In this document: piece after piece, positions 1-64,000 of the stretch
How positions within the stretch are numbered: position 1 is the first letter of the stretch
Layout: each line of letters opens with the position of its first letter
Source of the DNA: Metallosphaera yellowstonensis MK1
GTDB taxonomy: Archaea > Thermoproteota > Thermoprotei_A > Sulfolobales > Sulfolobaceae
Direction: 5' to 3'
Length of the DNA: 64,000 nucleotides
Assembly (NCBI RefSeq): GCF_000243315.1
Contig: NZ_JH597768.1
Span: 203,467 to 267,466, forward strand
The notes under the pieces: generated by a model
What the model saw: the letters and a program-made list of their open reading frames with translations, nothing else
The model's database searches: none
Told to the model about the DNA's origin: nothing
Made by a program: the position numbers and the translations under genes

Positions 1-1
1 C

Positions 2-121
2 TGTGCGAGGATTACGAGGTTCTTTCTCGCTCACCCAAACACTCTCGTAGCCCTCTCACAACAAGTTTTCGCCAACGATGAACTTCCATCTCTAATAATT
101 GCTCCACTACTTATCGAATAG
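2..121 (+). CDS. 3' end of an unrecognised gene (partial)
   Basis: Frame 2 is open from the window edge and stops with TAG at 119-121, giving 39 codons. The peptide begins CARITRFFLAHPNT and ends LIIAPLLIE. Its composition (balanced, with varied hydrophobic and charged residues) looks like real protein rather than chance reading, and codon use is like the chromosomal background. I do not recognise the family. About 100 bp later the IS256-type element begins, so this gene lies just outside the AT-rich island. It could also be a gene remnant. Confidence 0.4.
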   Translation, partial: CARITRFFLAHPNTLVALSQQVFANDELPSLIIAPLLIE

Positions 122-189
122 GATGACCGTATGAGAACACTCCCACATATTGTGATCAACCCAATACTCAAACAAATCTCTCTTTAGCA

Positions 190-225
190 ATGTTAATTGG
201 TAATAGAAGACTAAGGGATGATTTT
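190..225 (+). pseudogene. Possible 5' stub of the membrane gene cut by the IS256 element
   Basis: An ATG at 190 opens a 12-codon frame (MLIGNRRLRDDF) that runs straight into the left inverted repeat of the insertion sequence. On the far side of the element, from about 1423, a frame is open into a membrane protein. Joining the two is speculative: I see no target-site duplication that proves a simple insertion, and the stub is too short to recognise. Confidence 0.25.
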
Positions 226-1423
226 GGGCGATTCAGGGCTCCATTGCGATTTCTATTTGTTTCTATAGAATGAAAGTGACTTAATTGATCCTACATTAGT
301 AACACTAAAAAGGGGACGAGCGCTAGGTCATACCATGAGATCTCTATCCAATCACGTGGTGACCTCGCTCGTCCCCGAGTTACTTGGGAAGGACGCGCTA
401 TTAAATGAAACGGTGGCTGAGATCGAGAGGAGGGCCCTGGAGGAGGCGGAGAGGACCTCCCCCAGGTACGCTAGGGGGAAGGAGGTGAGGAGGAGGGGTT
501 ACGCCAGGTACAGGTTCTTGAAGGGGTTCAGGGTCTCCCTCCTGGGGAGGAGGGTAGTGTACGGGCTGGAGTGGGTCACGGTGAGGTTGCCCGTGCTGTA
601 CAGGGGAGGGGAGAGGGTGAGGACGAGGGTGGAGGAGGAGCTGCTCAGGGAGGAGGGGGTGGTGCTCAGGGCCCTCCTCCTGCTCTACTCCGTGTTGGGA
701 GGGAAGTTGAACGCCAAGCTCTGGACCCAGGAGCTGGAGGTGAGGGGGGACTTCAAGTACGTGGTCGTGGACGGGAAGTACGTGAAGTTGAGGGGAGGGA
801 GGAGGGGGGTCCTCTTAATCGCGTTGGGACTCACTGACCACGGTGTGAGGGCCGTGCTTGACGTGGTCCTGACCGGGGAGGAGGACGTCGTGAGCTACTG
901 GGACCTCCTGGTGAGGCTGTGGAGGAGGTACAACCTCACCCTGGTCGTAGCCGACGGGGTGAAGGCCCTGGACGAGGCCATCTCCCGCTCCGGGATCAAG
1001 GTCGCGAGGCAGACCTGCCTGGTCCACCTCAAACGGAGGGTGGACAGGAGGGTGAGGGTCTTGCTGGACCTCCTCCTCTCCCTCGCCGAGTCCGTCCCCA
1101 CCCGTGGCTCTCCCCTCCTCTCCTACCTCCTCGCCCCCAGGGAGCTCTGGCCCCTCCTCAGGTCGAACAACCTGGCCGAGTCCTTCAACTCCCTCCTGGA
1201 GAGGAGGAGGTTCGGGAAGTGCCACTCCCCCTGGAGGATACTCCAGATCGCCCGGGCCATAGCCCTCAACTACAACCTCTCGACCTGTTATCTCATCATT
1301 GTAATAATATTACAAGAACCCTTATTTCTTCGTGATATGATCAAATATATTCAGTAATTCCTTCATTGAATAAGTCTAAACCGAGAGATATATTACAATT
1401 TGCAAAGGAGCCCTGAATCACCC
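226..1423 (+). mobile_element. IS256-family insertion sequence
   Basis: Imperfect terminal inverted repeats of about 25 bp bound the element: the left end reads GGGCGATTCAGGGCTCC from 226 and the right end reads the complement of GGGTGATTCAGGGCTCC up to 1423. Inside is one intact DDE transposase. Direct target repeats are not visible at these boundaries (GATTTT-side versus TGGCTT-side), so the flanks may have been rearranged. The element is G+C rich and sits at the left edge of the AT-rich mer region, interrupting a membrane-protein frame on its right. Confidence 0.85.
335..1357 (+). CDS. IS256-family (MULE-type) transposase
   Basis: The 340-aa product is the only gene of the insertion sequence and would catalyse cut-and-paste transposition. 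A catalytic triad is visible: Asp146 in VVVDGKYVK, Asp207 in VVADGVKAL and Glu282 in NNLAESFNSLLE, with the C/H pair of CLVHLKRR at 228-231 as in IS256/mutator enzymes. Bacterial IS256 transposases are nearer 400 aa; the spacer between the second Asp and Glu is shorter here. The last 35 or so codons become abruptly AT rich, possibly an altered C-terminus. No frameshifts are seen, so the enzyme may be active. Confidence 0.85.
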   Translation: MRSLSNHVVTSLVPELLGKDALLNETVAEIERRALEEAERTSPRYARGKEVRRRGYARYRFLKGFRVSLLGRRVVYGLEWVTVRLPVLYRGGERVRTRVEEELLREEGVVLRALLLLYSVLGGKLNAKLWTQELEVRGDFKYVVVDGKYVKLRGGRRGVLLIALGLTDHGVRAVLDVVLTGEEDVVSYWDLLVRLWRRYNLTLVVADGVKALDEAISRSGIKVARQTCLVHLKRRVDRRVRVLLDLLLSLAESVPTRGSPLLSYLLAPRELWPLLRSNNLAESFNSLLERRRFGKCHSPWRILQIARAIALNYNLSTCYLIIVIILQEPLFLRDMIKYIQ

Positions 1424-2085
1424 TGGCTTTTTCATCTCTAGTTTTCTGGCTTGCTCAGCCATCTTTAATCACATCTTTTTTAACTAGTTTATTATTTTGG
1501 GAAGGGCTTTTCATTTTAACTTATACCTTGATTGGTAATATATTTGTTAAAAATAAGATATTCTATATAACTTTAGGAGTTTATTTAATTTTTCATTTAT
1601 TCATCTTCGGAATTTATTTTGTGGCACTCTCAGGATTTGTCAATGGATTTTACGCAGGTATAGGTTATAGTGTGTATACGAGCAGGGACTTATGGAGTTT
1701 TGTAAATTATATTTCCTTTAGTCCAGCTATATTCTTTTTCATAGGCGATATTGAAGTAGATATTATACCTATAATACTATATTACGGCATAATCATTGGA
1801 AGTCTTCTAGGATATGGTTTTTCAACTGTTAGGGGACAGAAAAAAGTTTTAGGTGTTGTGGGTGGAATTAGCCTAGCTTCGGCATCAACTTGTTGTGCAT
1901 CAGTTCCAACAATAATTACATTAGCAATATTTTCATCTGATACATCATTACTTTTAACAATTCTTAGATTTTTCGGAAATCCGATAGGCTATGCACTAAT
2001 TTTTTACATTTTACCCACTATTTCTGTTTTTGCAATTTATCATATTACAAATGCTTTAAGGAAAGCTAGGGTCCTAAGGAGTTAA
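1423..2085 (+). pseudogene. MerT-like membrane protein, 5' end disrupted by IS256
   Basis: The frame stays open from the IS right end (about 1423) to the TAA at 2083-2085. A TTG at 1528 gives a 185-aa product, but the upstream residues (AFSSLVFWLAQPSL onward) are also membrane-like, so the natural start was probably lost upstream of the IS. The protein has four to five hydrophobic segments. The motif SASTCCASVP at Cys122-Cys123 (numbered from TTG) resembles the vicinal cysteines in the first membrane helix of MerT-type mercuric ion importers. With merA and a merB-like gene nearby, Hg(II) uptake is a reasonable inference, not proven. Translation from TTG 1528 might still give a shortened protein. 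Confidence 0.5.
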
Positions 2086-2197
2086 GGATTGTAAAAAATA
2101 AGGATAATTATATAATCTTCCTTATGTTATTTTCTTAATTTTTTCTACTATCTTATCTTCTCTTCTTGCAATTAAAGTCTATAACATTTTTACGCAA

Positions 2198-2372
2198 TTA
2201 TTCGTTATCTTTAACCACTTCTAATCCTTTAATTACTATCAAATAAGCTGAGGATGTATGCCGTGACAATAGTTTCCGATAAGCCGTGAAATTTAGATTA
2301 TTTACCATCATTTAAAATTCCTAAATCTTTTAATGCTATTAAGTAAGCTGGTGTAGTGTGACTATCAAAGTT
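2198..2372 (-). pseudogene. Two tandem diverged C-terminal gene fragments
   Basis: On the minus strand two short frames end about 100 bp apart. The one ending at 2298-2300 reads DSHTTPAYLIALKDLGILNDGK then stop; the one ending at 2198-2200 reads SRHTSSAYLIVIKGLEVV and on to stop. They are clearly related in both DNA and protein, so the tail of one gene was duplicated here. I do not recognise the parent protein. Frame continuity upstream is lost in both, so they are remnants. Confidence 0.35.
2262..2312 (+). repeat. Fragment resembling the left end of the IS607-type element
   Basis: The sequence around AGTTTCCGATAAGCCGTGAA closely matches the segment at 51201-51252 that precedes the serine-recombinase start of the IS607-type element (AGTTTCCGATAGACCGTAAA), over about 45 bp including the following ATTATTT and ATCAT. 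No recombinase frame follows here. It is best read as a remnant end or a previously occupied site. Confidence 0.4.
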
Positions 2373-2378
2373 TATAAA
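2371..2378 (+). promoter_or_regulatory. TATA box for the candidate structured RNA
   Basis: TTTATAAA lies about 28 bp before the first stem of the structured segment starting near 2400. The spacing is that of an archaeal core promoter, and there is no convincing coding frame downstream on this strand. Confidence 0.45.
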
Positions 2379-2399
2379 CCTTCACATTAACATTTTATT

Positions 2400-2567
2400 G
2401 AAGGGTGCCACTATGAAGTCTATGAGCAATGTGAGGCGGAGTAAGGCACCCAATGAAACTCCCCATGTCCTTGAAGGGAGTTAGTCCCGTAGACGGCATG
2501 GGGAGGGAAGAAGAGTGATGAGGCCGAGTGATTAATAGTCACGATGAAGGCCGAACTCTAATTTTTA
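2400..2567 (+). ncRNA. Candidate structured non-coding RNA, about 165 nt
   Basis: The segment has no supported reading frame but three pairing units: GGGTGCC (2403-2409) with GGCACCC (2445-2451); CTCCCCATG (2459-2467) with CATGGGGAG (2497-2505), a perfect 9-bp stem; and GTGA/TCAC (2528-2531, 2539-2542). The last hairpin is flanked by a direct repeat, GATGAGGCCGA and GATGAAGGCCGA. A TATA box sits at 2371 and a T-rich run (ATTTTTATG, 2561-2569) follows, as expected for an independent archaeal transcript. It is more G+C rich than its surroundings. I cannot assign a family; RNase P, SRP and standard C/D guide RNA patterns do not fit. A mobile-element end is the main alternative. Confidence 0.45.
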
Positions 2568-2702
2568 TGCTTAGTTTATATTTTGTGTATTCCCTATGTA
2601 TTATGTGTCATTAGCTTTGATACCTATTGATTATAAAATTAAAAATAAAAATTATTTATAATAATGATTATTATATAAAATGTTTACATCGTATAAAAAT
2701 GT

Positions 2703-2906
2703 TTATCGTTTTATAAATTTATCAACTACATCTTTATAATCATTACATGAAACACTATGTTTAGATACTAAAGGCCATTTTCCATGATATATATAACACT
2801 CTATGCCAATATTTTGTCTTAATCTAATTGCAAGCCTGCCTGGCATTTTACATTTATTGCAAATAACCTCTATCTTAGTATTAATGAATTTACTTTTCCT
2901 TTCCAC
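2703..2906 (-). CDS. Small Cys/His protein, unknown function
   Basis: The 67-aa product starts with GTG at 2906, preceded by GGGAG at a suitable ribosome-binding distance. Cysteines at 16 and 19 (ICNKC), 37 and 53, with His41 and His49, could make a small metal-binding fold. It is AT rich like the rest of the island and lies between the structured RNA and the mercury genes. I recognise no family. A metal-responsive or metal-binding role is only suggested by context. Confidence 0.5.
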   Translation of the reverse strand: MERKSKFINTKIEVICNKCKMPGRLAIRLRQNIGIECYIYHGKWPLVSKHSVSCNDYKDVVDKFIKR

Positions 2907-3146
2907 ACATTACTCCCAATGATATTAATATTAAATTTTATTCCCTTTCTTTGATTTGTGGGTTAGTTGAACTTTCTTAGTTCTTAAGCTAGATGAATTG
3001 CAATAAATTCTAAACTAATCCAGATTAAAAGTTAGTTATCGTTCTCTCTGAGAAAAATTGAATGATTCATAAAGAACCTTTTCTTTCATCTAATTAGATA
3101 ATTTAATAAAAAAACTACTTATGTCTTATTATCGTTAACAACAATG

Positions 3147-3263
3147 TTAGTGAGAATGGCCATGATGTTCATGGGAATGATGTTCTCTCATGTGTTTCTC
3201 TGCTTCTTCTTTTGATTTGAATGTCATTCCACATGCCTCACATTTGTATTCCTCTTTTGCCAT
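3147..3263 (-). CDS. 38-aa C2H2 zinc-finger protein with His-rich tail
   Basis: The small frame runs from ATG 3263 to TAA 3147-3149. Residues 8-29 form a classic finger, C-x2-C-x12-H-x3-H (YKCEACGMTF then EKHMREHH), and the tail HSHEHHGHSH is extremely histidine rich. It is divergent from merA and shares the intergenic region holding the palindrome at 3306-3325; its own TATA-like TTTATATT lies at 3297-3304 and AGGTGA precedes the start. A role in metal sensing or buffering next to mercury genes is plausible. Short C2H2 proteins are common in Sulfolobales, so the finger itself is not unusual. Confidence 0.7.
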   Translation of the reverse strand: MAKEEYKCEACGMTFKSKEEAEKHMREHHSHEHHGHSH

Positions 3264-3305
3264 TCATATTTCACCTAGATTAACATATCTTTAAAAAATA
3301 TAAAG

Positions 3306-3325
3306 TTTACCACCATGGTGGTAAA
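3306..3325. promoter_or_regulatory. Perfect 20-bp palindrome, candidate shared operator of merA and the zinc-finger gene
   Basis: TTTACCACCATGGTGGTAAA is a perfect inverted repeat located just upstream of the TATA boxes of two divergent genes (CTTAAATA at 3333-3340 for merA; TTTATATT, 3297-3304, for the minus-strand gene). A dimeric repressor or activator bound here would control both. No regulator of the MerR or ArsR type is visible in the window. Confidence 0.6.
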
Positions 3326-3332
3326 TGAAAAA

Positions 3333-3368
3333 GCTTAAATAACTGTATATATGAATATATGTTCATAG
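3333..3368 (+). promoter_or_regulatory. merA core promoter with second inverted repeat at the start site
   Basis: CTTAAATA (3333-3340) lies about 30 bp before the GTG start of merA at 3369, so the mRNA would be leaderless or nearly so. Between them is an inverted repeat TATGAA (3350-3355) and TTCATA (3362-3367) separated by six bases, which would overlap the transcription start and could be a repressor site. Confidence 0.5.
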
Positions 3369-4802
3369 GTGAAAATATTGAAGAAATATGATCTTTTAAT
3401 TATAGGTTGTGGGGCAAGCGGATTTGCTACTGCAATAAAAGCTTCAGAACTTACGGAGGGTAAGATTAAAATAGGGATAGTCTGCAAGGGATTATTGGGT
3501 GGAACATGCGTTAATGTAGGTTGTGTCCCAAGTAAATATTTAATAGAAATTACAAATAAATATTACTTATCCAGAAAAAAATTTATTGGATTAGAATTAT
3601 CTGCAAAAATAAATTTCACTGATATTATGGGTGGATTAAAAAAGGTTGTTAAGGAATTAAGAGAAGAGAAGTATGAGAAAGTTCTTAATTATTATTCCAA
3701 TGTGGATTTAATAAAAGGAGATGTAACTTTCATTGAACCTAATAAAATAAGAGTTAATACAGAAAAAGGAGAACAAGAATTAAGTGGTTCTAAAATTATA
3801 ATAGGGGTAGGTTCTAGACCAGCGATACCCCCTATACAAGGACTTCAAAATGTAGGTTATATAACAAGTGATACGGTTTGGGATTTAAAAGAACTTCCAC
3901 ATTCTCTATTAGTGATAGGAGGTGGAGCTATAGGACTTGAAATAGGGCAAGCTTTAGCTAGATTAGGATCTGAGGTTACAGTAGTAGAGGTTATGGATAG
4001 AATACTGCCTAGTCCTTATTTTGAACCAGAAATTAGCTATGCATTAACTGATTATTTAGAAGATGAAGGACTAAATATTTACACTAAATCTACAGTGACT
4101 ATGGTTAGTAAAGAAGGAGACACGAAAGTAGTAGAGATTAGTACTAAGCGTGGAAAACAAAGACTAGAAGTGGATGAGATATTAGTAGCTACAGGGCGTA
4201 GACCTAATACAGAGAATTTAGAGCTTGAAAAAGCTGGAATAACAACAGATCAAAAAGGCTATATTTTAGTAGATAAATTCTTACAAACATCTAACCCTAT
4301 AGTATATGCTGCTGGCGATTGCATAGCTAAAAGTTTAATGCTTGAAACTCTTGCAGCCAAGGAAGGTGTATTAGCAGCTACTAACGCTATAAAAGGGAAT
4401 ATAGAAACCATAGATTATTCTACCACGCCAATAGTAGTATTTACAGATCCTCAAGTTGCTTCTGTTGGTTTAACGGAAGATGAACTTATGAAGAGGGAAA
4501 AAGTATGCTCTTGTAGAATCTTAAAATTAGATTATGTTGCTAAAGCTAGGTTAATCGGAGATACTAGGGGTTTCGTTAAACTAGTTGTTAATCCTAAAGA
4601 TGGTACAGTAGTTGGTGTTCATATCCTTTCTCCCCTAGCCTCTGAAATAATAATGGAAGGCGTAATGCTTGTAAAAAATAAAGTTAAATTAGAAGAATTA
4701 GTAGAAACTACTCATGTATTTCCTACAATATCAGAAAGCATAAAGTTAGCTGCACAATCCTTTATCAGAGATCCATCTAAGATGAGCTGCTGCGTGGAGT
4801 GA
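3369..4802 (+). CDS. merA: Mercuric reductase
   Basis: The 477-aa flavoprotein would reduce Hg(II) to volatile Hg(0) with NADPH in the cytoplasm. It has the pyridine nucleotide-disulfide oxidoreductase layout: FAD site IIGCGASGFA near residue 11, redox pair GGTCVNVGCVPSK (Cys47, Cys52), NAD(P) site VIGGGAIGLEIG, FAD site VYAAGDC, and a C-terminal dimerisation domain. The decisive feature is the vicinal C-terminal pair Cys474-Cys475 in KMSCCVE, diagnostic of MerA rather than dihydrolipoamide dehydrogenase. The N-terminal NmerA domain is absent, as in other archaeal MerA. Start is GTG with a TATA box about 30 bp upstream. The 45-aa gene follows after 5 bp. Confidence 0.93.
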   Translation: MKILKKYDLLIIGCGASGFATAIKASELTEGKIKIGIVCKGLLGGTCVNVGCVPSKYLIEITNKYYLSRKKFIGLELSAKINFTDIMGGLKKVVKELREEKYEKVLNYYSNVDLIKGDVTFIEPNKIRVNTEKGEQELSGSKIIIGVGSRPAIPPIQGLQNVGYITSDTVWDLKELPHSLLVIGGGAIGLEIGQALARLGSEVTVVEVMDRILPSPYFEPEISYALTDYLEDEGLNIYTKSTVTMVSKEGDTKVVEISTKRGKQRLEVDEILVATGRRPNTENLELEKAGITTDQKGYILVDKFLQTSNPIVYAAGDCIAKSLMLETLAAKEGVLAATNAIKGNIETIDYSTTPIVVFTDPQVASVGLTEDELMKREKVCSCRILKLDYVAKARLIGDTRGFVKLVVNPKDGTVVGVHILSPLASEIIMEGVMLVKNKVKLEELVETTHVFPTISESIKLAAQSFIRDPSKMSCCVE

Positions 4803-4807
4803 GTCTT

Positions 4808-4945
4808 ATGACAATAAAAAGAAGTAAATATTATACGATAAGAAGAACGTTTATTTGCAATTCTGGTTACGGAATTTTTGAATGTGAAGATGAAACTAAA
4901 TGCGCCCTAATAGCCTGTACTTACATAAGAGATGAGACTACATGA
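4808..4945 (+). CDS. 45-aa four-cysteine protein in the mer operon
   Basis: ATG 4808 follows the merA stop by 5 bp, and the TGA overlaps the ATG of the MerB-like gene (ATGA at 4942-4945), so it is clearly an operon member. The peptide has cysteines at 17, 26, 32 and 37 (FICNS, FECED, KCALIAC), which could bind Hg(II) or zinc. It might be comparable to the small MerI/MerH-type proteins of Sulfolobus mer operons, but I cannot match it to either. No signal peptide or membrane helix is seen. Confidence 0.7.
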   Translation: MTIKRSKYYTIRRTFICNSGYGIFECEDETKCALIACTYIRDETT

Positions 4946-5367
4946 GCGAAGAGATTCTCAATAAGATAACTTCACATAGACCAACTAACTTTAAGATAAT
5001 TGAGCAAGATAGTAAGGAAATATATGTCTATTGCGCATTGGATGTACTTCTATATGCTGCACTTACTTGTAATGATATTATAGTAGAAACTACATTATCG
5101 GGTGAAAATACCAGGTTTAAATTAGATGCTAACAGTGAACTTATATTATCATTTATAAATCCACATGATGCAGAAAAACTTCCACCTTCATATAATACAC
5201 CATCAACTATTTGCCCTTATTCAAGATTTTTCACTAATTTAGAGGAATTCGAAAGCTGGAGAAACACTCTCCCAGAAGAGATTAGACATTTAGTTATTCC
5301 CATAAGTGTAAAGGAGGCCCTCTTCATAATCAAAAGATACGTTATCTCTTCATTAGATAATGGATGA
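4942..5367 (+). CDS. Compact MerB-like organomercurial lyase
   Basis: The 141-aa product matches the catalytic core of alkylmercury lyase: CALD at 31-34 places Cys31 and Asp34 where MerB has Cys96 and Asp99, and TICPYSRFF supplies Cys91 at the position of Cys159 in the MerB SFCCHVHFF motif. The downstream pattern of a charged linker, then VIPISVKEAL, parallels the MerB end LAIVSVHEAF. Classical MerB is about 212 aa with an N-terminal winged-helix-like domain; that domain is missing here, as are the equivalents of Cys117 and Cys160. It would cleave C-Hg bonds and hand Hg(II) to MerA. The ATGA overlap upstream and the overlap with the next gene support one transcript. Confidence 0.7.
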   Translation: MSEEILNKITSHRPTNFKIIEQDSKEIYVYCALDVLLYAALTCNDIIVETTLSGENTRFKLDANSELILSFINPHDAEKLPPSYNTPSTICPYSRFFTNLEEFESWRNTLPEEIRHLVIPISVKEALFIIKRYVISSLDNG

Positions 5368-5542
5368 GATTATGAATTCCTCACTTTTCATAAGTAATAC
5401 TATAGTATTAATTGTAGGATTAATACTGATAAGTTTAGGACATAGTAATGGATTAAGGGCAGTAGCAGGAGCATTAGTTATCTTAATATTTAGTATAATA
5501 TTTAGTAAGATATTTAAGAATTTTTCTGTGAATTTCATTTAA
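5360..5542 (+). CDS. Small two-helix membrane protein in the mer region
   Basis: The 60-aa product starts with ATG 5360, overlapping the last codons of the MerB-like gene by 8 bp. Two hydrophobic stretches (TIVLIVGLILISLG and AVAGALVILIFSIIF) separated by HSNGLR suggest a hairpin membrane protein. It has no cysteines, so it is not a typical mercuric transporter. Operon position suggests an accessory role; function unknown. Confidence 0.55.
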   Translation: MDEIMNSSLFISNTIVLIVGLILISLGHSNGLRAVAGALVILIFSIIFSKIFKNFSVNFI

Positions 5543-5562
5543 ATATGAAGAGGTCATAATAG

Positions 5563-6324
5563 TTGAATTTTTTGTTAGATTACTGGTATGTATTCCCTAT
5601 TTCAGCGCTTACATCTTTATTTAGAAATAAAACAAGATATAAATATGCACCACTATTATGTATACTCCTTATTTTAACTGTGCCTCCTTTATTTCCACCA
5701 AGTCCTTTAGGACTATTGGCAATTACTAACGTTCAAATTAACGATTGCATTGCATTAAGGAAATTCATCAAACAAAAAATTAATCGTTTATCTTCTCTTA
5801 ACTTTACAGAATTAGTTGAGATTCTTTTACCTGTAAGTATCGGATCCTTATTGTTATTATTTTATGGATGTAAGGAAGGGTTTGTATTATACTCTTTTGC
5901 TTCGACATCATTTACATTGTTATATATGCTAAGATTACGCATTAAAAATCTAGGTAATACAGGGCCAAAAGAATATAATCCCTTAGGAATTATGATAGCT
6001 AAATATTTCTCTTTAATAGTACTTTCAACTTCTTCATATGGATTTCCCTATTGTCATTTAGAAAGATACAAACTTGAAAAATTAGCCTTAGCAACGCTAA
6101 GTGCAGCGTTAATTAACGTAATAATAACATTAATAAAAATAGGTCCATCATTTCTCCAAATTAACTTGCTAATATTAATAATTGGAGGAACCATGACTGG
6201 TAATTACATTTCTAATGTATGGGGAAAAGAAGAGTTACAAGCACTATCTACTTTATACCATTATATATCGCTTATAATAGGTTTTATTACAATATTCTTG
6301 GAAATATTTTTAAAAATTATTTAA
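5563..6324 (+). CDS. Multi-pass membrane protein, unknown function
   Basis: The 253-aa product begins at TTG 5563, preceded by GAGGT at 5550-5554. It shows about six hydrophobic segments, a basic loop RLRIKNLGNTGPKEYNP and single cysteines in several helices (residues near 33, 62, 115, 168) but no CC pair. It ends the AT-rich plus-strand gene series beginning at merA and is followed by the IS4-like element. I do not recognise the family; a transport role associated with mercury or another metal is only inferred from position. Confidence 0.6.
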   Translation: MNFLLDYWYVFPISALTSLFRNKTRYKYAPLLCILLILTVPPLFPPSPLGLLAITNVQINDCIALRKFIKQKINRLSSLNFTELVEILLPVSIGSLLLLFYGCKEGFVLYSFASTSFTLLYMLRLRIKNLGNTGPKEYNPLGIMIAKYFSLIVLSTSSYGFPYCHLERYKLEKLALATLSAALINVIITLIKIGPSFLQINLLILIIGGTMTGNYISNVWGKEELQALSTLYHYISLIIGFITIFLEIFLKII

Positions 6325-6421
6325 AAGTAAAAGTTAGGAAAAATTTGTATTTTAATAATTAATATATCGGCTTTAATTCTCATATTCTCTGACCATTTTC
6401 TAAAGTATATTTTGTCTTAAA

Positions 6422-7630
6422 CAGCAGTTATGGGAATCTTAGGGAGGTAATACGGGAAAGTCGGTATTAGCGAGAAGTTTTTATTTTTCGACGTCGTCCC
6501 GCTGAAAAGATGCTGAACGGAAAGGGACCGATCGAGTTGGCTAGGGAGAGGCTGGTCAAGGCGGTCAACCAGGTTCTGGGCGTGGTCAGGAGGAACGGGA
6601 GGAGCAGGAAGGTCGGGTTGGCGCTAGTCCTCATGGTCCTGGTAGGTGGGAGGGCCAGCGTGAGGAACGCGGCCGAGACGTTCGGGTTGGACTACGCAAA
6701 CCTGCTGGAGGCGTTGGGAGAACTCGACGACGCGTGGAGGGACTACCTGGAGGTCCTGTCGGGGCCGGTGAAGGGTCAGGTGGCCGTCATCATAGACGAC
6801 ACCGTGGACCACAAGGAGTACTCCAGGGGGAGGGACGTGAGCCCCCACGGGAACTACTGAATCTACTGCCACACCCACGGGAGGTTCGAGAGGGGCGTGC
6901 AGCTCCTCACTGTCGCCGTAGTGGACCTCTCCACGGGCAGGACGTTCATGGTGGGAGCTTTCCCCTACGCCGTGAGGAAGATGTTGGACTTGGGGATGGT
7001 CACCGAGTTCAAGACCAAGATCGAGATGGCCAGGGAGATGTTGGACGTGCTCAAGGGGTACTTCCGCGTGTCCAGGGTCGTCTTCGACTCGTGGTACTAG
7101 TCAGAGAAGCTCGTGACGGACAACGTGGTGTCTGAGCTCAAGTCCAACCGGAGGCTCCTCAGGGTCGAGTCGGTCCAGGGGACCCTCGAGGAGGTGGAGG
7201 GACACCTCCCAGTGGGAGACTTACCCCCGGACTCTACTACGCCGACCTGACCCTGGGAGACCGAGCTATTACGGTAAAGTTGCTAGTCCGGGAATATAAA
7301 CGTGACTCCGGGACACAGGCCAGGTACCTCTACACGACCGACCTCTCGCTCAGCGAGGAGGAGATCGAGGAGGCCTGGAGGATGAGGTGGGAGATCGAGG
7401 AGCTCCACAGGGACGTCAAGGCCTTGGGACTGGAGGACTCCTCGTTCTGGAGGAGGGAGAGGCTTCAGGGCTACCTCACGATCTTCACCATCAACAACGT
7501 CGTCAGGGAGCTGGTAGTGGAGCTTAACCTGAGGAGCGTGGAGGCGTTCCTCAGATCCTCGAGCGCCGTTTAGCCTGACCGCCGGGGCTGATGAAAATCT
7601 TTAAGTTACGTTAAAGTCCCATAACTGCTG
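6422..7630 (+). mobile_element. Decayed IS4-like insertion sequence
   Basis: Terminal inverted repeats CAGCAGTTATGGGA are visible at 6422-6435 and, inverted, ending at 7630. They enclose a transposase with two nonsense codons and a frameshift. The ends match those of the roughly 64-bp MITEs elsewhere in the window, so this is probably the parental family. No target duplication is visible (GTCTTAAA left, CCTATGAA right). It marks the right edge of the AT-rich mer island. Confidence 0.8.
6510..7573 (+). pseudogene. IS4-family transposase, inactivated
   Basis: Reading from ATG 6510, the frame is interrupted by TGA at 6858 and TAG at 7098, then shifts near 7215-7235 into the frame that ends at 7573. 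The conceptual protein keeps DDE features: IIDDTVDHK, VVFDSWY and the C-terminal RWEIEELHRDVK, which is the Y/R-E-K type signature of IS4 enzymes. G+C content is much higher than in the mer genes on its left. The element cannot move by itself in this state. Confidence 0.8.
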
Positions 7631-7734
7631 CCTATGAAAGTCCGACCCCTCGTGAGACTGAAATGTAATAATAGTTTTCCAATTCCGCTCAAACTAGACA
7701 ACGTCTCGCGGACTCTGAGGTTTCTACTAGATAT

Positions 7735-8835
7735 TCATAGAAGGTGTTTGTTCTCGACGTAGCGGAAGAGTATCATGCGTTGTATTTCATCTGTCCCCTC
7801 ACCTATCCTCGTCAATCTAACGTCCCTATATGCCCTCTCCACCCTGCTACCTTTTGCATATCCCATTCCACCCATGACCTGGAGCATTCTATCTATGATC
7901 CGATGGGCTGAGTTGGAAGCCTTCAATTTCAGGGCGGAAACGAAGGGTTCCGCCTCCTTCCAACTCCTCTGAAATTCGTCACAAGTGACCTGGAGCATGG
8001 ACTTCAGAGCCAGAAGATCTGCGTAGGACTCTGAAAACCACCACTGAAGTCCTTGATACTCTATCAACTTCTTCCCGAAGGCCTCTCTTTCCTTTGCCCA
8101 AACCAACGCTTCCTCCATTGCCCCTAGGGCCAGCCCTAAAGCTATGGAGGATATGGCGATCCTCCCTATAGCTAGGGCGTACTTCACAGCCTCCCAGCCT
8201 TTCTCTATCACATGAGACGCTTCGACCTCACAGTCCTCGAAAGTTATCCTCGCAGTTCCCGTACCCCGATTACCTTGTACCTCTACCTTTTCTGCCTTCA
8301 CACAGCTTGACCTGGGAACTAAAAATATGGAGATGTTTTTGCTCCTTTCTTTCAAATCTCCCGTCCTGGCTACAACGAGGAAGAAGTCAGCATAGAGCCC
8401 CTGAGTTATCCACATCTTCTCTCCTGAAATTCTCCACACCCCTCCATCCCTAAACGCCCTCGTCCGAATGGAGGAAGCGTCCGAACCACAACACGTTTCA
8501 CTGAGGGCGAAGGACCCTATCTTTTTCCCTGATGCCATGTCCTCCAATAAATCACTGTACCTGTCTCCTAGGAACAATCTGAGAGGAGCGTTCACCAGCT
8601 CGCCTTGAACGTCTTGGAGGAGGGCTACGGATCCACTTCGTCTGGCTATCTGTAAAAGAGAGAACATGGCCTCGGCTAGAGGTACGCCGTGGTGCAGAGG
8701 ATCTAAGAGTCCTATCTCTCCCATTCTCCCAATTAGCTCTCTGGGATACCAATCTTCTCTGTCTATCTTTTCCGCGAGAGGTGCTACCTCTGAGTCGGCG
8801 AAGTCTTTAGCGAGCTTGACAATCAGGGATTCCAT
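7735..8835 (-). CDS. Acyl-CoA dehydrogenase
   Basis: The 366-aa flavoenzyme would oxidise an acyl-CoA to the enoyl-CoA. The N-terminal helical domain, the FAD/acyl contact region SFALSETCCGSDASS with WITQG, and the C-terminal helical bundle are in the usual order. The segment RIGEGTDEIQR near the C-terminus carries the glutamate of the EGT-EIQ motif. At 366 aa it is slightly shorter than the usual 380-400. No beta-oxidation partner is adjacent, so substrate is unknown. Confidence 0.88.
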   Translation of the reverse strand: MESLIVKLAKDFADSEVAPLAEKIDREDWYPRELIGRMGEIGLLDPLHHGVPLAEAMFSLLQIARRSGSVALLQDVQGELVNAPLRLFLGDRYSDLLEDMASGKKIGSFALSETCCGSDASSIRTRAFRDGGVWRISGEKMWITQGLYADFFLVVARTGDLKERSKNISIFLVPRSSCVKAEKVEVQGNRGTGTARITFEDCEVEASHVIEKGWEAVKYALAIGRIAISSIALGLALGAMEEALVWAKEREAFGKKLIEYQGLQWWFSESYADLLALKSMLQVTCDEFQRSWKEAEPFVSALKLKASNSAHRIIDRMLQVMGGMGYAKGSRVERAYRDVRLTRIGEGTDEIQRMILFRYVENKHLL

Positions 8836-8913
8836 ATCTCTAATCTCATTGGAAAGTCTTTAAACATTTGGTTTTTACATTTATTACATTTTAAAAGACA
8901 CAGTAATTAATTG

Positions 8914-9411
8914 TCACTTACAATAGGCCTCGATCTCCTTTTCGTCCAACATCCTCATCAACCTCCTCAGGCTCCCGAACCCTCTGTATCCGTGATGCCT
9001 TAATCCTCCGCTCATGGACGTTGGAATATGCATAAGTTCGTGCAAGATTACGTAAACCTTCTCCTCACAGGAGAGCCTATCGTATTTTTCGGATATCACT
9101 TCGACGATGTAAAGCCTCGAGTCCCCTAGGATGAATCTCCATTGGCTTGGCAGCCCTAAGGTCCTGGCCAGTGCCCTAGACCTGGATCCCTGACTCCTTA
9201 TAAATATTACCTTACCTAGGTCCAGACCTAGACTTAACCTGGAATTGAGAAAGAGAGCCAGTTCCTTTACGTCCTTAGCGTAGGTGTACCTCAACGTAAA
9301 TATGAGACCAGCTCTCCTTAAAGGTTTTCCCGGAGGCCCTTGAGACCATACTTTACAAAAGATATTTAATTGCCGAAGTAAATCTGACACTATGTACGGC
9401 CAGGAAAGCAT
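8914..9411 (-). CDS. Predicted zinc metallopeptidase-like protein
   Basis: The 165-aa frame contains HELMHIP (HExxH) followed by LRHHGYRGFG, the pattern of the archaeal putative metallopeptidase group (COG4900-like). The annotated ATG at 9411 overlaps the pirin start by 20 bp on the other strand and would include the pirin promoter, so the real start is probably internal; TTG at 9294 (LRYTYAKDV) fits family N-termini better. Whether it is a peptidase or a DNA-associated fold is unknown. Confidence 0.6.
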   Translation of the reverse strand: MLSWPYIVSDLLRQLNIFCKVWSQGPPGKPLRRAGLIFTLRYTYAKDVKELALFLNSRLSLGLDLGKVIFIRSQGSRSRALARTLGLPSQWRFILGDSRLYIVEVISEKYDRLSCEEKVYVILHELMHIPTSMSGGLRHHGYRGFGSLRRLMRMLDEKEIEAYCK

Positions 9412-10285
9412 GAGAAAAGCAATTCAAATCTTGAAGGGACACCACACGATGGACGGAGCAGGAGTCAAACTGTACAGAGTTTTCGGTGGACCTTCTACTG
9501 TGGACCTTACGGACCCGTTTCTGCTACTCGACTTCTTCGGCTCCAGCGACCCAAAGGATTACATTGCCGGATTCCCTTGGCATCCCCATAGGGGTATAGA
9601 GACGGTAACCTATATGTTAAAGGGGAGGGTTAAGCATGAGGACAGTACAGGAATGAGCGGTGTCATAGAGACTGGCGATATACAGTGGATGACTGCAGGT
9701 GGTGGAATATTTCATCAGGAGATGCCTGAGGTCAACGCCGACGGTGAGATGAGGGGATTCCAGCTTTGGCTGAATCTCCCTCAAGAGAAGAAGATGATAA
9801 CGCCTAAGTATAGGAACTTGAGGTCAAATAGTATTCCTCAGATCACCTTGGACAATGGAGTTAAGGTGAAGGTAGTAGTAGGAAAGGCAGGAGATGTAGT
9901 AGGACCCATAAAGGATACGCTCGTGGATGCGCAGTACCTGGAGGTGGAAATACCCCCTGAGACCACCTTTATCCACGACTTAAAGGATGGCTATACTGCG
10001 CTAGCATTCGCCTTCTCTGGGGAAGGCTATCCAGATCCCTCAGGGAGTAAAAAACTTCGTGAGGGAGAGTTAGCTGTCTACAACAGGGACGGGAGAGCTG
10101 TCTCAATAAGGGCAGGAGAAGAAGGATTGAAGATCCTGTTACTGTCCGGTAGACCTCTGGAGGAACCGGTGGCGTGGTACGGCCCCATAGTCATGAACTA
10201 CGAGTATGAGATAAGAGAGGCATTCAGGGAACTTCAGGAGGGAACTTTCGTGAAGACAAGAGCTGAAGTGGAGGACTACGAGTGA
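9392..10285 (+). CDS. Pirin family protein (cupin)
   Basis: The 297-aa bicupin keeps the metal ligands of pirins: FPWHPHRGIETVTY, GRVKHEDS and IFHQEMPE provide three His and a Glu in the N-terminal barrel. Some pirins have quercetinase activity, others act as redox-dependent regulators; the substrate here is unknown. ATATTTAATT about 25 bp upstream of ATG 9392 suggests a leaderless transcript. Confidence 0.88.
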   Translation: MYGQESMRKAIQILKGHHTMDGAGVKLYRVFGGPSTVDLTDPFLLLDFFGSSDPKDYIAGFPWHPHRGIETVTYMLKGRVKHEDSTGMSGVIETGDIQWMTAGGGIFHQEMPEVNADGEMRGFQLWLNLPQEKKMITPKYRNLRSNSIPQITLDNGVKVKVVVGKAGDVVGPIKDTLVDAQYLEVEIPPETTFIHDLKDGYTALAFAFSGEGYPDPSGSKKLREGELAVYNRDGRAVSIRAGEEGLKILLLSGRPLEEPVAWYGPIVMNYEYEIREAFRELQEGTFVKTRAEVEDYE

Positions 10286-10287
10286 GT

Positions 10288-10656
10288 TTATACCCTAGCT
10301 AACCTTTTCCCGTTATACTTGAAAACCAACTCTTGGGTGTGCTTTATTTTTCTATCTGAAATGACGATGAGGATACTCCTGCCCATCTCTCTCTTTAGGG
10401 AGATCACGGGTTCTATGTCCAGCTCGTCCCTCTTCTCAGAGATCTTCCTAAGGTCCTTCACAAGCTCCACTATGGACGCACTGTCAGAAATTGGAAATAC
10501 CTGATGACTGGCAAACTCCATTATGTTCTTGTCGTCAATTATGAACACAACGTCGGCTATGCCGAAAGCCCTGAGGATCCTTAGAATGAAGTTCCTCAGA
10601 GAGGAGTACTTCAGTCCGCTATTGAGGTCTATGGCTATTAATGGCCTTAACATCAC
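10288..10656 (-). CDS. Conserved-looking protein of unknown function
   Basis: The 122-aa product opens PLIAIDLNSGLKYSSL and has VVFIIDDKN and SILIVISDRK strands separated by helices. That alternation and the LIVISD strand recall von Willebrand A-like folds, but the sequence is too short and lacks a clear DxSxS site. It ends 3 bp from the pirin stop, convergently. Function unknown. Confidence 0.6.
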   Translation of the reverse strand: MMLRPLIAIDLNSGLKYSSLRNFILRILRAFGIADVVFIIDDKNIMEFASHQVFPISDSASIVELVKDLRKISEKRDELDIEPVISLKREMGRSILIVISDRKIKHTQELVFKYNGKRLARV

Positions 10657-10869
10657 CCGTTCTTGAGGGAGGTTAATTTATATACTTTTTCCCTACGATC
10701 ATGTACTAAGCAGTCCCATTTTATTTCAAATAGGAATATATATTGATTTATGAGAGAGTATAAGATTGACACCGTCCCTGGAGTTCTTCTAGTCTGAACT
10801 CGGTATGCTTGGAATTAATCCGATCCCGCGTCCCTACTCAAGGCTGATAAGGACATGCCAGACGATTAC
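10657..10869. other. Intergenic region
   Basis: This stretch holds the upstream sequence of the minus-strand gene (GAGGTTAATTTATATAC region) and a 15-codon frame at 10750 (MREYKIDTVPGVLLV) behind a TATA-like AATATATA. The mini-frame might be a decayed gene start; nothing else is recognised. Confidence 0.3.
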
Positions 10870-12036
10870 CTAGGGACTAGACCCACCCATTATCTGATCC
10901 CTCCAGAAGAGTGAGAAGAACGCTACGGAGGACGCAATCACTGGTACAGCTAAAATGGAGAAAGCTAAGCTCAGGCCCATCAGCTGAGAGAGGTAACCTA
11001 CTGCGACCGGGACAACTATGAAGAGGATGTTGTTGTAAGCCAGGAAATAGGAGTTCACGGCATTACGTTCCTCCTTAGATGTCGCCCTCTGTATCATGAT
11101 GGTAGCCATAGGGAACACCGAGCCGTGTGGTATTCCTAGAACTGCCATCAAGGCCAAGAATACGAAATACGAGGGGGCAACCAAAACACTGCCGACACCT
11201 AGAGCCGTGAGGATCACGGAGACTAACATCGGTGTCCTCAGGGACTTGAAAGGTCTGACGGTCATGTAGAACCTAGTTAAGAAGGAGGTTAGGAAGAAAG
11301 GGAAAAACGTGAAGTAGGCCAAGTCGCTGGGTACGCGGAATCTATCTATGCTAAGTATTGTGAGGAAGGTAGTTATTGCTGCGAAAGGTACGTTATACGT
11401 GGTGATAGCTAGAACTGACGCTAGTAGTCCCTTGTTTCTGAGGGCCGAGAGGCCGTGGACCTCCCTAGAGAGATTAGGGAAGCTAACTCTCCACGATAGG
11501 ATAAATGCTAGAACAGCTAGAGGGATGAATGCTAGGAACACGTACTTGTACGTGAATCTTGTTAATAGGAAGGATTCGTAGGCTGGCCCTAAGATTAAGC
11601 TGATGCTTAGACTAGCTGAGTACAAGGAGAGTAGTCTCTCTGCCCACCTTTTGTCGTTGACTAAAGACGCTGAAGTTATAAGGTTAGGCATCACGAGACC
11701 GAAAGCTAGTCCAGCTAGAGCTGAGATGGGCCATACGAGAATAGGGGACGACACGAAGAACGCCAACAAAAGTATCGCTATTGCGCCGTTAGACGCAATG
11801 AACAACTTCCTCCTCATGGTTGAAACTAGGACTGGATTGAGATATGATGTAGAGAAGAGTGTAGTTGCATACATCACTGCGGTGAGAATACCTACCTGCA
11901 CATTAGAGAACCCGAACTGATACTTGGCCAGCGGGCCCACAGTAGTAGTTACCATGTTATTTGTGGCTCTGGTCGCGATAGTCATCAAGGATATTATAAC
12001 CGCGACATACATCAAGGAACTTGAGACTCTCTTCAA
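10870..12036 (-). CDS. MFS transporter
   Basis: The 388-aa protein has about twelve hydrophobic segments in two halves, with a short basic loop after helix 2 (NPVLVSTMRRKLFI) in the place of the MFS motif A. It lies alone between the small unknown gene and tmcA, in the same direction. Substrate cannot be read from the sequence; drug or metabolite efflux are typical roles for such carriers. Confidence 0.8.
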   Translation of the reverse strand: MKRVSSSLMYVAVIISLMTIATRATNNMVTTTVGPLAKYQFGFSNVQVGILTAVMYATTLFSTSYLNPVLVSTMRRKLFIASNGAIAILLLAFFVSSPILVWPISALAGLAFGLVMPNLITSASLVNDKRWAERLLSLYSASLSISLILGPAYESFLLTRFTYKYVFLAFIPLAVLAFILSWRVSFPNLSREVHGLSALRNKGLLASVLAITTYNVPFAAITTFLTILSIDRFRVPSDLAYFTFFPFFLTSFLTRFYMTVRPFKSLRTPMLVSVILTALGVGSVLVAPSYFVFLALMAVLGIPHGSVFPMATIMIQRATSKEERNAVNSYFLAYNNILFIVVPVAVGYLSQLMGLSLAFSILAVPVIASSVAFFSLFWRDQIMGGSSP

Positions 12037-12108
12037 CCCATCATCCCTCCTGTATGAGATATAAAAAACTTTGTATAAGATTAAATTTTTTTTATGTCTG
12101 TATAAGCT

Positions 12109-14289
12109 TCAGCCAATGTAACCTGAAAGTATCTTTTTCATCCCTTCCCTTAACGCTTCCTCTACTCCCTTGCTCGTCTTCCCTAGCGATAAACCTGCGT
12201 GATACCAACTCTTACCTTGGAAAGTCCTGGCTATTATGGCGCCAGCCTCAGGTCCCTCCAACCTGAATTTAGCCTCCCTGAAGTGTCTCTCAGCTAAAGC
12301 ATGAACTGCCTCTGCAGCAGAATTATAGGGTATATTTCCACTGAGGTAAGCTCTCACCTTATCGAGATACACTTGGGGGATTTCGTCTGTTGGCGTACTA
12401 GGAGTGTTATAGAGTATTTCAGCTAATAGCTCAGGGTTAACATTGAAATATACCTGGTGAGCCGTTCTCAGAATCTTGTCTTTAAGGTAAGAGGAGAGAA
12501 GGAACGAGTACTTTGAAGCTTCAGGAGTTATAGGCCTCAGTACTATTAGAGAGTAACCTCCTAGGCTCTCGTTTTTCTTGGTAGCTAAGTGGATGGGGAT
12601 GAAACCGTTCTTGAGCCAGAACCTTAAGACTCTGATATCAGAAAGAAAGGAGGAACCTACCCAATCCATCCCCTCCTCCACGGCCCTCCGGGCCACATAC
12701 GATATCAGCTTAGTACCAACTCCCTTCCCCTGTAGCTCTGGAGCCACCGCAATTCTCATCACCCTCCACCCCTTGAGCTTTCCGAAGTCCTTTAATCTCC
12801 AGAACTTTACTACCCTGTGTGGGATGAGATGACCCAGGTTCTCACCTCCCTCCGATATTCCCTCCAACCTGGTCTCGTCCAGTCCCCCCTCCTCTACAAC
12901 CTGTGCCACGGCGGTCTCCGGCTGGCCTATGAATATCCTTTGAAAGCTTGCGTCTCCCAGCATCATCAGGTCGTCTGGGGTGTTCCTGTAATGTGCAGAT
13001 ACCAGGATGCCGTAAATTCTCCTCAACCTCTTTTCGTCCTCGAACAACTCGTTGGGAGTGACCTCTCCGTAACTTCTTGGAGGCTCGTTGATGTCCGGTT
13101 CGGCATCAAGAAGCATGACGTCATATAAGAAAGACTCCAATGGGTCTCCCTTAGAGTACCTCACGGGTTGATCTAACCTGATCCTCTGAACGTCGAACCT
13201 CTCCTCAAGGGAACTAAGATACTTCAAGAAGGCCTTACTCGATCCTTCGTATCCGTGTACCGTGGTGACTAGGATGCCCTTTTTCCATTTCCTCAACAAG
13301 TAATCAAGGGTTTCTATTCCCAGGGCTGCCGCCTCGTCTACCACTATGAAGTCTCCGTCAGCATCTCTCGATAGATCTGGCGGGAGCCACCTGATCCTGC
13401 TTTCCCCCACCTCGAGCGCCATTAGCTTGCCTTCCTTAGATTCCACCTTTTTGTATCTCCTTCCAAGGGCCCTCAACCCCACCTCCGAGAATCTCATTAC
13501 CTCTCTTCCAGACCAGTATGAAGGAGACGTAACGACTACGGAAATAGGATACTTAGTCTCCCCTATTAGGGCAGAGAGGGCCAAACCCACTGAGGCACTC
13601 TTTCCCCTACCCCTGGAGGCAGTGACTGCCAACAGCTTTCTCCCCTCCTCCAGTACTAGGTCAGCTTCGTCCACAACCTTAACCTGATCGTCGGTCAAAC
13701 ACTTCTCCGATATCTTTGGGTGCTTTCCCATCCTAGTCCTCCTGGGCCTAGACGTCTCAGAGGGAGAATACGACCTCACCGTGACCTGATCGTCCTTAAC
13801 TATTATAATTCCCCTGTGAACCTTTAGTTTTTCAATGAACCTCCTCTCAAAGAGGTCTCCTACCCTTCCTTCTCTCACCAAGGTTGACTTGTATAGCTTC
13901 ATGGTCTGAAGGTTATCCGTGAATATGATCACTACTCCACCTCCGCGGGCAGTTTCGGCAGCCCTCATGATGTAGGAGGGCCTGAAATCATCTAATGCGT
14001 CTATTAACACGAGGTCAAAGGACTGTCCTAGGAACCTCTCTGAGGAGGAGTAATCAATATCTATTACTGAATTCATGACTGAGGTTAAGTTCCTCAACCT
14101 TCCTTTACTTCCAGGTGCCCAGGGATGAAAGTAATATGCTGCCTCGGCCCTAGGGTTCAAGTCGAGATAAAGTTTCACCACATCAGCTACCGCCCTTTGA
14201 AACTGGTTACCTTCTATAAAGACCAAGTTTCTGAAGAAACCCTTCAAACCCTTTTCGAGGGCTGACCTCACTTCGTCACTTGACTTCAT
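12109..14289 (-). CDS. tmcA: tRNA(Met)/RNA cytidine acetyltransferase, copy 1
   Basis: The 726-aa protein would form N4-acetylcytidine in RNA with acetyl-CoA and ATP. Domains follow the TmcA/Kre33 order: N-terminal DUF1726-like domain, RecD-like helicase with Walker A SRGRGKSAS at about 225-232 and Walker B IVVDEAAALG near 316, GNAT domain with acetyl-CoA loop PELQGKGVGTK around 520, and C-terminal tRNA-binding region. It overlaps the upstream hydroxyacid dehydrogenase by 14 bp, so the two are co-transcribed. A second TmcA lies at 23641-25956; both keep all core motifs, so target specialisation is likely. Confidence 0.9.
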   Translation of the reverse strand: MKSSDEVRSALEKGLKGFFRNLVFIEGNQFQRAVADVVKLYLDLNPRAEAAYYFHPWAPGSKGRLRNLTSVMNSVIDIDYSSSERFLGQSFDLVLIDALDDFRPSYIMRAAETARGGGVVIIFTDNLQTMKLYKSTLVREGRVGDLFERRFIEKLKVHRGIIIVKDDQVTVRSYSPSETSRPRRTRMGKHPKISEKCLTDDQVKVVDEADLVLEEGRKLLAVTASRGRGKSASVGLALSALIGETKYPISVVVTSPSYWSGREVMRFSEVGLRALGRRYKKVESKEGKLMALEVGESRIRWLPPDLSRDADGDFIVVDEAAALGIETLDYLLRKWKKGILVTTVHGYEGSSKAFLKYLSSLEERFDVQRIRLDQPVRYSKGDPLESFLYDVMLLDAEPDINEPPRSYGEVTPNELFEDEKRLRRIYGILVSAHYRNTPDDLMMLGDASFQRIFIGQPETAVAQVVEEGGLDETRLEGISEGGENLGHLIPHRVVKFWRLKDFGKLKGWRVMRIAVAPELQGKGVGTKLISYVARRAVEEGMDWVGSSFLSDIRVLRFWLKNGFIPIHLATKKNESLGGYSLIVLRPITPEASKYSFLLSSYLKDKILRTAHQVYFNVNPELLAEILYNTPSTPTDEIPQVYLDKVRAYLSGNIPYNSAAEAVHALAERHFREAKFRLEGPEAGAIIARTFQGKSWYHAGLSLGKTSKGVEEALREGMKKILSGYIG

Positions 14290-15217
14290 AGATCGGCCTT
14301 TCCCCTTTAAGAGCCAAGAGCAAGTTCTTCACTGCAACTTCTGCCATCCTTTCCCTGGTTTCCCTTGTAGCACTCCCCAAATGCGGGGTCAAAACCACGT
14401 TTGGAAACTTTGTGAGGGGGTTGTCCCTTTCTAAGGGCTCTCTCTCAAATACGTCGAGAGCAGCTCCAGCTATCTTACCTTCCTCGAGGATCCTGATCAG
14501 ATCCACTTCATTCACTACCGGACCTCTGGACGCGTTTATCAGGAAGGCTGTCCTCTTCATGAGCCTGAGCCTTTCGTAGTTGAGCATGTGATAGGTCTCC
14601 CTGTTTAGATCTACCGTTACTACCAAAAAGTCCGACTCCTTCAGTAGAGTATCCAGGTCGACAAAAGTTGCATCAACATCGTGTTTGGACCTGCTGTAAT
14701 AAATTACCTTCATGTCGAAACCCTTCGCCCTCTTCAGTATGGCTCTTCCTATTCTTCCCATTCCTAATATCCCTAAAGTACTATGATGAACCTCCTTTCC
14801 CAACATGAATTCCGGATGCCAAGGTTTGTCCCAGAGCCCAGATCTTATCAACTTGTCTCCTTCAACTATCCTCCTAGCCACTGAGATGAGGAGTCCAAAT
14901 ATCAGATCAGCAGTGGCATCAGTTAGAACCTCAGGAGTGTTAGTAACTATTATGCCCTTGCTTTTGGCGTAAGCTACGTCTATGTGATCAAAACCAACGC
15001 TGTAAGTGCTTATGACCCTGAGTTTCTTACCTGCGTCTATCACCTCCTTATCTACCTTTTCAGTGAGCGTCACGAGTATCCCGTCCTTATCGTGAATTCT
15101 CTCCAAGATCCATGATTTTGGGGGCGGAATTTCCCCTTGCCACATCTCTACATCTACCTCCTCAGCCAACCTTTCAATCCATCCTCCAGGTAGCCTCCTC
15201 GTGACTAAAACTTTCAT
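14276..15217 (-). CDS. D-2-hydroxyacid dehydrogenase (glyoxylate/hydroxypyruvate reductase type)
   Basis: The protein (313 aa from ATG 15217; a GTG at 15235 would add six residues) has the NAD-binding motif LGILGMGRIGRAI, the substrate-binding TYSVGFDHID, catalytic Arg in INASRGPVVNE, Glu in VFEREPL and His in TPHLGSAT. This is the GyaR-type family reducing glyoxylate or hydroxypyruvate with NAD(P)H. I chose ATG 15217 because MKVLVTRR matches family starts. Its 3' end overlaps tmcA by 14 bp. Confidence 0.88.
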   Translation of the reverse strand: MKVLVTRRLPGGWIERLAEEVDVEMWQGEIPPPKSWILERIHDKDGILVTLTEKVDKEVIDAGKKLRVISTYSVGFDHIDVAYAKSKGIIVTNTPEVLTDATADLIFGLLISVARRIVEGDKLIRSGLWDKPWHPEFMLGKEVHHSTLGILGMGRIGRAILKRAKGFDMKVIYYSRSKHDVDATFVDLDTLLKESDFLVVTVDLNRETYHMLNYERLRLMKRTAFLINASRGPVVNEVDLIRILEEGKIAGAALDVFEREPLERDNPLTKFPNVVLTPHLGSATRETRERMAEVAVKNLLLALKGERPIYEVK

Positions 15218-15344
15218 CGTCCTAAAGTTACCCACTTCAAGCTAATGAAACTTACAACATACACGACTAATTATCGAACATCATAAAAATGTAGTAGTCT
15301 AAAAGGACCTATCTAAATTGTTCGGTTATAGAAGGGGTTTGGAG

Positions 15345-15612
15345 GGGGTTCGGGCTTCATTGAATTTTCATGAATTTATATCCAATTCTCAGCCCTTGAG
15401 CTTCACCGGGGTCACGGGGAAACCCGTTACTCCTCCGCCCCCTTAGCGGGGTAACCCCAACCCACCTACTCCCAGTGGGAGTGAGAGAGGTGTGGAAACC
15501 CGCACATCTTGAGGAAGATGTTGAGGGACGCGTTGAGTTGCCTGTCCAGGGTGAAACCACACCTCTCATACCTGAAAGTCCTACCTTTCGGGAAACCCGT
15601 CCACATCTCGGT
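15345..15612 (-). pseudogene. 3' fragment of an IS607-type tnpB
   Basis: Reading the minus strand, this segment is nearly identical to 52834-53095, the end of tnpB in the IS607-type element: zinc-ribbon segment, the DRQLNA-SLNIFLKMCGF region, and the shared tail with LTPTGSRWVGVTPLRGRRS. Homology continues to the right-end sequence GAACCCC. The 5' part of the gene is missing. Both copies carry the same frame discontinuity within the zinc ribbon. Confidence 0.75.
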
Positions 15613-15837
15613 AGACCCAAAATCATTCTTCTAAAAATATTTGATCTAATATTTCAATTATGGGAAGAGGTAAAGGTCTAAGGCGAGGGAGTCGCTGTAA
15701 TACTCATGAGCAGAGTGAAGGGGTCAGCGTTAGCAAGAAAGGGATTTCAGCCCAGTTATTAACAGAGGCACATGTCACCTCGCAATATGTTATGTCTAAA
15801 TAAGTAAGTTTATAACCGACTTATCATAAATCTGATC
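15613..15837 (+). promoter_or_regulatory. MFS promoter with inverted repeat around the TATA box
   Basis: TTTATAAC at 15809-15816 lies about 26 bp before ATG 15838, fitting a leaderless transcript. It is flanked by ATAAGT (15800-15805) and ACTTAT (15819-15824), an inverted repeat that brackets the TATA box and could be a repressor site. The rest of the segment holds no gene that I can support. Confidence 0.5.
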
Positions 15838-17157
15838 ATGGAGCCTCTGGAAATAGTCGACAAGGCCAGGTGGAATAACGTCCATACTCTTCTGTTCACA
15901 TCCTTAGGTTTAGGGTTTTTCATGTGGGGGACAATAAGTAGCATAGCTCCACTTTACTACCCATCTGTCAACAACGTCTATTTCATCCTTGCTCCAATAA
16001 TAGCCACAATAGTGGGAGATCTGATCTTCCCTCTTCTGTCTGACAGATTATACGGGAGAAAAAGGACGTTCCTCATGACGATGTCCATGTATGGAGCAGG
16101 TACCATCATAATAGTCGCCTCGTCGATCTTGCCTAGTCTTACGTCTTTGAGTCCTTCTAAACCACCTTTACTCTACCTACTTACTTTGGGCATAGTGTTG
16201 GGTGTGTTGGGTGTCGAAGGAGAGGTGCCTGTCATGTTATCCTATGCAGCTGAGATGATGCCGCTGAAATACAGGGAGAAGATACTGATATTGGCTCCAA
16301 ACTTCGATAACGTCGGGGCAATGGTCGCCTCTGGGTTAGCCTTGCTATCGAGTGCTTTGTCCAGTTCGGTTCAGCTCCTAGCTCTCTCCTTAGTGGCAGT
16401 AATAGGAGTGGCCTTCCTCATTGTTGTCAGAATGAAGCTGCCTGAGTCAGTTAGATGGCTTTACATTAAGGGAAATAAGGAGGCTGTGAGCTCTGAGATT
16501 AAGAAGATCTCCCCAAAGGTCGAGGACTTTAAGGAGAGGTCGGAAGTGAGAAGGGTTAGTCTAACTTCTAGGTTCCTATTTCTGGTAGTCATAGGAGTGT
16601 CCCAATACCTGACTTACGGTCTCATGGCCTTCTACATCGGAGATTTCTACTTCCCAAGCCAAGAGAACATGATAGTATTCATCGCGAACCTGGGGGCGAG
16701 TGTGGCGGGATTCCTAGCTACGTTAATCATAGATAGGGAGAGAACTAGCTCGTTCAGCTTATTCTCTTTCACTGGAGGATTTTTGACGATCGTGGCAATA
16801 CTCTTCTCCCTGAATACTGTGAGAGTCTCCCCGGCTCTCTTCTACTCCCTTCTCTTCGCCAATATGGTCTTCAGTGAGTTTGGATGGGCAGTTAGAACCA
16901 TATATGAACCTCTACTGCTCCCCAACTCAAATAGGGCGTTCTTGATAGGCATGGTAAGGTTGTTTCCAATAACCCTTAGTTCCTTATCCGTGTATTACAG
17001 TAGTTACTTGAGCTCGCCGTTCTCCTATGTACTTTACAATACCGTATTATGGGCTTTGGGAGCCGGAGCTACGATATGGTGGTACCTCAAGGGATACGAT
17101 GTGAAAAGAGTTTCCTTAGAGCTTACGTCTCAAAGTAAATTACCCGTAACCAAATGA
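15838..17157 (+). CDS. MFS transporter (sugar/metabolite porter-like)
   Basis: The 439-aa protein has twelve hydrophobic segments. Motif A-like LLSDRLYGRKRTFLM follows helix 2 and a second copy-like acidic segment LPESVRWLYIKGN follows helix 6, the PESPRW-type motif of the sugar porter and related MFS families. The substrate is unknown. The upstream TATA/inverted-repeat arrangement suggests regulated expression. Confidence 0.85.
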   Translation: MEPLEIVDKARWNNVHTLLFTSLGLGFFMWGTISSIAPLYYPSVNNVYFILAPIIATIVGDLIFPLLSDRLYGRKRTFLMTMSMYGAGTIIIVASSILPSLTSLSPSKPPLLYLLTLGIVLGVLGVEGEVPVMLSYAAEMMPLKYREKILILAPNFDNVGAMVASGLALLSSALSSSVQLLALSLVAVIGVAFLIVVRMKLPESVRWLYIKGNKEAVSSEIKKISPKVEDFKERSEVRRVSLTSRFLFLVVIGVSQYLTYGLMAFYIGDFYFPSQENMIVFIANLGASVAGFLATLIIDRERTSSFSLFSFTGGFLTIVAILFSLNTVRVSPALFYSLLFANMVFSEFGWAVRTIYEPLLLPNSNRAFLIGMVRLFPITLSSLSVYYSSYLSSPFSYVLYNTVLWALGAGATIWWYLKGYDVKRVSLELTSQSKLPVTK

Positions 17158-17215
17158 ACGCTTTTCAGCTGGGCTACGGAAAGACTTATATTATTATTTA
17201 GATTAAAATGTATAT

Positions 17216-17608
17216 ATGAAAATAGTTTTAGCGTACGACGGTTCTGATTACTCGAAGAAGGCCTTACTCTATGCACTTAAGCTCATGAAAGAAAAGGACG
17301 AAATTCACGTCGTCACCGTGGTGAAGGAGGTCCCTAGAAGTCCAGAGCAGGTTATCGTGGAAAGTGAGACTAAGGCGGAAAAAATGCTAGAGGAGATCAA
17401 GAGGGAAATTGAGGGTTACAGTGTAAAGACTAAGATCCTCGAAGGTAGTGACGTAGCCTCAGCGCTAGTGGAATACTGCAAGAAAATAGAGTGTAACATG
17501 ATAGTTACAGGTACTAGGGGCTTAACCGGTGTAAAGAAGGCAATATTGGGAAGCGTATCTAGCGCATTGGTCAACAAGTCAGATGTACCTGTTCTAATTG
17601 TAAAGTAA
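17216..17608 (+). CDS. Universal stress protein (UspA family)
   Basis: The 130-aa single-domain protein starts MKIVLAYDGSDYSKKAL and ends with the ATP-binding signature GTRGLTGVKKAILGSVSS (G-2x-G-9x-G-S). It is an ATP-binding type USP. TATA-like sequence lies within 30 bp of the ATG. It precedes the ABC exporter pair by 40 bp, in the same direction, though a separate promoter is possible. Confidence 0.9.
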   Translation: MKIVLAYDGSDYSKKALLYALKLMKEKDEIHVVTVVKEVPRSPEQVIVESETKAEKMLEEIKREIEGYSVKTKILEGSDVASALVEYCKKIECNMIVTGTRGLTGVKKAILGSVSSALVNKSDVPVLIVK

Positions 17609-17647
17609 CGATATATCTTTATTTACTATTGCACACTAGACTAGTCT

Positions 17648-18601
17648 ATGTACTCCATTGAAACCAGAGATCTCACAAAGAAGTACGGTGACTTCGTTGC
17701 CGTAGACCACATAAGCTTTACTGTAAAGAGAGGAGAGATATTCGGTCTCCTGGGACCTAACGGTGCAGGGAAGACCACAACCATAAAGATGCTTACAGGG
17801 CTGACTCCACCAACCGAGGGGGACGCTCTTGTAGCTGGATTCAGTATAGTGAGGAATCCCATAGAGGTAAAGTCCAGGATAGGTTGGATTTCGTCAGAGG
17901 TCATCCTCGATGACGATCTCACCGGATGGGAGAACCTAGAGATACAAGCCCGTTTAACTGGAGTAAAGAATTGGAAGGAGAGAGCCACAGAGCTCCTGAA
18001 ATATTTTGGAATACTTGAGTTTAAGGACAGGAAGGCGGGAAAGTTCTCCACTGGGATGAGAAAGAAGCTGGAGATAGCCATGGCACTCCTGAACTCCCCT
18101 GAGGTTATTTTCATGGATGAACCTACCATAGGCTTGGACGTCAACACCAGGGCTACCATGTGGAATCTCATTAGACAGATAAACAAGGACTACGAGGTTA
18201 CAGTCCTCTTAACTACTCACTACATGGAGGAGGCAGACTCGCTGTGTAATAGGTTAGGAATAATCAACAAAGGTAGGATAATTGCCATGGACACTCCGGA
18301 AGAATTGAAGAATAAATACGGTGGAGATGTAATAGAGATAGAGCTTAAGCCAGGCGCTAAACTCAACGTGAGCCTGGAGAACACTCAAGTCACAGACAGT
18401 AGAGTGAGGATAAGGGTGAACAACGCAGAGTCTGCCCTCATGGACGTGATAAGAGCTGTAGGCGGAGATAACATAAAGGGGATAAGGGTGAACAAGTCCA
18501 GCCTGGACGTGGTCTTCATTAACCTGACTGGTGGAACGATGGAGGAACAGGAGTTTGACGCAAGGAGGTTTTATGCCATGATAAGGAGGGCGAGAAGATG
18601 A
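17648..18601 (+). CDS. ABC transporter ATP-binding protein (ABC-2/DrrA type)
   Basis: The 317-aa ATPase has Walker A GPNGAGKTT, signature FSTGMRKKLEIA, Walker B VIFMDEPTIGLD and H-loop LTTHYMEEAD in order, followed by the C-terminal extension typical of DrrA/NatA-type exporters. It overlaps the permease gene by 4 bp (ATGATG junction), so the two form one exporter. Substrate is unknown; drug, lipid or polysaccharide export are known roles of this family. Confidence 0.92.
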   Translation: MYSIETRDLTKKYGDFVAVDHISFTVKRGEIFGLLGPNGAGKTTTIKMLTGLTPPTEGDALVAGFSIVRNPIEVKSRIGWISSEVILDDDLTGWENLEIQARLTGVKNWKERATELLKYFGILEFKDRKAGKFSTGMRKKLEIAMALLNSPEVIFMDEPTIGLDVNTRATMWNLIRQINKDYEVTVLLTTHYMEEADSLCNRLGIINKGRIIAMDTPEELKNKYGGDVIEIELKPGAKLNVSLENTQVTDSRVRIRVNNAESALMDVIRAVGGDNIKGIRVNKSSLDVVFINLTGGTMEEQEFDARRFYAMIRRARR

Positions 18602-19365
18602 TGGATAGACTTTACGCCCTTTATATGAGGGAGGCTAAGAGGATTTTCAGGAGCGTCTACATGTGGATCATGTTGATTTCACAGCCCGTAATGTGGCTGA
18701 TCTTCTTCGGCAGTAGTTTTTCAGGGGTGCCAAAACAAGTGCTGATAAGTTTCTTTCACACTGATAATTATATTGCCTTCATCCTGCCGGGGGAGTTAGC
18801 AATATCAATGCTCTTCGTAGGGATGTTCAGCTCCATGAGTCTTATTCAGGATAAGAGATTTGGTTATCTCAAGAGGGTTCTCATAACGCCCACTCCCAAG
18901 TACGACGTGTTCTTGGCCAAAGTCCTAGGAGGTATGACGCGAGGACTTATACAGGCTCCGATACTGCTAGCAGTCAGTGTAGTGTTAGGTGTCAGGATGA
19001 ACCTGACTCCGCTGTCCATTGGGGTATTATTTCTATCCTTGGCCTTCGTGGGGATTGGGTTCTCATCACTTTACTCCATTTTTACACTCAAGACTGCAGA
19101 TTGGCAGGCTCCAGGAGTCATATCAAACTTGATTAATCTTCCCCTCATGTTCTCGAGCACTGCTCTATTCCCGAAAGCGTTCTTCCCCTCTTGGCTTAAG
19201 CTGATCAGCGATGTCAATCCTCTGACCTATGCGGCGGAGCTCAACAGGGGAATGTTGCTCTACAACGATCCCTCATGGAATTACCTCCTTTACTTGGCAG
19301 TATTCGCACTGGTTATGTTAAGTTTGGGGAGCGTGCTCACTAACAAGTTCCTGTATGCCGAGTGA
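18598..19365 (+). CDS. ABC-2 type permease
   Basis: The 255-aa membrane protein has six hydrophobic segments and the ABC-2 layout: long first extracytoplasmic stretch, GELAISMLFVGMFSSMS, then RFGYLKRVLITPTPKYDVFLAK. The NPLTYAAELNRG segment near the end is typical for the family. It is translationally coupled to the ATPase upstream. Confidence 0.9.
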   Translation: MMDRLYALYMREAKRIFRSVYMWIMLISQPVMWLIFFGSSFSGVPKQVLISFFHTDNYIAFILPGELAISMLFVGMFSSMSLIQDKRFGYLKRVLITPTPKYDVFLAKVLGGMTRGLIQAPILLAVSVVLGVRMNLTPLSIGVLFLSLAFVGIGFSSLYSIFTLKTADWQAPGVISNLINLPLMFSSTALFPKAFFPSWLKLISDVNPLTYAAELNRGMLLYNDPSWNYLLYLAVFALVMLSLGSVLTNKFLYAE

Positions 19366-19409
19366 AATTGCACCTTGAAACTTCCAACTCTTCTTTAAAC
19401 CAACGTGAG

Positions 19410-20810
19410 CTAAGTTACCGGAGCTTTCTTCTTTAACCTATCCATGTACTCCTCGATTGTAATCACTCTATTCTCTTCATCAACCACTAGGGACCCAGGT
19501 CTTCCTCTTCTCCCCTTGGCACTATACCATACAACGATCACCGACAAAAGGGCTACAAGGGTGAACAGGGATATGGAGTTAGGCTGAATAGATTGAATTA
19601 TGCCCCAAACATTGAGGCTGGTGGCAATTATGGGTATTAGTAGGGTATAGACGGAGAGCTGAGATATTCTGGCATAAAACACGGGGACTCCAAAACCATC
19701 TATAACCCTTCCCATCAACCAAAATATCCCTGTAATAACTCCCACTATGGCGAAGGCGTCGGACAAGCCAAGAACTGAGGTGAACAGTGCTACTACCAAA
19801 GCTGATAAAAGAGCTACTAGGAGCGTTGACACCAGGGGCTCGCCACTCTTAGTGACATTGGTTAAGAACCTCGGAGCAGCTCCTTCTCTTCCCAAATTAA
19901 ACAATATCCTGGCAGAGCCTAGCGTAGTCCCAATATTAGATGCTAAGAGACTGTTTGCAGACATTACTAATGCTATAAACATGGGTATAGATCCGTATCT
20001 ATACATCTCGAAAAGTAGGGGTTGAGGAGAGTTAGCCAGGTCGCTCAAGGAACCCCCCCAAAGGGTTACTAATGCATAGGTTCCCAGAAACATGGAGAGC
20101 CCACCTATTAACAGGGATAGCCACATGCCTTGAGTGATAGTCTTCATAGGCTTCTTTGCCTCCTCTCCTAGATAAGTAGCAGCACCTGCACCAGATATAC
20201 TGACCATGGAGAGAACAAACGCTTGGGCAATATTATTTGGACTCGCTCCGTCAGGAGTTAGATATTCTAAGTGAAAGGGTTCCCTAAGAGAAACCAGGAA
20301 GAGCGCAACAAGGAGAACGACTTCAGCTGTGGCACTCACTGAAACTACATATCCAAGAACTTTCTTTATCTGTGTGAGAGACAACAAGGTCGGATATAAG
20401 ATCCCAAAGGCTAGGATAACCCCTTCACTCCACCAAGGAAGAGTAAATCCGAGTATGCCTAAACCTATATTAATCAGTAGATAAAGAGTGATCACGTTGA
20501 CCGCATTAAGGAAAGAGTAGGCAAAGACCTCAGTGAGTGCCTCGAAGAATGACAAAAACTTGTTTCTCCAGGCGCTATAACCGAAAGTGTAGTACCCTCC
20601 CGCTGAGGCTATCCTCCTGGTATAGGACGTAAGAGTGTAGATCCATAGGGCACTACCCATGAGAGCCAGCAAAGTGGTGAAGACCACGGAGTGGCCTGCA
20701 TAGAGGATTGCAGCCGTCGAAGTTGAGACTACACTACCTAGAGGGGCAGTAACTGCCATCGCTTGACCGTAAGTTTCCTTGAGCGAGATTGAACCTCGGC
20801 TTAGCCTCAT
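19410..20810 (-). CDS. APC family amino acid permease
   Basis: The 466-aa protein has about twelve membrane segments and the APC N-terminal pattern (ISLKETYGQAMAVTAPLGSVV, then AGGYYTFGYSAW). The conserved central part KKPMKTITQGMW and NIGTTLGSARILFNLGREG also match. It probably imports amino acids or polyamines with protons. GGGAG lies just upstream of the ATG. Confidence 0.87.
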   Translation of the reverse strand: MRLSRGSISLKETYGQAMAVTAPLGSVVSTSTAAILYAGHSVVFTTLLALMGSALWIYTLTSYTRRIASAGGYYTFGYSAWRNKFLSFFEALTEVFAYSFLNAVNVITLYLLINIGLGILGFTLPWWSEGVILAFGILYPTLLSLTQIKKVLGYVVSVSATAEVVLLVALFLVSLREPFHLEYLTPDGASPNNIAQAFVLSMVSISGAGAATYLGEEAKKPMKTITQGMWLSLLIGGLSMFLGTYALVTLWGGSLSDLANSPQPLLFEMYRYGSIPMFIALVMSANSLLASNIGTTLGSARILFNLGREGAAPRFLTNVTKSGEPLVSTLLVALLSALVVALFTSVLGLSDAFAIVGVITGIFWLMGRVIDGFGVPVFYARISQLSVYTLLIPIIATSLNVWGIIQSIQPNSISLFTLVALLSVIVVWYSAKGRRGRPGSLVVDEENRVITIEEYMDRLKKKAPVT

Positions 20811-21001
20811 AATCTCCCTTTAAGCTTTTCGATCCTAAATAGTTAAAAAGTTTCCCTGACTCAAAAGGGCTTCTTCATATAAGCTTAAAGGGTGATCCCC
20901 TGAAAAAGTTTACAATGAGCTTAAATGGTGAATGAACGAATTAGGGGACAAAGCTAGTTCTAAAGTACATTGTTTCTTATCAATTCGAATAGAAAGGTAT
21001 A

Positions 21002-21325
21002 TTATTTCGGTTCGGTAGATGAAGTGGCCTCCACTAATGCTCTCATGATGGCCTCAAATCGTATCTTCATTTCTGGAGGCATCGGTTTCTTAGGCTGAAT
21101 AGTTTTAAGTTCCTCCAAAGCCTTCTTTAATGTCTTAATTGCGTCTTCTGGATCTCTTTGCAAGGCGTAATAAGCTCTCTTAATGGACTTGCTTATTTCT
21201 TTGAATTTGTTTAGATCATCTTGAGTAAATATACCTTCCTTGAGCAAGTAAGTCTCCATATCCGTAGTAACTAAGGGAATTTGAAGGTCGATTAGGGTCC
21301 ACAGCTTACTGACAATGTCCGCCAT
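21002..21325 (-). CDS. Small helical protein, unknown function
   Basis: The 107-aa product is almost entirely predicted helix, with a Lys/Glu-rich middle (KEISKSIKRAYYALQRDPEDAIKTL) and a Pro-rich linker (QPKKPMPPEMK). No Cys, no membrane segment, no recognised motif. It stands alone with its own upstream region next to an IS graveyard. Confidence 0.6.
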   Translation of the reverse strand: MADIVSKLWTLIDLQIPLVTTDMETYLLKEGIFTQDDLNKFKEISKSIKRAYYALQRDPEDAIKTLKKALEELKTIQPKKPMPPEMKIRFEAIMRALVEATSSTEPK

Positions 21326-21477
21326 AAGGTAACATCACAGATCGGGCTTTAAAGTGCTTTTATGGACCAAAAACCCTCACACAGTAGCCTTTTTGATGAG
21401 ATGTGAAACACTTGATGCATCTTTCAACCTCCACGGTCTTATAATACGTGTCTCCTGGTTCGTCAATACCCCTTTAT

Positions 21478-21545
21478 ATAACGGGGGGGTTCAAAGGGGG
21501 CGGAGGATCCTCACCGTGAGGATGGATAACCCCCTTCGTAGTTAA
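21478..21545 (+). repeat. Hairpin repeat, copy 1 (IS200/IS605 end-like)
   Basis: After GGGGGGGTTCAAAGGGGG comes a hairpin ATCCTCA-CCG-TGAGGAT and then GGATAACCCCCTTCGTAGTTAAC. The same order of elements occurs at 32155-32235 (GGGGTTCAAAAGGGG, hairpin, GGGATGGAAGCCCCTCGTA-TTAAG). Structure and context, next to tnpB tails in both places, suggest ends of a TnpB-type transposon. Confidence 0.5.
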
Positions 21546-21579
21546 CACTTGTATACTTCTTTTTCAAACATTCTATCAA

Positions 21580-21803
21580 TGACACTCACTGAGGGGGTAA
21601 GCGTCACCGAGACGCCTTGGTCAAAGCGAGGGTCGGTGAGGTACGCCTCTGCCCCAATCAACAGTCCCATATGGGGACACCGCAGGTTCACTCAATGCTC
21701 GGGGCTGGTGAGGCCCGTAGTGCCTGTGGAGCTCCGCCCTCTACCCTTTGGGCAAGGTGTGGCAAAGAAGCAGGAAGCCCCGTCCGTTAGGGCAGGGTAG
21801 TTC
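21580..21803 (+). pseudogene. 3' tail of an IS200/IS605-type tnpB with right end
   Basis: The frame ending at 21800 (VSVTETPWSKRGSVRYAS through VELRPLPFGQGVAKKQEAPSVRAG) is the variable tail found after the last catalytic Asp in IS1341/IS605-type TnpB proteins. It is followed directly by a hairpin-like end, GGAAGCCCCGTCC and GGGCAGGGTAGTTCAC, typical of the right end of these elements. The catalytic part of the protein is gone. A related tail is split by another insertion at 61586-62500. Confidence 0.6.
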
Positions 21804-22053
21804 ACTGCTTTAGTCCATCCACCTAGACCGTTTCACTCAGCCTTCCATTTGACGTAAGAGAGCCAATGATGCGGTGAACTTACTACAGAGCTACTTTAAG
21901 CAACTCACTTCCGCTTATATCTCTTCAACGGTTTAGAGGTACCATAACTGCGCCCCTTGATACCCTGACGAAATTTCTCGTTAGAGGGTTATACAGCCCT
22001 CGGATGCTTCAGGAAACCCTCTTGCTTAGGATGCTGAGGGAGTCAAGTCAGTG
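21804..22053. other. Intergenic region of decayed mobile DNA
   Basis: No gene is supported here. A CCATAACTGC at 21952-21961 matches the MITE/IS4-like terminal sequence in inverted orientation and may be a fragment of another copy; the partner end is not found. Confidence 0.3.
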
Positions 22054-22117
22054 CAGCAGTTATGGGATTTCTCGTTAGGTGTAGCCTTGAAGTCAAGGCA
22101 AAATCTAATAACTGCTG
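22054..22117. mobile_element. 64-bp MITE of the IS4-like family, upstream of the ParA-like gene
   Basis: CAGCAGTTATGGGATTTC at the left and its partner ending ATAACTGCTG at the right give a 64-bp element of exactly the same length as the copy at 53127. It lies 36 bp before the start of the ParA-like ATPase, where a promoter would be expected, so it may supply or disturb that promoter. Flanks share CAGTG but no full 8-bp duplication is clear. Confidence 0.7.
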
Positions 22118-22152
22118 CCAGTGCAAAGATGTTTGATGCTTTTTAGTCACCT

Positions 22153-22758
22153 TTGTCGAAAAGTAAACGGACATTGATAAAGATTAACGTCTTAGGAGTG
22201 AAGGAAGGTGTAGGAAAGTCCACCGTGGCCTTGAGCCTAGCCAGAGGACTGTCCTCAAAGGGGACGACCCTTCTGGTCGATAAGACACCATCCTGCGGTC
22301 TGTGGAGGAAGTTAGGTAGACAAGACGACTTCTGGTGCGAAGATAAACTCTGCGTGCTCAAGTTGTTCAAAAGACCTTTCAGGATAGGAGAGAACGATCT
22401 GAAGGAGGCCTTAGAGAATTTGGAAAACGTATATAGAAACGGATGGGACTTCGTGGTTATAGACAACTTCTCCTGTGCTACTCAGGAAAACCATCTCGTC
22501 AAGGTAGACGCCTATGCCCTTACGGTCTTCGTCACAGACGTCCCCAACATAAGGAGCACCCTCGACTACTCCATGAATTTCCCTAACAAGTATGCACTCA
22601 TAGTCAATATGGTTCCGGAGGGATATAGGATACCTGTAGAGCTATTAGGGGAATTCCTGTTTAAGATCACTGTTCCTTTGATTGACACGAGCGATCTCTC
22701 GACTTTTCTCAAAGGAATAGTTGAGGACATAACTGAGATATCGTCCAAGTTTTCATAA
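22153..22758 (+). CDS. ParA/MinD-like P-loop ATPase
   Basis: The 201-aa product has a deviant Walker A, VKEGVGKST, near residue 17, with the leading Lys of the ParA/MinD class, and FVVIDNFSCA as Walker B-like strand. Start is TTG 22153; another TTG at 22174 is possible. There is no ParB or replication gene nearby, so it is an orphan member; roles in positioning or in metal-cofactor handling (Mrp/CooC-like) are alternatives. A MITE sits immediately upstream. Confidence 0.7.
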   Translation: MSKSKRTLIKINVLGVKEGVGKSTVALSLARGLSSKGTTLLVDKTPSCGLWRKLGRQDDFWCEDKLCVLKLFKRPFRIGENDLKEALENLENVYRNGWDFVVIDNFSCATQENHLVKVDAYALTVFVTDVPNIRSTLDYSMNFPNKYALIVNMVPEGYRIPVELLGEFLFKITVPLIDTSDLSTFLKGIVEDITEISSKFS

Positions 22759-22834
22759 AGAGAGGAAGATTTAGCTTGACGTTAAAGCTGTTTTCACGAA
22801 AGTATTTTAGAGTCCTGGTTTTACACCTTATGAC

Positions 22835-23611
22835 ATGTTATACCAACTGGGTGTAATCGCCTCGGCTCTGGCTGGTCTAACCGTAGTGCTAGGTGGTATA
22901 GTTGAGGGCTATGGGTACGGGCTCTCCTTGGGAACTAAGTGGCCTTATACTAGGGACATTCATCAGGTCGCTCTTAAGGGAGACCCAGAGGCAATGCATA
23001 GGATAAGTGCTACAGTAGTGGGGTTGATTTCCCTCGCCCTGTTAGTTCTCAGTCCTTCAGTGATAACTGTCATTGGATTCGTCTCCGTGGTATTTACCGC
23101 CCTGTTGGGGATGGCTACCCTCTACGTCTTAGCGGGAAAGCTCCCTTCGGTCTTTCAAGGTCTTCATGACATAGCTGCCTATACCACTTTCGTCACTTAT
23201 CTACTCATGTTCCTTGAGGGCTTAGGATATAAGGTGAACGTTCTCAATTTCCTCATCGAAGCAATAGTTCCTCCTCATTTCCTATACTTCGTCATCTTCA
23301 TGGGGGGTGTCGTTACGGGCCTCAGGAGGATGTCTCGGCCTATAGGTCAGGTCAGGAAACCGCAGGGAAGGATACAGTGGGCTTGGGCCATTCACGGGGT
23401 TTTAGCTATAATCTTCGTCTTAGCCGTGATTTATCTCCACTACTGGCTAACCCTGGTCTTCACGATTCTGGAGATAGGAGCTGGACTATGGGTCTACAGG
23501 AGTATAAACAGGAATCCAGAGAAGCCTGGAGCGTCAGTAGGATTTCACCAACTGTTCTCGCTCCTGACTGTAGTGGCCATAATACTCAACTCGTTATCCA
23601 TTGTAGCCTAA
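22835..23611 (+). CDS. Heme A synthase-like protein (CtaA/Cox15)
   Basis: The 258-aa protein has about eight membrane segments and four helix-borne histidines in CtaA-like contexts: AMHRISATVVG, GLHDIAAYTTF, AIHGVLAIIFV and GFHQLFSLL. Members convert heme O to heme A for terminal oxidases, as used by aerobic Sulfolobales. The N-terminal LGGIVEGYGYGLS resembles the GG-VR-TGSGLS region. Conservation is moderate, so heme A-type function is likely but not certain. Confidence 0.75.
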   Translation: MLYQLGVIASALAGLTVVLGGIVEGYGYGLSLGTKWPYTRDIHQVALKGDPEAMHRISATVVGLISLALLVLSPSVITVIGFVSVVFTALLGMATLYVLAGKLPSVFQGLHDIAAYTTFVTYLLMFLEGLGYKVNVLNFLIEAIVPPHFLYFVIFMGGVVTGLRRMSRPIGQVRKPQGRIQWAWAIHGVLAIIFVLAVIYLHYWLTLVFTILEIGAGLWVYRSINRNPEKPGASVGFHQLFSLLTVVAIILNSLSIVA

Positions 23612-23640
23612 CGTTCAGGCGAGGTGCATCAAATCACAGC

Positions 23641-25956
23641 TCATAGTGTTGTGAATTCATCACCTAGGTCTTCAAGCGATATGCCCAATTGAGACTCTTC
23701 AGTGACGTTATAATATTTTTTCGCTAATATACTCACGGCTTCATACAACAGTTCAGTAGCCCTAGATCTGCTCATCCCTATAGTGGAGATCAGATAAGAC
23801 CAGGGTCTTCCCTGGAGTACCTTAGCTACCAGTACCCTCTCGTGATCCTCAGTTAGTTCCCAATCCCTTTTGGAATCCCAGAAGTACTTTTGAACCAAGA
23901 GGTGAATTCCGTCAGCTGAGGACTCATAGGGACTGCTTCCCTGTAGGAACGCTGCTATTTTGGCTAAATACACTCTACTTACCGCTATTTCCCTATGTGT
24001 TTTAGCACCTCTCAGGAGAATGACGGCCATGTCGGGGGTCATGTTGAAGTAAACGTCGTGGATAGTGTTGAGCAACTTCTCCTTGAATATCGCTGTGGCG
24101 ACTCCAACGGCCTTTCTGGCCCTGTCAGTGAGGGGCTTTATAACCACAACTGGGAAGTCCCCGAATTTCTCGTTTCTCTTAGGTGAGACGTGGACTGGGT
24201 AAAAGCCGTTCTTGACCCAGAACCTAAGAACCTTTGGATCGCCCATAAAAGATGAACCTACCCAATCCAACCCCTGTCTTTCAGCATCAGAGACTATGAA
24301 GTTAAGCATTGCACTCCCTATTCCCATCCCCTGGGATTCCTGGACTACTGCTATCCTAACTATCCTCCAACCTCTCATGTTGCCTATGTCCCTTATCCTG
24401 GAGTGCTTCAGTAACCTGTCAGGAATCAGGTCACCGTCGAAAGTACCACCTCTCAGGGAGAGGTCTATCATTGTATCCTGTAATCCCCCCTCCTCGGATA
24501 TTTGGGACACTGCGACGTATCCGTCTCTTGACCTCATGGCTTTTATGACGTGATGAGGTCCGTCCCCCATTATCATCAAGTCGTCCGGGTTGTTCCGGTA
24601 GTGGGCCGAGACCAATATCCCATAGACCTGAGACAGGGAAGAATCGTCACGAAACAGTTCACCCTTGTCTAAGGTTTCGTACTCCAGGAGTTCCAGATCC
24701 TTGGGAGAGATCGGCTCAGCATTGAGAACTAGGGCATCGTAAAGCCACTTCTCTATAGGATCTCCCTCTGCATACCTTAAAGGCCTGTTCATTGTTAGCC
24801 AACGTGTCCAGACTTTCTTCTCCGCCATTAGGTTCCTGAGGTATCTGAGAAACGCTTTCCCAGAACCCTCATAGCCATATATCGTGGAGATGAAGGCCAC
24901 TTTCTTCCAGTTGTTTACGTATTGAGCGAGTAAGTTAACACCTATTGCTGCAGCCTCGTCAACTACTAGGACTTCACCTTCCTCATTCACAGCTGTCTCT
25001 GGATTAACATAGACTATTGAATAGTTGTCTCCCTTTAGGGATCTTATCAGACCTACGTCCGATAAAGTGACATCAGGTTCGTCTCCCAACGATTTCAAAC
25101 CTAACCTAGCGAATTCCATGACCTGAGAAGCAGAAGAGAGCGAGGGTGCCGTAATCACAGCCCTGAACCTCCTCTCTGAATTCATTCTCTCCCACGTCAG
25201 GCCGGCCAATGCGAGTCCGGCGACAGCACTCTTTCCTCTACCTCTGGGGGCCACTAGAACGAGTACCCTGGAGCCACCTCTATTCAGGGTTCTGAACTCT
25301 TCTAAAACCTTGTTCTGATCCTCAGAGGCACAAAGTTCGTGCAGTTCCTTTGGGAACCAAATCCTCTTGGGTAGAGATTTAGCTTGAGATACCTTCACTT
25401 CGCCGGTGAAGGGTTTCCCTAGGTACTCACTACCTGCCAGGAAGACTCCCTCATGTTCCCTTAATTTTCTCCTGAACCTCTCCTCATAATATTCGTAAAT
25501 TACACCTCTCTTCGCAATGGAGTTCCTGAAGAGCTTATCCTTAGTCAGATCATTGGTATACATTATCACCAGCCCTCCTCCACTGGCTAAGTCTGTGAGC
25601 CTCCCTAGGTAGTTGGGCTGGAAGTTATCCACCAAGTCGAGGACAACTAGATCGTAGGTCTTCCCTAAATAATACTCAGAACTGGAGTAATCGATGTCAT
25701 CCACCTTTCCCCTGAGTTGACCCCTGATGAGTTCAAACCTTTCCTTCGCTCCATCTGCCCAAGGGTGGAAAGCATAAGCTACTCTAGCCTCTTTTGCACC
25801 CTCGAAGAAAGCCGATATTACGTCACTCAAATCGTCCATGAAGTTCTCCTTCTCGATAAACACCAAGTTCCTGTAGAATCTCCTCCTTGCGTCCACCATG
25901 GCCTCCCTAAGCTTACTCAGAAAATCCTCTCTACTCTCCACGATCAACCAACTCAT
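23641..25956 (-). CDS. tmcA: tRNA(Met)/RNA cytidine acetyltransferase-like, copy 2
   Basis: The 771-aa protein has the full TmcA architecture: DUF1726-like N-terminus, Walker A APRGRGKSAVAG near 237-246, Walker B VVDEAAAIGV, the TIYGYEGSGKAFLRYL segment, GNAT loop QESQGMGIGSAM and C-terminal region. It is a diverged paralogue of the product at 12109-14289. The start overlaps mazG by 26 bp. Retention of both copies with intact ATPase and acetyltransferase motifs suggests different RNA targets. Confidence 0.88.
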   Translation of the reverse strand: MSWLIVESREDFLSKLREAMVDARRRFYRNLVFIEKENFMDDLSDVISAFFEGAKEARVAYAFHPWADGAKERFELIRGQLRGKVDDIDYSSSEYYLGKTYDLVVLDLVDNFQPNYLGRLTDLASGGGLVIMYTNDLTKDKLFRNSIAKRGVIYEYYEERFRRKLREHEGVFLAGSEYLGKPFTGEVKVSQAKSLPKRIWFPKELHELCASEDQNKVLEEFRTLNRGGSRVLVLVAPRGRGKSAVAGLALAGLTWERMNSERRFRAVITAPSLSSASQVMEFARLGLKSLGDEPDVTLSDVGLIRSLKGDNYSIVYVNPETAVNEEGEVLVVDEAAAIGVNLLAQYVNNWKKVAFISTIYGYEGSGKAFLRYLRNLMAEKKVWTRWLTMNRPLRYAEGDPIEKWLYDALVLNAEPISPKDLELLEYETLDKGELFRDDSSLSQVYGILVSAHYRNNPDDLMIMGDGPHHVIKAMRSRDGYVAVSQISEEGGLQDTMIDLSLRGGTFDGDLIPDRLLKHSRIRDIGNMRGWRIVRIAVVQESQGMGIGSAMLNFIVSDAERQGLDWVGSSFMGDPKVLRFWVKNGFYPVHVSPKRNEKFGDFPVVVIKPLTDRARKAVGVATAIFKEKLLNTIHDVYFNMTPDMAVILLRGAKTHREIAVSRVYLAKIAAFLQGSSPYESSADGIHLLVQKYFWDSKRDWELTEDHERVLVAKVLQGRPWSYLISTIGMSRSRATELLYEAVSILAKKYYNVTEESQLGISLEDLGDEFTTL

Positions 25957-26191
25957 ACTTCTTTCTTAAAGCTTCTTCTACGTCAATGCCGGCAAGGTTA
26001 GCTATGGATATGGCCCAAGCCAACACGTCCGCTAACTCCTCCTCTATGGAGGACTTGTCACCGGATAGGAGAGCCTCAGCCAACTCACCTACTTCCTCAA
26101 CGAACCATGTATACGTTGCGAACAGGCCCCTTTCACTGTCCTTCTCAAAAAATTTCTCCCTAAGTCTCTGCTGAACCTCCTTAACCTCCAA
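25931..26191 (-). CDS. MazG-like nucleotide pyrophosphohydrolase
   Basis: The 86-aa all-helical protein carries the metal-binding ExxE and ExxD motifs of MazG/dUTPase-superfamily enzymes (FVEEVGELAEAL and EEELADVLAWA). It would hydrolyse NTPs or dNTPs to monophosphates as a housecleaning enzyme. It overlaps tmcA downstream by 26 bp and the 119-aa gene upstream by 11 bp, so all three are one operon. Confidence 0.88.
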   Translation of the reverse strand: MEVKEVQQRLREKFFEKDSERGLFATYTWFVEEVGELAEALLSGDKSSIEEELADVLAWAISIANLAGIDVEEALRKKYELVDRGE

Positions 26192-26540
26192 GTCCTACCT
26201 CCCTCCTTAAGAGTCTCAATACCTCTCTACTTAACTGTACATTTAAGGTTCTCAATACCTCTCCATTTCGGTCCACAAAGTATATCACTATCTTCGCCTC
26301 CTGGGATATGCCCTCTACAAAGGTTGCGTCAGCATAATATTCAAGGTAAAGTGGGTTCTCAGGTTCGTCAAGCACTATATTCCTGATTAACAACTCTTCT
26401 CCCTGCCTGTCAATTTCCAGCTCAACCTCAGGGTTGTCCACCTTTGGAATGTCGGTAGTCAAGCAGACGACCTTACTCTCGCAGCAGACTGTGCACATCC
26501 CTTCCTGGAGCTCTGACAAGAGATCAGAGGGAAACTTCAA
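26181..26540 (-). CDS. Conserved-looking protein with Cys cluster, unknown function
   Basis: The 119-aa product has an N-terminal cysteine cluster, GMCTVCCESKVVC (residues 15-27), followed by a mainly beta region ending in helices. It may bind zinc or a cluster. It heads the minus-strand operon with MazG and TmcA copy 2 and is divergent from the gamma-glutamyltransferase (37 bp between starts). I do not recognise the family. Confidence 0.65.
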   Translation of the reverse strand: MKFPSDLLSELQEGMCTVCCESKVVCLTTDIPKVDNPEVELEIDRQGEELLIRNIVLDEPENPLYLEYYADATFVEGISQEAKIVIYFVDRNGEVLRTLNVQLSREVLRLLRREVGLGG

Positions 26541-26576
26541 TTCACATTTTATTTTCCCCGCAGTTATTAAGTAAGT

Positions 26577-28010
26577 ATGCCAGCAGCGGTTGGTAAGAAA
26601 ATCGTAGCCTCACAAAATTATGTAGCCTCTCACGTAGGGGCCAAAGTCTTGGAGAACGGGGGGAACGCGTTCGACGCCGCTATCGCGGTAAGTGCTGTAT
26701 TATCCGTAGTGATTCCCCACACTAGCGGGCTTGGCGGAGATGGGATGCTATTAGCTAAGACTCCAGGAGGGGTTATAGCTTACAACTCGACCGGCTGGGC
26801 CCCAAAGAACCTGAATGTGGAGAGAATAGAGAACGACAGGGGCCCACTCACTGTAGTGGTTCCGGGGCTCGTGGAGCTTTGGAACCAAATGTTGGACTAC
26901 ACGACCATGGACCTGAGGGACCTCTTGGCACCTGCAATAAGGTTGGCCTCTGATGGATTTTACGTAGGAAGGGGGCTCCACCACGCAATAATCAATTCTC
27001 AGAGGCTGAGTAGAGAGTGGCAAGGAGTGTTTGGAGACAAGAGGTTTGGCGACTTCCTCCAACTTCGAAAGCTAGGCAGGATACTAAAGGAGATCGCCAA
27101 GGAGCCTAGATCATTCTATGAGGGTAGAGTCGCTGAGTTGTTGGTCACAGGTCTCAAGTCCCTGGGAGTTCCGGTTGACGCAGAGGACTTCTCCGAGTTC
27201 AGAGCAGAGAAGGTAAAGTTAGTGGAGACCCAATATAAGGACTACAAAGTGATGGAATTCCCACCGAACTCCCAAGGGATCACCACCCTTCAAATCCTCA
27301 AAATGGTGGATATGGCTGGGATAAACAATTACCCCTATAACGACGTAAGGAGAATAAATGAACACGTCAGGATAGCAGGGCTGGCTTATGAGGATAGGAA
27401 CAACTTCATTGCTGATCCGAGGTTTCACCCTGCTCCAGACTTCTTGCTAGATAAAGAGTACCTTAGTAAGAGGATGTTGGAGGCTGGAATAGAGGCTAAA
27501 GTTAACGAGTCCGGAGACACCACGTTCTTCGTGGTCGCAGATGGGGAAAACGAGATAGGGATGATTCAAAGTCTCTTCTATCCCTTTGGGTCGGGGCTGG
27601 TGGTAGAAGAGGTGGTATTCAACAATAGGGGGTTCAACTTCACTGAAGGTAAGAACAAGCCTGAAGGGAGGAAGAGACCGATGCACACACTCTCCATAGC
27701 GCTCCTCGAGAAAGACTCTGAAGACGTGATCGTGGGTTGTGCAGGTGGTGATCTCAGACCTCAAATTCATTCGGAGGTCATAGAGTATTACATAGACTAC
27801 ATGATGGAGATTGACGAAGCAGTTAATGCTCCCAGGTTCATGTTCACTGGGAATAAAGTGATAGCCGAAAGTCGGCTCGGAGTTCCCTCAACTAGGCTTG
27901 AGGCTTTCTCACCGGAAGTGGGAATAGTTCAGGCCTTGAAGAGGAGGAAGGATAGATACATAGCTGTGGCAGATCCCAGAAGTGAAGGTACCGCTATACC
28001 CGCAGTATGA
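26577..28010 (+). CDS. ggt: Gamma-glutamyltransferase-like enzyme
   Basis: The 477-aa N-terminal nucleophile hydrolase has SGLGGDGMLL (substrate pocket in the large subunit) and, near residue 316, DTTFFVVADGENEIG: the first or second Thr would be the nucleophile exposed by self-cleavage, where canonical enzymes read TTHFSV. It continues with FYPFGSGLVVEEVVFNNRGFNF as in the family. No signal peptide is seen, so it is probably cytoplasmic. His is replaced by Phe after the TT, as in several archaeal members. Confidence 0.85.
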   Translation: MPAAVGKKIVASQNYVASHVGAKVLENGGNAFDAAIAVSAVLSVVIPHTSGLGGDGMLLAKTPGGVIAYNSTGWAPKNLNVERIENDRGPLTVVVPGLVELWNQMLDYTTMDLRDLLAPAIRLASDGFYVGRGLHHAIINSQRLSREWQGVFGDKRFGDFLQLRKLGRILKEIAKEPRSFYEGRVAELLVTGLKSLGVPVDAEDFSEFRAEKVKLVETQYKDYKVMEFPPNSQGITTLQILKMVDMAGINNYPYNDVRRINEHVRIAGLAYEDRNNFIADPRFHPAPDFLLDKEYLSKRMLEAGIEAKVNESGDTTFFVVADGENEIGMIQSLFYPFGSGLVVEEVVFNNRGFNFTEGKNKPEGRKRPMHTLSIALLEKDSEDVIVGCAGGDLRPQIHSEVIEYYIDYMMEIDEAVNAPRFMFTGNKVIAESRLGVPSTRLEAFSPEVGIVQALKRRKDRYIAVADPRSEGTAIPAV

Positions 28011-28298
28011 CTTACTCACCTCCATGGAAAGGACATGGGTCACTCTGAACTACCTATGTTCTGTGCCATGGGTTTAGATCAAACTTATCTAACTGGTCCT
28101 TTTTCAAAATTCTTTTCTACTATTTATTTTCAATCTTCATATCTCACCCTGTTCCACTCGACTCGTACTCCGCCGGAGTTTGTCTCTCCCATGAGAACGT
28201 GTAGTCTCATTACGCACCTAATCCCCTCTCTCCTGGATGTTAGGTGATCTCTTGAGAATGTTTATAACCCCCCTCAAGATACTTTTACATTGATTCGA
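28011..28298. other. Intergenic region with htpX promoter
   Basis: TTTATAAC at 28261-28268 precedes the htpX start by about 30 bp and is the likely TATA box. A 26-codon minus-strand frame (MRLHVLMGETNSGG) occurs at about 28112-28195 but has no support beyond being open. Confidence 0.4.
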
Positions 28299-29246
28299 AT
28301 GAACCTGGTTTCACTGAAGCTAAAGATGGGCATGTTGTTCTTAGGCCTAGCTGTGGTATTAGCTGGCTTCGCGCTGGTCTACGGTGTCCTTGGCTACCTT
28401 TACGGATCCTTCACTCCATACATAGTTTTAGGAGCTCTAATTTTCGTCGGATTTCTTAATATAATTCAGTGGCTCGCTGGGCCGTACCTTATTAATGCGA
28501 TGTATAGAGCCAGAGAAGTAAATCCCGATGACCCTCTCTACGGATGGCTAGTTCCTTTGGTAGATGAGGTGGCGTTATACAACAGGATATCGAGGCCTAA
28601 GGTTTATGTGGCTGACGTACCTTTCCCAAACGCTTTCGCATATGGTAGTCCCATTGCAGGCAAGAGAGTGGCCGTAACACTCCCCTTACTCAGATCCCTG
28701 TCGAGAGAGGAGTTAAAAGCGGTGTTAGGTCACGAGTTAGGACACTTGAGACATAGAGATGTAGAGGTACTCATGGCCATAGGGCTCATCCCCACGCTGA
28801 TATACTGGATAGGGTATTCCCTCATGTGGAGTGGGTTCTTAGGTGGACAGAGGAATAACTCCCTATATGCCTGGGCTATAGGCTTAGGGCTTCTTGTGGT
28901 GAGTTTCATTTTCCAGTTGTTTGTGATAGCGGTGAACAGACTAAGGGAAGCTTACGCTGACTTGAACTCGGCTCTAACTGTACCAGGAGGAGCCGAGAAC
29001 CTGCAGAGGGCCTTGGCCAAGATAACCCTCATGATGGATCCTAACGCTGTCAAGAAGTACAGAAACAAGGTGATGAACATGCTCTTCTTCTCCAGCCCTG
29101 TGGAAGTTCCCTCCCAAGACGTTGACGAACTTATAGGGTATTGGAAGTCAATTAAGGTTCCTTGGTACGCAGACTTATTCAGCGATCATCCCCATCCGGC
29201 CAAGAGAATTCAGATGCTGGAGAGGCTCAAGCAAGTCTATAGTTAA
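28299..29246 (+). CDS. htpX: HtpX-type membrane metalloprotease (M48)
   Basis: The protein has two N-terminal membrane helices, the zinc site VLGHELGHLRHRD, two further helices and the third ligand region AYADLNSA. M48 HtpX proteases degrade misfolded membrane proteins. I chose ATG 28299 (MNLVSLKLK); TTG 28290 is also possible because the TATA box at 28261 would place transcription start near 28290. The protein ends with DHPHPAKRIQMLERL, the usual family tail. Confidence 0.9.
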   Translation: MNLVSLKLKMGMLFLGLAVVLAGFALVYGVLGYLYGSFTPYIVLGALIFVGFLNIIQWLAGPYLINAMYRAREVNPDDPLYGWLVPLVDEVALYNRISRPKVYVADVPFPNAFAYGSPIAGKRVAVTLPLLRSLSREELKAVLGHELGHLRHRDVEVLMAIGLIPTLIYWIGYSLMWSGFLGGQRNNSLYAWAIGLGLLVVSFIFQLFVIAVNRLREAYADLNSALTVPGGAENLQRALAKITLMMDPNAVKKYRNKVMNMLFFSSPVEVPSQDVDELIGYWKSIKVPWYADLFSDHPHPAKRIQMLERLKQVYS

Positions 29247-29346
29247 ACAAAATTGATCAAATTTTTTCAAATAAAGTAAAAGTTTCTTTTTAGTAGACAT
29301 TATGAAAAACTTTAAAGTAGACAAGACCATAAGGCTGTTGATAAAG

Positions 29347-30501
29347 ATGAGGGCCGTTATCTTGGGAGTGGATGGATATCTAGGGTGGGCCCTAGCCCTT
29401 AGGTTAGTGGCCAGAGGTCATGAGGTCCTGGGAATAGATAATCTGTCGACCAGGAGATTTTCCAATGAGGTCGGTGCTGACTCGGCTTTCCCCTTACCTT
29501 CTCCCGAAGAGAGGGAGAGGGCTGTGAAGAAGCACTTGGGCGGAAGCTTCAAGTTCGTTGTTGGGGACGTCAGGGACAAGAACCTCCTGGACGAAACCAT
29601 AAGGGGGTTTAAACCGGACGTCGTAGTTCACTTCGCAGAACAGAGATCTGCTCCATACTCCATGAAAGATTACGAGCACGCTAGGTACACACTTGAAAAT
29701 AATATTATAACTACGTTGAACCTTCTGTACTCTGTTGCCGAAATAGACCCCTCGATCCATATACTCAAGATGGGAACTATGGGAGAGTACGGAACTCCCA
29801 ATTTCGACATACCTGAATCCGCTTTCGTTGAGGCTGTAGTGAACGGAAAGAAGGACGTGATACCTACCCCGAAATGGGGAGGATCATTCTATCATTGGAG
29901 TAAGATATTCGACACCTACTTACTCCTGTACAAGGGGAGACTCTCTAACCTCACCATAACTGACATTATGCAGGGACCCGTTTACGGCACTAGGACTGAG
30001 GAGATAACGGATGAGTCACTGAGGACAAGGTTCGACTTTGACGAGACGTGGGGCACTGTGATTAATAGGTACTGTGTTGAAGCAGTGCTGGGTTTGCCCC
30101 TAACTCCTTACGGTAAGGGTAAACAAACCAGAGGTTTCATCTCGTTGGAGGACAGTGTGGAAGCGCTGAGGATCTTACTCGAGAACCCGCCGAAACAAGG
30201 AGAGTACAGGGTGGTTAATCAGTTTGCAGAGATTTACAACGTCACACAGTTGGCACACATTGTTAAGGAAGCCGCGGAACAGTTGGGAATGAGAGTGGAT
30301 ATAACTCACGTGAGGAACCCAAGGGTTGAGGCAGAGGAACATTATTATAACCCGGAGATAAAGGTCCTTCCGTCTCTAGGTTTCAGACCTAAAAAGAACA
30401 TAAAGGAAGAGACGAAGGTTATGCTCAAGGATCTTCTGCCATATAAGAATAGATTGGAGAGATTTAAGGAAGCGATTATGCCGAAAACGCATTGGAAATA
30501 A
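29347..30501 (+). CDS. agl3: UDP-sulfoquinovose synthase
   Basis: The 384-aa short-chain dehydrogenase family enzyme would make UDP-sulfoquinovose from UDP-glucose and sulfite, the precursor of the sulfosugar in Sulfolobales S-layer N-glycans. It shows the NAD site GVDGYLGWALA, FAEQRSAPYSM, the TMGEYGTP and YHWSK (Tyr-x-x-x-Lys) catalytic motifs, and the family stretches MQGPVYGTRTEEI and RTRFDFDE. I chose ATG 29347 (MRAVILG), the family start, over ATG 29302; a TATA-like ACTTTAAAG lies at 29308. The GalU-like gene downstream supplies its substrate. Confidence 0.92.
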   Translation: MRAVILGVDGYLGWALALRLVARGHEVLGIDNLSTRRFSNEVGADSAFPLPSPEERERAVKKHLGGSFKFVVGDVRDKNLLDETIRGFKPDVVVHFAEQRSAPYSMKDYEHARYTLENNIITTLNLLYSVAEIDPSIHILKMGTMGEYGTPNFDIPESAFVEAVVNGKKDVIPTPKWGGSFYHWSKIFDTYLLLYKGRLSNLTITDIMQGPVYGTRTEEITDESLRTRFDFDETWGTVINRYCVEAVLGLPLTPYGKGKQTRGFISLEDSVEALRILLENPPKQGEYRVVNQFAEIYNVTQLAHIVKEAAEQLGMRVDITHVRNPRVEAEEHYYNPEIKVLPSLGFRPKKNIKEETKVMLKDLLPYKNRLERFKEAIMPKTHWK

Positions 30502-30611
30502 TTTGCTAGGAAGTTTAAAGTGAAGTAACTGGGCCCTCTTAGGAAAGGTTGAAATTCGTTTATACTTGCGTTTTCGCCATTAGTTTTGAGAAGAGAAAGG
30601 AACCACGAAAG

Positions 30612-31385
30612 TTAACGAAGCTCTGACCCCTTGTATGTGTACTCAAGGGCCTTGAAGTAATTATCCGGATCCCCCACGTTGAGCCATCTTTCCTTCTCCA
30701 AAAGCAAGGCATAAACTTCCCCTCCGTCATCTATGAGTTCCTTTATTCCATACGTCAACTCTAGTTCGCCGTCTTTGACTTCAACCTTTTTCAAGGCACT
30801 CATGATTTTCCATGAAAATACATAGACAGCGGATATGGCCAAGTCGGACTTGGGGTCTTTAGGCTTCTCCTCGGCGTCCTTTACCTGGAAAAGCCTGTGA
30901 GTCTTATAATTTCCTTTATCAATAACTTGGACTATACCGTACCTGTGCGGGTTGGTCACCCTCCTAACTAGGAGGACGGCGTCTGGATTAATCTCATCAA
31001 AAAGAGCTGAACTTTCAGAGTAACCGCCTGTGAGTACTCCATCGTCCGCATGAACGAAAAAGGGATCCCTTCCAACAAAGTCCTCAGCCCTAAGCACGGC
31101 ATCGCCAAAGCCCTTAGGTATATGTTGAGTAACAAACGTTACTCCCCTTTCAGAGAGGTAGTCCACGAGAAGCCTGCCGTGATTCCCAACGACAATACAG
31201 TGTCTTTCAACACCTACCGAGGTGAGAGAGTCAATGATCAAGTCCACTATAGGCCTCATCACGAACTTTCCATCCTCTCTCGTGAAGAGAGGAAGCAATG
31301 CCTTGGGCAAAACAGAGGTAATATACTTCATTCTACTGCCCTTACCTGCAGCCGTGATCACACTTTTCTTAACCAAGGTAATCAA
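30612..31385 (-). CDS. Sugar-1-phosphate nucleotidyltransferase (GalU-like)
   Basis: The 257-aa enzyme starts with the nucleotide-binding motif AAGKGSRMKYITSVLPKALLPL and has FFVHADDGVL (metal-binding Asp) and NPHRYGIVQV as in UTP-glucose-1-phosphate uridylyltransferases. It is convergent with agl3 and is the natural source of UDP-glucose for it. Exact sugar specificity is inferred from context. Confidence 0.85.
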   Translation of the reverse strand: MITLVKKSVITAAGKGSRMKYITSVLPKALLPLFTREDGKFVMRPIVDLIIDSLTSVGVERHCIVVGNHGRLLVDYLSERGVTFVTQHIPKGFGDAVLRAEDFVGRDPFFVHADDGVLTGGYSESSALFDEINPDAVLLVRRVTNPHRYGIVQVIDKGNYKTHRLFQVKDAEEKPKDPKSDLAISAVYVFSWKIMSALKKVEVKDGELELTYGIKELIDDGGEVYALLLEKERWLNVGDPDNYFKALEYTYKGSELR

Positions 31386-31559
31386 CTTTCATGAGCGTAG
31401 AATAAATCTTTATTCCGTAACATCATGGTTGAGGTTCTGCCTTATATAGTCATCACTGGCCATTAAATTTACGTAAATCGCTATTAAACCCTGAGGTAAA
31501 CAAAAAGACTTGAAAGTTGTAAATAGCTCAATTTGAGCACAGCGACTTAATCAGAGCTC

Positions 31560-31976
31560 TCACTCCATATCTCCCTCAAAGAGGTCATCCAGCGCCCTAG
31601 CTATGTCTCTTATTGATACTATTCCAACCAACTTACCTTCCCCATCTACGACGGGAAGATGCCTTATGTTATAAGATCTCATCAAGCTCAACGCCCCTGT
31701 GATGGGCGAATCTTCCCTTATGGTTATCAGCGACGCTGTCATAATCTTGTCAGCCGGGATCTCTAGACTTTTCCCTGATCCGATAGCTCTAACTATGTCT
31801 CTCTCAGTTATTATTCCAACGGGCTTTCCATTTTCAGTAACTATCACAGAACCTACATTCTTTTCTGTCATTACGACAGCCACGTCCTTTAGTGGGAGAT
31901 CCCGCGTCACCGTGATGACAGAGGTCTTCATATAGTCTTTTATAAGCTCTACCATGTCTGTGTCTACGACTTTCAT
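31560..31976 (-). CDS. Two-CBS-domain protein
   Basis: The 138-aa protein is a CBS pair: first domain around 12-70 (DYMKTSVITVTRDLPL, GIITERDIVRAI), second around 77-130 (IMTASLITIREDSPI, GIVSIRDIARAL). Such stand-alone pairs bind adenine nucleotides and regulate partners. No catalytic domain is attached and no obvious partner is adjacent. Confidence 0.9.
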   Translation of the reverse strand: MKVVDTDMVELIKDYMKTSVITVTRDLPLKDVAVVMTEKNVGSVIVTENGKPVGIITERDIVRAIGSGKSLEIPADKIMTASLITIREDSPITGALSLMRSYNIRHLPVVDGEGKLVGIVSIRDIARALDDLFEGDME

Positions 31977-32154
31977 TATTTAAGTTTAAGGTGTTCCCCA
32001 CTCTGACTTGAACTTCTCGTCGACAAATCCATAACACGCCATAGAGCGGAAACTTCCCGGCTCGTCTCGTGGCTAGATTTAATCTTAATTTAGTCTTGGT
32101 CCACGAAGAGATGCAAGCGGTCGGTTGTGATAAGTAGCTGTTCGTTCGGAAAAG
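31977..32154. other. Intergenic region
   Basis: Upstream region of the CBS gene followed by sequence leading into the IS graveyard. No gene is supported. Confidence 0.3.
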
Positions 32155-32235
32155 AGTTATAGAAGGGGTTCAAAAGGGGAGAGATCAAGCCTCTCCGAGC
32201 GGGGATGGAAGCCCCTCGTATTAAGGTTTTAAGGC
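32155..32235 (+). repeat. Hairpin repeat, copy 2 (IS200/IS605 end-like)
   Basis: GAAGGGGTTCAAAAGGGG is followed by GAGAG-ATCAAGC-CTCTC and GGGGATGGAAGCCCC then TCGTATTAAGG. The order and several core strings match the repeat at 21478-21545. As there, a tnpB tail follows downstream. Confidence 0.5.
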
Positions 32236-32365
32236 TCTAATCCCTCTCAAGATGCATTCCTCTGGTCAACTTCCTGGGGAGCTGAGCAGATCTCTCCCGC
32301 CCGCCAGAGGAGTGGTATTACCCTAAACCGATGCATACGATCGAATTGGAGGCCCAGGTCCCCAC

Positions 32366-32541
32366 ATGAAGGTGTCCGAGGTCGTGGAGTACAACACCTC
32401 CAAGGACTGTGCTCATGATAACGTCGAAATCGAGAGATGAACTAGAGGTGTGTGGTTCACTGTCCTATAGGACACAGACTGCACTCCAACCTGAATGGAG
32501 CGCTGCACGTCCTCAAGAAGGCCACCGACGTGGTGGTTTAA
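32366..32541 (+). pseudogene. 3' fragment of an IS200/IS605-type tnpB, frameshifted
   Basis: From ATG 32366 the frame gives VSEVVEYNTSKDCAHDNVEI, then a shift leads to RCVVHCPIGHRLHSNLNGALHVLKKATDVVV and TAA at 32539. This is the zinc-ribbon and third catalytic site of a TnpB of the kind whose intact members read CPLGHRLHSDVNGALNI; the catalytic Asp is Asn here. The N-terminal two thirds are missing. Confidence 0.7.
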
Positions 32542-32640
32542 ACAATAGAGAACACTCTCCTTGCTGGTCTACCACAATCTAGTGACAGCCGTAAAGGGAT
32601 GTAACCCTTAACTCGGGGAACCTTAGCCCTCAGGGTATGC

Positions 32641-32896
32641 TGAATCCTTTTTCATGATGACAGAAATGTTTTATATTCGTTTATTACAACTTTATTAATA
32701 AAAGATGAACTCTCACTCGATGTGGGCTCTGCCCAAGGGGTGGGAGTGATCTGGGATGTGAGCCCCGTGCCGTTGGGCTCGAAGGAGTCCCATGACCCAC
32801 CTACCGTTAAGCTTGGTAGGTTGTTGAGGGCTAAGTCCCTACACTCCATCATTATTGAACATAAGATGAGTGAAATCAAAGCGTAGGGACAAACGG
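32641..32896 (+). repeat. tnpB-deleted IS200/IS605-type repeat, copy A
   Basis: This roughly 256-bp unit matches two minus-strand copies (53332-53593, 60114-60363) over its full length. It runs from TGAATCCTTTTTCA through an AT-rich part and an ATG with MNSHSMWA, then a tail homologous to the last 45 or so codons of the tnpB at 61704-62447, to a right end with GTCCCTACACT pairing with AGCGTAGGGAC and terminal AAACGG. Inner stem CCACCTACC pairs with GGTAGGTTG with one mismatch. No transposase domain remains. Confidence 0.75.
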
Positions 32897-32949
32897 AGAA
32901 GGTGAGCAGTTTTTTAATAGACTTCAACAAAAACTCTACTGCATGAGGG

Positions 32950-34470
32950 TTGCCAGACAGAAGGCCAGGTATAGCTAGGATAGGAATATTCAGTGTTGGA
33001 CTAAGACTGTTAGGCTCGCCCATATCGTTCATCTTCTCAGTCCTCGTCGCCAGGTACCTTTCTGCCATCTCTATAACAACCTTCGGTGCCTGGCAATTTA
33101 TCTTCGTTTTGGTCACAGGTTACTTCACTATACCTGGAGATTTATTCAGTAATATAACGTCAAGGTATACTGCCGAAGGTAAACCTGTGGGGGGCATACT
33201 CCTCTTCAACCTCATTTCCGCCAGTATTTCCTCCTTTACATACCTGGCATTAGTTCCCTACTTTGTTTCAATCTCGAACTATAGGGAACCGTTCTTCTTC
33301 TATATAGGTGTTCTCATGATCTTCATGATTTACCTTTACAAGGCTAGTTCCAGCATCTCCACTGGGAGAGGCCCTCGAGTCAACGCAATATCCGCACTTG
33401 CATTCCAGCTTGTGAGGCTCTCTGCGGGGATTTATGCCATGTACCTCCTCAGGCTATCCATAGAGGCAGTGATCTTAGCTTACTCTTTAGGTTACTTGGC
33501 TCAGATCCTGATCAACCTACTCTTCGTGAAGGCCAATTTTTCCGTCGACTTCAAGGTAGCTACTACTGCTGTGAAGAAATCTATAGTATTCATCATACCT
33601 TACATTCAATACATCCTCGAAGCGACTCTCGTTTGGGTTGCGATATTCCTTGTCAGGGATACAGTACCTGCATCGTATTTCGAGTCGGCAGTCATAGTCT
33701 CTAACCTCGTTGCATGGTCAACTGCTTCCATTGGAGGTCTAGTGAACAAATTAGGTGAGTCCAAGGATCCTTCTCTACTTGAGACTAGCCTCAAGTTGTT
33801 CTCCCTGGCAGGTTCCTTATTCCTCCTGGTGAGTCTAGTAGACGGCTTGCCTCTGCTTAGCATATTAAGACCGGAATACGTTGCAGCCTATTTGTCCGTA
33901 ATAATTCTCTCCGTGTCTAACCTCATGAGGGGCTTCTTTCAAGTATTTTACACCGGAGTCTTCATGAGCGATGAATCACTTGGGGTCACGAGTAGAGGAG
34001 AACTCAGGGGTAGAGTGGCCCGACTAGCCAGCACGAATTCCCTGTTCTCACTGGTGGGAGTGACATCGTCGGTGTTAACTATGTTATTTCTTAATGAAAT
34101 CTCCAACCGTTTCCCTCCGCTTTTCCTACCGAACATGGAGATAGCCCTACTTTCAGCGTCCATGTCCCTAGGAGTGGCGTTAAATTCCATGTTTATTCTC
34201 TACACATCCATGAGGTCAGCGAAGGAAGTGTATTCCCTCAAGATCCCTGTAAGGGAAATAATAGTTCCTATAGTCTCTGCCCTAGTGATAGGCATTGTTT
34301 TAGGATTTTCCAACTTCGTTTCAATCAATCCAAGGGGATTCATCAATGACGTTGAAGTTTTAAGTTATAGGGTATTGGCGGGTGTGGTCCCCTTCATCGT
34401 ACTAAACCTTTCCCTGAACCCATACGCTAGACTTCTCATCAAGAAGGCATTCCAGTCACTAAGTTTATAG
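32950..34470 (+). CDS. Oligosaccharide/polysaccharide flippase-like membrane protein
   Basis: The 506-aa protein has twelve to fourteen membrane segments and the N-terminal look of the MATE/Wzx group (FSVGLRLLGSPISFIFSVLVARYLS, then FGAWQFIFVLV). It likely moves lipid-linked glycans across the membrane for S-layer or other glycosylation, consistent with agl3 and galU 2-3 kb upstream. The start is TTG 32950, shortly after the solo repeat; TTTTTTAATAG near 32910 could be its TATA box. The aldolase gene follows after 25 bp. Confidence 0.75.
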   Translation: MPDRRPGIARIGIFSVGLRLLGSPISFIFSVLVARYLSAISITTFGAWQFIFVLVTGYFTIPGDLFSNITSRYTAEGKPVGGILLFNLISASISSFTYLALVPYFVSISNYREPFFFYIGVLMIFMIYLYKASSSISTGRGPRVNAISALAFQLVRLSAGIYAMYLLRLSIEAVILAYSLGYLAQILINLLFVKANFSVDFKVATTAVKKSIVFIIPYIQYILEATLVWVAIFLVRDTVPASYFESAVIVSNLVAWSTASIGGLVNKLGESKDPSLLETSLKLFSLAGSLFLLVSLVDGLPLLSILRPEYVAAYLSVIILSVSNLMRGFFQVFYTGVFMSDESLGVTSRGELRGRVARLASTNSLFSLVGVTSSVLTMLFLNEISNRFPPLFLPNMEIALLSASMSLGVALNSMFILYTSMRSAKEVYSLKIPVREIIVPIVSALVIGIVLGFSNFVSINPRGFINDVEVLSYRVLAGVVPFIVLNLSLNPYARLLIKKAFQSLSL

Positions 34471-34495
34471 TAGGGATTTTGAAGTCTTCACTGAG

Positions 34496-35311
34496 ATGTC
34501 GGGACTTCAGATAAGGCTCAAGAGACTCTTTCATAAAGGAAAGGCGTTCGTGGTCGCCCTCGATCACGGGCTGGTTATGGGGCCCATGAGGGGAATAGAA
34601 AGACCCCTCGAGATAGTCGGGAAACTGAAAAACGTCCCAGACGCACTGCAGATGACGCCTGCCATGCTGAAGGTGGTGGAAGAGAACTTCTACAGCAGGG
34701 GTTCCCCCATGTTGATAGCAAGATTGGACACGGCTAACGTATGGAGGGATGCCAGGAAGTACGAGCAGGGATATTATTCCCCCGTGTATACTGTGAGGGA
34801 CGCAATAGAGGCTGGGGCAGACGCCGTGGTCACTTACTTGGTAGTCGGTTACGGCGACGATAGAGTTGAGGGATACAACCTGGAGCAGATTGCGAGGTTA
34901 AGAAATGAGGCACACGATTACGGCATTCCGTTCGTGGTAGAACCGCTGTTCGTCAGGAGAGAGGTGTCTGATTCCGTCAAGGAGACGAGCATAGTGAAGT
35001 ACGTGGCTAGGCTGGCGTCGGAGATAGGACCAGATGTCCTAAAGGTGGATTACAGCGGGGATAAAGTAGGTTTCTCTCAGGTTGTAGAGACGTCGTTCAG
35101 CCCAATACTGATCAGAGGAGGTCCCAAGACCACAAACGAACTGGAATTCCTATCTATGCTTAGGGATGCAGTGGACGCAGGGGCCTCAGGAGTGACGGTG
35201 GGAAGAAACTTGTGGCAATCCTCAGATCCTGAAAAGTTGGCTTTAGCGATCTCCAAAGTAGTTCATGAGAATCAGGACCCAAAGCAAGTGGCTGAATCCC
35301 TGAAGGGCTAG
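34496..35311 (+). CDS. DhnA-type class I aldolase (fructose-bisphosphate aldolase family)
   Basis: The 271-aa TIM-barrel enzyme has FVVALDHGLVMGP at the N-terminus, VVEPLFVRRE, the Schiff-base region DVLKVDYSGDK (Lys), and the phosphate-binding GGPKTTNELEF and GASGVTVGRNLWQ. These are features of archaeal FbaA/DhnA aldolases. Members include fructose-bisphosphate aldolase and the ADH synthase of archaeal aromatic biosynthesis; sequence alone does not separate these. Confidence 0.85.
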   Translation: MSGLQIRLKRLFHKGKAFVVALDHGLVMGPMRGIERPLEIVGKLKNVPDALQMTPAMLKVVEENFYSRGSPMLIARLDTANVWRDARKYEQGYYSPVYTVRDAIEAGADAVVTYLVVGYGDDRVEGYNLEQIARLRNEAHDYGIPFVVEPLFVRREVSDSVKETSIVKYVARLASEIGPDVLKVDYSGDKVGFSQVVETSFSPILIRGGPKTTNELEFLSMLRDAVDAGASGVTVGRNLWQSSDPEKLALAISKVVHENQDPKQVAESLKG

Positions 35312-35510
35312 AGACGCGTCAGTGAAACTTTGTTCTTGGGGGCAACCTCTTTCCAATCCTTCGCTTACGTCACTGATCGAGTGCTTGCGAATTACTCTTC
35401 AAAGCAGGGACGATGGGTTTGAATGTTTATGGGGTTTTAGCACCCGACTACATGAGACTTACATTGACCTCTTTATAATAGGTACTTCGTTTCAACGCCA
35501 TGGTAAGGTA
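35312..35510. other. Intergenic region
   Basis: No gene is supported between the aldolase and tRNA-Val. A weak open frame crosses it but has biased composition and reads through the tRNA. Confidence 0.3.
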
Positions 35511-35585
35511 TGGACCCGGAGGGATTTGAACCCTCGACCTCAGCCGTGTGAGGGCTGCGTCCTAACCAGGCTAGACGACGGGTCC
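35511..35585 (-). tRNA. tRNA-Val (anticodon CAC)
   Basis: On the minus strand GGACCCG pairs with CGGGTCC as acceptor stem, the T-arm reads GAGGG-TTCAAAT-CCCTC, and the anticodon stem CAGCC/GGCTG encloses loop CTCACAC with anticodon CAC. Length is 75 nt including the discriminator A; CCA is not encoded and no intron is seen. Confidence 0.95.
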
Positions 35586-35654
35586 TCTCCTTAATTAGAT
35601 ATGGAGACCCATAAAAAATTATTTAGTGCCGAGGATGGCTACATGGTTAGGTAG

Positions 35655-35909
35655 TCACGCCTGGACCAGAACTGCGTATCCTTCATCCAAGTCCCCTAGG
35701 TCAGGGTCTACATCAACAGCGAGGATCTTATCTTCCTTGATAGACAGATCGGCAAGGACCACCTTGAAATCTGGGTAGATCGTTTTAGCTCTCCTGAGCT
35801 CTCTTTCAGCCTCATCCCTGCTCCTTCCCACGTAGAAAACTCCAGAGGCTGCCAGTATGGTAGGTCCGAATACAGACCTCAATGGGCTCTGAGTAATATC
35901 AGATCTCAT
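35655..35909 (-). CDS. Small protein of unknown function
   Basis: The 84-aa product reads MRSDITQSPLRSVFG, then a helix SRDEAERELRRAKTIYP and strands FKVVLADLSI and KILAVDVDPDLGD. An alpha/beta fold is likely. It is divergent from the 102-aa gene with 38 bp between starts. No family recognised. Confidence 0.6.
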   Translation of the reverse strand: MRSDITQSPLRSVFGPTILAASGVFYVGRSRDEAERELRRAKTIYPDFKVVLADLSIKEDKILAVDVDPDLGDLDEGYAVLVQA

Positions 35910-35947
35910 CGTTTATATTTCTACTTAAGGTTAAGAGATACTTCAAG

Positions 35948-36256
35948 ATGCACACCGTCAGGGTGGTATTTGGACTCCAAGGCGACGAGGGCCTCCTGAA
36001 TCTGCTGTACGAGGTTGTGAGGGGGATCGGCAACAAGAATTACGACATAGAAGTGGAGACTGACCTCCTCTACGACCTCAGCTCTCCAACCTTGGAAATT
36101 GACGGGAGAAAGATCGTCCTCGAATATTACGACGAGAACGAGGCCAAAGAGCAATTGAGGAGATTGCTGAGGGGCGAGAACGTGATGCAAGGAACGCCAA
36201 AACTTCGTATGCATAGTAAGGATGGAATACTTTCAGACGGAGTTTGGGCGTCATAA
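35948..36256 (+). CDS. Small thioredoxin-fold-like protein, unknown function
   Basis: The 102-aa product has HTVRVVFGLQGDEGLLNLLYEVV, then EVETDLLYD and SPTLEIDGRKIVLEYYDE. The SPTLEIDGRKI strand-turn resembles the cis-Pro region of small thioredoxin-like proteins, but no CxxC is present. Function unknown. Confidence 0.55.
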   Translation: MHTVRVVFGLQGDEGLLNLLYEVVRGIGNKNYDIEVETDLLYDLSSPTLEIDGRKIVLEYYDENEAKEQLRRLLRGENVMQGTPKLRMHSKDGILSDGVWAS

Positions 36257-36552
36257 TTGTTCGAAGTCCTCTAGCCTGTCCTCGACTCATTGCACAAAGT
36301 TTAGTTGAACTAGTCATGTTCTCTGGGCCTCCTATGTGAGCGGAAAGCTCTCCAGATTAGGGTCAGCTCATCTCTGAATCAGAGGACAGAAAGAGAAGAT
36401 GACCCTAGCTCTGTCTGATCCTCAAGATTAGCCTTTGTGACCAGGGAAGTTCTGTACTAAGGTCGATTCCAGTCCAAACGACTGTGACCACCCTTCCGTG
36501 ATTTGGAGCCAATACAGCTGATGCTTTAACCTCCTGGCCAAATCAAACACTT
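36257..36552. other. Intergenic region with a long inverted repeat
   Basis: AGGGTCA near 36358 and TGACCCT near 36398 can pair across a 34-base loop that itself contains CTCTGAATCAGAG. No coding frame or promoter can be assigned; a small RNA or decayed gene is possible. Confidence 0.3.
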
Positions 36553-37428
36553 GTGAGGATAGTAATAGGGGGAGGCATCACCGGGTTAACGGTAGCCTCA
36601 CAGTTGGAGGACACTGTGGTTTTGGAACAACAGTCGAGCGTTGGCGGACTCTACTCCATAGAGGAGGTAGGTGGGCTCACTCTGACTATTATCCCTCCCG
36701 TAGTCTCTTCTATAAAGAGATTAGCAGAGATCCTTCCTGACCTGAAGTTGGAAGAATGGAGACCAATAATCAAGAAAACTAAGGAGGAACACCTTAAGAT
36801 GAAGGTTTGTCCCTTCTGTGACGAACTCCCTACATGGTTAGATGTGAAAGAGGGGTACCTAGTTCACAATCTCCCAGAGGCTCTCCTGGAATTGGGGAGC
36901 AAAGTGAAGATAGTGAGGGGGTACCCTCTTAGGGTACGAGAAGGAAAGTTGTTTACCAATAGGGGAATCCTAGAGTTCTCAGAGATCATAAACACTGGAT
37001 CCAGAGAGGAACTTAATCGGCTCATAGGAGTAGAAGAAGACCTCAAGAAGATAGGTTGTCTCCTTGCAGTCATAGTCAGCAGAGGGGGAATTAATAAGTG
37101 GGACGTACTACTCCATGGTAGTGCGGGGATATCCTTCAGTCACGTGTTCAGGAGGGAGATTGACGAAAAACACGATGTATACCACGTTTACGCCTTCACG
37201 AGGGGTGGCAAGCATTTAGATGCTGACAGGATATTGGGTGACCTCAAGCGAGCCTCTGTGCTCACTAAAGAGGACGTTGTCACCATGAGGGTAAGATACA
37301 TCCGCGAGTGTATCCTTGCCGGTGAGAAGGAGAAGAACAGGCCTAATTTCCTCAGGGAGTGCGGCAGGCTGGGCCTCTGGGATAACCTCAGCCTTGAGGA
37401 AGCGGTAGAGTCGGCCCTGAGATGCTAA
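36553..37428 (+). CDS. FAD/NAD(P)-binding protein, amine oxidase-like
   Basis: The 291-aa protein begins with the dinucleotide fold MRIVIGGGITGLTVASQL followed by LEQQSSVGGLYS, the pattern of protoporphyrinogen oxidase and amine oxidase families, but it is shorter than most (400 or more). It has a CPFCDELPTWLDV segment with a CxxC. It starts with GTG 36553 and overlaps the PfkB-type kinase gene convergently by 41 bp. Substrate unknown. Confidence 0.65.
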   Translation: MRIVIGGGITGLTVASQLEDTVVLEQQSSVGGLYSIEEVGGLTLTIIPPVVSSIKRLAEILPDLKLEEWRPIIKKTKEEHLKMKVCPFCDELPTWLDVKEGYLVHNLPEALLELGSKVKIVRGYPLRVREGKLFTNRGILEFSEIINTGSREELNRLIGVEEDLKKIGCLLAVIVSRGGINKWDVLLHGSAGISFSHVFRREIDEKHDVYHVYAFTRGGKHLDADRILGDLKRASVLTKEDVVTMRVRYIRECILAGEKEKNRPNFLRECGRLGLWDNLSLEEAVESALRC

Positions 37429-38185
37429 ACTCCTGGGTCAAAATTGAGGCTATTCGTGCTGAAGCTAATTCGTCCAATCCTTTGACCCTGTGGGTAAAGT
37501 AAGTAGACAGAAGGTAGTCTCCATTGCCTATCTCATAATTGCCCACTCTCTGAGGAGCGAATTTTTCCTTTGGTCCTTCCTTTACGTGAAGGACAAAGCC
37601 ATTCTGACCATCAGATACTAGTACCTCCTTGAATCCCATCTCATGGATATCCTCGACTGAAAGGTCGGCTAAGCTCAACTCCTCTGCATTTGCGTGGAAA
37701 ACTGTCAGAGGGCTGGACACCTTTACCCTTCTTAAATGCGTGTAGGTTATTGGCTTGTCCACCTCACATACTCTGATGAATCCTTGAATGTCTACCCCTA
37801 CGGGCTTATCGATCTCCAGGTCTCCCCATGAGAGCTCGTTGCACACGGGATTCAGTATCAATCCTTCCCATCCTCTTAGGATTCCAATATCTACGGGCAT
37901 CCTATCATGGATCGCCCTGAGCACCAGGACTCGCTTGTCTCCTTCGAAGCCTATTCTGAACCTTATAGTCTTGTTAAAGAGAAACTGCCTTATTATGGTC
38001 AGGTAACTTGGCCGAGAGAAATGGAAGTCCTCTCCCCAAGCCGTATATGCCCCAGCTTCTCCCTCAGAGCTCACTACGCCCATCCCTGCATAGACGGGAG
38101 CCCCCCCAGGTCTCTCCACAAGTCCCTGTCCGTTTACTATCTCGTCGATAGTGAACGCACCGATTATCGCCACCCTAGTCTTCAT
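37388..38185 (-). CDS. PfkB/ribokinase family carbohydrate kinase
   Basis: The 265-aa protein has RPGGAPVYAGMG at the N-terminus and VGNYEIGNGDYLLSTYFTHRV near the C-terminus, the position of the PfkB anion hole and catalytic base (usually GAGD; here GNGD). FHANAEELSLADL matches the N-x-x-E segment. It is a little short for the family and substrate is unknown. The start overlaps the 93-aa gene upstream by 11 bp. Confidence 0.75.
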   Translation of the reverse strand: MKTRVAIIGAFTIDEIVNGQGLVERPGGAPVYAGMGVVSSEGEAGAYTAWGEDFHFSRPSYLTIIRQFLFNKTIRFRIGFEGDKRVLVLRAIHDRMPVDIGILRGWEGLILNPVCNELSWGDLEIDKPVGVDIQGFIRVCEVDKPITYTHLRRVKVSSPLTVFHANAEELSLADLSVEDIHEMGFKEVLVSDGQNGFVLHVKEGPKEKFAPQRVGNYEIGNGDYLLSTYFTHRVKGLDELASARIASILTQEFSISGPTLPLPQG

Positions 38186-38456
38186 TTCCCTCAGTCTCCT
38201 CCTCTTCCTCCTCCTGCTCTCTTTCCTGGACTCTCCTTTTGGTCCAGAGAGAGTACTTGTGGGCTAGGAGGTGTTCCGTTAGATCCTTCTCGTTGAAGAA
38301 GTACGAGCCAGAATCAGGAATGCCACCCTTCAAACATATGGGACTACACCTGGGACATGCAAACATCTTGGTCTCCAGATCAAAACATACCTCCTCCTCT
38401 CTCTGATTAAGCTTGATCTTCCTCACTTCCCACCTTGGAATCCATCTACTTGTCAT
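38175..38456 (-). CDS. Zinc-finger-like protein with acidic tail
   Basis: The 93-aa product contains CPRCSPIC then a spacer and HLLAH, a possible C2H2-type site at about 34-66, and ends in a glutamate-rich tail (EREQEEEEEETEG). It is translationally coupled to the PfkB-type gene. It may bind nucleic acid or protein; function unknown. Confidence 0.6.
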   Translation of the reverse strand: MTSRWIPRWEVRKIKLNQREEEVCFDLETKMFACPRCSPICLKGGIPDSGSYFFNEKDLTEHLLAHKYSLWTKRRVQEREQEEEEEETEGNED

Positions 38457-39111
38457 CTAAGTGTTGTCTCGGACGAGTCTTTTATCCTTTGGCTTATATT
38501 TTGTAGCTCTCATCATTTTTTATTGGAATTATGCCAGCCTATCTAATAAACGTTAAATGTCGAATCTAGGGAGAGCTGGGTCTCCATACTCGATAAAAGG
38601 TTGTCTTGACAGACAGTACATAGCAAATATACTGAACTTAAGGTCAGCTGAACGACGTGAGTGAGACGATTTCAACGAACTTACCCAGAAGGGTGAATTG
38701 ATTCTTTAAGGTGTTCAAATGGGTCGAGACTGTAACTCTTTCACGTAACTACTCGTTATTTTCAATTTTATAAATATCGTTTTGACGTCGGTCATGTTCA
38801 TGTAGTATTACCCAAGAATTCTCTCTTAATGATCTCCCAACTGATGACGGGCACTGCTCACGAGGGTGGGAGAAGTTGGATGGGTATTGAAGTTTCCCTC
38901 GACTAGCCCCAAGGACTTAAGGGTGACCGTGTATGATCCCTAGGATGGGTGCCCGTGGCATATTTAGAAGTGGTTAAAGAAGGTAAGTTACGCCACGGGT
39001 AAACACAACCCTTCCCACCACCATGTGGATAATGTATTTCGGTCTTTGTTATTCATTATAATTCTTGGCATTAAAGTGTAAGAAAACTTTAAAACTCAAA
39101 CTGTGATTACG
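38457..39111. other. Intergenic region with a decayed frame and promoter
   Basis: Most of this 655-bp stretch has no recognisable gene. It holds a decayed frame at 38829-39002, an inverted repeat CCCGTGGC (38953-38960) with GCCACGGG (38992-38999), and at its end ACTTTAAAAC near 39084-39093, the probable TATA box of the isomerase gene. Confidence 0.4.
38829..39002 (+). pseudogene. Decayed open frame with two internal stops
   Basis: One frame reads MISQLMTGTAHEGGRSWMGIEVSLD, TAG, PQGLKGDRV, TGA, SLGWVPVAYLEVVKEGKLRHG, TAA. The residues between stops look protein-like, suggesting a degraded gene, perhaps of a transposase, but I cannot identify a family. Confidence 0.25.
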
Positions 39112-39759
39112 ATGGATGAGTGTAGGGTGCATTCATCTCAAGTTCTAAATCTCCCCTTAAGTATGAAGACCATGTACGATATCGCCGAGTTCGTGATAAG
39201 GTCTGTGGAAATGATAAACCCTCAGCAAGTGGAGAAAATGGTCGAGCTACTTGTGGATTTCTACAACACCAATAAGAGCGGTAAGGTCTTGGTGATGGGG
39301 GCTGGTAGGAGTGGGCTGGTAGGAAGAGCCTTCGCTATGAGGCTCCTACATCTTGGCTATAACGCATATGTACTGGGCGAGACTATAGTGCCTGCTATTG
39401 GCCAGAGAGACATAGCTATAGCAATTTCCGGTTCTGGGAGAACCAAGCTTATCCTCACGGCTGCAGAGGCTGCAAAGGAAGCTAAGGCTTCCCTCATAGC
39501 TCTAACGAGTTACTATGATAGCCCTCTGGGGAAGATAGCGGATGTAGTGGTTGAGATCCCTGGAAGGACGAAATATTCCATGAATGAGGACTACTTTGCT
39601 AGACAGATACTGGGGATAACTGAACCTTTAGCTCCATTAGGTACACTGTTCGAGGACACCGCACAGATATTCCTGGACGGCATAGTGGCGGAGCTTATGA
39701 TGAGGCTCAAGAAGACTGAAGAAGATCTAAGGCTAGTTCACGCAAACATAGAACTTTAG
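39112..39759 (+). CDS. hxlB: 6-phospho-3-hexuloisomerase (SIS domain)
   Basis: The 215-aa protein is a single SIS domain: [33 protein letters not shown] and the catalytic-region segment [23 protein letters not shown] interconverts hexulose 6-phosphate and fructose 6-phosphate in the reversed ribulose monophosphate pathway that supplies pentoses in archaea. ATG 39112 lies about 25 bp after the TATA box; GTG 39103 is the alternative. Confidence 0.88.
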
Positions 39760-39841
39760 TTCAGAATCCTTGGTATTTTGAGTCCCCTTCAGTATTAGAG
39801 TCGGTGGAGTCCGGGATCTCTTTAAACTAGTATGGAGACAC

Positions 39842-41632
39842 ATGATTAACGTAAATCGCTACACGCCCTTACTCATCTTATTCCTTACAATAGCTATCGC
39901 CATAATATACAGGTCTCCCGTGTTCTTGGGACTTACTGTGCTCATCATCGCCTTATTGATATATAAGGGGTTCGTAACGTGGCCCAGTTTTCTCTCCAAT
40001 ATGCGGAGAAGGGGAGAGCAATTGCCAGACATCCAGGTGACGGATGGCCTAGTGATCTCCAAGGATAGAGTAATCGGAGTGGTTTCAATAGAAGACGTTC
40101 CCTTCGACTACAGGGATTTGAGTGATTCTTCCCTGAGATCCGCGATAAACTCCTTTCATAAGGTGTTGAACCTGGGTACACAGGTAGATGTGGTCCTTAA
40201 AAGAACCTACGTGGATCAGAGATCATTTCTAAAGGACGTTCTCAATAAAATACAGAACTTGAGGATAGTAATAGAGAACGATCCCTCTAACGCTAAGGCT
40301 AAGAGGGAACTGGAGATACTTCAGTCCGTTTTAGATAGGATCAACTCTGGAGAGGTCCCCTTCTCGTTTAAGTTCTTCCTCTTGATACACGGAAAGGACA
40401 CCAAGGAAGTCACAGGGCTCTCTCAGGTGATCATCAAGGGCATGGAAAGCCTCAATATGAAGGCGAGATTAGCTACCAGGGATGAGATATATGACCTTCT
40501 TGTCCTGAAGCCGTGGTCAAGGGGGAATGTAGCCCTCCCTTCTCAGATGCCATTCATGACTCCATTCGCCATCACTAAGGCTCCTAAGGTCACCTTATGG
40601 GAAGGTGGAATTTACATGGGGAGGGAAATAGAGAGGGGTTTTCCTGTGTTCTGGAACGTTGAACGACTGGAGAATCCCCATATCATTGTGATAGGACCCA
40701 CCGGGTCTGGAAAGACCGAGTTCTTGATTAAGGAGGGCGCTTTGCTGTCACTGATTTATCAGGTCCCCACAGTTTTCTTTGACAGTAAGGGAGACATAAG
40801 AGCTAGGCTCTTCAAGTACGGGTTGAGGTCCAAAGTTCTGAATCCTTTGTTTTATAGTATAAACCTCTTGAACTTGCCAGATTTGCCCAATCAACTGAAA
40901 CCTTTGACCATAGAGAAGATCGTCGGTTTGTCGTTTGGTCTCACGAAGGTGGAGATGGCTACGCTATTCAAATCTATTTCAGAAACCGTAAGGGGAAATA
41001 ACGGAGATAAATTGACCTGGGGCTCAGTCCTAGCTAACCTGAGGAGTCAGGAGAGCGGACTGAGGAGCGTCCTGGAGAGGGTGATAAACGTGGTATCTGA
41101 GTTGGACCACGACGGGCCTCCTCTATTGGATAACATAGAGAAGGGAATAAACGTGATAGATCTCAGTCAGATCAGGGAGGAGAGCCTGAGGAGACTCGTA
41201 ATGTACTCAGTAATATCTTCGCTTTACGCTAGATTCTCCAAGACCGTTGATGAAGGGCTAAGGATAGCCATAGTGATAGATGAGGCTTGGACAATATTGA
41301 GGGGTGAGGAGTTGGGGGGCATAGTCATGGACCTCATAAAGAGAGGTAGAGGTCACGGGATAGCCCTCCTAATGGCTACCCAAAACCTTCAGGATTTAGG
41401 GGAGAAGTTTGACGTCTTTATGGAGAACATAGGGACCTTATGCTTCATGAACAACGGGGACAAGAAGTATTGGACTGAAGTTGTCAAGAGGTACGCCACC
41501 CTTCTCGATTCGGACGTAGACACGAAGCTGTCCTTCTTGAGCAGGGGAGAGATGCTGGTCAGATTCTTGGGAGACCCAAGACCCCTTCTAGTGAGGACTG
41601 AACCCCTAGTTGGAGGCCCTCTCCAGGATTGA
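39842..41632 (+). CDS. cedB: CedB-like DNA-import ATPase (HerA/VirB4 family)
   Basis: The 596-aa protein has two N-terminal membrane helices (about 8-40), a middle domain, and a HerA/VirB4-type motor with Walker A VIGPTGSGKTE at 283-293, FFDSKGDIR, Walker B IAIVIDEAWTIL near 473 and ATQNLQDL. This is the layout of CedB, the ATPase of the crenarchaeal DNA exchange system that imports DNA after UV damage together with CedA. CedA is not in the window. Other HerA-type membrane ATPases are the main alternative. Confidence 0.75.
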   Translation: MINVNRYTPLLILFLTIAIAIIYRSPVFLGLTVLIIALLIYKGFVTWPSFLSNMRRRGEQLPDIQVTDGLVISKDRVIGVVSIEDVPFDYRDLSDSSLRSAINSFHKVLNLGTQVDVVLKRTYVDQRSFLKDVLNKIQNLRIVIENDPSNAKAKRELEILQSVLDRINSGEVPFSFKFFLLIHGKDTKEVTGLSQVIIKGMESLNMKARLATRDEIYDLLVLKPWSRGNVALPSQMPFMTPFAITKAPKVTLWEGGIYMGREIERGFPVFWNVERLENPHIIVIGPTGSGKTEFLIKEGALLSLIYQVPTVFFDSKGDIRARLFKYGLRSKVLNPLFYSINLLNLPDLPNQLKPLTIEKIVGLSFGLTKVEMATLFKSISETVRGNNGDKLTWGSVLANLRSQESGLRSVLERVINVVSELDHDGPPLLDNIEKGINVIDLSQIREESLRRLVMYSVISSLYARFSKTVDEGLRIAIVIDEAWTILRGEELGGIVMDLIKRGRGHGIALLMATQNLQDLGEKFDVFMENIGTLCFMNNGDKKYWTEVVKRYATLLDSDVDTKLSFLSRGEMLVRFLGDPRPLLVRTEPLVGGPLQD

Positions 41633-42031
41633 CTGAAGTGCTGCCTTTAACTTACCATAAATGAAGTCCTCTTTCACACCGTTAATTACGATCTCTTTGA
41701 GGTCTTCCTTATCCATGACAATGTTATATTCTACCTTATCTGAGGTTTTGGAGTCCTCCAAGATCTTACTCAACGCATTGAATAGTGCCTTACTCATGCT
41801 AAGGGACTTTCTCACTATGATCCTCATAGTAGGTTTACCGAAGTAGATCTCCGCTATGATCTCCCCCTTCCTATTCTTGATGTAGTCCAGGCTCACCTTT
41901 CCCCCCCTCATGTTGGGAACGTAGCCTGACTCAACTAAGCTCAATAAATATTCATAGTACTCCAGTTCCTTTTTCAGTGAGGAGATCTTGTTCTCTAGAA
42001 ACTTCTTTAATTCGTCTGTGTTTGCCTCCAC
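41606..42031 (-). CDS. Coiled-coil protein of unknown function
   Basis: The 141-aa product opens with a long helix likely to be a coiled coil (TDELKKFLENKISSLKKELEYYEYLL), followed by beta strands (IIAEIYFGKPTMRIIVRK) and a C-terminal helix. Its 3' end overlaps cedB by 27 bp convergently, and it is divergent from lysY. Function unknown. Confidence 0.65.
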   Translation of the reverse strand: MEANTDELKKFLENKISSLKKELEYYEYLLSLVESGYVPNMRGGKVSLDYIKNRKGEIIAEIYFGKPTMRIIVRKSLSMSKALFNALSKILEDSKTSDKVEYNIVMDKEDLKEIVINGVKEDFIYGKLKAALQSILERASN

Positions 42032-42087
42032 AGGGTAAAGTTCGACAGAAATATTATTTATAAGTAGGGTATTCGTTATGAGAAAGG

Positions 42088-43137
42088 ATGATACGAGCTG
42101 CTGTCGTGGGTGGTTCGGGTTATACTGGAGGAGAGTTACTCAGGATACTCGTTGTGCATCCCCAGGTTGAGATAACTACAGTGACTTCAAGGGAATATGC
42201 TGGTAAGCCAGTATCACTAGTTCATCCGAACCTTAAAGGCTTCCTGAACATGAACTTCTCTCAGTTTTCCCTGGATAAGATAGGCGACAAGGCTGATGTG
42301 GTATTTCTAGGACTTCCACACGGAGTCTCCCTAAACTACGTTCCGAAATTACTTGAGATGGGCTTACAGGTCGTGGACTTAAGTGCCGACTTCAGACTCA
42401 AGAATCCGGAACTTTACAAGTTTTGGTACGGCATAGAGCACCCTTATCCAGATCTCCTCGACAAGGCCGTTTACGGTTTACCGGAGCTTCATGAGGAGGA
42501 GTTGAAGGGAGCGAAACTAATAGCGTCTCCAGGTTGTAATGCCACTGCAACTATTCTAGCGTTGGCTCCAGTAGTTCACTGGAACATGGCCTCTAATCCG
42601 AGGTTCGTTAGTGACGTTAAGGTGTCCAGCAGTGAAGGTGGAGCTAAACCCTCCGAAGGGAGCCATCACCCAGAGAGACAAAATGCCATCAGACCTTACG
42701 AGGCTGAGGGTCACAGACACGCAGCAGAGGCCGAACAAGAACTATCGAGACTTGGGAAGAGAGAGGTGAAAGTAAGCATAGTGCCCCACGCCATAAGTAG
42801 TGTAAGGGGTGCTCTCGCCTCATCTCACGCCTGGCTTGACCAGACGTTGGATGATCTGGACATATGGAAGAAGATAGCGGAATTCTACAAGGGGAAGAGA
42901 TTCATCAGGATCATTAGAGGGGGAATACATCCATATCCGGATCCAAAGTATGTTGTCGGGAGCAACTTCGCAGACGTAGGATTCGCAAATGAGAAGAGAG
43001 TCCTCAGGTTGACAATGTTCTCGGCAATTGACAATCTTATGAAGGGCGCTGCAGGTCAAGCAGTACAGAGCTTCAACATCTCCAGGGGCTTTAAGGAAGA
43101 TGAAGGTCTTAGAACTCCTCCCCTGAGGCCTGCCTAA
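42088..43137 (+). CDS. lysY: LysW-aminoadipyl/glutamyl-phosphate reductase (ArgC family)
   Basis: The 349-aa enzyme has NADP site VVGGSGYTGGELLRIL and active-site Cys150 in IASPGCNATAT. In Sulfolobales it reduces LysW-bound phosphorylated aminoadipate (lysine) or glutamate (arginine/ornithine). It is followed by lysZ after 1 bp. ATTTATAAGT at about 42057-42066 provides a TATA box. Confidence 0.93.
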   Translation: MIRAAVVGGSGYTGGELLRILVVHPQVEITTVTSREYAGKPVSLVHPNLKGFLNMNFSQFSLDKIGDKADVVFLGLPHGVSLNYVPKLLEMGLQVVDLSADFRLKNPELYKFWYGIEHPYPDLLDKAVYGLPELHEEELKGAKLIASPGCNATATILALAPVVHWNMASNPRFVSDVKVSSSEGGAKPSEGSHHPERQNAIRPYEAEGHRHAAEAEQELSRLGKREVKVSIVPHAISSVRGALASSHAWLDQTLDDLDIWKKIAEFYKGKRFIRIIRGGIHPYPDPKYVVGSNFADVGFANEKRVLRLTMFSAIDNLMKGAAGQAVQSFNISRGFKEDEGLRTPPLRPA

Positions 43138-43138
43138 G

Positions 43139-43927
43139 ATGATCGTCGTTAAGGTTGGAGGAAGAGTCATCAAAAACGCTTTGGATAACATCATTGAGAG
43201 TCTAGTGAATTACGGAGGTAAGGCCATACTGGTTCACGGAGGTGGAGACATAGTAACGGATCTTAGTAAAAGAATGGGGATCGAGCCAGTCTTCGTGACG
43301 TCACCGGAAGGAATAAGGAGTAGATATACTGGAAGAGAGGAACTGGACGTTTACGTCATGGGGATGAATTTAGTAAATAAAAACATTGTCACACGATTGG
43401 TATCAAAGGGTAAATCGGCTATAGGCATCTCCGGGATGGATGGACCGACTGTGATGGCTACCAGGAAGAAGAGGATAATGATAATAGACGAGAGGGGGAA
43501 GAAGAGGATAATTGACGGAGGATACACCGGGAAGATAAATTCAGTCAACAGTGAATATTTAATGAGACTAAACGAAATCTTTCAGCTGATAGTTATAGCC
43601 CCTATAGCAGTGGATATGGAAGAGGGAGTAGCCCTAAACGTTGATGGGGATCAGATGGCCTTCAACGTGGCAAAGGCAGTCAGGGCAGAAGCTCTATTGC
43701 TCCTCACAGACGTCGAGGGAGTTTTAGTAGACAGCAAGGTGGTAGGGAGGTTAGGTCCAGATGAGGCAGCTAACCTCTCTGCTAAAATTGGACCTGGAAT
43801 GAACAGGAAGCTCCTCATGGCCAGCGAGAGCGTGAGAGCTGGCGTAAGCAAAGTAATAATTGCTTCAGGGTTGGTGCCTAATGCCATTAACTCGGCCTTA
43901 GAAGGAAGGGGGACGGTGATATCATGA
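43139..43927 (+). CDS. lysZ: LysW-aminoadipate/glutamate kinase (ArgB family)
   Basis: The 262-aa amino acid kinase opens VVKVGGRVIKNAL, has LVHGGGDIV (substrate/ATP loop), GISGMDG and the C-terminal MNRKLLMASESVRAGVSKV. It phosphorylates the side chain of aminoadipate or glutamate attached to LysW. It overlaps lysM by 4 bp. Confidence 0.93.
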   Translation: MIVVKVGGRVIKNALDNIIESLVNYGGKAILVHGGGDIVTDLSKRMGIEPVFVTSPEGIRSRYTGREELDVYVMGMNLVNKNIVTRLVSKGKSAIGISGMDGPTVMATRKKRIMIIDERGKKRIIDGGYTGKINSVNSEYLMRLNEIFQLIVIAPIAVDMEEGVALNVDGDQMAFNVAKAVRAEALLLLTDVEGVLVDSKVVGRLGPDEAANLSAKIGPGMNRKLLMASESVRAGVSKVIIASGLVPNAINSALEGRGTVIS

Positions 43928-44358
43928 GCAAGATGGGAAACAAGATAGACGACAGTGACATAAAGATCCTTGAAGTGCTAAAGAAGAACGCAAGGACTCC
44001 CTACACCATGATTGCCAAGGACCTCAAAGTAAGTGAGGCTGCTGTGAGGAAGAGGATAGAGAAGCTGATAAGGTTAGGAGTAATAAAGAGGTTTACTATA
44101 GAGTATGAACTTGAGAATGAAGTTAAGGCCATAGTCATGGTTAAGTCTACTCCTCAAATTCCCACCCCTGAGATTTCTAAGAAGATCGCAAGAACACAGG
44201 GCGTAGAGACGGTCTATGAGACGACGGGCGATTATGACATCATCGTCATAGTCAGGGGAATAAACATCTCTTCTATAAATAGGACCATTGATGAAATTAG
44301 GAGTATACAGGGAGTTATGGGTACTAATAGTACTATAATCCTTAGGACATGGTTCTAA
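43924..44358 (+). CDS. lysM: Lrp/AsnC-type regulator LysM
   Basis: The 144-aa protein has an N-terminal helix-turn-helix (NARTPYTMIAKDLKVSEAAVRKRIEKL) and a C-terminal RAM ligand-binding domain (VETVYETTGDYDIIVIVRG). Its place between lysZ and lysW matches LysM of Sulfolobus, which binds the lysW upstream region in a lysine-responsive way. A candidate site is the inverted repeat at 44398-44412. Confidence 0.92.
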   Translation: MSKMGNKIDDSDIKILEVLKKNARTPYTMIAKDLKVSEAAVRKRIEKLIRLGVIKRFTIEYELENEVKAIVMVKSTPQIPTPEISKKIARTQGVETVYETTGDYDIIVIVRGINISSINRTIDEIRSIQGVMGTNSTIILRTWF

Positions 44359-44397
44359 GTTCGAACTAATCATTTTCATGAAAGCTTTTGAGCACTG

Positions 44398-44412
44398 AAC
44401 CTTTGTAAGGTT
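44398..44412. promoter_or_regulatory. Inverted repeat upstream of lysW, candidate LysM site
   Basis: AACCTT-TGT-AAGGTT is a perfect 6-bp inverted repeat with 3-base spacer, ending 12 bp before the lysW ATG. Position and symmetry suit a dimeric Lrp-type regulator; binding is inferred. Confidence 0.45.
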
Positions 44413-44424
44413 AATTGATCACGT

Positions 44425-44595
44425 ATGGTATCTCTAAAATGTCCAGTCTGTGGAGGAAACGTAGAAGTGGAAGACAACGCACTACCTGGGGAGATAGTTG
44501 AACACGATTGTGGGGCCCAATTGGAGGTCTACAACGACCACGGTAGACTCTCTCTCAGGTTGGCCGAACAAATCGGCGAGGACTGGGGAGAGTGA
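44425..44595 (+). CDS. lysW: Amino-group carrier protein LysW
   Basis: The 56-aa acidic protein has a zinc ribbon (CPVC at 6-9, HDC at 27-29) and the invariant C-terminal EDWGE whose last glutamate accepts the substrate amino group. It protects and carries intermediates for LysX, LysZ, LysY, LysJ and LysK. Its TGA overlaps the GTG of lysX (GTGA at 44592-44595). Confidence 0.96.
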
Positions 44596-45443
44596 TTCTT
44601 GGGGTCTCCTACGACCTCCTCAGGTGGGAGGAGAGGAACCTCATAGATGAAGCCAGAAAAGAGGGTCACAAGATAGTTCCTGTTTTCACCAAGGATATGG
44701 CCTTCGTCACGGGGGAGGACCTGGGACTACTCGGGGCTGAGGCAATACTTCAAAGGAACACCAGTCACAGCAGGGCTCTGTCCTCCTCGCTGATATTCGA
44801 AGCCCACGGTTTGAGGGTATATAACGACTCCATGACGCTCATCAGATGTGAGAATAAGCTACACACTACCAGCTTACTGAGTAAAAGCGGCATACCAGTC
44901 CCTAAGACCGCCATAGCCTTCTCGAGGGAGAAGGCTCTGGAAATAGCAGAGGAACTGGGTTACCCTGTGGTAATAAAGCCTGTGGAGGGAAGTTGGGGTA
45001 GAATGGTAGCTAGAGCGCAGGATGAGGATTCTTTGAGGAGTCTCATGGAGTACCAGGAATTCACTACTGTACCCTTCAAGACCGTCTACTATATACAAGA
45101 GTTCGTGGAGAAACCTAACAGAGACATTAGGATATTCGTTATAGGGGATGAAGCTCCCGTGGGAATCTATAGGGTCAACGAGAAGAGCTGGAAGACTAAC
45201 ACAGCGTTGGGAGCAACAGCCTTGCCCCTAAAGATAGACGAGGAACTCAGGGAACTTGCCCTTAAAGTAAGGGAGGTGATAGGGGGGTTCTTCCTCGGGA
45301 TCGACGTCTTCGAAGATAGAGAGAGGGGATACCTAGTTGGAGAAGTAAACGGTGTTCCAGAGTATAAGAACACCGCGAGGGTTAACCAGTTTAACGTGAG
45401 CGGTTTCCTTTTAAGGAAGTTGGGAGAGGTGTTAAGGAAATGA
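44592..45443 (+). CDS. lysX: LysW-aminoadipate ligase (ATP-grasp)
   Basis: The 283-aa RimK-like ATP-grasp enzyme starts at GTG 44592 and has [22 protein letters not shown], the YYIQEFV hinge and VNGVPEYKN metal-binding region. It joins the LysW C-terminus to aminoadipate. It overlaps lysJ by 4 bp. Confidence 0.94.
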
Positions 45444-46600
45444 AGCTAATTACGTTCTACGGAAGTAGAGGATTGAGGATAGTCAAAGGCGAGAACCAAT
45501 ACGTGTGGGACGATAAGGGAAAAAAATACCTCGACCTTCACTCTGGTCACGGTGTGGCGTTCCTAGGGCACAGGAACAAGAGGGTCGTAGAGTACATCAA
45601 AAGCCAGATGGATGAGATAATGACACTGACTACGGCGTTCGACAATCCCATTAGGGAGGAGATGCTGAGGGAACTAGATGACGTCAAACCGGACGGAATG
45701 GATAACGTGTTTCTCCTCAACGGCGGAACCGAGGCCGTGGAGATGGCGATGAAGGTGGCGAGGAAGACCACAGGGAGAAAGAAGTTTATCGCCTTTAGGA
45801 ACTCATTCCACGGCAGGACTATGGGTTCCTTATCTGTAACGTGGAACAAAAAATATAGGGACCCCTTTGAGCCTTTGGTTGGACCAGTAGACTTCTTGGA
45901 GTTCAATAAAATTGAGGATCTTAAGAAGATAGACAACGAAACTGCAGCAGTCATATTTGAGCCGGTACAGGGGGAAGGAGGTGTAATACCCGCAACTAAT
46001 GATTTTGCTAAGGCTCTAAGGGAGGAAACCCAAAAGAAAGGAGTTCTCCTTATCTCGGACGAAGTACAAGCTGGGTTCGGCAGAACCGGGAAGGTATGGG
46101 CTTATCAACATTTCAACATAACTCCTGACATACTTACGGCTGGGAAGGCGATAGGTGGAGGTTTTCCAGTGAGTGCTGTTTTCCTTCCAGACGATATAGC
46201 CAACAGACTAGGTGAGGGTGATCATGGGACAACTTATGGAGGAAATCCGCTAGCTGCAGCTGCCGTGACGGCTGCTACGAGAGTCCTCAAAGAGGAGAGG
46301 GTTCCTGAGCAAGCCAAAGTCAAAGGAGAGCTGTTCATGAGGATGCTGAGGGATGCCCTTGCCGATTTTAAATCCTTGAGGGAGATAAGGGGATTAGGCC
46401 TCATGATAGGAGTTGATCTGAGACTAAACCCGGGATTGGCCATTAAGGTTCTTCAGGAACAAGGAGTATTAGCACTGAAGGCGGGTATAACTGTGATAAG
46501 GTTCTTAGCCCCGTTCATGATCACCAATCAGGACATGGAGTTGGCAGTCAATGCTGTCAGAAAAGGAGTTTCTGAGACGGAAAGCAAAGGAGGTACTTAG
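45440..46600 (+). CDS. lysJ: LysW-aminoadipate semialdehyde/ornithine aminotransferase
   Basis: The 386-aa class III PLP enzyme has [37 protein letters not shown] and the PLP-lysine segment [11 protein letters not shown]. It transfers an amino group onto LysW-bound semialdehyde. Its 3' end overlaps the lysK frame by 50 bp. Confidence 0.94.
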
Positions 46601-47591
46601 CTCACTCGTGGGAGTTTACTCCCCGTCAGGGAGAGAAGATGCCCTCATTCCTGTGATGGAGAAGATCTCATCTGAGCTAAACCTTGACCTAAGGGTAACG
46701 GAGACTAAGTCCTTTTTGTTGGGATCCGACAGCAAGTTCCTCTTAGCTTCCCACCTAGATACCGTCCCTGGCTTTTTAGAGCCCAAGGTGACGGAGGAGT
46801 CCATAAGCGGAAGGGGTGCGGTGGACGCTAAGGGACCGTTCACAGCCATGCTTTTGGCAGGCTGGATGTTAAATGAGAATGGATGTAAGGTAACTGTCGC
46901 AGGCCTCTCTGACGAGGAGAACTTAAGCAGTGGAGCGAAGGAGCTGGTAAGACAAAGTAAGAGGTTCGAACATATAGTAATCGGAGAACCCACGAATGCT
47001 ATCCACGTGGCGATTGAGTACAGAGGACTCCTGAGGATCTCAGTAAAATGCAGAGGTGCACAGGAGCACTCGTCCTCATCGTCCTCAAACGTGATTCTCA
47101 AGTACATGCCAAAGATCTTACAAGTGTCCAAACTACCTGGTTCCTTTGATGAGCCTTCTGTAATGCCCACGGTTGTTAGGGCTGGTGAGGCCTTGAACGT
47201 GACACCTAGGGAACTGGAGGCGTTCTTCGACGTGAGATTTCCATACGGAACGTCCGGGGATATCCTGATTTCTTCTTTTAGAGAAGTGTTTAGCGAGTGT
47301 GAAGTGGAGATCAGAGAACGTATAGAACCCGTAAGAGTCTCCCCGAACACACAAATCGTGAGGGCCTTAATGCGAGGATTACTGAAGCAAGGTATCAAAC
47401 CCTCACTCGTCAGAAAGGGGGGAACCAGCGACATGAACATCTTAGCAACGATCACCGGCAGTATAGCGACTTACGGTCCAGGAGACGCTACCTTGGAGCA
47501 TACCGACAGAGAAGTCGTGAGTTTAGATGAACTATATATATCCACAATGACTTACTACAACGCAATAGGAGAGTTATGCTTGAGAAGCTAA
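46551..47591 (+). CDS. lysK: LysW-lysine/ornithine hydrolase
   Basis: The 346-aa M20-family metallopeptidase releases lysine or ornithine from LysW. Metal ligands appear in [25 protein letters not shown] and EHTDRE. The ATG at 46551 gives a 50-bp overlap with lysJ but an N-terminus ([13 protein letters not shown]) typical of the family. It overlaps uppS by 16 bp. Confidence 0.93.
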
Positions 47592-48337
47592 CCACACCGC
47601 TTTACCCAGTATACGAAAGGCTGCTCTGGAGACAGATCAGAGAGGGGCCAATTCCTAATCACGTGGGGATAATACCAGACGGCAATAGGAGATGGGCCAG
47701 ATCGAACAACTCCTCAGTCAATGAGGCCTATATGATGGGGTACAAGAAACTGAAGAGCGTACTCATCTGGTTGCTGGAACTGGGAGTTAAGAACGTTACA
47801 GTTTTTGCACTGTCTACGGAGAATTGCACAAGGAGGTCCAGGTCGGAGCTAGATTTAGTAATGAATTACATTAAGAGAGGGCTGGAGGAACTCCTCACTG
47901 AGGAGTTCGTGGACAAGTTTAAAATAAAAGTGAGGGCCATTGGGAAGCTGGAGATGGTTAGCCAGGACCTGCGGAAGACCGTGGAGGTAGTAACAGAGAG
48001 ATCCTCCAAGTACTCTGAGCGTAAGCTGACCTTGGCCATATGTTATGGGGGGAGACAGGAGATACTTGACGCCGTGTCCAGACTGGTTAGAGAGAGGAAG
48101 GACATAAGTTCCATAACCGAGGACGAGTTCAGGAAGTACTTCTATGATAACGAACTTAGCGATATAGACCTGGTAATAAGGACTTCAGGAGAGATGAGGA
48201 TAAGCAACTTCTTACTATGGCATCTAGCCTACTCTGAGCTCTTTTTCTGTGAGGCCTACTGGCCAGACTTCAGAAAGATAGACCTTTGGAGAGCTATAAG
48301 GGCGTATCAGAGAAGAGTGAGAAGGTTCGGGGCTTAA
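47576..48337 (+). CDS. uppS: Cis-prenyltransferase (polyprenyl diphosphate synthase)
   Basis: The 253-aa enzyme has [11 protein letters not shown] with the catalytic Asp, [10 protein letters not shown] and the C-terminal [21 protein letters not shown]. It makes the long polyprenyl carrier used for archaeal N-glycosylation and cell-surface glycans. It is translationally linked to the lys operon though functionally unrelated. Confidence 0.93.
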
Positions 48338-48349
48338 CCTTTTTTATTT
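48338..48349 (+). terminator. T-rich terminator after uppS
   Basis: CCTTTTTTATTT follows the uppS stop directly. Oligo-T stretches terminate transcription in archaea, and the ribosomal protein gene starts 27 bp later. Confidence 0.4.
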
Positions 48350-48376
48350 CCTGTGGATAAAACGAGGGGAGAGAGA

Positions 48377-48763
48377 ATGGGTGTTTACCAGGGTAGAGAT
48401 CTCAGGAAGGTCACAGGTGGTCTAAAGAATAGATCTAGGGGAAAAAGGAAGTTCGAAATAGGTAGTCAGCCCACAGAGACCAAACTTCACGACAACGATA
48501 TGAGGGAGAAAGTCAGAGTCATGGGTGGAAATAAAAAGGTAAGGCTAACCTATGCAGGATTCGCTAACGTGCTAAACACTTCTGACGGCTCTGCAAAGAA
48601 GGTCAAGATCCTTGAGGTGATATCTACCCCTGCCAACAGGGAGTATGCCAGAAGAGGGATTATAGTTAAGGGTTCCAGGATAAGGACTGAGGCCGGAGAG
48701 GCCATAGTTACTTCCAGACCTGGCCAAGACGGCGTAGTTAATGCAGTGTTGATTCAACAATGA
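48377..48763 (+). CDS. rps8e: 30S ribosomal protein S8e
   Basis: The 128-aa protein begins MGVYQGRDLRKVTGGLKNRS, the standard S8e N-terminus, and ends with GVVNAVLIQQ. I chose ATG 48377 rather than GTG 48353 because family members start here and GGGGAGAG lies upstream. The stop overlaps the SRP19 ATG. Confidence 0.96.
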   Translation: MGVYQGRDLRKVTGGLKNRSRGKRKFEIGSQPTETKLHDNDMREKVRVMGGNKKVRLTYAGFANVLNTSDGSAKKVKILEVISTPANREYARRGIIVKGSRIRTEAGEAIVTSRPGQDGVVNAVLIQQ

Positions 48764-49032
48764 GCCTACGCGACTATGAAGGGAAGAAGGTAGTCGTCTG
48801 GCTCGCTTACTTCACAGCCCCTTCCAGGAGGAAGGGTAGGCTTTTTCCGTCACTGAAGGTAGGTCTAGCTGAACTGGAGAAGGTCACCAAGGAACTCAAT
48901 CTTAACCCAGAGGTCTTGGATAAGATCCACCCAGGAAGTAGAATCAGGGGTGCCGTTGCAGTGGATAAGGGGTTTGGAGGAAAGGGCAGGACTCTCAAGG
49001 CGATATACGAGGCCTTGAGGTCCCTCAAGTGA
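48760..49032 (+). CDS. srp19: Signal recognition particle 19 kDa protein
   Basis: The 90-aa protein has VVVWLAYFTAPSRRKGRLFP and HPGSRIRGAVAVDKGFGGKGRTL, both characteristic of SRP19, which binds 7S RNA and helps assemble SRP54. It is coupled to S8e by an ATGA overlap. Confidence 0.94.
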   Translation: MSLRDYEGKKVVVWLAYFTAPSRRKGRLFPSLKVGLAELEKVTKELNLNPEVLDKIHPGSRIRGAVAVDKGFGGKGRTLKAIYEALRSLK

Positions 49033-49366
49033 GCTCTTGACTCAGCCGGTTCCACGTGATTGCCCGATTTTACCTTAGGACGGTCAAGTGAAGGGACTAC
49101 CCTCTAAATAACGTTACCTTAACCAGGTGTGGGTTCACGGTCTCCTGGAGTTAGGGCTCAGGACACACACTGCATTTCGTTCTCGTCGCTTAGGGCAGAA
49201 CTCACTCGATGAGAACCTTTTGTCCCCCCTAAATCGACGAGTATTGAAGTGAATATTTCTATTTCCCTGAGAAAATCTGTCTCAATGAAGGATGCCCTTA
49301 GCGTTCACCTTTCTCTGGCTTCCTCTCCGCCCAAAAGGAGAGGCTTTTACTCCTTTGCAAATCCAA
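49033..49366. other. Intergenic region
   Basis: No gene is supported. Some self-complementary segments occur (GTTCTC/GAGAAC around 49172-49214; AAAGGAG/CTCCTTT around 49334-49357), possibly degraded mobile DNA. Confidence 0.3.
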
Positions 49367-49374
49367 AGTAATTA

Positions 49375-49437
49375 TAGCAATTATGCGACTTTCCCTTAAC
49401 TAACGCCCTGTTATCAAGGGAAATCTAATAAGCGCTA
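49375..49437. mobile_element. MITE, tandem copy 1
   Basis: TAGCAATTATGCGACTTTCCC at the left (first 20 bases) and GGGAAATCTAATAAGCGCTA at the right form a 63-bp unit related to the 64-bp copies at 22054 and 53127. Internal GCCCTGTTATCAAGGG is shared with the second tandem copy. Confidence 0.65.
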
Positions 49438-49443
49438 TAATTA

Positions 49444-49506
49444 TAGCAACTACGGGACTTTCCCTTGGTACTGTCCTGTGATCAAGGCGAAATCTAATAA
49501 CTGCTA
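49444..49506. mobile_element. MITE, tandem copy 2
   Basis: TAGCAACTACGGGACTTTCC through AAATCTAATAACTGCTA repeats the preceding unit with substitutions, separated by TAATTA that also flanks both outer ends. Either two insertions in the same TA-rich target or a duplication explains the arrangement. Confidence 0.65.
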
Positions 49507-49648
49507 TAATTAAATGGACCTTGTAGAGGTTTTAACGTGTTACTATTTACAATTTCTCGCTTACTATACACTAAAATAAATTTGCAGAATTTCTTGAGAC
49601 GCCCTCAAAGATCTGCACTTGAGGATGCCCGAGGGAAGCAGTCAGTTT

Positions 49649-49660
49649 ACTTTAAATAAA
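49649..49660 (+). promoter_or_regulatory. TATA box of tRNA-Lys (CTT)
   Basis: CTTTAAATAAAT lies about 36 bp before the mature 5' end of the tRNA, consistent with a short trimmed leader. Confidence 0.4.
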
Positions 49661-49690
49661 TGTCATCTCATTGATAAGTAGCTCTACCTT

Positions 49691-49992
<302 letters not shown>

Positions 49993-50006
<14 letters not shown>

Positions 50007-50916
50007 TCCCCCACATCTCCAACAAGTCCTTACAGGCCCTCTCAATAACCTGTGCCGAGCCCATTGAGGGTCTCCATCCATAGCCTTTCAGCTTCTGTAT
50101 GTCTAAGAGCATAAACCTAACGTCTCCTGCCCACCCTCGACCACTTCCATCATCAACATAAATGTGTTTGGGCGTGAGACCCATCACGCCCTCCACTATC
50201 CTCGCTATCTCCTCAACTGTGACCCAATCGTCATTGCCTACATTGAACGCGTCGTAATTACCCTTGAATTTCTGATTGAGGAGGAGCACTGCGTCTATGA
50301 GGTCCTGAACATAAAGATAGCTCTTCCTCTGTTTCCCGTTTCCGAGGATTTCCAGTTCTGAAGGATTTCTCCTCAACTTCCTCACGAAGTCCACGACTAC
50401 GCCGTGAGATACCCTACCTCCCGTTATGTTGGCTAATCTCAAGGAGACGGCCCTCATGCCATATGTCCTGGAGTAATACTCTGTCATCTCCTCCCCCAGG
50501 AGCTTAAATAGACCATAATTGGAGATGGGCTTCATGATCTCGGTCTCAGGAGTAGGAACCCTGGATGCCTCTCCATAGACTGTTGAAGACGAGAAAAAGA
50601 AGACTGTGGAACAGTCTGAACGTCTAGCCATCTCCAGGGTGTTCAGAGTTACCTTAACGTCCCTGCTAAAGTGCTCTTCAATGTCTTGCATTGATGTCCT
50701 TACGTCTGGGTTAGCAGCTAAGTGGTAGATTGTCTGACAGTCCTCTATACTAGGTATTTCTGTTCTGAGATCAATCCTGATGATCTTGGCCTTCTTGTTC
50801 ACATATGAACCTGAGGAAAAGTCGTCTAAGGAGACCACGTTCTCCCCTAGCTCCACCAGTCTATCTACCAAGTGACCCCCGATATAGCCTGCTCCTCCAG
50901 TGACTACTGATACCAT
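49993..50916 (-). CDS. NAD-dependent epimerase/dehydratase (UDP-glucose 4-epimerase-like)
   Basis: The 307-aa SDR enzyme has the NAD motif [11 protein letters not shown], a [12 protein letters not shown] segment with catalytic Ser, and [11 protein letters not shown] (Tyr-x-x-x-Lys). It would epimerise or modify a nucleotide sugar, likely for surface glycans. It lies between two tRNA-Lys genes. Confidence 0.88.
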
Positions 50917-51021
50917 ATGCTTCGAATATTCCTGAAACCCAAATAAATAACGGTATTCTGTGCTGTGGTGGCGGAAGGGGAAAAAATTAATACCAATGCA
51001 TTACCCTAACACTTAGGGGTT

Positions 51022-51100
<79 letters not shown>

Positions 51101-51256
51101 TCTAACGTTCTTCTTTAAAAGAAATTTTACGTTCATGTATAGCTGCGTTAAATTTGCAAGTATTATAGTACATACAGAGGTGGTATACAGCTTGAGCCGT
51201 AGTCAACAGTTTCCGATAGACCGTAAAGTTTATATTATTTCATCATAAACTCTTAT

Positions 51257-51820
51257 ATGATGCTGAGACATAAGGAAGTCCGCCAACGCTTAGGAATATC
51301 CTATGCTATAATTAGAGAATATGTTAAGAAGGGATACATAAAACCAGTACTACAGAGCGGGAAGTGGAGGTTCAGGGAGGACGTGGAAAAGTTGATGGGA
51401 ATTGTGAGGAAGAGAAAGTTGTATTATACGGTGGAGTGTCATCGCGAAAGGACGAGTTGGCAAAGCAAGTTAAGTACCTCGAGGAGAACGTTAAGGACCA
51501 CGAGCAGGTCATCACGGACGTGGGACCTTCATTGAACGTGAAGAGGAGGGGGTTCCTCAACTGAGGATGATAGTAAACAACGAAGTGTCGAAAGCCGTAG
51601 CCTACCCGGACAGGCTGGTGAGGTTCGGCTTCGAGATGGTAGAGGAGGTATGCAGAGCGCGCACAACTGTGAGCTCGTGGTGTTGAACAAGGAGGACAAC
51701 ACAACAGGACAAGAGTTGATAGACTTAATTTCCATCTTGGTCTCGTTCGGGAAACTGTACGGTATGGGGAGTCGTGAGTACGAGAAGGTGAGGAAGTGCC
51801 TTGAAGAAATTAAGGCTTAA
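51257..51820 (+). pseudogene. IS607 TnpA serine recombinase, frameshifted
   Basis: The first 55 or so codons encode the MerR-like helix-turn-helix of IS607 recombinases (HKEVRQRLGISYAIIREYVKKG, then GKWRFREDVEKLMG). Downstream recombinase-like stretches appear in changed frames: VVLYGGVSSRKDELAKQVKYL, then NNEVSKAVAYPDRLVRFGFEMVEEV, then LIDLISILVSFGKLYGMGSREYEKV. Several frameshifts and small deletions inactivate it; the catalytic Ser survives only as an SSRKDE-like segment. Confidence 0.75.
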
Positions 51821-53052
51821 ATCGTTTCAGCCAGAGGAGGAGTACGTCTACTTAACGTATTCCTTGAAGAACGACGAGGGGGAGGAGAGCAGGATATTAC
51901 TAGAGAACTATAAGACATTACTACAAAAAGCGTTAGACTGGTTGTGGGAGAGGATCAAGGTTGAGAGGAGAGAAGTGAAGAGGGGTAAGAAAGTCATCAC
52001 GAAGGTCAAGATAACCCTCCCCGAGAAGAAGGGAGTGTACAAGACGTTGAGGGATGAACTGGAGGGGGTCAACGTCCTAGCTTCCCACTACGCTGACAAG
52101 GCCATAAGCGACGCTCAATCTTGAGGAGCTGGAAGAGGAGGGCCGAGAAGGGAAAAGCGTCGTTGAGGAAACCTAAACTGAAGAGAGTTTACGTAAGGGT
52201 TAAGTCTACTCTGAGGAAGGTTGAGGGTGAGAGTGTTAGGATTACTGTAAGACCGTACGAGTACATTACCTTCTCCTGGTCCCACACCTGGTTCTCTCCA
52301 CGGGTTAAATGGTTAGAACTGAGTGAGCCCGTGATAAAGGAGGACAAGGTTCACCTACCATTCCGTCATAGATTACCCTGGTCAACTCCCCTAGACTATC
52401 TAGCAATCGACAGTAACCTCTACACTCTGGACGCTTACGACGGCGAGAAGTTCGTCACGTTTTCCATGAGGGAGTTGTACAGCCTCAAGTTTGGGATGGA
52501 ATTGAAGAGGGGTAGAATACAGTCCTTCGCTTCAAAGCACGGTAGGAAAGGGGAGTTGTTGATGAGGAAGTACTCCCACCGTGAAAGAAATCGCGTCCTG
52601 GATTACGTTCACAAGTTTGTGAACAAACTGTTGGAGATGTACCCTCTCACTACGATTGCTGTTGAGAAACTGAACAAACAAAAGATGTTCCAAGACGCTA
52701 ATGACAAGTTGTCTAAGAAGATTTCCAGGACTGTATGGAGGTCGATCCACCGCGTTCTTAAACACAAGGCCCCACTTTACGGCTCCCTAGTTAAGGAGGT
52801 GAACCCTCACCTCACCTCCAAGTCCTGCCCCAGATGTGGACGGGTTTCCCGAAAGGTAGGACTTTTCGTTGTGAGAGGTGTGGTTTCACCCTGGACAGGC
52901 AACTGAACGCATCCCTCAACATCTTCCTCAAGATGTGTGGGTTTCCCCACCTCTTTCTCACTCCCACTGGGAGTAGGTGGGTTGGGGTTACCCCGTTAAG
53001 GGGGCGGAGGAGTAAGGGTTTCCCCGCGACTCCGGTGAAGCTCAAGGGCTGA
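51801..53052 (+). pseudogene. IS607-type tnpB with two frameshifts
   Basis: Three frames together make a TnpB: 51801-52124 (N-terminus), 52121-52906 (central part with YLAIDSNLYTL and IAVEKLNKQ, the first Asp and Glu of the RuvC site) and 52834-53052 (zinc ribbon end and TLDRQLNASLNIF with the third Asp). The first shift is at about 52115-52125, after ISDAQS; the second is within the zinc ribbon after CPRCGRVSRKVG at about 52860. All catalytic residues persist but not in one frame. Confidence 0.75.
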
Positions 53053-53126
53053 GAATTGATATTAAATATTATGAAATTCTATGAAGCCTGAACCCCTTGT
53101 AGTTAAAGCGAAATCCAATTAGCTGA

Positions 53127-53190
53127 CAGCAGTTATTAGATTTCACCTAGATTACAGGGCGGTACCTAAGGGAGAATCCCATAACTGCTG
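53127..53190. mobile_element. 64-bp MITE with 8-bp target duplication
   Basis: CAGCAGTTATTAGATTTC and the inverted GAATCCCATAACTGCTG bound a 64-bp unit flanked on both sides by TTAGCTGA (53119-53126 and 53191-53198), a perfect 8-bp target duplication. The ends match those of the IS4-like element at 6422-7630, which would mobilise it. Confidence 0.9.
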
Positions 53191-53233
53191 TTAGCTGATA
53201 AAGCTAGTTGAGGCAATAATGAGGGTTAGGAGT

Positions 53234-53275
53234 GGTGGAGCTGTCCCAGCTCCTGGAGATTCAGTGAGCTCCACC
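53234..53275. repeat. Inverted repeat, 9-bp stem
   Basis: GGTGGAGCT (53234-53242) pairs with AGCTCCACC (53267-53275) across a 24-base loop. It lies between the MITE and the solo repeat and could be a terminator or mobile-element end. Confidence 0.35.
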
Positions 53276-53331
53276 ATATTTACAGAGTTGGGAGATTTAT
53301 CGAGGTTCCCAAGTGACCTACGCAGGTCTGA

Positions 53332-53593
53332 CCGTTTGTCCCTACGCTCTCATTTCACTCATTTTATGTTCAATCATGATCGAGTATAGGGACTTAGCCC
53401 TCAACCACCTACTTACGGTAGGTGGGTCATGGGACTCCTTAGAGCCCAACGGCACGGGGCTCACATCTCTGCAATCACTCCCACCCTTTTGGGCATAGCC
53501 CACATCGAGTGAGAGATCATCCTTTATCAACAAAAATTTATTTTATTATAAACAAATATAATAAAGATTTCTATCAACGTGAAAAAGGATTCA
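53332..53593 (-). repeat. tnpB-deleted IS200/IS605-type repeat, copy B
   Basis: This is copy A in inverse orientation: right end AAACGG at 53332, left end TGAATCC at 53593. The inner stem CCACCTAC-CGTAA-GTAGGTGG is perfect. The tail encodes a degenerate version of the TnpB C-terminus. It sits just beyond the end of the cobalamin operon. Confidence 0.75.
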
Positions 53594-53612
53594 GCCCAGG
53601 ACGCTTAGGCCC

Positions 53613-54404
53613 TCACTCCTCTCTCCTCTTGGGCCTAAAGGAGTGGGCATGACTTGGGTCATAAACGCTGGACCTAACTTCGTCCCTATATCTCTCGGGA
53701 TTCGCTACTTTACCCACGATTATCACTGCGTCCTTGAATATCTTTTCCTCTTTAACTCTAGAGACCAGCTGATCTACCGTGGTTCTTACTATTTTCTGAT
53801 CTGGCCAACCTGCCTTATACACCACAACCACTGGAGTATCGTCAGTGACTCCTCCTTCCTTGAGTTCCCTGACAACTTTGTCCACGATGTGGACTCCAGT
53901 GTAGATGGCTAAGCTAGCTCCCCTATTCACGAAGGGCGCGTAATCCCTTATACTGCCTTCCATTTGAACCCTAGCGGAGCCCCGAGTTATGATCAGGGTC
54001 TGGGATACCTTGGGTAGGGTTAACTCTATTCCCGCAACACTCGCTGCTGAAAGGGCAGCAGTTATTCCTGGAACTAACTCGTACGGCACCTCGGCGTCTT
54101 GGAGTGCCCAGATCTCCTCCATGAGAGCCCCGTATATGGAGAAGTCTCCTGACTTAAGTCTCACGACCAGTTTTCCCTCCTTTGCCCTCCTAATCATGAG
54201 CTCCGTTATTTCCTCTAACGTCAGACTTGCGCTGTCAACGACCTCTGCGTCTTTCCTGGCCCACCTCCTCACTATATCAGGGTTCACTAGAGAGCCTGCA
54301 TATATCACTACGTCAGCGTCTTCAAGGTAGTTCCTCCCTCTCACTGTAATGAGTTCTGGATCTCCAGGTCCTGCGCCCACGAAAACGACTCTACCTCTTT
54401 GCAT
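53613..54404 (-). CDS. cbiF: Cobalt-precorrin-4 C11-methyltransferase
   Basis: The 263-aa SAM-dependent methylase has FVGAGPGDPELITVRG, VIYAGSLVN, GDFSIYGAL and VPGITAALSAASVAGIELTLPKVSQTLI; the last stretch is specific to CbiF/CobM. It is the last gene of the minus-strand cobalamin operon and overlaps cbiL by 14 bp. Confidence 0.93.
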   Translation of the reverse strand: MQRGRVVFVGAGPGDPELITVRGRNYLEDADVVIYAGSLVNPDIVRRWARKDAEVVDSASLTLEEITELMIRRAKEGKLVVRLKSGDFSIYGALMEEIWALQDAEVPYELVPGITAALSAASVAGIELTLPKVSQTLIITRGSARVQMEGSIRDYAPFVNRGASLAIYTGVHIVDKVVRELKEGGVTDDTPVVVVYKAGWPDQKIVRTTVDQLVSRVKEEKIFKDAVIIVGKVANPERYRDEVRSSVYDPSHAHSFRPKRREE

Positions 54405-55053
54405 CCTTCCTCACCCTAGCTATTAACATGGAGAAGTAGTCCTCCTCTACTATCTCCTTTCCGAGAGTCTCCTCGTCCATGAAACACCTCCTGGCGTAGA
54501 TCACGTCATATCCCTCCAAAAGCCTCATGGACTCCCTCAGTCCCATACTACCCTTCATGATCACTATGGTTTCAAACACGCCGACGGCTTTTGACAGGAC
54601 GTCTCTCCTGTCAGCGGGAACCACTGCCACGGCGTCTCCTCCTAAAGCTAAGCTCATGCTCGCCCTACTGGCACAGGCTGTAAAACTGGTCACTCCGGGC
54701 ACCAGTTCCTTCTCCTCCACGCAGGGCATCCTATCAATGAGCCTGAACACGGTACTATACAACGTCGGATCTCCTAAGGTCACGTAAACTGCCTCCTTGA
54801 AGTCCTTCAGCTCCGAACAGAGGCTGTTGGCTATGGTGTTCAGTTCTTCTTCCTCAACCTCCCTCCTCATGGGCAACTTAACCCTGACGATCTTTCCCCT
54901 CACGTAAGGGGAGATCACCCTCTCCGCCAAACTCGCTACCTTGTTTGAGGAGAAGGGAACCACCACAACGCCTGCTTCAGAGAGTAACTTGGCGGCCTTC
55001 ACGGTCACGAGTTCTGGATCTCCAGGTCCCACTCCGACAGCGTAGACCTTCAT
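54391..55053 (-). CDS. cbiL: Cobalt-precorrin-2 C20-methyltransferase
   Basis: The 220-aa tetrapyrrole methylase has VGVGPGDPELVTVKA, VVVPFSSNK, VTLGDPTLYSTV and LVPGVTSFTACASRASMSLALGGD, the CbiL/CobI pattern. It overlaps cbiT by 4 bp. Confidence 0.92.
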   Translation of the reverse strand: MKVYAVGVGPGDPELVTVKAAKLLSEAGVVVVPFSSNKVASLAERVISPYVRGKIVRVKLPMRREVEEEELNTIANSLCSELKDFKEAVYVTLGDPTLYSTVFRLIDRMPCVEEKELVPGVTSFTACASRASMSLALGGDAVAVVPADRRDVLSKAVGVFETIVIMKGSMGLRESMRLLEGYDVIYARRCFMDEETLGKEIVEEDYFSMLIARVRKDAKR

Positions 55054-55646
55054 TTCTTCTCACCAACTATAATAAAGATAGGATTTCTAGCTATCATGGC
55101 GTACCCTGTGCTGGTTCTTCTTCCCTTGCTGATGGAAATCAATTCCACTTCCACTTTATAGCCCAAGGACTCGAGGGACTTCACCAATTTGTTGGCGGTC
55201 TCGAGTTGAATGGCGTCTCCCACAATCCTAGCCCCCCTCCTGAGCATCTTGTCCAAGGAACGTATTATCTCCTCGAGTTCATCGGAGCCCCCTCCTATGA
55301 AGGCCCCATCTAGTTCCTCGTTGAAGCCTTTGAGCACTTCGAGGGCGTCTCCAGAGATCACCTGAACCCTGTCAGTCACCCCAAATCTCTCCAGGTTCCT
55401 GGTGGTGAGTTCCACCGCCTTAGGGTCCCTATCCACAGCGTATACTCTTCCCTCTGGACCCACAGCTAGAGCCATCTCCACAGCCACAGAACCTGTACCA
55501 CAACCCACGTCCATTACCCTGTTTCCTCTCCTTAACCTCAGCTTGGAGATGACAAGCACCCTTATTTCCTCCTTGGTCATGGGAACGTCTTCTACCCTTA
55601 GGAACTCTTCGTCTGGGATACCGAAAGTGACGAAGGGCCAGCTCAA
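55050..55646 (-). CDS. cbiT: Cobalt-precorrin-6B C15-methyltransferase (decarboxylating)
   Basis: The 198-aa Rossmann methylase has GIPDEEFLRVEDVPMTKEEIR, the CbiT N-terminal pattern, and SAM loop VMDVGCGTGSVAVEMA. It methylates C15 and removes the C12 acetate carboxyl. CbiE, which adds the C5 methyl, is a separate gene upstream. It overlaps cbiD by 4 bp. Confidence 0.93.
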   Translation of the reverse strand: MSWPFVTFGIPDEEFLRVEDVPMTKEEIRVLVISKLRLRRGNRVMDVGCGTGSVAVEMALAVGPEGRVYAVDRDPKAVELTTRNLERFGVTDRVQVISGDALEVLKGFNEELDGAFIGGGSDELEEIIRSLDKMLRRGARIVGDAIQLETANKLVKSLESLGYKVEVELISISKGRRTSTGYAMIARNPIFIIVGEKK

Positions 55647-56689
55647 TCTTCCACCTCAGCTATCACTTCGGTGCCGGCTTCGTTGAGAGCAACTACTTTG
55701 ACTTTACCGGGAAAGACGGTCTTTACGACCTTGAGGACCCTCCTGCATACCTCTAGCATGACAGACCTGACCTCATCTCTATCCAGGTGATATAGCGACT
55801 CTGCAACGCTCCTGGAACTGGCGACCTTAGCCACCTTCTCTAGAGGAATATTCAGGAGGACGCTTATCCTGGTCAACACGTCAACTCTACAGTCTCCATA
55901 CTTAGAATGGGTGTTGAGCATGCCTGCAGCCAACTTGGTGAGTTTGCCCGGTAGGCTGACCAAGGTCAGTGAAGATGCGTTTCTCTCCCTAGCGATCTCC
56001 AGTGCATCGCCTACCCTATCTCCTACCTTAACCGCGTGACCGTAAGTTCTCCTAGCCCATTCGTAAGAGACGTTGCCCGGCGCAATCACCACTTTTCCGA
56101 AGGTGGCGATTTCCTGACATATCTCCGCCTTGACGTGCTCCGTGTACTCCTCGTCGCTCACAGGCCACTCGACTCCTGTGGTGCCAAGTATCGATATCCC
56201 ACCAGTGACTCCCACGCTAGGATTCATGGTCTTAGAAGCTAACTCCTCTCCTCCTGGGACCTCGACTATCACGGTGTAATTTCCTCCTACCTCCTCCAAA
56301 GCCATCAAGATCAGCCTGTGGGCGCCTTCGCTTATGGCGTAACCGTTCGTGCCTCTCACCCAGGAACCCTCCACCTTTCCCACCCCCTTTCCACCTATTA
56401 CAGAAGTCTCATGGGAGGCCTTCACGCATGCCACTATTTCGGCTCCGTCAAGCACATCAGGATTATCTCCTGAAAATTTCCTAACGGAGGAGCAGGAGAA
56501 TCCCTCAGATAGCCACGTCCTCTCCACGGGTATCTCTATCCTTAAGCCTATGGGCGTCGGTACGACTACTGCACTCACTCTCTCACCCCTCAACACTAGG
56601 GCCGATGCCTTGGCTGCAGCGGCTGCCGCTAGACCCGTGGTGATCCCGAATCTCTTGAGCGTGTCTATCAAGCTCATACTTATTATCAT
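55643..56689 (-). CDS. cbiD: Cobalt-precorrin-5B C1-methyltransferase
   Basis: The 348-aa protein has the CbiD start FGITTGLAAAAAAKAS, GGKGVGKVEGSWV, VPGGEELASKTMNPSVGVTGGISILGTTG and GNVSYEWA. The first ATG is 56689; ATG 56677 (MSLIDTLKRFG) fits family N-termini better. Either start overlaps the cbiH frame by about 100 bp, which is unusual. Confidence 0.93.
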   Translation of the reverse strand: MIISMSLIDTLKRFGITTGLAAAAAAKASALVLRGERVSAVVVPTPIGLRIEIPVERTWLSEGFSCSSVRKFSGDNPDVLDGAEIVACVKASHETSVIGGKGVGKVEGSWVRGTNGYAISEGAHRLILMALEEVGGNYTVIVEVPGGEELASKTMNPSVGVTGGISILGTTGVEWPVSDEEYTEHVKAEICQEIATFGKVVIAPGNVSYEWARRTYGHAVKVGDRVGDALEIARERNASSLTLVSLPGKLTKLAAGMLNTHSKYGDCRVDVLTRISVLLNIPLEKVAKVASSRSVAESLYHLDRDEVRSVMLEVCRRVLKVVKTVFPGKVKVVALNEAGTEVIAEVED

Positions 56690-57419
56690 ACCCCCTGGGG
56701 GTTATTATCAGACCGTTACATACGTAAGATTTAGAATTACCAACTATCAGGGTAGTTACCATGTTGATCTGATCCTGATACTTTCGCCACTCACCTAAGG
56801 TAGTCACCACACTCCACTCACTATCCCTGTACACTCCCCTGACTATCCCGAGCGGTGTTGATGGCTTCCTATACCTTGATACCTCGTCCAAGACCTGTGC
56901 CGTGAGGATTGGATTTATGGGGTTATACAGTGCTATGACGAAGTCTGCTTCCGCAGCCTTCCTCACCTTCTCAACTATCTCCTCCCTTGGAGTCAAGAGA
57001 TCGCTGAGACTCACCACAGCGAAGTCGTGGGATAAAGGAGCCCCTATCCTCGCTGCAGCGGCCAAAGCTGCAGTGACACCAGGAATTACTCTCACTTCCA
57101 CGTCGGCACCGCTCAAACAGGCTAACTCTAAGGTCGGCGATGCCATACCGAAGACCTGTGGATCCCCACTGCTCACTATGGACACGGTCTTCCCCTCAAG
57201 TGCCTCCAATATGGCCAGCTTCGCCCTCAGTAACTCCTCCTTCATGTTGGCCACTATGACCTCTTTGCCCTGAAGGAGGTCACGTATCAATTCAGCGTAG
57301 GTACGGTAGGTTATTACGACCTGACTCTCCCTGATGGCCCTCACGAACTCTTCAGTCCTAGCTTCCTTAGCTCCAGGACCTAGGCCTAGAACGTATATTT
57401 TGCCCTTCAATTCAATCAC
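56583..57419 (-). CDS. cbiH: Cobalt-precorrin-3B C17-methyltransferase
   Basis: The 278-aa methylase has VLGLGPGAKEARTEEF, VVITYRTYAELI, SSGDPQVFGMA, VIPGVTAALAAAARIGAPLSHDFAVVSLSDLLTP and LIVGNSKSYVCNGLIITPRGY, all typical of CbiH/CobJ. The last 35 or so residues after GYDNKYE are read through the start of cbiD and look like extra sequence; a frameshift near the end or a genuine overlap is possible. Confidence 0.9.
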   Translation of the reverse strand: MIELKGKIYVLGLGPGAKEARTEEFVRAIRESQVVITYRTYAELIRDLLQGKEVIVANMKEELLRAKLAILEALEGKTVSIVSSGDPQVFGMASPTLELACLSGADVEVRVIPGVTAALAAAARIGAPLSHDFAVVSLSDLLTPREEIVEKVRKAAEADFVIALYNPINPILTAQVLDEVSRYRKPSTPLGIVRGVYRDSEWSVVTTLGEWRKYQDQINMVTTLIVGNSKSYVCNGLIITPRGYDNKYELDRHAQEIRDHHGSSGSRCSQGIGPSVEG

Positions 57420-58410
57420 CCGCCAACCTGATCAGTTCGTTAAAGATGGCTGCGGCGACGTTACTTCCCCCATAACTACCTCTTATTACGAAGGAAGGCA
57501 GTCCCGATTTCACCAACGACTCTTTGGCCTCCATTGCATTGGTGAAGCCTGGAGGGGAGGCAATGACGAAGGGGATCTCTCTTCCTTGTGAGACCAACTT
57601 CAGAACTTCAAGTAGGGCTGTAGGGGCGTTTCCCACTATCACGGCCCTAGGTTCACCCACCTTTAAAGATAGTCTGATCCCAGCCGCCGTCTTCGTACCT
57701 CCGTTCCGTCTAACCTCTTCTTCTATCCCAGACTGTTCAACGGCAGTGACCACTTTTTTCCACCTAAGCCCACACGCTACCATCCTGACGTCTGTCACCA
57801 CAGTTATTCCAGCCCTCAATGCCTCGACTGCTACGTTCACCGCCTCGTCACTGGAATAGTACTGCATGGCTATCTCTGGATTCCCAGTCGCATAGACTGC
57901 TCTAGCCACTATCCTCAAGTGCGGATAGTGCAGGTCTGGTCTAATTTTCCTTGCATGTTCCTCCGCTATGTCCATACTCCTCTCCTCAATCTCCTCCGGA
58001 TCGCTGAGGTAACCTTCAACACCCAGCCCCAATGCCCTCATCACCCTTAATTTGAGGGAGATGTGAACCAGGACCGAATCCGCCAAGGGTCTCGTGAAAT
58101 ACACCTCGATCTCCTTTCCGCCTATGTTCACTTTGGTCCATTTCTCTAACTCATCCACGTTCAGGGAACCGGCAATGTCCTTGAAGACGTGATTTCCCCT
58201 TCCCAAGAAGGCTAGGGCAAAAATTATTCTCGTGAAGCCCCTCTCAGATAACTTCCCGACGACGTCCCTCCAATCCGGAGGCGAAAACTCATTGTGGGCT
58301 AGAATGACCTCTCCCTTAATGTCTCGTCTAAGTGACTCAGCCATGGCTTCTAGGTCCTCCAAGAACTCGCGCCTTCTAGAGCCGTGGGTAACTACAATTA
58401 TGGCGTCCAT
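57412..58410 (-). CDS. CbiX-CbiC fusion: sirohydrochlorin cobaltochelatase and precorrin-8X methylmutase
   Basis: Residues 1-125 are a small CbiX: His9 in VVTHGSRRRE and His74 in FLGRGNHVFKDI. Residues 130-332 are CbiC: IEERSMDIAEEHARKI, GITVVTDVRMVACGL, NAPTALLEVLKL and GFTNAMEAKESL. The two steps are the first (cobalt insertion) and a late one (C11 to C12 methyl shift) of the anaerobic B12 route. At the CbiC position where characterised enzymes carry a catalytic His (R-x-I-H-x-T-G), this protein has Tyr173 (RAVYATG). Confidence 0.9.
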   Translation of the reverse strand: MDAIIVVTHGSRRREFLEDLEAMAESLRRDIKGEVILAHNEFSPPDWRDVVGKLSERGFTRIIFALAFLGRGNHVFKDIAGSLNVDELEKWTKVNIGGKEIEVYFTRPLADSVLVHISLKLRVMRALGLGVEGYLSDPEEIEERSMDIAEEHARKIRPDLHYPHLRIVARAVYATGNPEIAMQYYSSDEAVNVAVEALRAGITVVTDVRMVACGLRWKKVVTAVEQSGIEEEVRRNGGTKTAAGIRLSLKVGEPRAVIVGNAPTALLEVLKLVSQGREIPFVIASPPGFTNAMEAKESLVKSGLPSFVIRGSYGGSNVAAAIFNELIRLAGD

Positions 58411-59058
58411 CTATATCACCATGGCCACAAGATCCGTATTGACGTAATTCAAGAAGGAGGAGAGCTTTCCCCTCACTACCTTTTCATCTGGGTAGCTGAG
58501 CCTTTCCATGATGATTACTTCTCTATCTCCTACATGTTCCAACAACACCGAGGCCACTCGGGATACCCCCCTCTCGTCTGGTGGAGGAAGGACTACTAGT
58601 CTCCTCCCACACCTCAGGACGTGTACTAATTCCTTAAACAACTCGCTCTCGTCGGCCCTAACGTGCATAGTGACGAAGATGGCCGATGAGAGGTCTAGGT
58701 TAGCTCTGGCCAAGACGTAGTTAATAGAGGACACCCCCGGAACTACCTCAACTTCACAGCCGTGCGATGTCGACACCTCCCTTATCCTTTCAAGGAACTG
58801 GAAATCGGAGACTGAAGGGTCTCCGTGATCTAGGACGGCTATCTTACTTCCTTCGTGGAGAGCTCGATCGAGTTCTTGTAACTGATTGCGGTACGTCAAG
58901 ATACGTATTTTCGCCTCTCTTCCCACTATATCTCTGAACCTCTCCACTACACTTGACCACCCTACCACTACTTCCGCGGTGGAGATTATCCTAGCTCCCT
59001 TAATGGTCAACATCTCCGGATCTCCAGGACCTACTCCCACAACGTACACTTTACACAT
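58411..59058 (-). CDS. cbiE: Cobalt-precorrin-7 C5-methyltransferase
   Basis: The 215-aa methylase has VVGVGPGDPEMLTIKGAR, VVVGWSSVVERF, LDHGDPSVSDF and VVPGVSSINYVLARANLDLSS, the CbiE pattern. CbiT is a separate gene three positions downstream, as in many archaea. It starts directly before cbiX/C and overlaps cbiG by 8 bp. Confidence 0.92.
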   Translation of the reverse strand: MCKVYVVGVGPGDPEMLTIKGARIISTAEVVVGWSSVVERFRDIVGREAKIRILTYRNQLQELDRALHEGSKIAVLDHGDPSVSDFQFLERIREVSTSHGCEVEVVPGVSSINYVLARANLDLSSAIFVTMHVRADESELFKELVHVLRCGRRLVVLPPPDERGVSRVASVLLEHVGDREVIIMERLSYPDEKVVRGKLSSFLNYVNTDLVAMVI

Positions 59059-60013
59059 CTACAACACCTGCAACCGCAACTGTGAGATCGTGTGCCTTAA
59101 CTTTCCTTAACAGCAATCTAGCTCCTTTGCCAGCCATCATTAGCGCTGAGGCCTCCGCCACGCCTCTTATCCCTTCTTCCCTGAGCTTATCCGAAGGCGG
59201 TGACAGACAATCGTGATCCAGAGAGTTCAGCTCATCCACAGAAAATAGCCTGAAGGGTAGGTTGAGCTTATCTGCCACAGACTTCGCTCTTTCCTTTATG
59301 GACGCGATCCCCTTAACTCTGGATAGCGGTACCCCGTATTGGGCTAATATCCCGGGAACCCTATCCTCTATGTCCCGGGCCTCATCCTTGAGCCCAACCC
59401 CCACGAAGAGCTCATAAGGAATCAAACAGAGTTCGTCTTCCTTACACCCCCTCCCTAACTTCACGGTGAAGCTGCAGTTTCCCCTAGTCACTACGTAGTC
59501 AAACCCACTGGGAGGATCAAAGTTCTCAGCACAGAGGATTCCGCCATCTAATACATGAGAGTAGACCTTAGCCAGTTTCCCTACGTCCTCGAATTTAGCG
59601 TATAGTAATTTAGCCAAGTGCTCTAACGGTCTTATTCCAACCTCCTCTGCTTGGGTGTTCAGGATTGCACTCCCACCAACGGAGTTAGCGACTAAGCTGG
59701 CCAATTCGTTCCCTCCCCAATGGGAGTTCACAACGGGTATTGCGAACTTTCCCGACGAGTCCACGGCCACGACTGCTGGGTCTTCTCCCTTTTTCGTGGA
59801 GTACTTGCATACTACCCTCACAGCTCCAGAAAATGACATGATCAAAATTACGCCATCAAAGCACTTGAACGCCTGCCTTACAACTTCCTCTGAATATTCC
59901 CCTAGAAAGTAGGAATGCTTAAGAGACCTGTTCACAACCTTAGCTAGCTCGATACCTTTCTTACTCCCAGCTATCACTGCCACTCCTCGAGGGAAAAGAA
60001 GATCTTTAAGCAT
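59051..60013 (-). CDS. cbiG: Cobalt-precorrin-5A hydrolase
   Basis: The 320-aa protein has an N-terminal domain with FDGVILIMSFSGAVRVV, AVDSSGKFAIPVVNSHWGGNELA and a C-terminal domain beginning VGVGLKDEARDIEDR, matching CbiG, which opens the lactone of precorrin-5A and releases acetaldehyde. It is the first gene of the operon. Confidence 0.93.
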   Translation of the reverse strand: MLKDLLFPRGVAVIAGSKKGIELAKVVNRSLKHSYFLGEYSEEVVRQAFKCFDGVILIMSFSGAVRVVCKYSTKKGEDPAVVAVDSSGKFAIPVVNSHWGGNELASLVANSVGGSAILNTQAEEVGIRPLEHLAKLLYAKFEDVGKLAKVYSHVLDGGILCAENFDPPSGFDYVVTRGNCSFTVKLGRGCKEDELCLIPYELFVGVGLKDEARDIEDRVPGILAQYGVPLSRVKGIASIKERAKSVADKLNLPFRLFSVDELNSLDHDCLSPPSDKLREEGIRGVAEASALMMAGKGARLLLRKVKAHDLTVAVAGVVDV

Positions 60014-60018
60014 GTCTG

Positions 60019-60049
60019 GGTAGGATAACCTATCCAGATAGTTTTAAAC
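60019..60049 (-). promoter_or_regulatory. Cobalamin operon promoter with inverted repeat
   Basis: On the minus strand GTTTAAAACT (60040-60049) is a TATA box about 32 bp before the cbiG ATG. Between them GGATA-ACC-TATCC (60023-60035) is a perfect inverted repeat that would overlap the initiation region. No B12 riboswitch is apparent. Confidence 0.5.
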
Positions 60050-60113
60050 GTTTCTTATAATGACTGGACCTACATGAACCCAACGCACAGCTTCCAGGCG
60101 AGAGGCATCTCTA

Positions 60114-60363
60114 ACCGTTTGTCCCTACACTTTCATTTCAATCATTTTATCTTCATTCATGATGGAGTGTAGGGACTTAGCCCTCAACCACCCACCAGCC
60201 TTAACGGTAGGTGGGTCATGGGGCTCCTTAGAGCCCAACGGCAAGGGACTCACATCCCAGATCACTCCCACCCTTTTGGGCATAGCCCACATCGAGTGAC
60301 AGTTCATCTTTTATCAACAAAAAACAATGTAAAAAGATTTCTATTAATGTGAAAAAAGATTCA
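60114..60363 (-). repeat. tnpB-deleted IS200/IS605-type repeat, copy C
   Basis: Same unit as copies A and B, with right end AAACGG at 60114 and left end TTGAATC near 60363. The terminal stem GTCCCTACACT/AGTGTAGGGAC is perfect; the inner stem CCACCTACC/GGTGGGTGG keeps pairing through a T-G wobble. The retained frame (MNCHSMWAMPKRVGV to SLHSIMNEDKM) matches the tail of the TnpB at 61704. Confidence 0.75.
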
Positions 60364-60539
60364 ACCCACTACGTGAACCCTCGCGCCACACAGGGACATC
60401 AGTTCGTGATAGGGTTTTCTAATCTTTAGAAAGAGATCATCCTTTTGCCCAAGGAAGTGCTTCGGTGGGAAATTGATCTGTAATACTCAGCGTGGAGAAG
60501 ACCGAAAACAGCCTCGTAAATCGTAAAAAATTTACTATG
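60364..60539. other. Intergenic region
   Basis: Downstream region of the ferredoxin gene; no gene, repeat or promoter can be assigned. Confidence 0.3.
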
Positions 60540-60929
<390 letters not shown>

Positions 60930-60935
60930 TCAAAT

Positions 60936-61547
60936 TTACCCACCTACCTTTGGCAGTTCCCATTTCCTGATCATGGCCAAGAGCCTGAGTCCTGTAACTA
61001 AAACCGATGTTAGAATAAGGGAGGTTTGGCCACCAAACCACTGAGCTAGGAAATAAAAAACTATTCCACCAATTATTGTAGGTGTTGCGTAGAAGTCCCT
61101 CTTTAGTACAATGGGTATTTCGTTTGAGAGTAGGTCTCTCAACACCCCACCGCCTACAGCAGTGAGAGATGCGATCATGGCTGTCCCTAAGAGATTTAGA
61201 CCGTGCTCTAAACCTATTTCCGCACCAGTGGCGGTGAAAGCACCTAAGCCCACGGCATCAGCTATCAATATGGCCATATGGATCTTTCTCAACTGTCTGT
61301 AAAGGAGAACGGTTATTATAGATCCCAGAATGGCTATCAAAGGTGGCTGAACCTCCCTTAGAGAGGTCGGTGGGAATACTCCGAGAAGTACATCCCTCAC
61401 TATCCCTCCGGCTAAAGCTGTAGAGAAACCCAGCACTAACACTCCTAGGAGGTCTAATTTCTTCTCAAATGCCTTAAGTGACCCAGAGATCGAAAAGGCC
61501 AATATGCCCAAGTAATTAAGTCCCGTTAGTATTTCCTGCAGGAACAT
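60936..61547 (-). CDS. TRIC-type cation channel family membrane protein (UPF0126)
   Basis: The 203-aa protein has six to seven membrane segments in two pseudo-repeats with the GG-x-x-RD motifs AGGIVRDVLLG and GGGVLRDLLSNEIP. Prokaryotic TRIC homologues form trimeric potassium-selective channels. Gene context does not refine the role. Confidence 0.85.
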   Translation of the reverse strand: MFLQEILTGLNYLGILAFSISGSLKAFEKKLDLLGVLVLGFSTALAGGIVRDVLLGVFPPTSLREVQPPLIAILGSIITVLLYRQLRKIHMAILIADAVGLGAFTATGAEIGLEHGLNLLGTAMIASLTAVGGGVLRDLLSNEIPIVLKRDFYATPTIIGGIVFYFLAQWFGGQTSLILTSVLVTGLRLLAMIRKWELPKVGG

Positions 61548-61585
61548 TAACTTGAGGCTTAGTTAGCTAGATTTTATCTTATTGG

Positions 61586-61612
61586 GGGCTGGGAAGGCCC
61601 GTAGTGCCTGTG
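61586..61612 (+). repeat. Fragment of an IS200/IS605-type right end, left half
   Basis: GGCTGGGAAGGCCCGTAGTG continues with CCTGTGGG and matches 21705-21731 in the tnpB tail there. Its continuation (GGAAGCTCCATCC) appears at 62469 beyond the inserted tnpB fragment. Confidence 0.5.
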
Positions 61613-62447
61613 GGCTAGGGTTTTCGTTTCCCCGACCTTTCCCAAGATCTTCTGGAGGTATTATAACAATGGTTGGAGGATTGCGAGTGAGGCTAGGTTT
61701 AAGTTGTTGAGATGTAAAATCGTCGAGTCCTACATGGTGTTTAAGGAGGATGATCCTAAACCTTACGAGCCTAAAGCGTTTATCCCAGTAGATCTCAACG
61801 AGAATTCTGTCTCCTCACTTATCAAGAATAAACCCGTATTGCTTGAAACAAACACCAAGAGGATTACTCTAGGCTATGAGTACAGGAGGATTGAGGAGGG
61901 TAGGTCTACTAAGGATAGGGAAGTTGGGAGGAAGTTGAGGGAAAAGGACAAGAAGCTTGATGTTAGGAGGAAGATGGCTAAGCTGATCGTTTTGGAGGCT
62001 TACGAAAGTAGGAGTGCTATAATTTTGGAGGACTTGTCAAAGAGGGCTCCGGAACACGTGGTTGAGGACGTGAAGGATGAACAGCTCAGGTCGAGGATTT
62101 ATAGATCTGCATTTTCCTCAATGAGGAGAGCTATCGTTGAGAAGGCTAGGGAGTTCGGTGTCCCCGTGATCTTGGTTGATCCTTCTCACACTTCTACTGT
62201 CTGTCCAGTCCACGGGACGAAGATCATTTACCAACCCGATGGGGGCGATGCCCCAAGGGTTGGTGTTTGTGAGAGGGGGGAGAGGTGGCATAGGGACGTA
62301 GTTGCCCTCTATAATTTGAGGAAAAGGGTTGGAGATGTGAGCCCCGTGCCCTTCATGTCGAAGGAGTCCCATGACCCACCTACCGTAAGTAGGTGGTTGA
62401 GGGTTAAGTCCCTACACTTGATCGTGATTGAAGACAAAATGAAATGA
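61613..62447 (+). pseudogene. IS200/IS605-type tnpB, 5'-truncated
   Basis: The frame is open from about 61611; the first start-like codon TTG 61704 gives 247 aa. It holds the RuvC Asp in IPVDLNENSVS, Glu in AIILEDLSKRAP, zinc-ribbon half CPVHGTKI with VGVCERGE, and the final Asp in WHRDVVALYNLRKR. Thus the nuclease core is nearly complete, but the N-terminal wedge/recognition part (about 150 aa) is missing. Its C-terminal tail and right end match the three tnpB-deleted repeats. Confidence 0.75.
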
Positions 62448-62498
62448 AAGTGTAGGGACAAACGGCAGGAAGCTCCATCCGTGAAGTCAGGGTCGCTC
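62448..62498 (+). repeat. Right end of the tnpB element followed by a second, older right end
   Basis: The stem GTCCCTACACT (62418-62428) with AGTGTAGGGAC (62450-62460) and terminal AAACGG (62461-62466) end the inner element. Immediately after comes CAGGAAGCTCCATCCGTGAA, resembling the right end at 21768-21803 of a different subfamily, so the inner element sits inside a remnant of another. Confidence 0.55.
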
Positions 62499-63608
62499 TT
62501 AAAGGTCTATCCTAGAGTCACATAGTGTCAAAACGTCGTCGTCATGAGTTGCCATTATTATTCCTCTCTTCTCTTCCTTAAGTATAGAGATCATTTCGGC
62601 AAGAGACTGTATGCCGTAACCGTCCATGGCCGCTGTTGGCTCATCAAGGCCTATTACCCTAAAGCCTGAGGAGAAGGCCGACGCTATGAGAACCCTCATC
62701 TTCTCACCCATGCTGAGAGCAAAGGGACTTCTGTCCCTTAACTCCTTCAAATTGAAGAGTTCCATAACATCATCTCTTTTGACTTCACCCCAGACAGTAT
62801 CCTCAAATAGTTGAAGGTCTGGATTTTGGAAGATTACGTAAACTTTTCCCGAAAGCTTCTTCAACAATGATGTCTTCCCAGACCCGTTAGGCCCCGTGAG
62901 ACAGAGCACCTCTCCTTCCCTGACCTTAACTCTGAGGCTCCCTACACCCACGTCCAGAAGTGTGTTACCGTGTTCGACTCTTTCCACTTTAAGTTTAAAC
63001 CCCCTCAGACCGTGATTCCTTAAGAAACTCTCGTCCCACAGAGTTTCCTTGCTCAGCTCCAGTATTCCGTCTCTGGAGAGTAGATAAGCCCTGTCCACCA
63101 TATCCCTAACCTCCCTAGTCCTGTGTTCGGCTATGAGAGAACCTTGTGGTATGACCTCCTTAACTAACCTTATTGCGTTCTCGTCAAGGTTGGAGAAGGG
63201 CTCATCCAAGAGGACATACCTCGGTTTGGAAGCTAGAACCGAGGTGATAACATATCTCTTCCTGTAGCCGTCGGAGAGCCTAAAGAAATCTGTCTTAAGG
63301 TAGGGTCCCATCAGCTTTCTAGCTAGCTCGAAGTCTACTTCGTGAAACCTTGCCATTATTTTGAGCTCGTCCTCTAAAGTCCTTGCCAAAATTTGGGACG
63401 AGGGTTCCTGAAAGACGGCTGAGATCAGTGAGTAGTCCCTCGTGTCACAGAACTCTCTTCCGTCCACATGGAAATCGAACGGGCCCTCACAGGTCACGGA
63501 GTTTATGAGAGTGCTCTTTCCAGATCCGTTTCTTCCCAAAAGTGCAACCCTCTCCCCTGGGTTCAGCTCAATCCTGCCACGGAGATTGGAAGAAGATATG
63601 ACAAGCAA
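62499..63608 (-). CDS. ECF/CbiO-type ABC ATPase with two fused nucleotide-binding domains
   Basis: The 369-aa protein contains two ABC domains: first with GRNGSGKST, LSDGYRKR and VLLDEPFSNLD; second with GPNGSGKTS, LSMGEKMRV and IGLDEPTAAMD. Such fused EcfA1-EcfA2 ATPases drive energy-coupling-factor vitamin or metal importers. The gene overlaps the EcfT-like gene by 46 bp. The substrate-binding S component is not in the window; proximity to B12 genes hints at cobalt or cobalamin but is weak evidence. Confidence 0.88.
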   Translation of the reverse strand: MLVISSSNLRGRIELNPGERVALLGRNGSGKSTLINSVTCEGPFDFHVDGREFCDTRDYSLISAVFQEPSSQILARTLEDELKIMARFHEVDFELARKLMGPYLKTDFFRLSDGYRKRYVITSVLASKPRYVLLDEPFSNLDENAIRLVKEVIPQGSLIAEHRTREVRDMVDRAYLLSRDGILELSKETLWDESFLRNHGLRGFKLKVERVEHGNTLLDVGVGSLRVKVREGEVLCLTGPNGSGKTSLLKKLSGKVYVIFQNPDLQLFEDTVWGEVKRDDVMELFNLKELRDRSPFALSMGEKMRVLIASAFSSGFRVIGLDEPTAAMDGYGIQSLAEMISILKEEKRGIIMATHDDDVLTLCDSRIDL

Positions 63609-64000
63609 AGCGCGACTACCCCCAAAGCCAAGGGCACTAGATCGTCTCGAGAAGGAGTGAGTTTCGCATCCTTCTTGAGATTTCCGTATAATTTCACAGT
63701 ATAGGCCCTATAAAGGTTCTCAGCAACCTTGACTACTTCAACCAATATCGGTCTAGATAACTTTAAGGGACTGAAAGGCTTCCTCCTGGCCCTCCTATAA
63801 AAGAAGACCTGTGCCGCAATCTGATAGAATAGAGGGAAGTAAACCATGGTGACGACTAGGGGGAGTGCCTTCTCTCCTCCTATATCCAGGAGAGATATTA
63901 TGTCTAAGTGTTCAGAGGAGGCGAAAAAGAGGTTCAGAAATGTGAAGGCCCTAACCACGTAAGGGTAGATGTAAAGGTGTTCTGTCCTACTCAGCATAAA
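63563..64000 (-). CDS. EcfT-like energy-coupling transmembrane protein (partial)
   Basis: At least 144 aa with several hydrophobic segments and the basic KLYGNLKKDAK-type cytoplasmic region. The frame is open to the window edge; EcfT/CbiQ proteins are usually above 200 aa, so the N-terminus is probably outside. It lacks a clear A-R-G pair that couples EcfT to its ATPases in the part seen. Position before the fused ATPase gene supports the call. Confidence 0.6.
   Translation of the reverse strand, partial: FMLSRTEHLYIYPYVVRAFTFLNLFFASSEHLDIISLLDIGGEKALPLVVTMVYFPLFYQIAAQVFFYRRARRKPFSPLKLSRPILVEVVKVAENLYRAYTVKLYGNLKKDAKLTPSRDDLVPLALGVVALCLSYLLPISVAGLS

Follow-up and report, generated by a model that had tools for sequence, protein, structure and literature searches.

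The chemistry of the organomercurial lyase MerB is understood as one in which two cysteines hold the mercury and an aspartate delivers the proton (Parks 2009, as discussed in PMC4525700). The N-terminal cysteines of the mercuric reductase MerA, known as NmerA, take Hg off MerB (PMC4525700), and preliminary evidence cited in the same paper indicates that the N-terminal portion of MerB traps Hg-DTT (PMC4525700). A 2021 survey that covered 84,032 genomes detected no MerB in Crenarchaeota, states that it is nearly absent from thermophiles, and argues that methylmercury cleavage arose at lower temperature (PMC8261052). Its authors (Christakis et al. 2021) also name a '117alt' class of untypical MerB-like proteins and discuss 117alt and 99Ser variants with other or broader metal range, the 99Ser variants having an altered metal affinity (PMC8261052). 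In the order Sulfolobales, the mer system of Saccharolobus solfataricus was described without a merB (PMC3466566). A 2020 study lists merB, by BacMet annotation, for Metallosphaera yellowstonensis alone among Metallosphaera (PMC7325606). This entry is very probably the gene at 4942-5367 of the DNA analysed here, its genome having one match. The gene itself has been known since that listing, where neither its architecture and surroundings nor the disagreement with the 2021 survey is treated (PMC7325606).

Here, we focused on this gene within a 64,000-nucleotide stretch of the M. yellowstonensis MK1 genome, referred to as the window. Our preferred explanation, to which we assign a probability of about 0.77, is that it encodes a functional organomercurial lyase reduced to the catalytic core, in the operon merA-orf45-merB-orf60-orf253, and that the mer island carrying this operon came to thermoacidophilic Sulfolobales by lateral transfer. 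The first gene, merA (3369-4802, forward strand), encodes a mercuric reductase of 477 aa that has a C-terminal CC pair (SCCVE) and no NmerA domain, and scores 539.7 bits against NCBIfam TIGR02053 (cut-off 454). The sequence-only reading had placed merB directly behind merA with a stop-start overlap. This needs correction, as merA ends at 4802 and is followed by orf45 (4808-4945, forward strand), which encodes a 45-aa protein with four cysteines; the ATGA overlap at 4942-4945 joins the stop of orf45, rather than that of merA, to the merB start. The three genes lie on one strand and overlap or nearly abut. The end of merB (4942-5367, forward strand) is overlapped by 8 bases by orf60 (5360-5542, forward strand), a predicted small membrane protein whose status as a gene is weakly supported (dN/dS of about 1.8 from 11 changes). 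Next lies orf253 (5563-6324, forward strand), a predicted membrane protein of no family that, among 31 relatives searched, was found in its own genome only, plus the island copy in a second genome (G030).

Of 31 related genomes, 16 contain relatives of orf45; all 16 are Sulfolobaceae, and the genes stand alone, distant from mer. This Cys4 family (roughly C-x8-C, then KC-x4-C) occurs in most Sulfolobaceae genomes searched, with an extra copy on the mer island and a further member in the same genome (G000:C10:1177469-1177582), and no Pfam or NCBIfam entry was found for it. We also considered orf45 as a detached MerB N-terminal domain, which is ruled out by its membership in this stand-alone family. 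Upstream of merA lies a perfect 20-bp palindrome, TTTACCACCATGGTGGTAAA (3306-3325), which is kept in three island copies with one mismatch in G030 and for which no chance match is expected within the window. The same palindrome was not found upstream of the native merA, other archaeal merA genes or the island ATPase gene, and it is likely the dedicated operator of the merA operon. Just 3' of it and before merA, a TATA-like element, CTTAAATA (3334-3341, forward strand), can be read from the sequence.

The operon is part of a low-GC island (roughly 0.30 against 0.48): between 1.5 and 6.5 kb of the window the GC fraction is about 0.28-0.34, and outside this interval about 0.46-0.51, with transposase-like ORFs flanking the island on both sides. 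The island is present in three of the 214 Sulfolobales genomes searched, namely the M. yellowstonensis genome itself (G000) and two genomes (G029 and G030) of one other genus in the same family. The island MerB is 100% identical in G029 and 91% identical, with the same length, in G030. The same search gave two marginal merB matches, in G023 and G476 (E 0.004-0.006); the former locus was rejected as it contains no MerB-like ORF, and the latter region has internal stops. IS copies disrupt the island in G000. A 1,476-bp insertion (L010:7300-8775) with a 383-aa transposase-like ORF splits merA in G029, and the downstream merB is intact.

In G000 and G030, the island extends upstream beyond the window with genes for a vicinal-CC membrane protein, a P-type ATPase, an HMA protein and an HxlR-type regulator. 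Within the window, a truncated form of the vicinal-CC membrane protein (1528-2085, forward strand; CC in a hydrophobic segment) is a possible Hg transporter, by analogy; in G030 it is 241 aa long and lies beside the P-type ATPase gene. Vicinal-CC membrane proteins are found near merA both on the island (1528-2085; L011 reverse strand 6929-7654) and at other Thermoproteota merA loci (L127-L129), and, judged by eye, could be archaeal equivalents of the MerT-type transporters. HxlR-like regulators with a C-terminal Cys are encoded on the island (L012:3108-3479, reverse strand; Pfam HxlR) and, by eye, beside Thermoproteota merA (L125:2965-3357 and L131:3002-3388), which suggests an HxlR-type mercury regulator in place of MerR or ArsR. 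Divergent from merA is a gene for a 38-aa C2H2 zinc-finger protein with a His-rich tail (HSHEHHGHSH; 3147-3263, reverse strand), possibly a small metal-binding protein. A small Cys protein of 67 aa (2703-2906, reverse strand) is conserved in the island, and a match to Rfam Sso133 (Sulfolobus sRNA133; 62.6 bits) lies at 2443-2505 (L012:9410-9472).

To place the 141-aa merB product, we compared it with profiles and with proteins of known structure. It matches Pfam PF03243 (MerB) with E=1e-10 and 42.1 bits, above the curated gathering threshold of 27, and the G030 copy scores 42.4 bits. When all PDB chains were searched with phmmer, MerB entries were the sole matches up to E=10, although weak ones (E 0.02-0.24). 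The phmmer alignment sets C31, D34 and C91 opposite C96, D99 and C159 of MerB, in agreement with the catalytic assignment of the sequence-only reading; C31 and D34 lie within C31-A-L-D34 and C91 within TICPYSRFF. Judged by the alignments, the three residues would come close to one another in the active site. As judged from these comparisons, the similarity to MerB exceeds chance. Identity to full-length MerB is about 20-29%, the Trp95 equivalent is Tyr30, and an extra cysteine is present (C43). The NCBIfam models of full-length MerB score far below their cut-offs (NF009710, 33.5 against 193 bits; NF033555, 26.8 against 200 bits). By these scores the protein falls outside the NCBIfam full-length subfamilies, which is unsurprising for a remote homologue limited to the core. 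A comparison of the G000 and G030 copies gave a dN/dS of 0.23 (14 synonymous and 13 nonsynonymous changes), indicating that merB is under constraint, and C31, D34, C43 and C91 are unchanged between the island copies.

The fold was predicted in two ways. An AF2 model built with the window protein aligned to 26 MerB cores (pLDDT 87.5, pTM 0.83) gave 11 significant Foldseek matches in the PDB, all MerB (E 2.2e-7 to 3e-4, TMq 0.62-0.70), and its best non-MerB match had E=0.93. As a control, a model of the single sequence without any alignment (pLDDT 62.6, pTM 0.60) gave 10 significant chains, again all MerB (E 5.9e-6 to 1e-3, TMq 0.63-0.64), with the best non-MerB match at E=0.46. As the alignment-free model also matches MerB alone, the fold assignment is not circular. 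The structural match to R831b MerB (PDB 3f0o/3f2f) has about 19% identity. According to both models, the 141-aa protein has the core fold of solved MerB structures. The sequence-only reading had proposed structure prediction as a check and would have abandoned the assignment had a different fold, for instance that of NosL-like proteins, matched best; MerB entries were the only significant PDB matches of the two models (best E 2e-7 and 6e-6). A NosL or TRASH origin was rejected, with no NosL or TRASH match in Pfam up to E=10 and none among the significant PDB matches of either model.

The N-terminal domain is absent, as had been claimed: 30 residues precede the catalytic Cys31, whereas R831b MerB has 95 residues there. 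Immediately 5' of the merB start, an in-frame TGA (4933-4935) excludes an upstream start and also rules out a missed upstream exon or a frameshifted N-terminal domain. A reduced MerB N-terminus is rare rather than unique by sequence comparison, as it is also found on Deinococcus plasmids and in another Thermoproteota genome (G412). The positions equivalent to Cys117 and Cys160 are L52 and P92, so the earlier statement that neither is a cysteine holds. In a set of 31 distinct MerB relatives, most of them full-length, the 117 position is Ser in 25 and Cys160 is absent in 30; as most full-length relatives also lack them, the missing cysteines are not diagnostic. With L52 at the 117 position, the protein counts as a 117alt variant in the published sense, and our best reading of it is a 117alt, 'CPY'-type MerB core.

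The proposal that this is a stripped-down organomercurial lyase is thus supported by the catalytic residues and by fold matches to MerB alone; the lyase activity itself is what we infer. A protein of MerB fold that has lost lyase activity would share much of this evidence, its Cys pair passing Hg(II) or R-Hg+ uncleaved to MerA or to an efflux pump. The lost N-terminal domain, Tyr in place of Trp95, the low identity and the NCBIfam scores far under cut-off are all compatible with such Hg binding and trafficking, as are the genes for an HMA protein and a P-type ATPase that the island carries upstream in G000 and G030. However, both catalytic cysteines are still accompanied by Asp34, which protonolysis requires and simple binding by two thiols does not, and merB is under purifying selection, so that we regard this explanation as unlikely.

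Still less probable is a MerB-like lyase for another organometal (e.g., organotin or organolead) or with a broadened metal range. This would fit the description of 117alt variants as untypical MerB-like proteins in the survey's account of them (PMC8261052) and the existence in NCBIfam of SaoL, a MerB-like organometallic lyase family. The match to SaoL (NF040728) is, however, negligible (13.7 bits against a cut-off of 140), Asp99 is kept as D34, unlike in 99Ser variants, and the mercuric reductase as operon partner points to mercury. That merB is a decaying remnant of a full-length gene on an IS-damaged island, as the IS copies in G000 and the interrupted merA in G029 might suggest, is highly improbable given an intact and identical merB in G029, an equally long one in G030 that is 91% identical, the dN/dS of 0.23, a compact single-sequence fold and, 5' of the start, an in-frame stop and orf45 instead of any MerB-like sequence. 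Counting against our preferred explanation are the low identity to full-length MerB, the NCBIfam scores under cut-off, the missing N-terminal domain and Trp95 equivalent, and the interrupted G029 merA beside an intact merB, which means that merA and merB do not work as a pair in every copy of the island.

How the island was assembled can be read in part from MerA. The M. yellowstonensis genome encodes a second, native MerA (C10:444996) that is 45% identical to the MerA of the window. A tree of 57 MerAs places the window MerA in one group with 11 Thermoproteota sequences from outside the Sulfolobales (support 100/100), and the native Sulfolobales MerAs form a separate group (support 100/100). 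MerB was not found beside the related non-Sulfolobales merA genes, and the nearest merB relatives are only about 29% identical. The island thus combines an archaeal merA from outside the order with a distant merB. A broad scan of contigs found 65 bacterial loci, mostly in Actinobacteria, and no Sulfolobales among them. Viral or plasmid carriage of merB was also considered and rejected: no match was found in phages or viral contigs, and plasmid matches were to distant MerBs only, with 29% identity or less. From its low GC, the presence of the same block in another genus and the MerA placement, we conclude that the mer island is laterally acquired. We regard the protein as a genuine and probably functional MerB, reduced to its core and encoded on a mobile mer island of archaea.

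For such a lyase, the protonolysis, the substrate and the route of Hg hand-over are what we infer from known MerB chemistry and the gene content. R-Hg+ would enter the cytoplasm and be ligated by Cys31 and Cys91, after which Asp34 would relay a proton to the carbon and the hydrocarbon would be released. Hg(II) would remain on Cys31 and Cys91 until taken by thiols, and MerA, with its C-terminal CC pair, would reduce it to Hg(0). As the window MerA is without NmerA, hand-over would probably be straight to its C-terminal CC pair or via a small thiol carrier, for which orf45 is a hypothetical candidate. The joint absence of NmerA and of the MerB N-terminal domain is a suggestive combination. The bolder proposal, of a thermoacidophilic crenarchaeon whose core-only MerB cleaves methylmercury when hot, together with an NmerA-less MerA and by way of a 45-aa Cys4 carrier, is tentative, and we consider it somewhat doubtful.

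If it were true, it would contradict the view of MerB as absent from Crenarchaeota and nearly all thermophiles, and the N-terminal domain would be dispensable for catalysis. A lyase of 141 residues would define the minimal MerB catalytic unit and could serve as a heat-stable means of breaking down methylmercury. The merA-linked MerB core in Sulfolobales makes the 2021 claim of no MerB in Crenarchaeota directly testable. Mats and insects of the acidic Dragon-Beowulf springs have been reported to contain methylmercury (PMC10893860), and Beowulf Spring is a habitat of M. yellowstonensis (PMC4753309); a selective pressure is therefore plausible. The host probably comes from acidic Yellowstone springs, in which methylmercury enters the food web.

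Compared with described systems, the protein resembles the 117alt variants in keeping the C96, D99 and C159 equivalents with C117 replaced; among the variants as presented in the 2021 survey (Christakis et al. 2021, PMC8261052), none is from Crenarchaeota and none is described as consisting of the core alone. With R831b MerB (PDB 3f0o/3f2f, PF03243) it shares the catalytic core fold, the Cys-Asp-Cys residues and the linkage to merA, whereas it has 141 instead of 212 aa, no N-terminal domain, no C117 or C160, Tyr for Trp95 and a thermoacidophilic archaeal host. The Deinococcus plasmid MerB (L013/L014; 173 aa) also has a reduced N-terminus, with the catalytic Cys at residue 52, and shares Cys-Pro-Tyr, while the G412 MerB (L009) is likewise 141 aa long, with Cys at residue 33, and is without the CPY motif. 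Halorussus MerB (212 aa) and G162 MerB (L004; 209 aa) share Cys-Pro-Tyr at the second catalytic Cys but keep a long N-terminus. All of these short or 'CPY' MerBs are only 22-28% identical to the 141-aa protein and have different gene neighbours. On the Deinococcus plasmids, the order is merR-(2Fe-2S/CopZ-like)-merB (L013:2024-3459 and L014:2024-3453); the short MerB ends in CC and merA is not directly adjacent. The merRHAI operon of Saccharolobus solfataricus is likewise an archaeal mer operon in Sulfolobales, to our knowledge with no merB. It combines a MerA of the native lineage with an ArsR-type regulator and the TRASH-domain protein MerH, whereas the island described here carries an HxlR-type gene and small Cys proteins.
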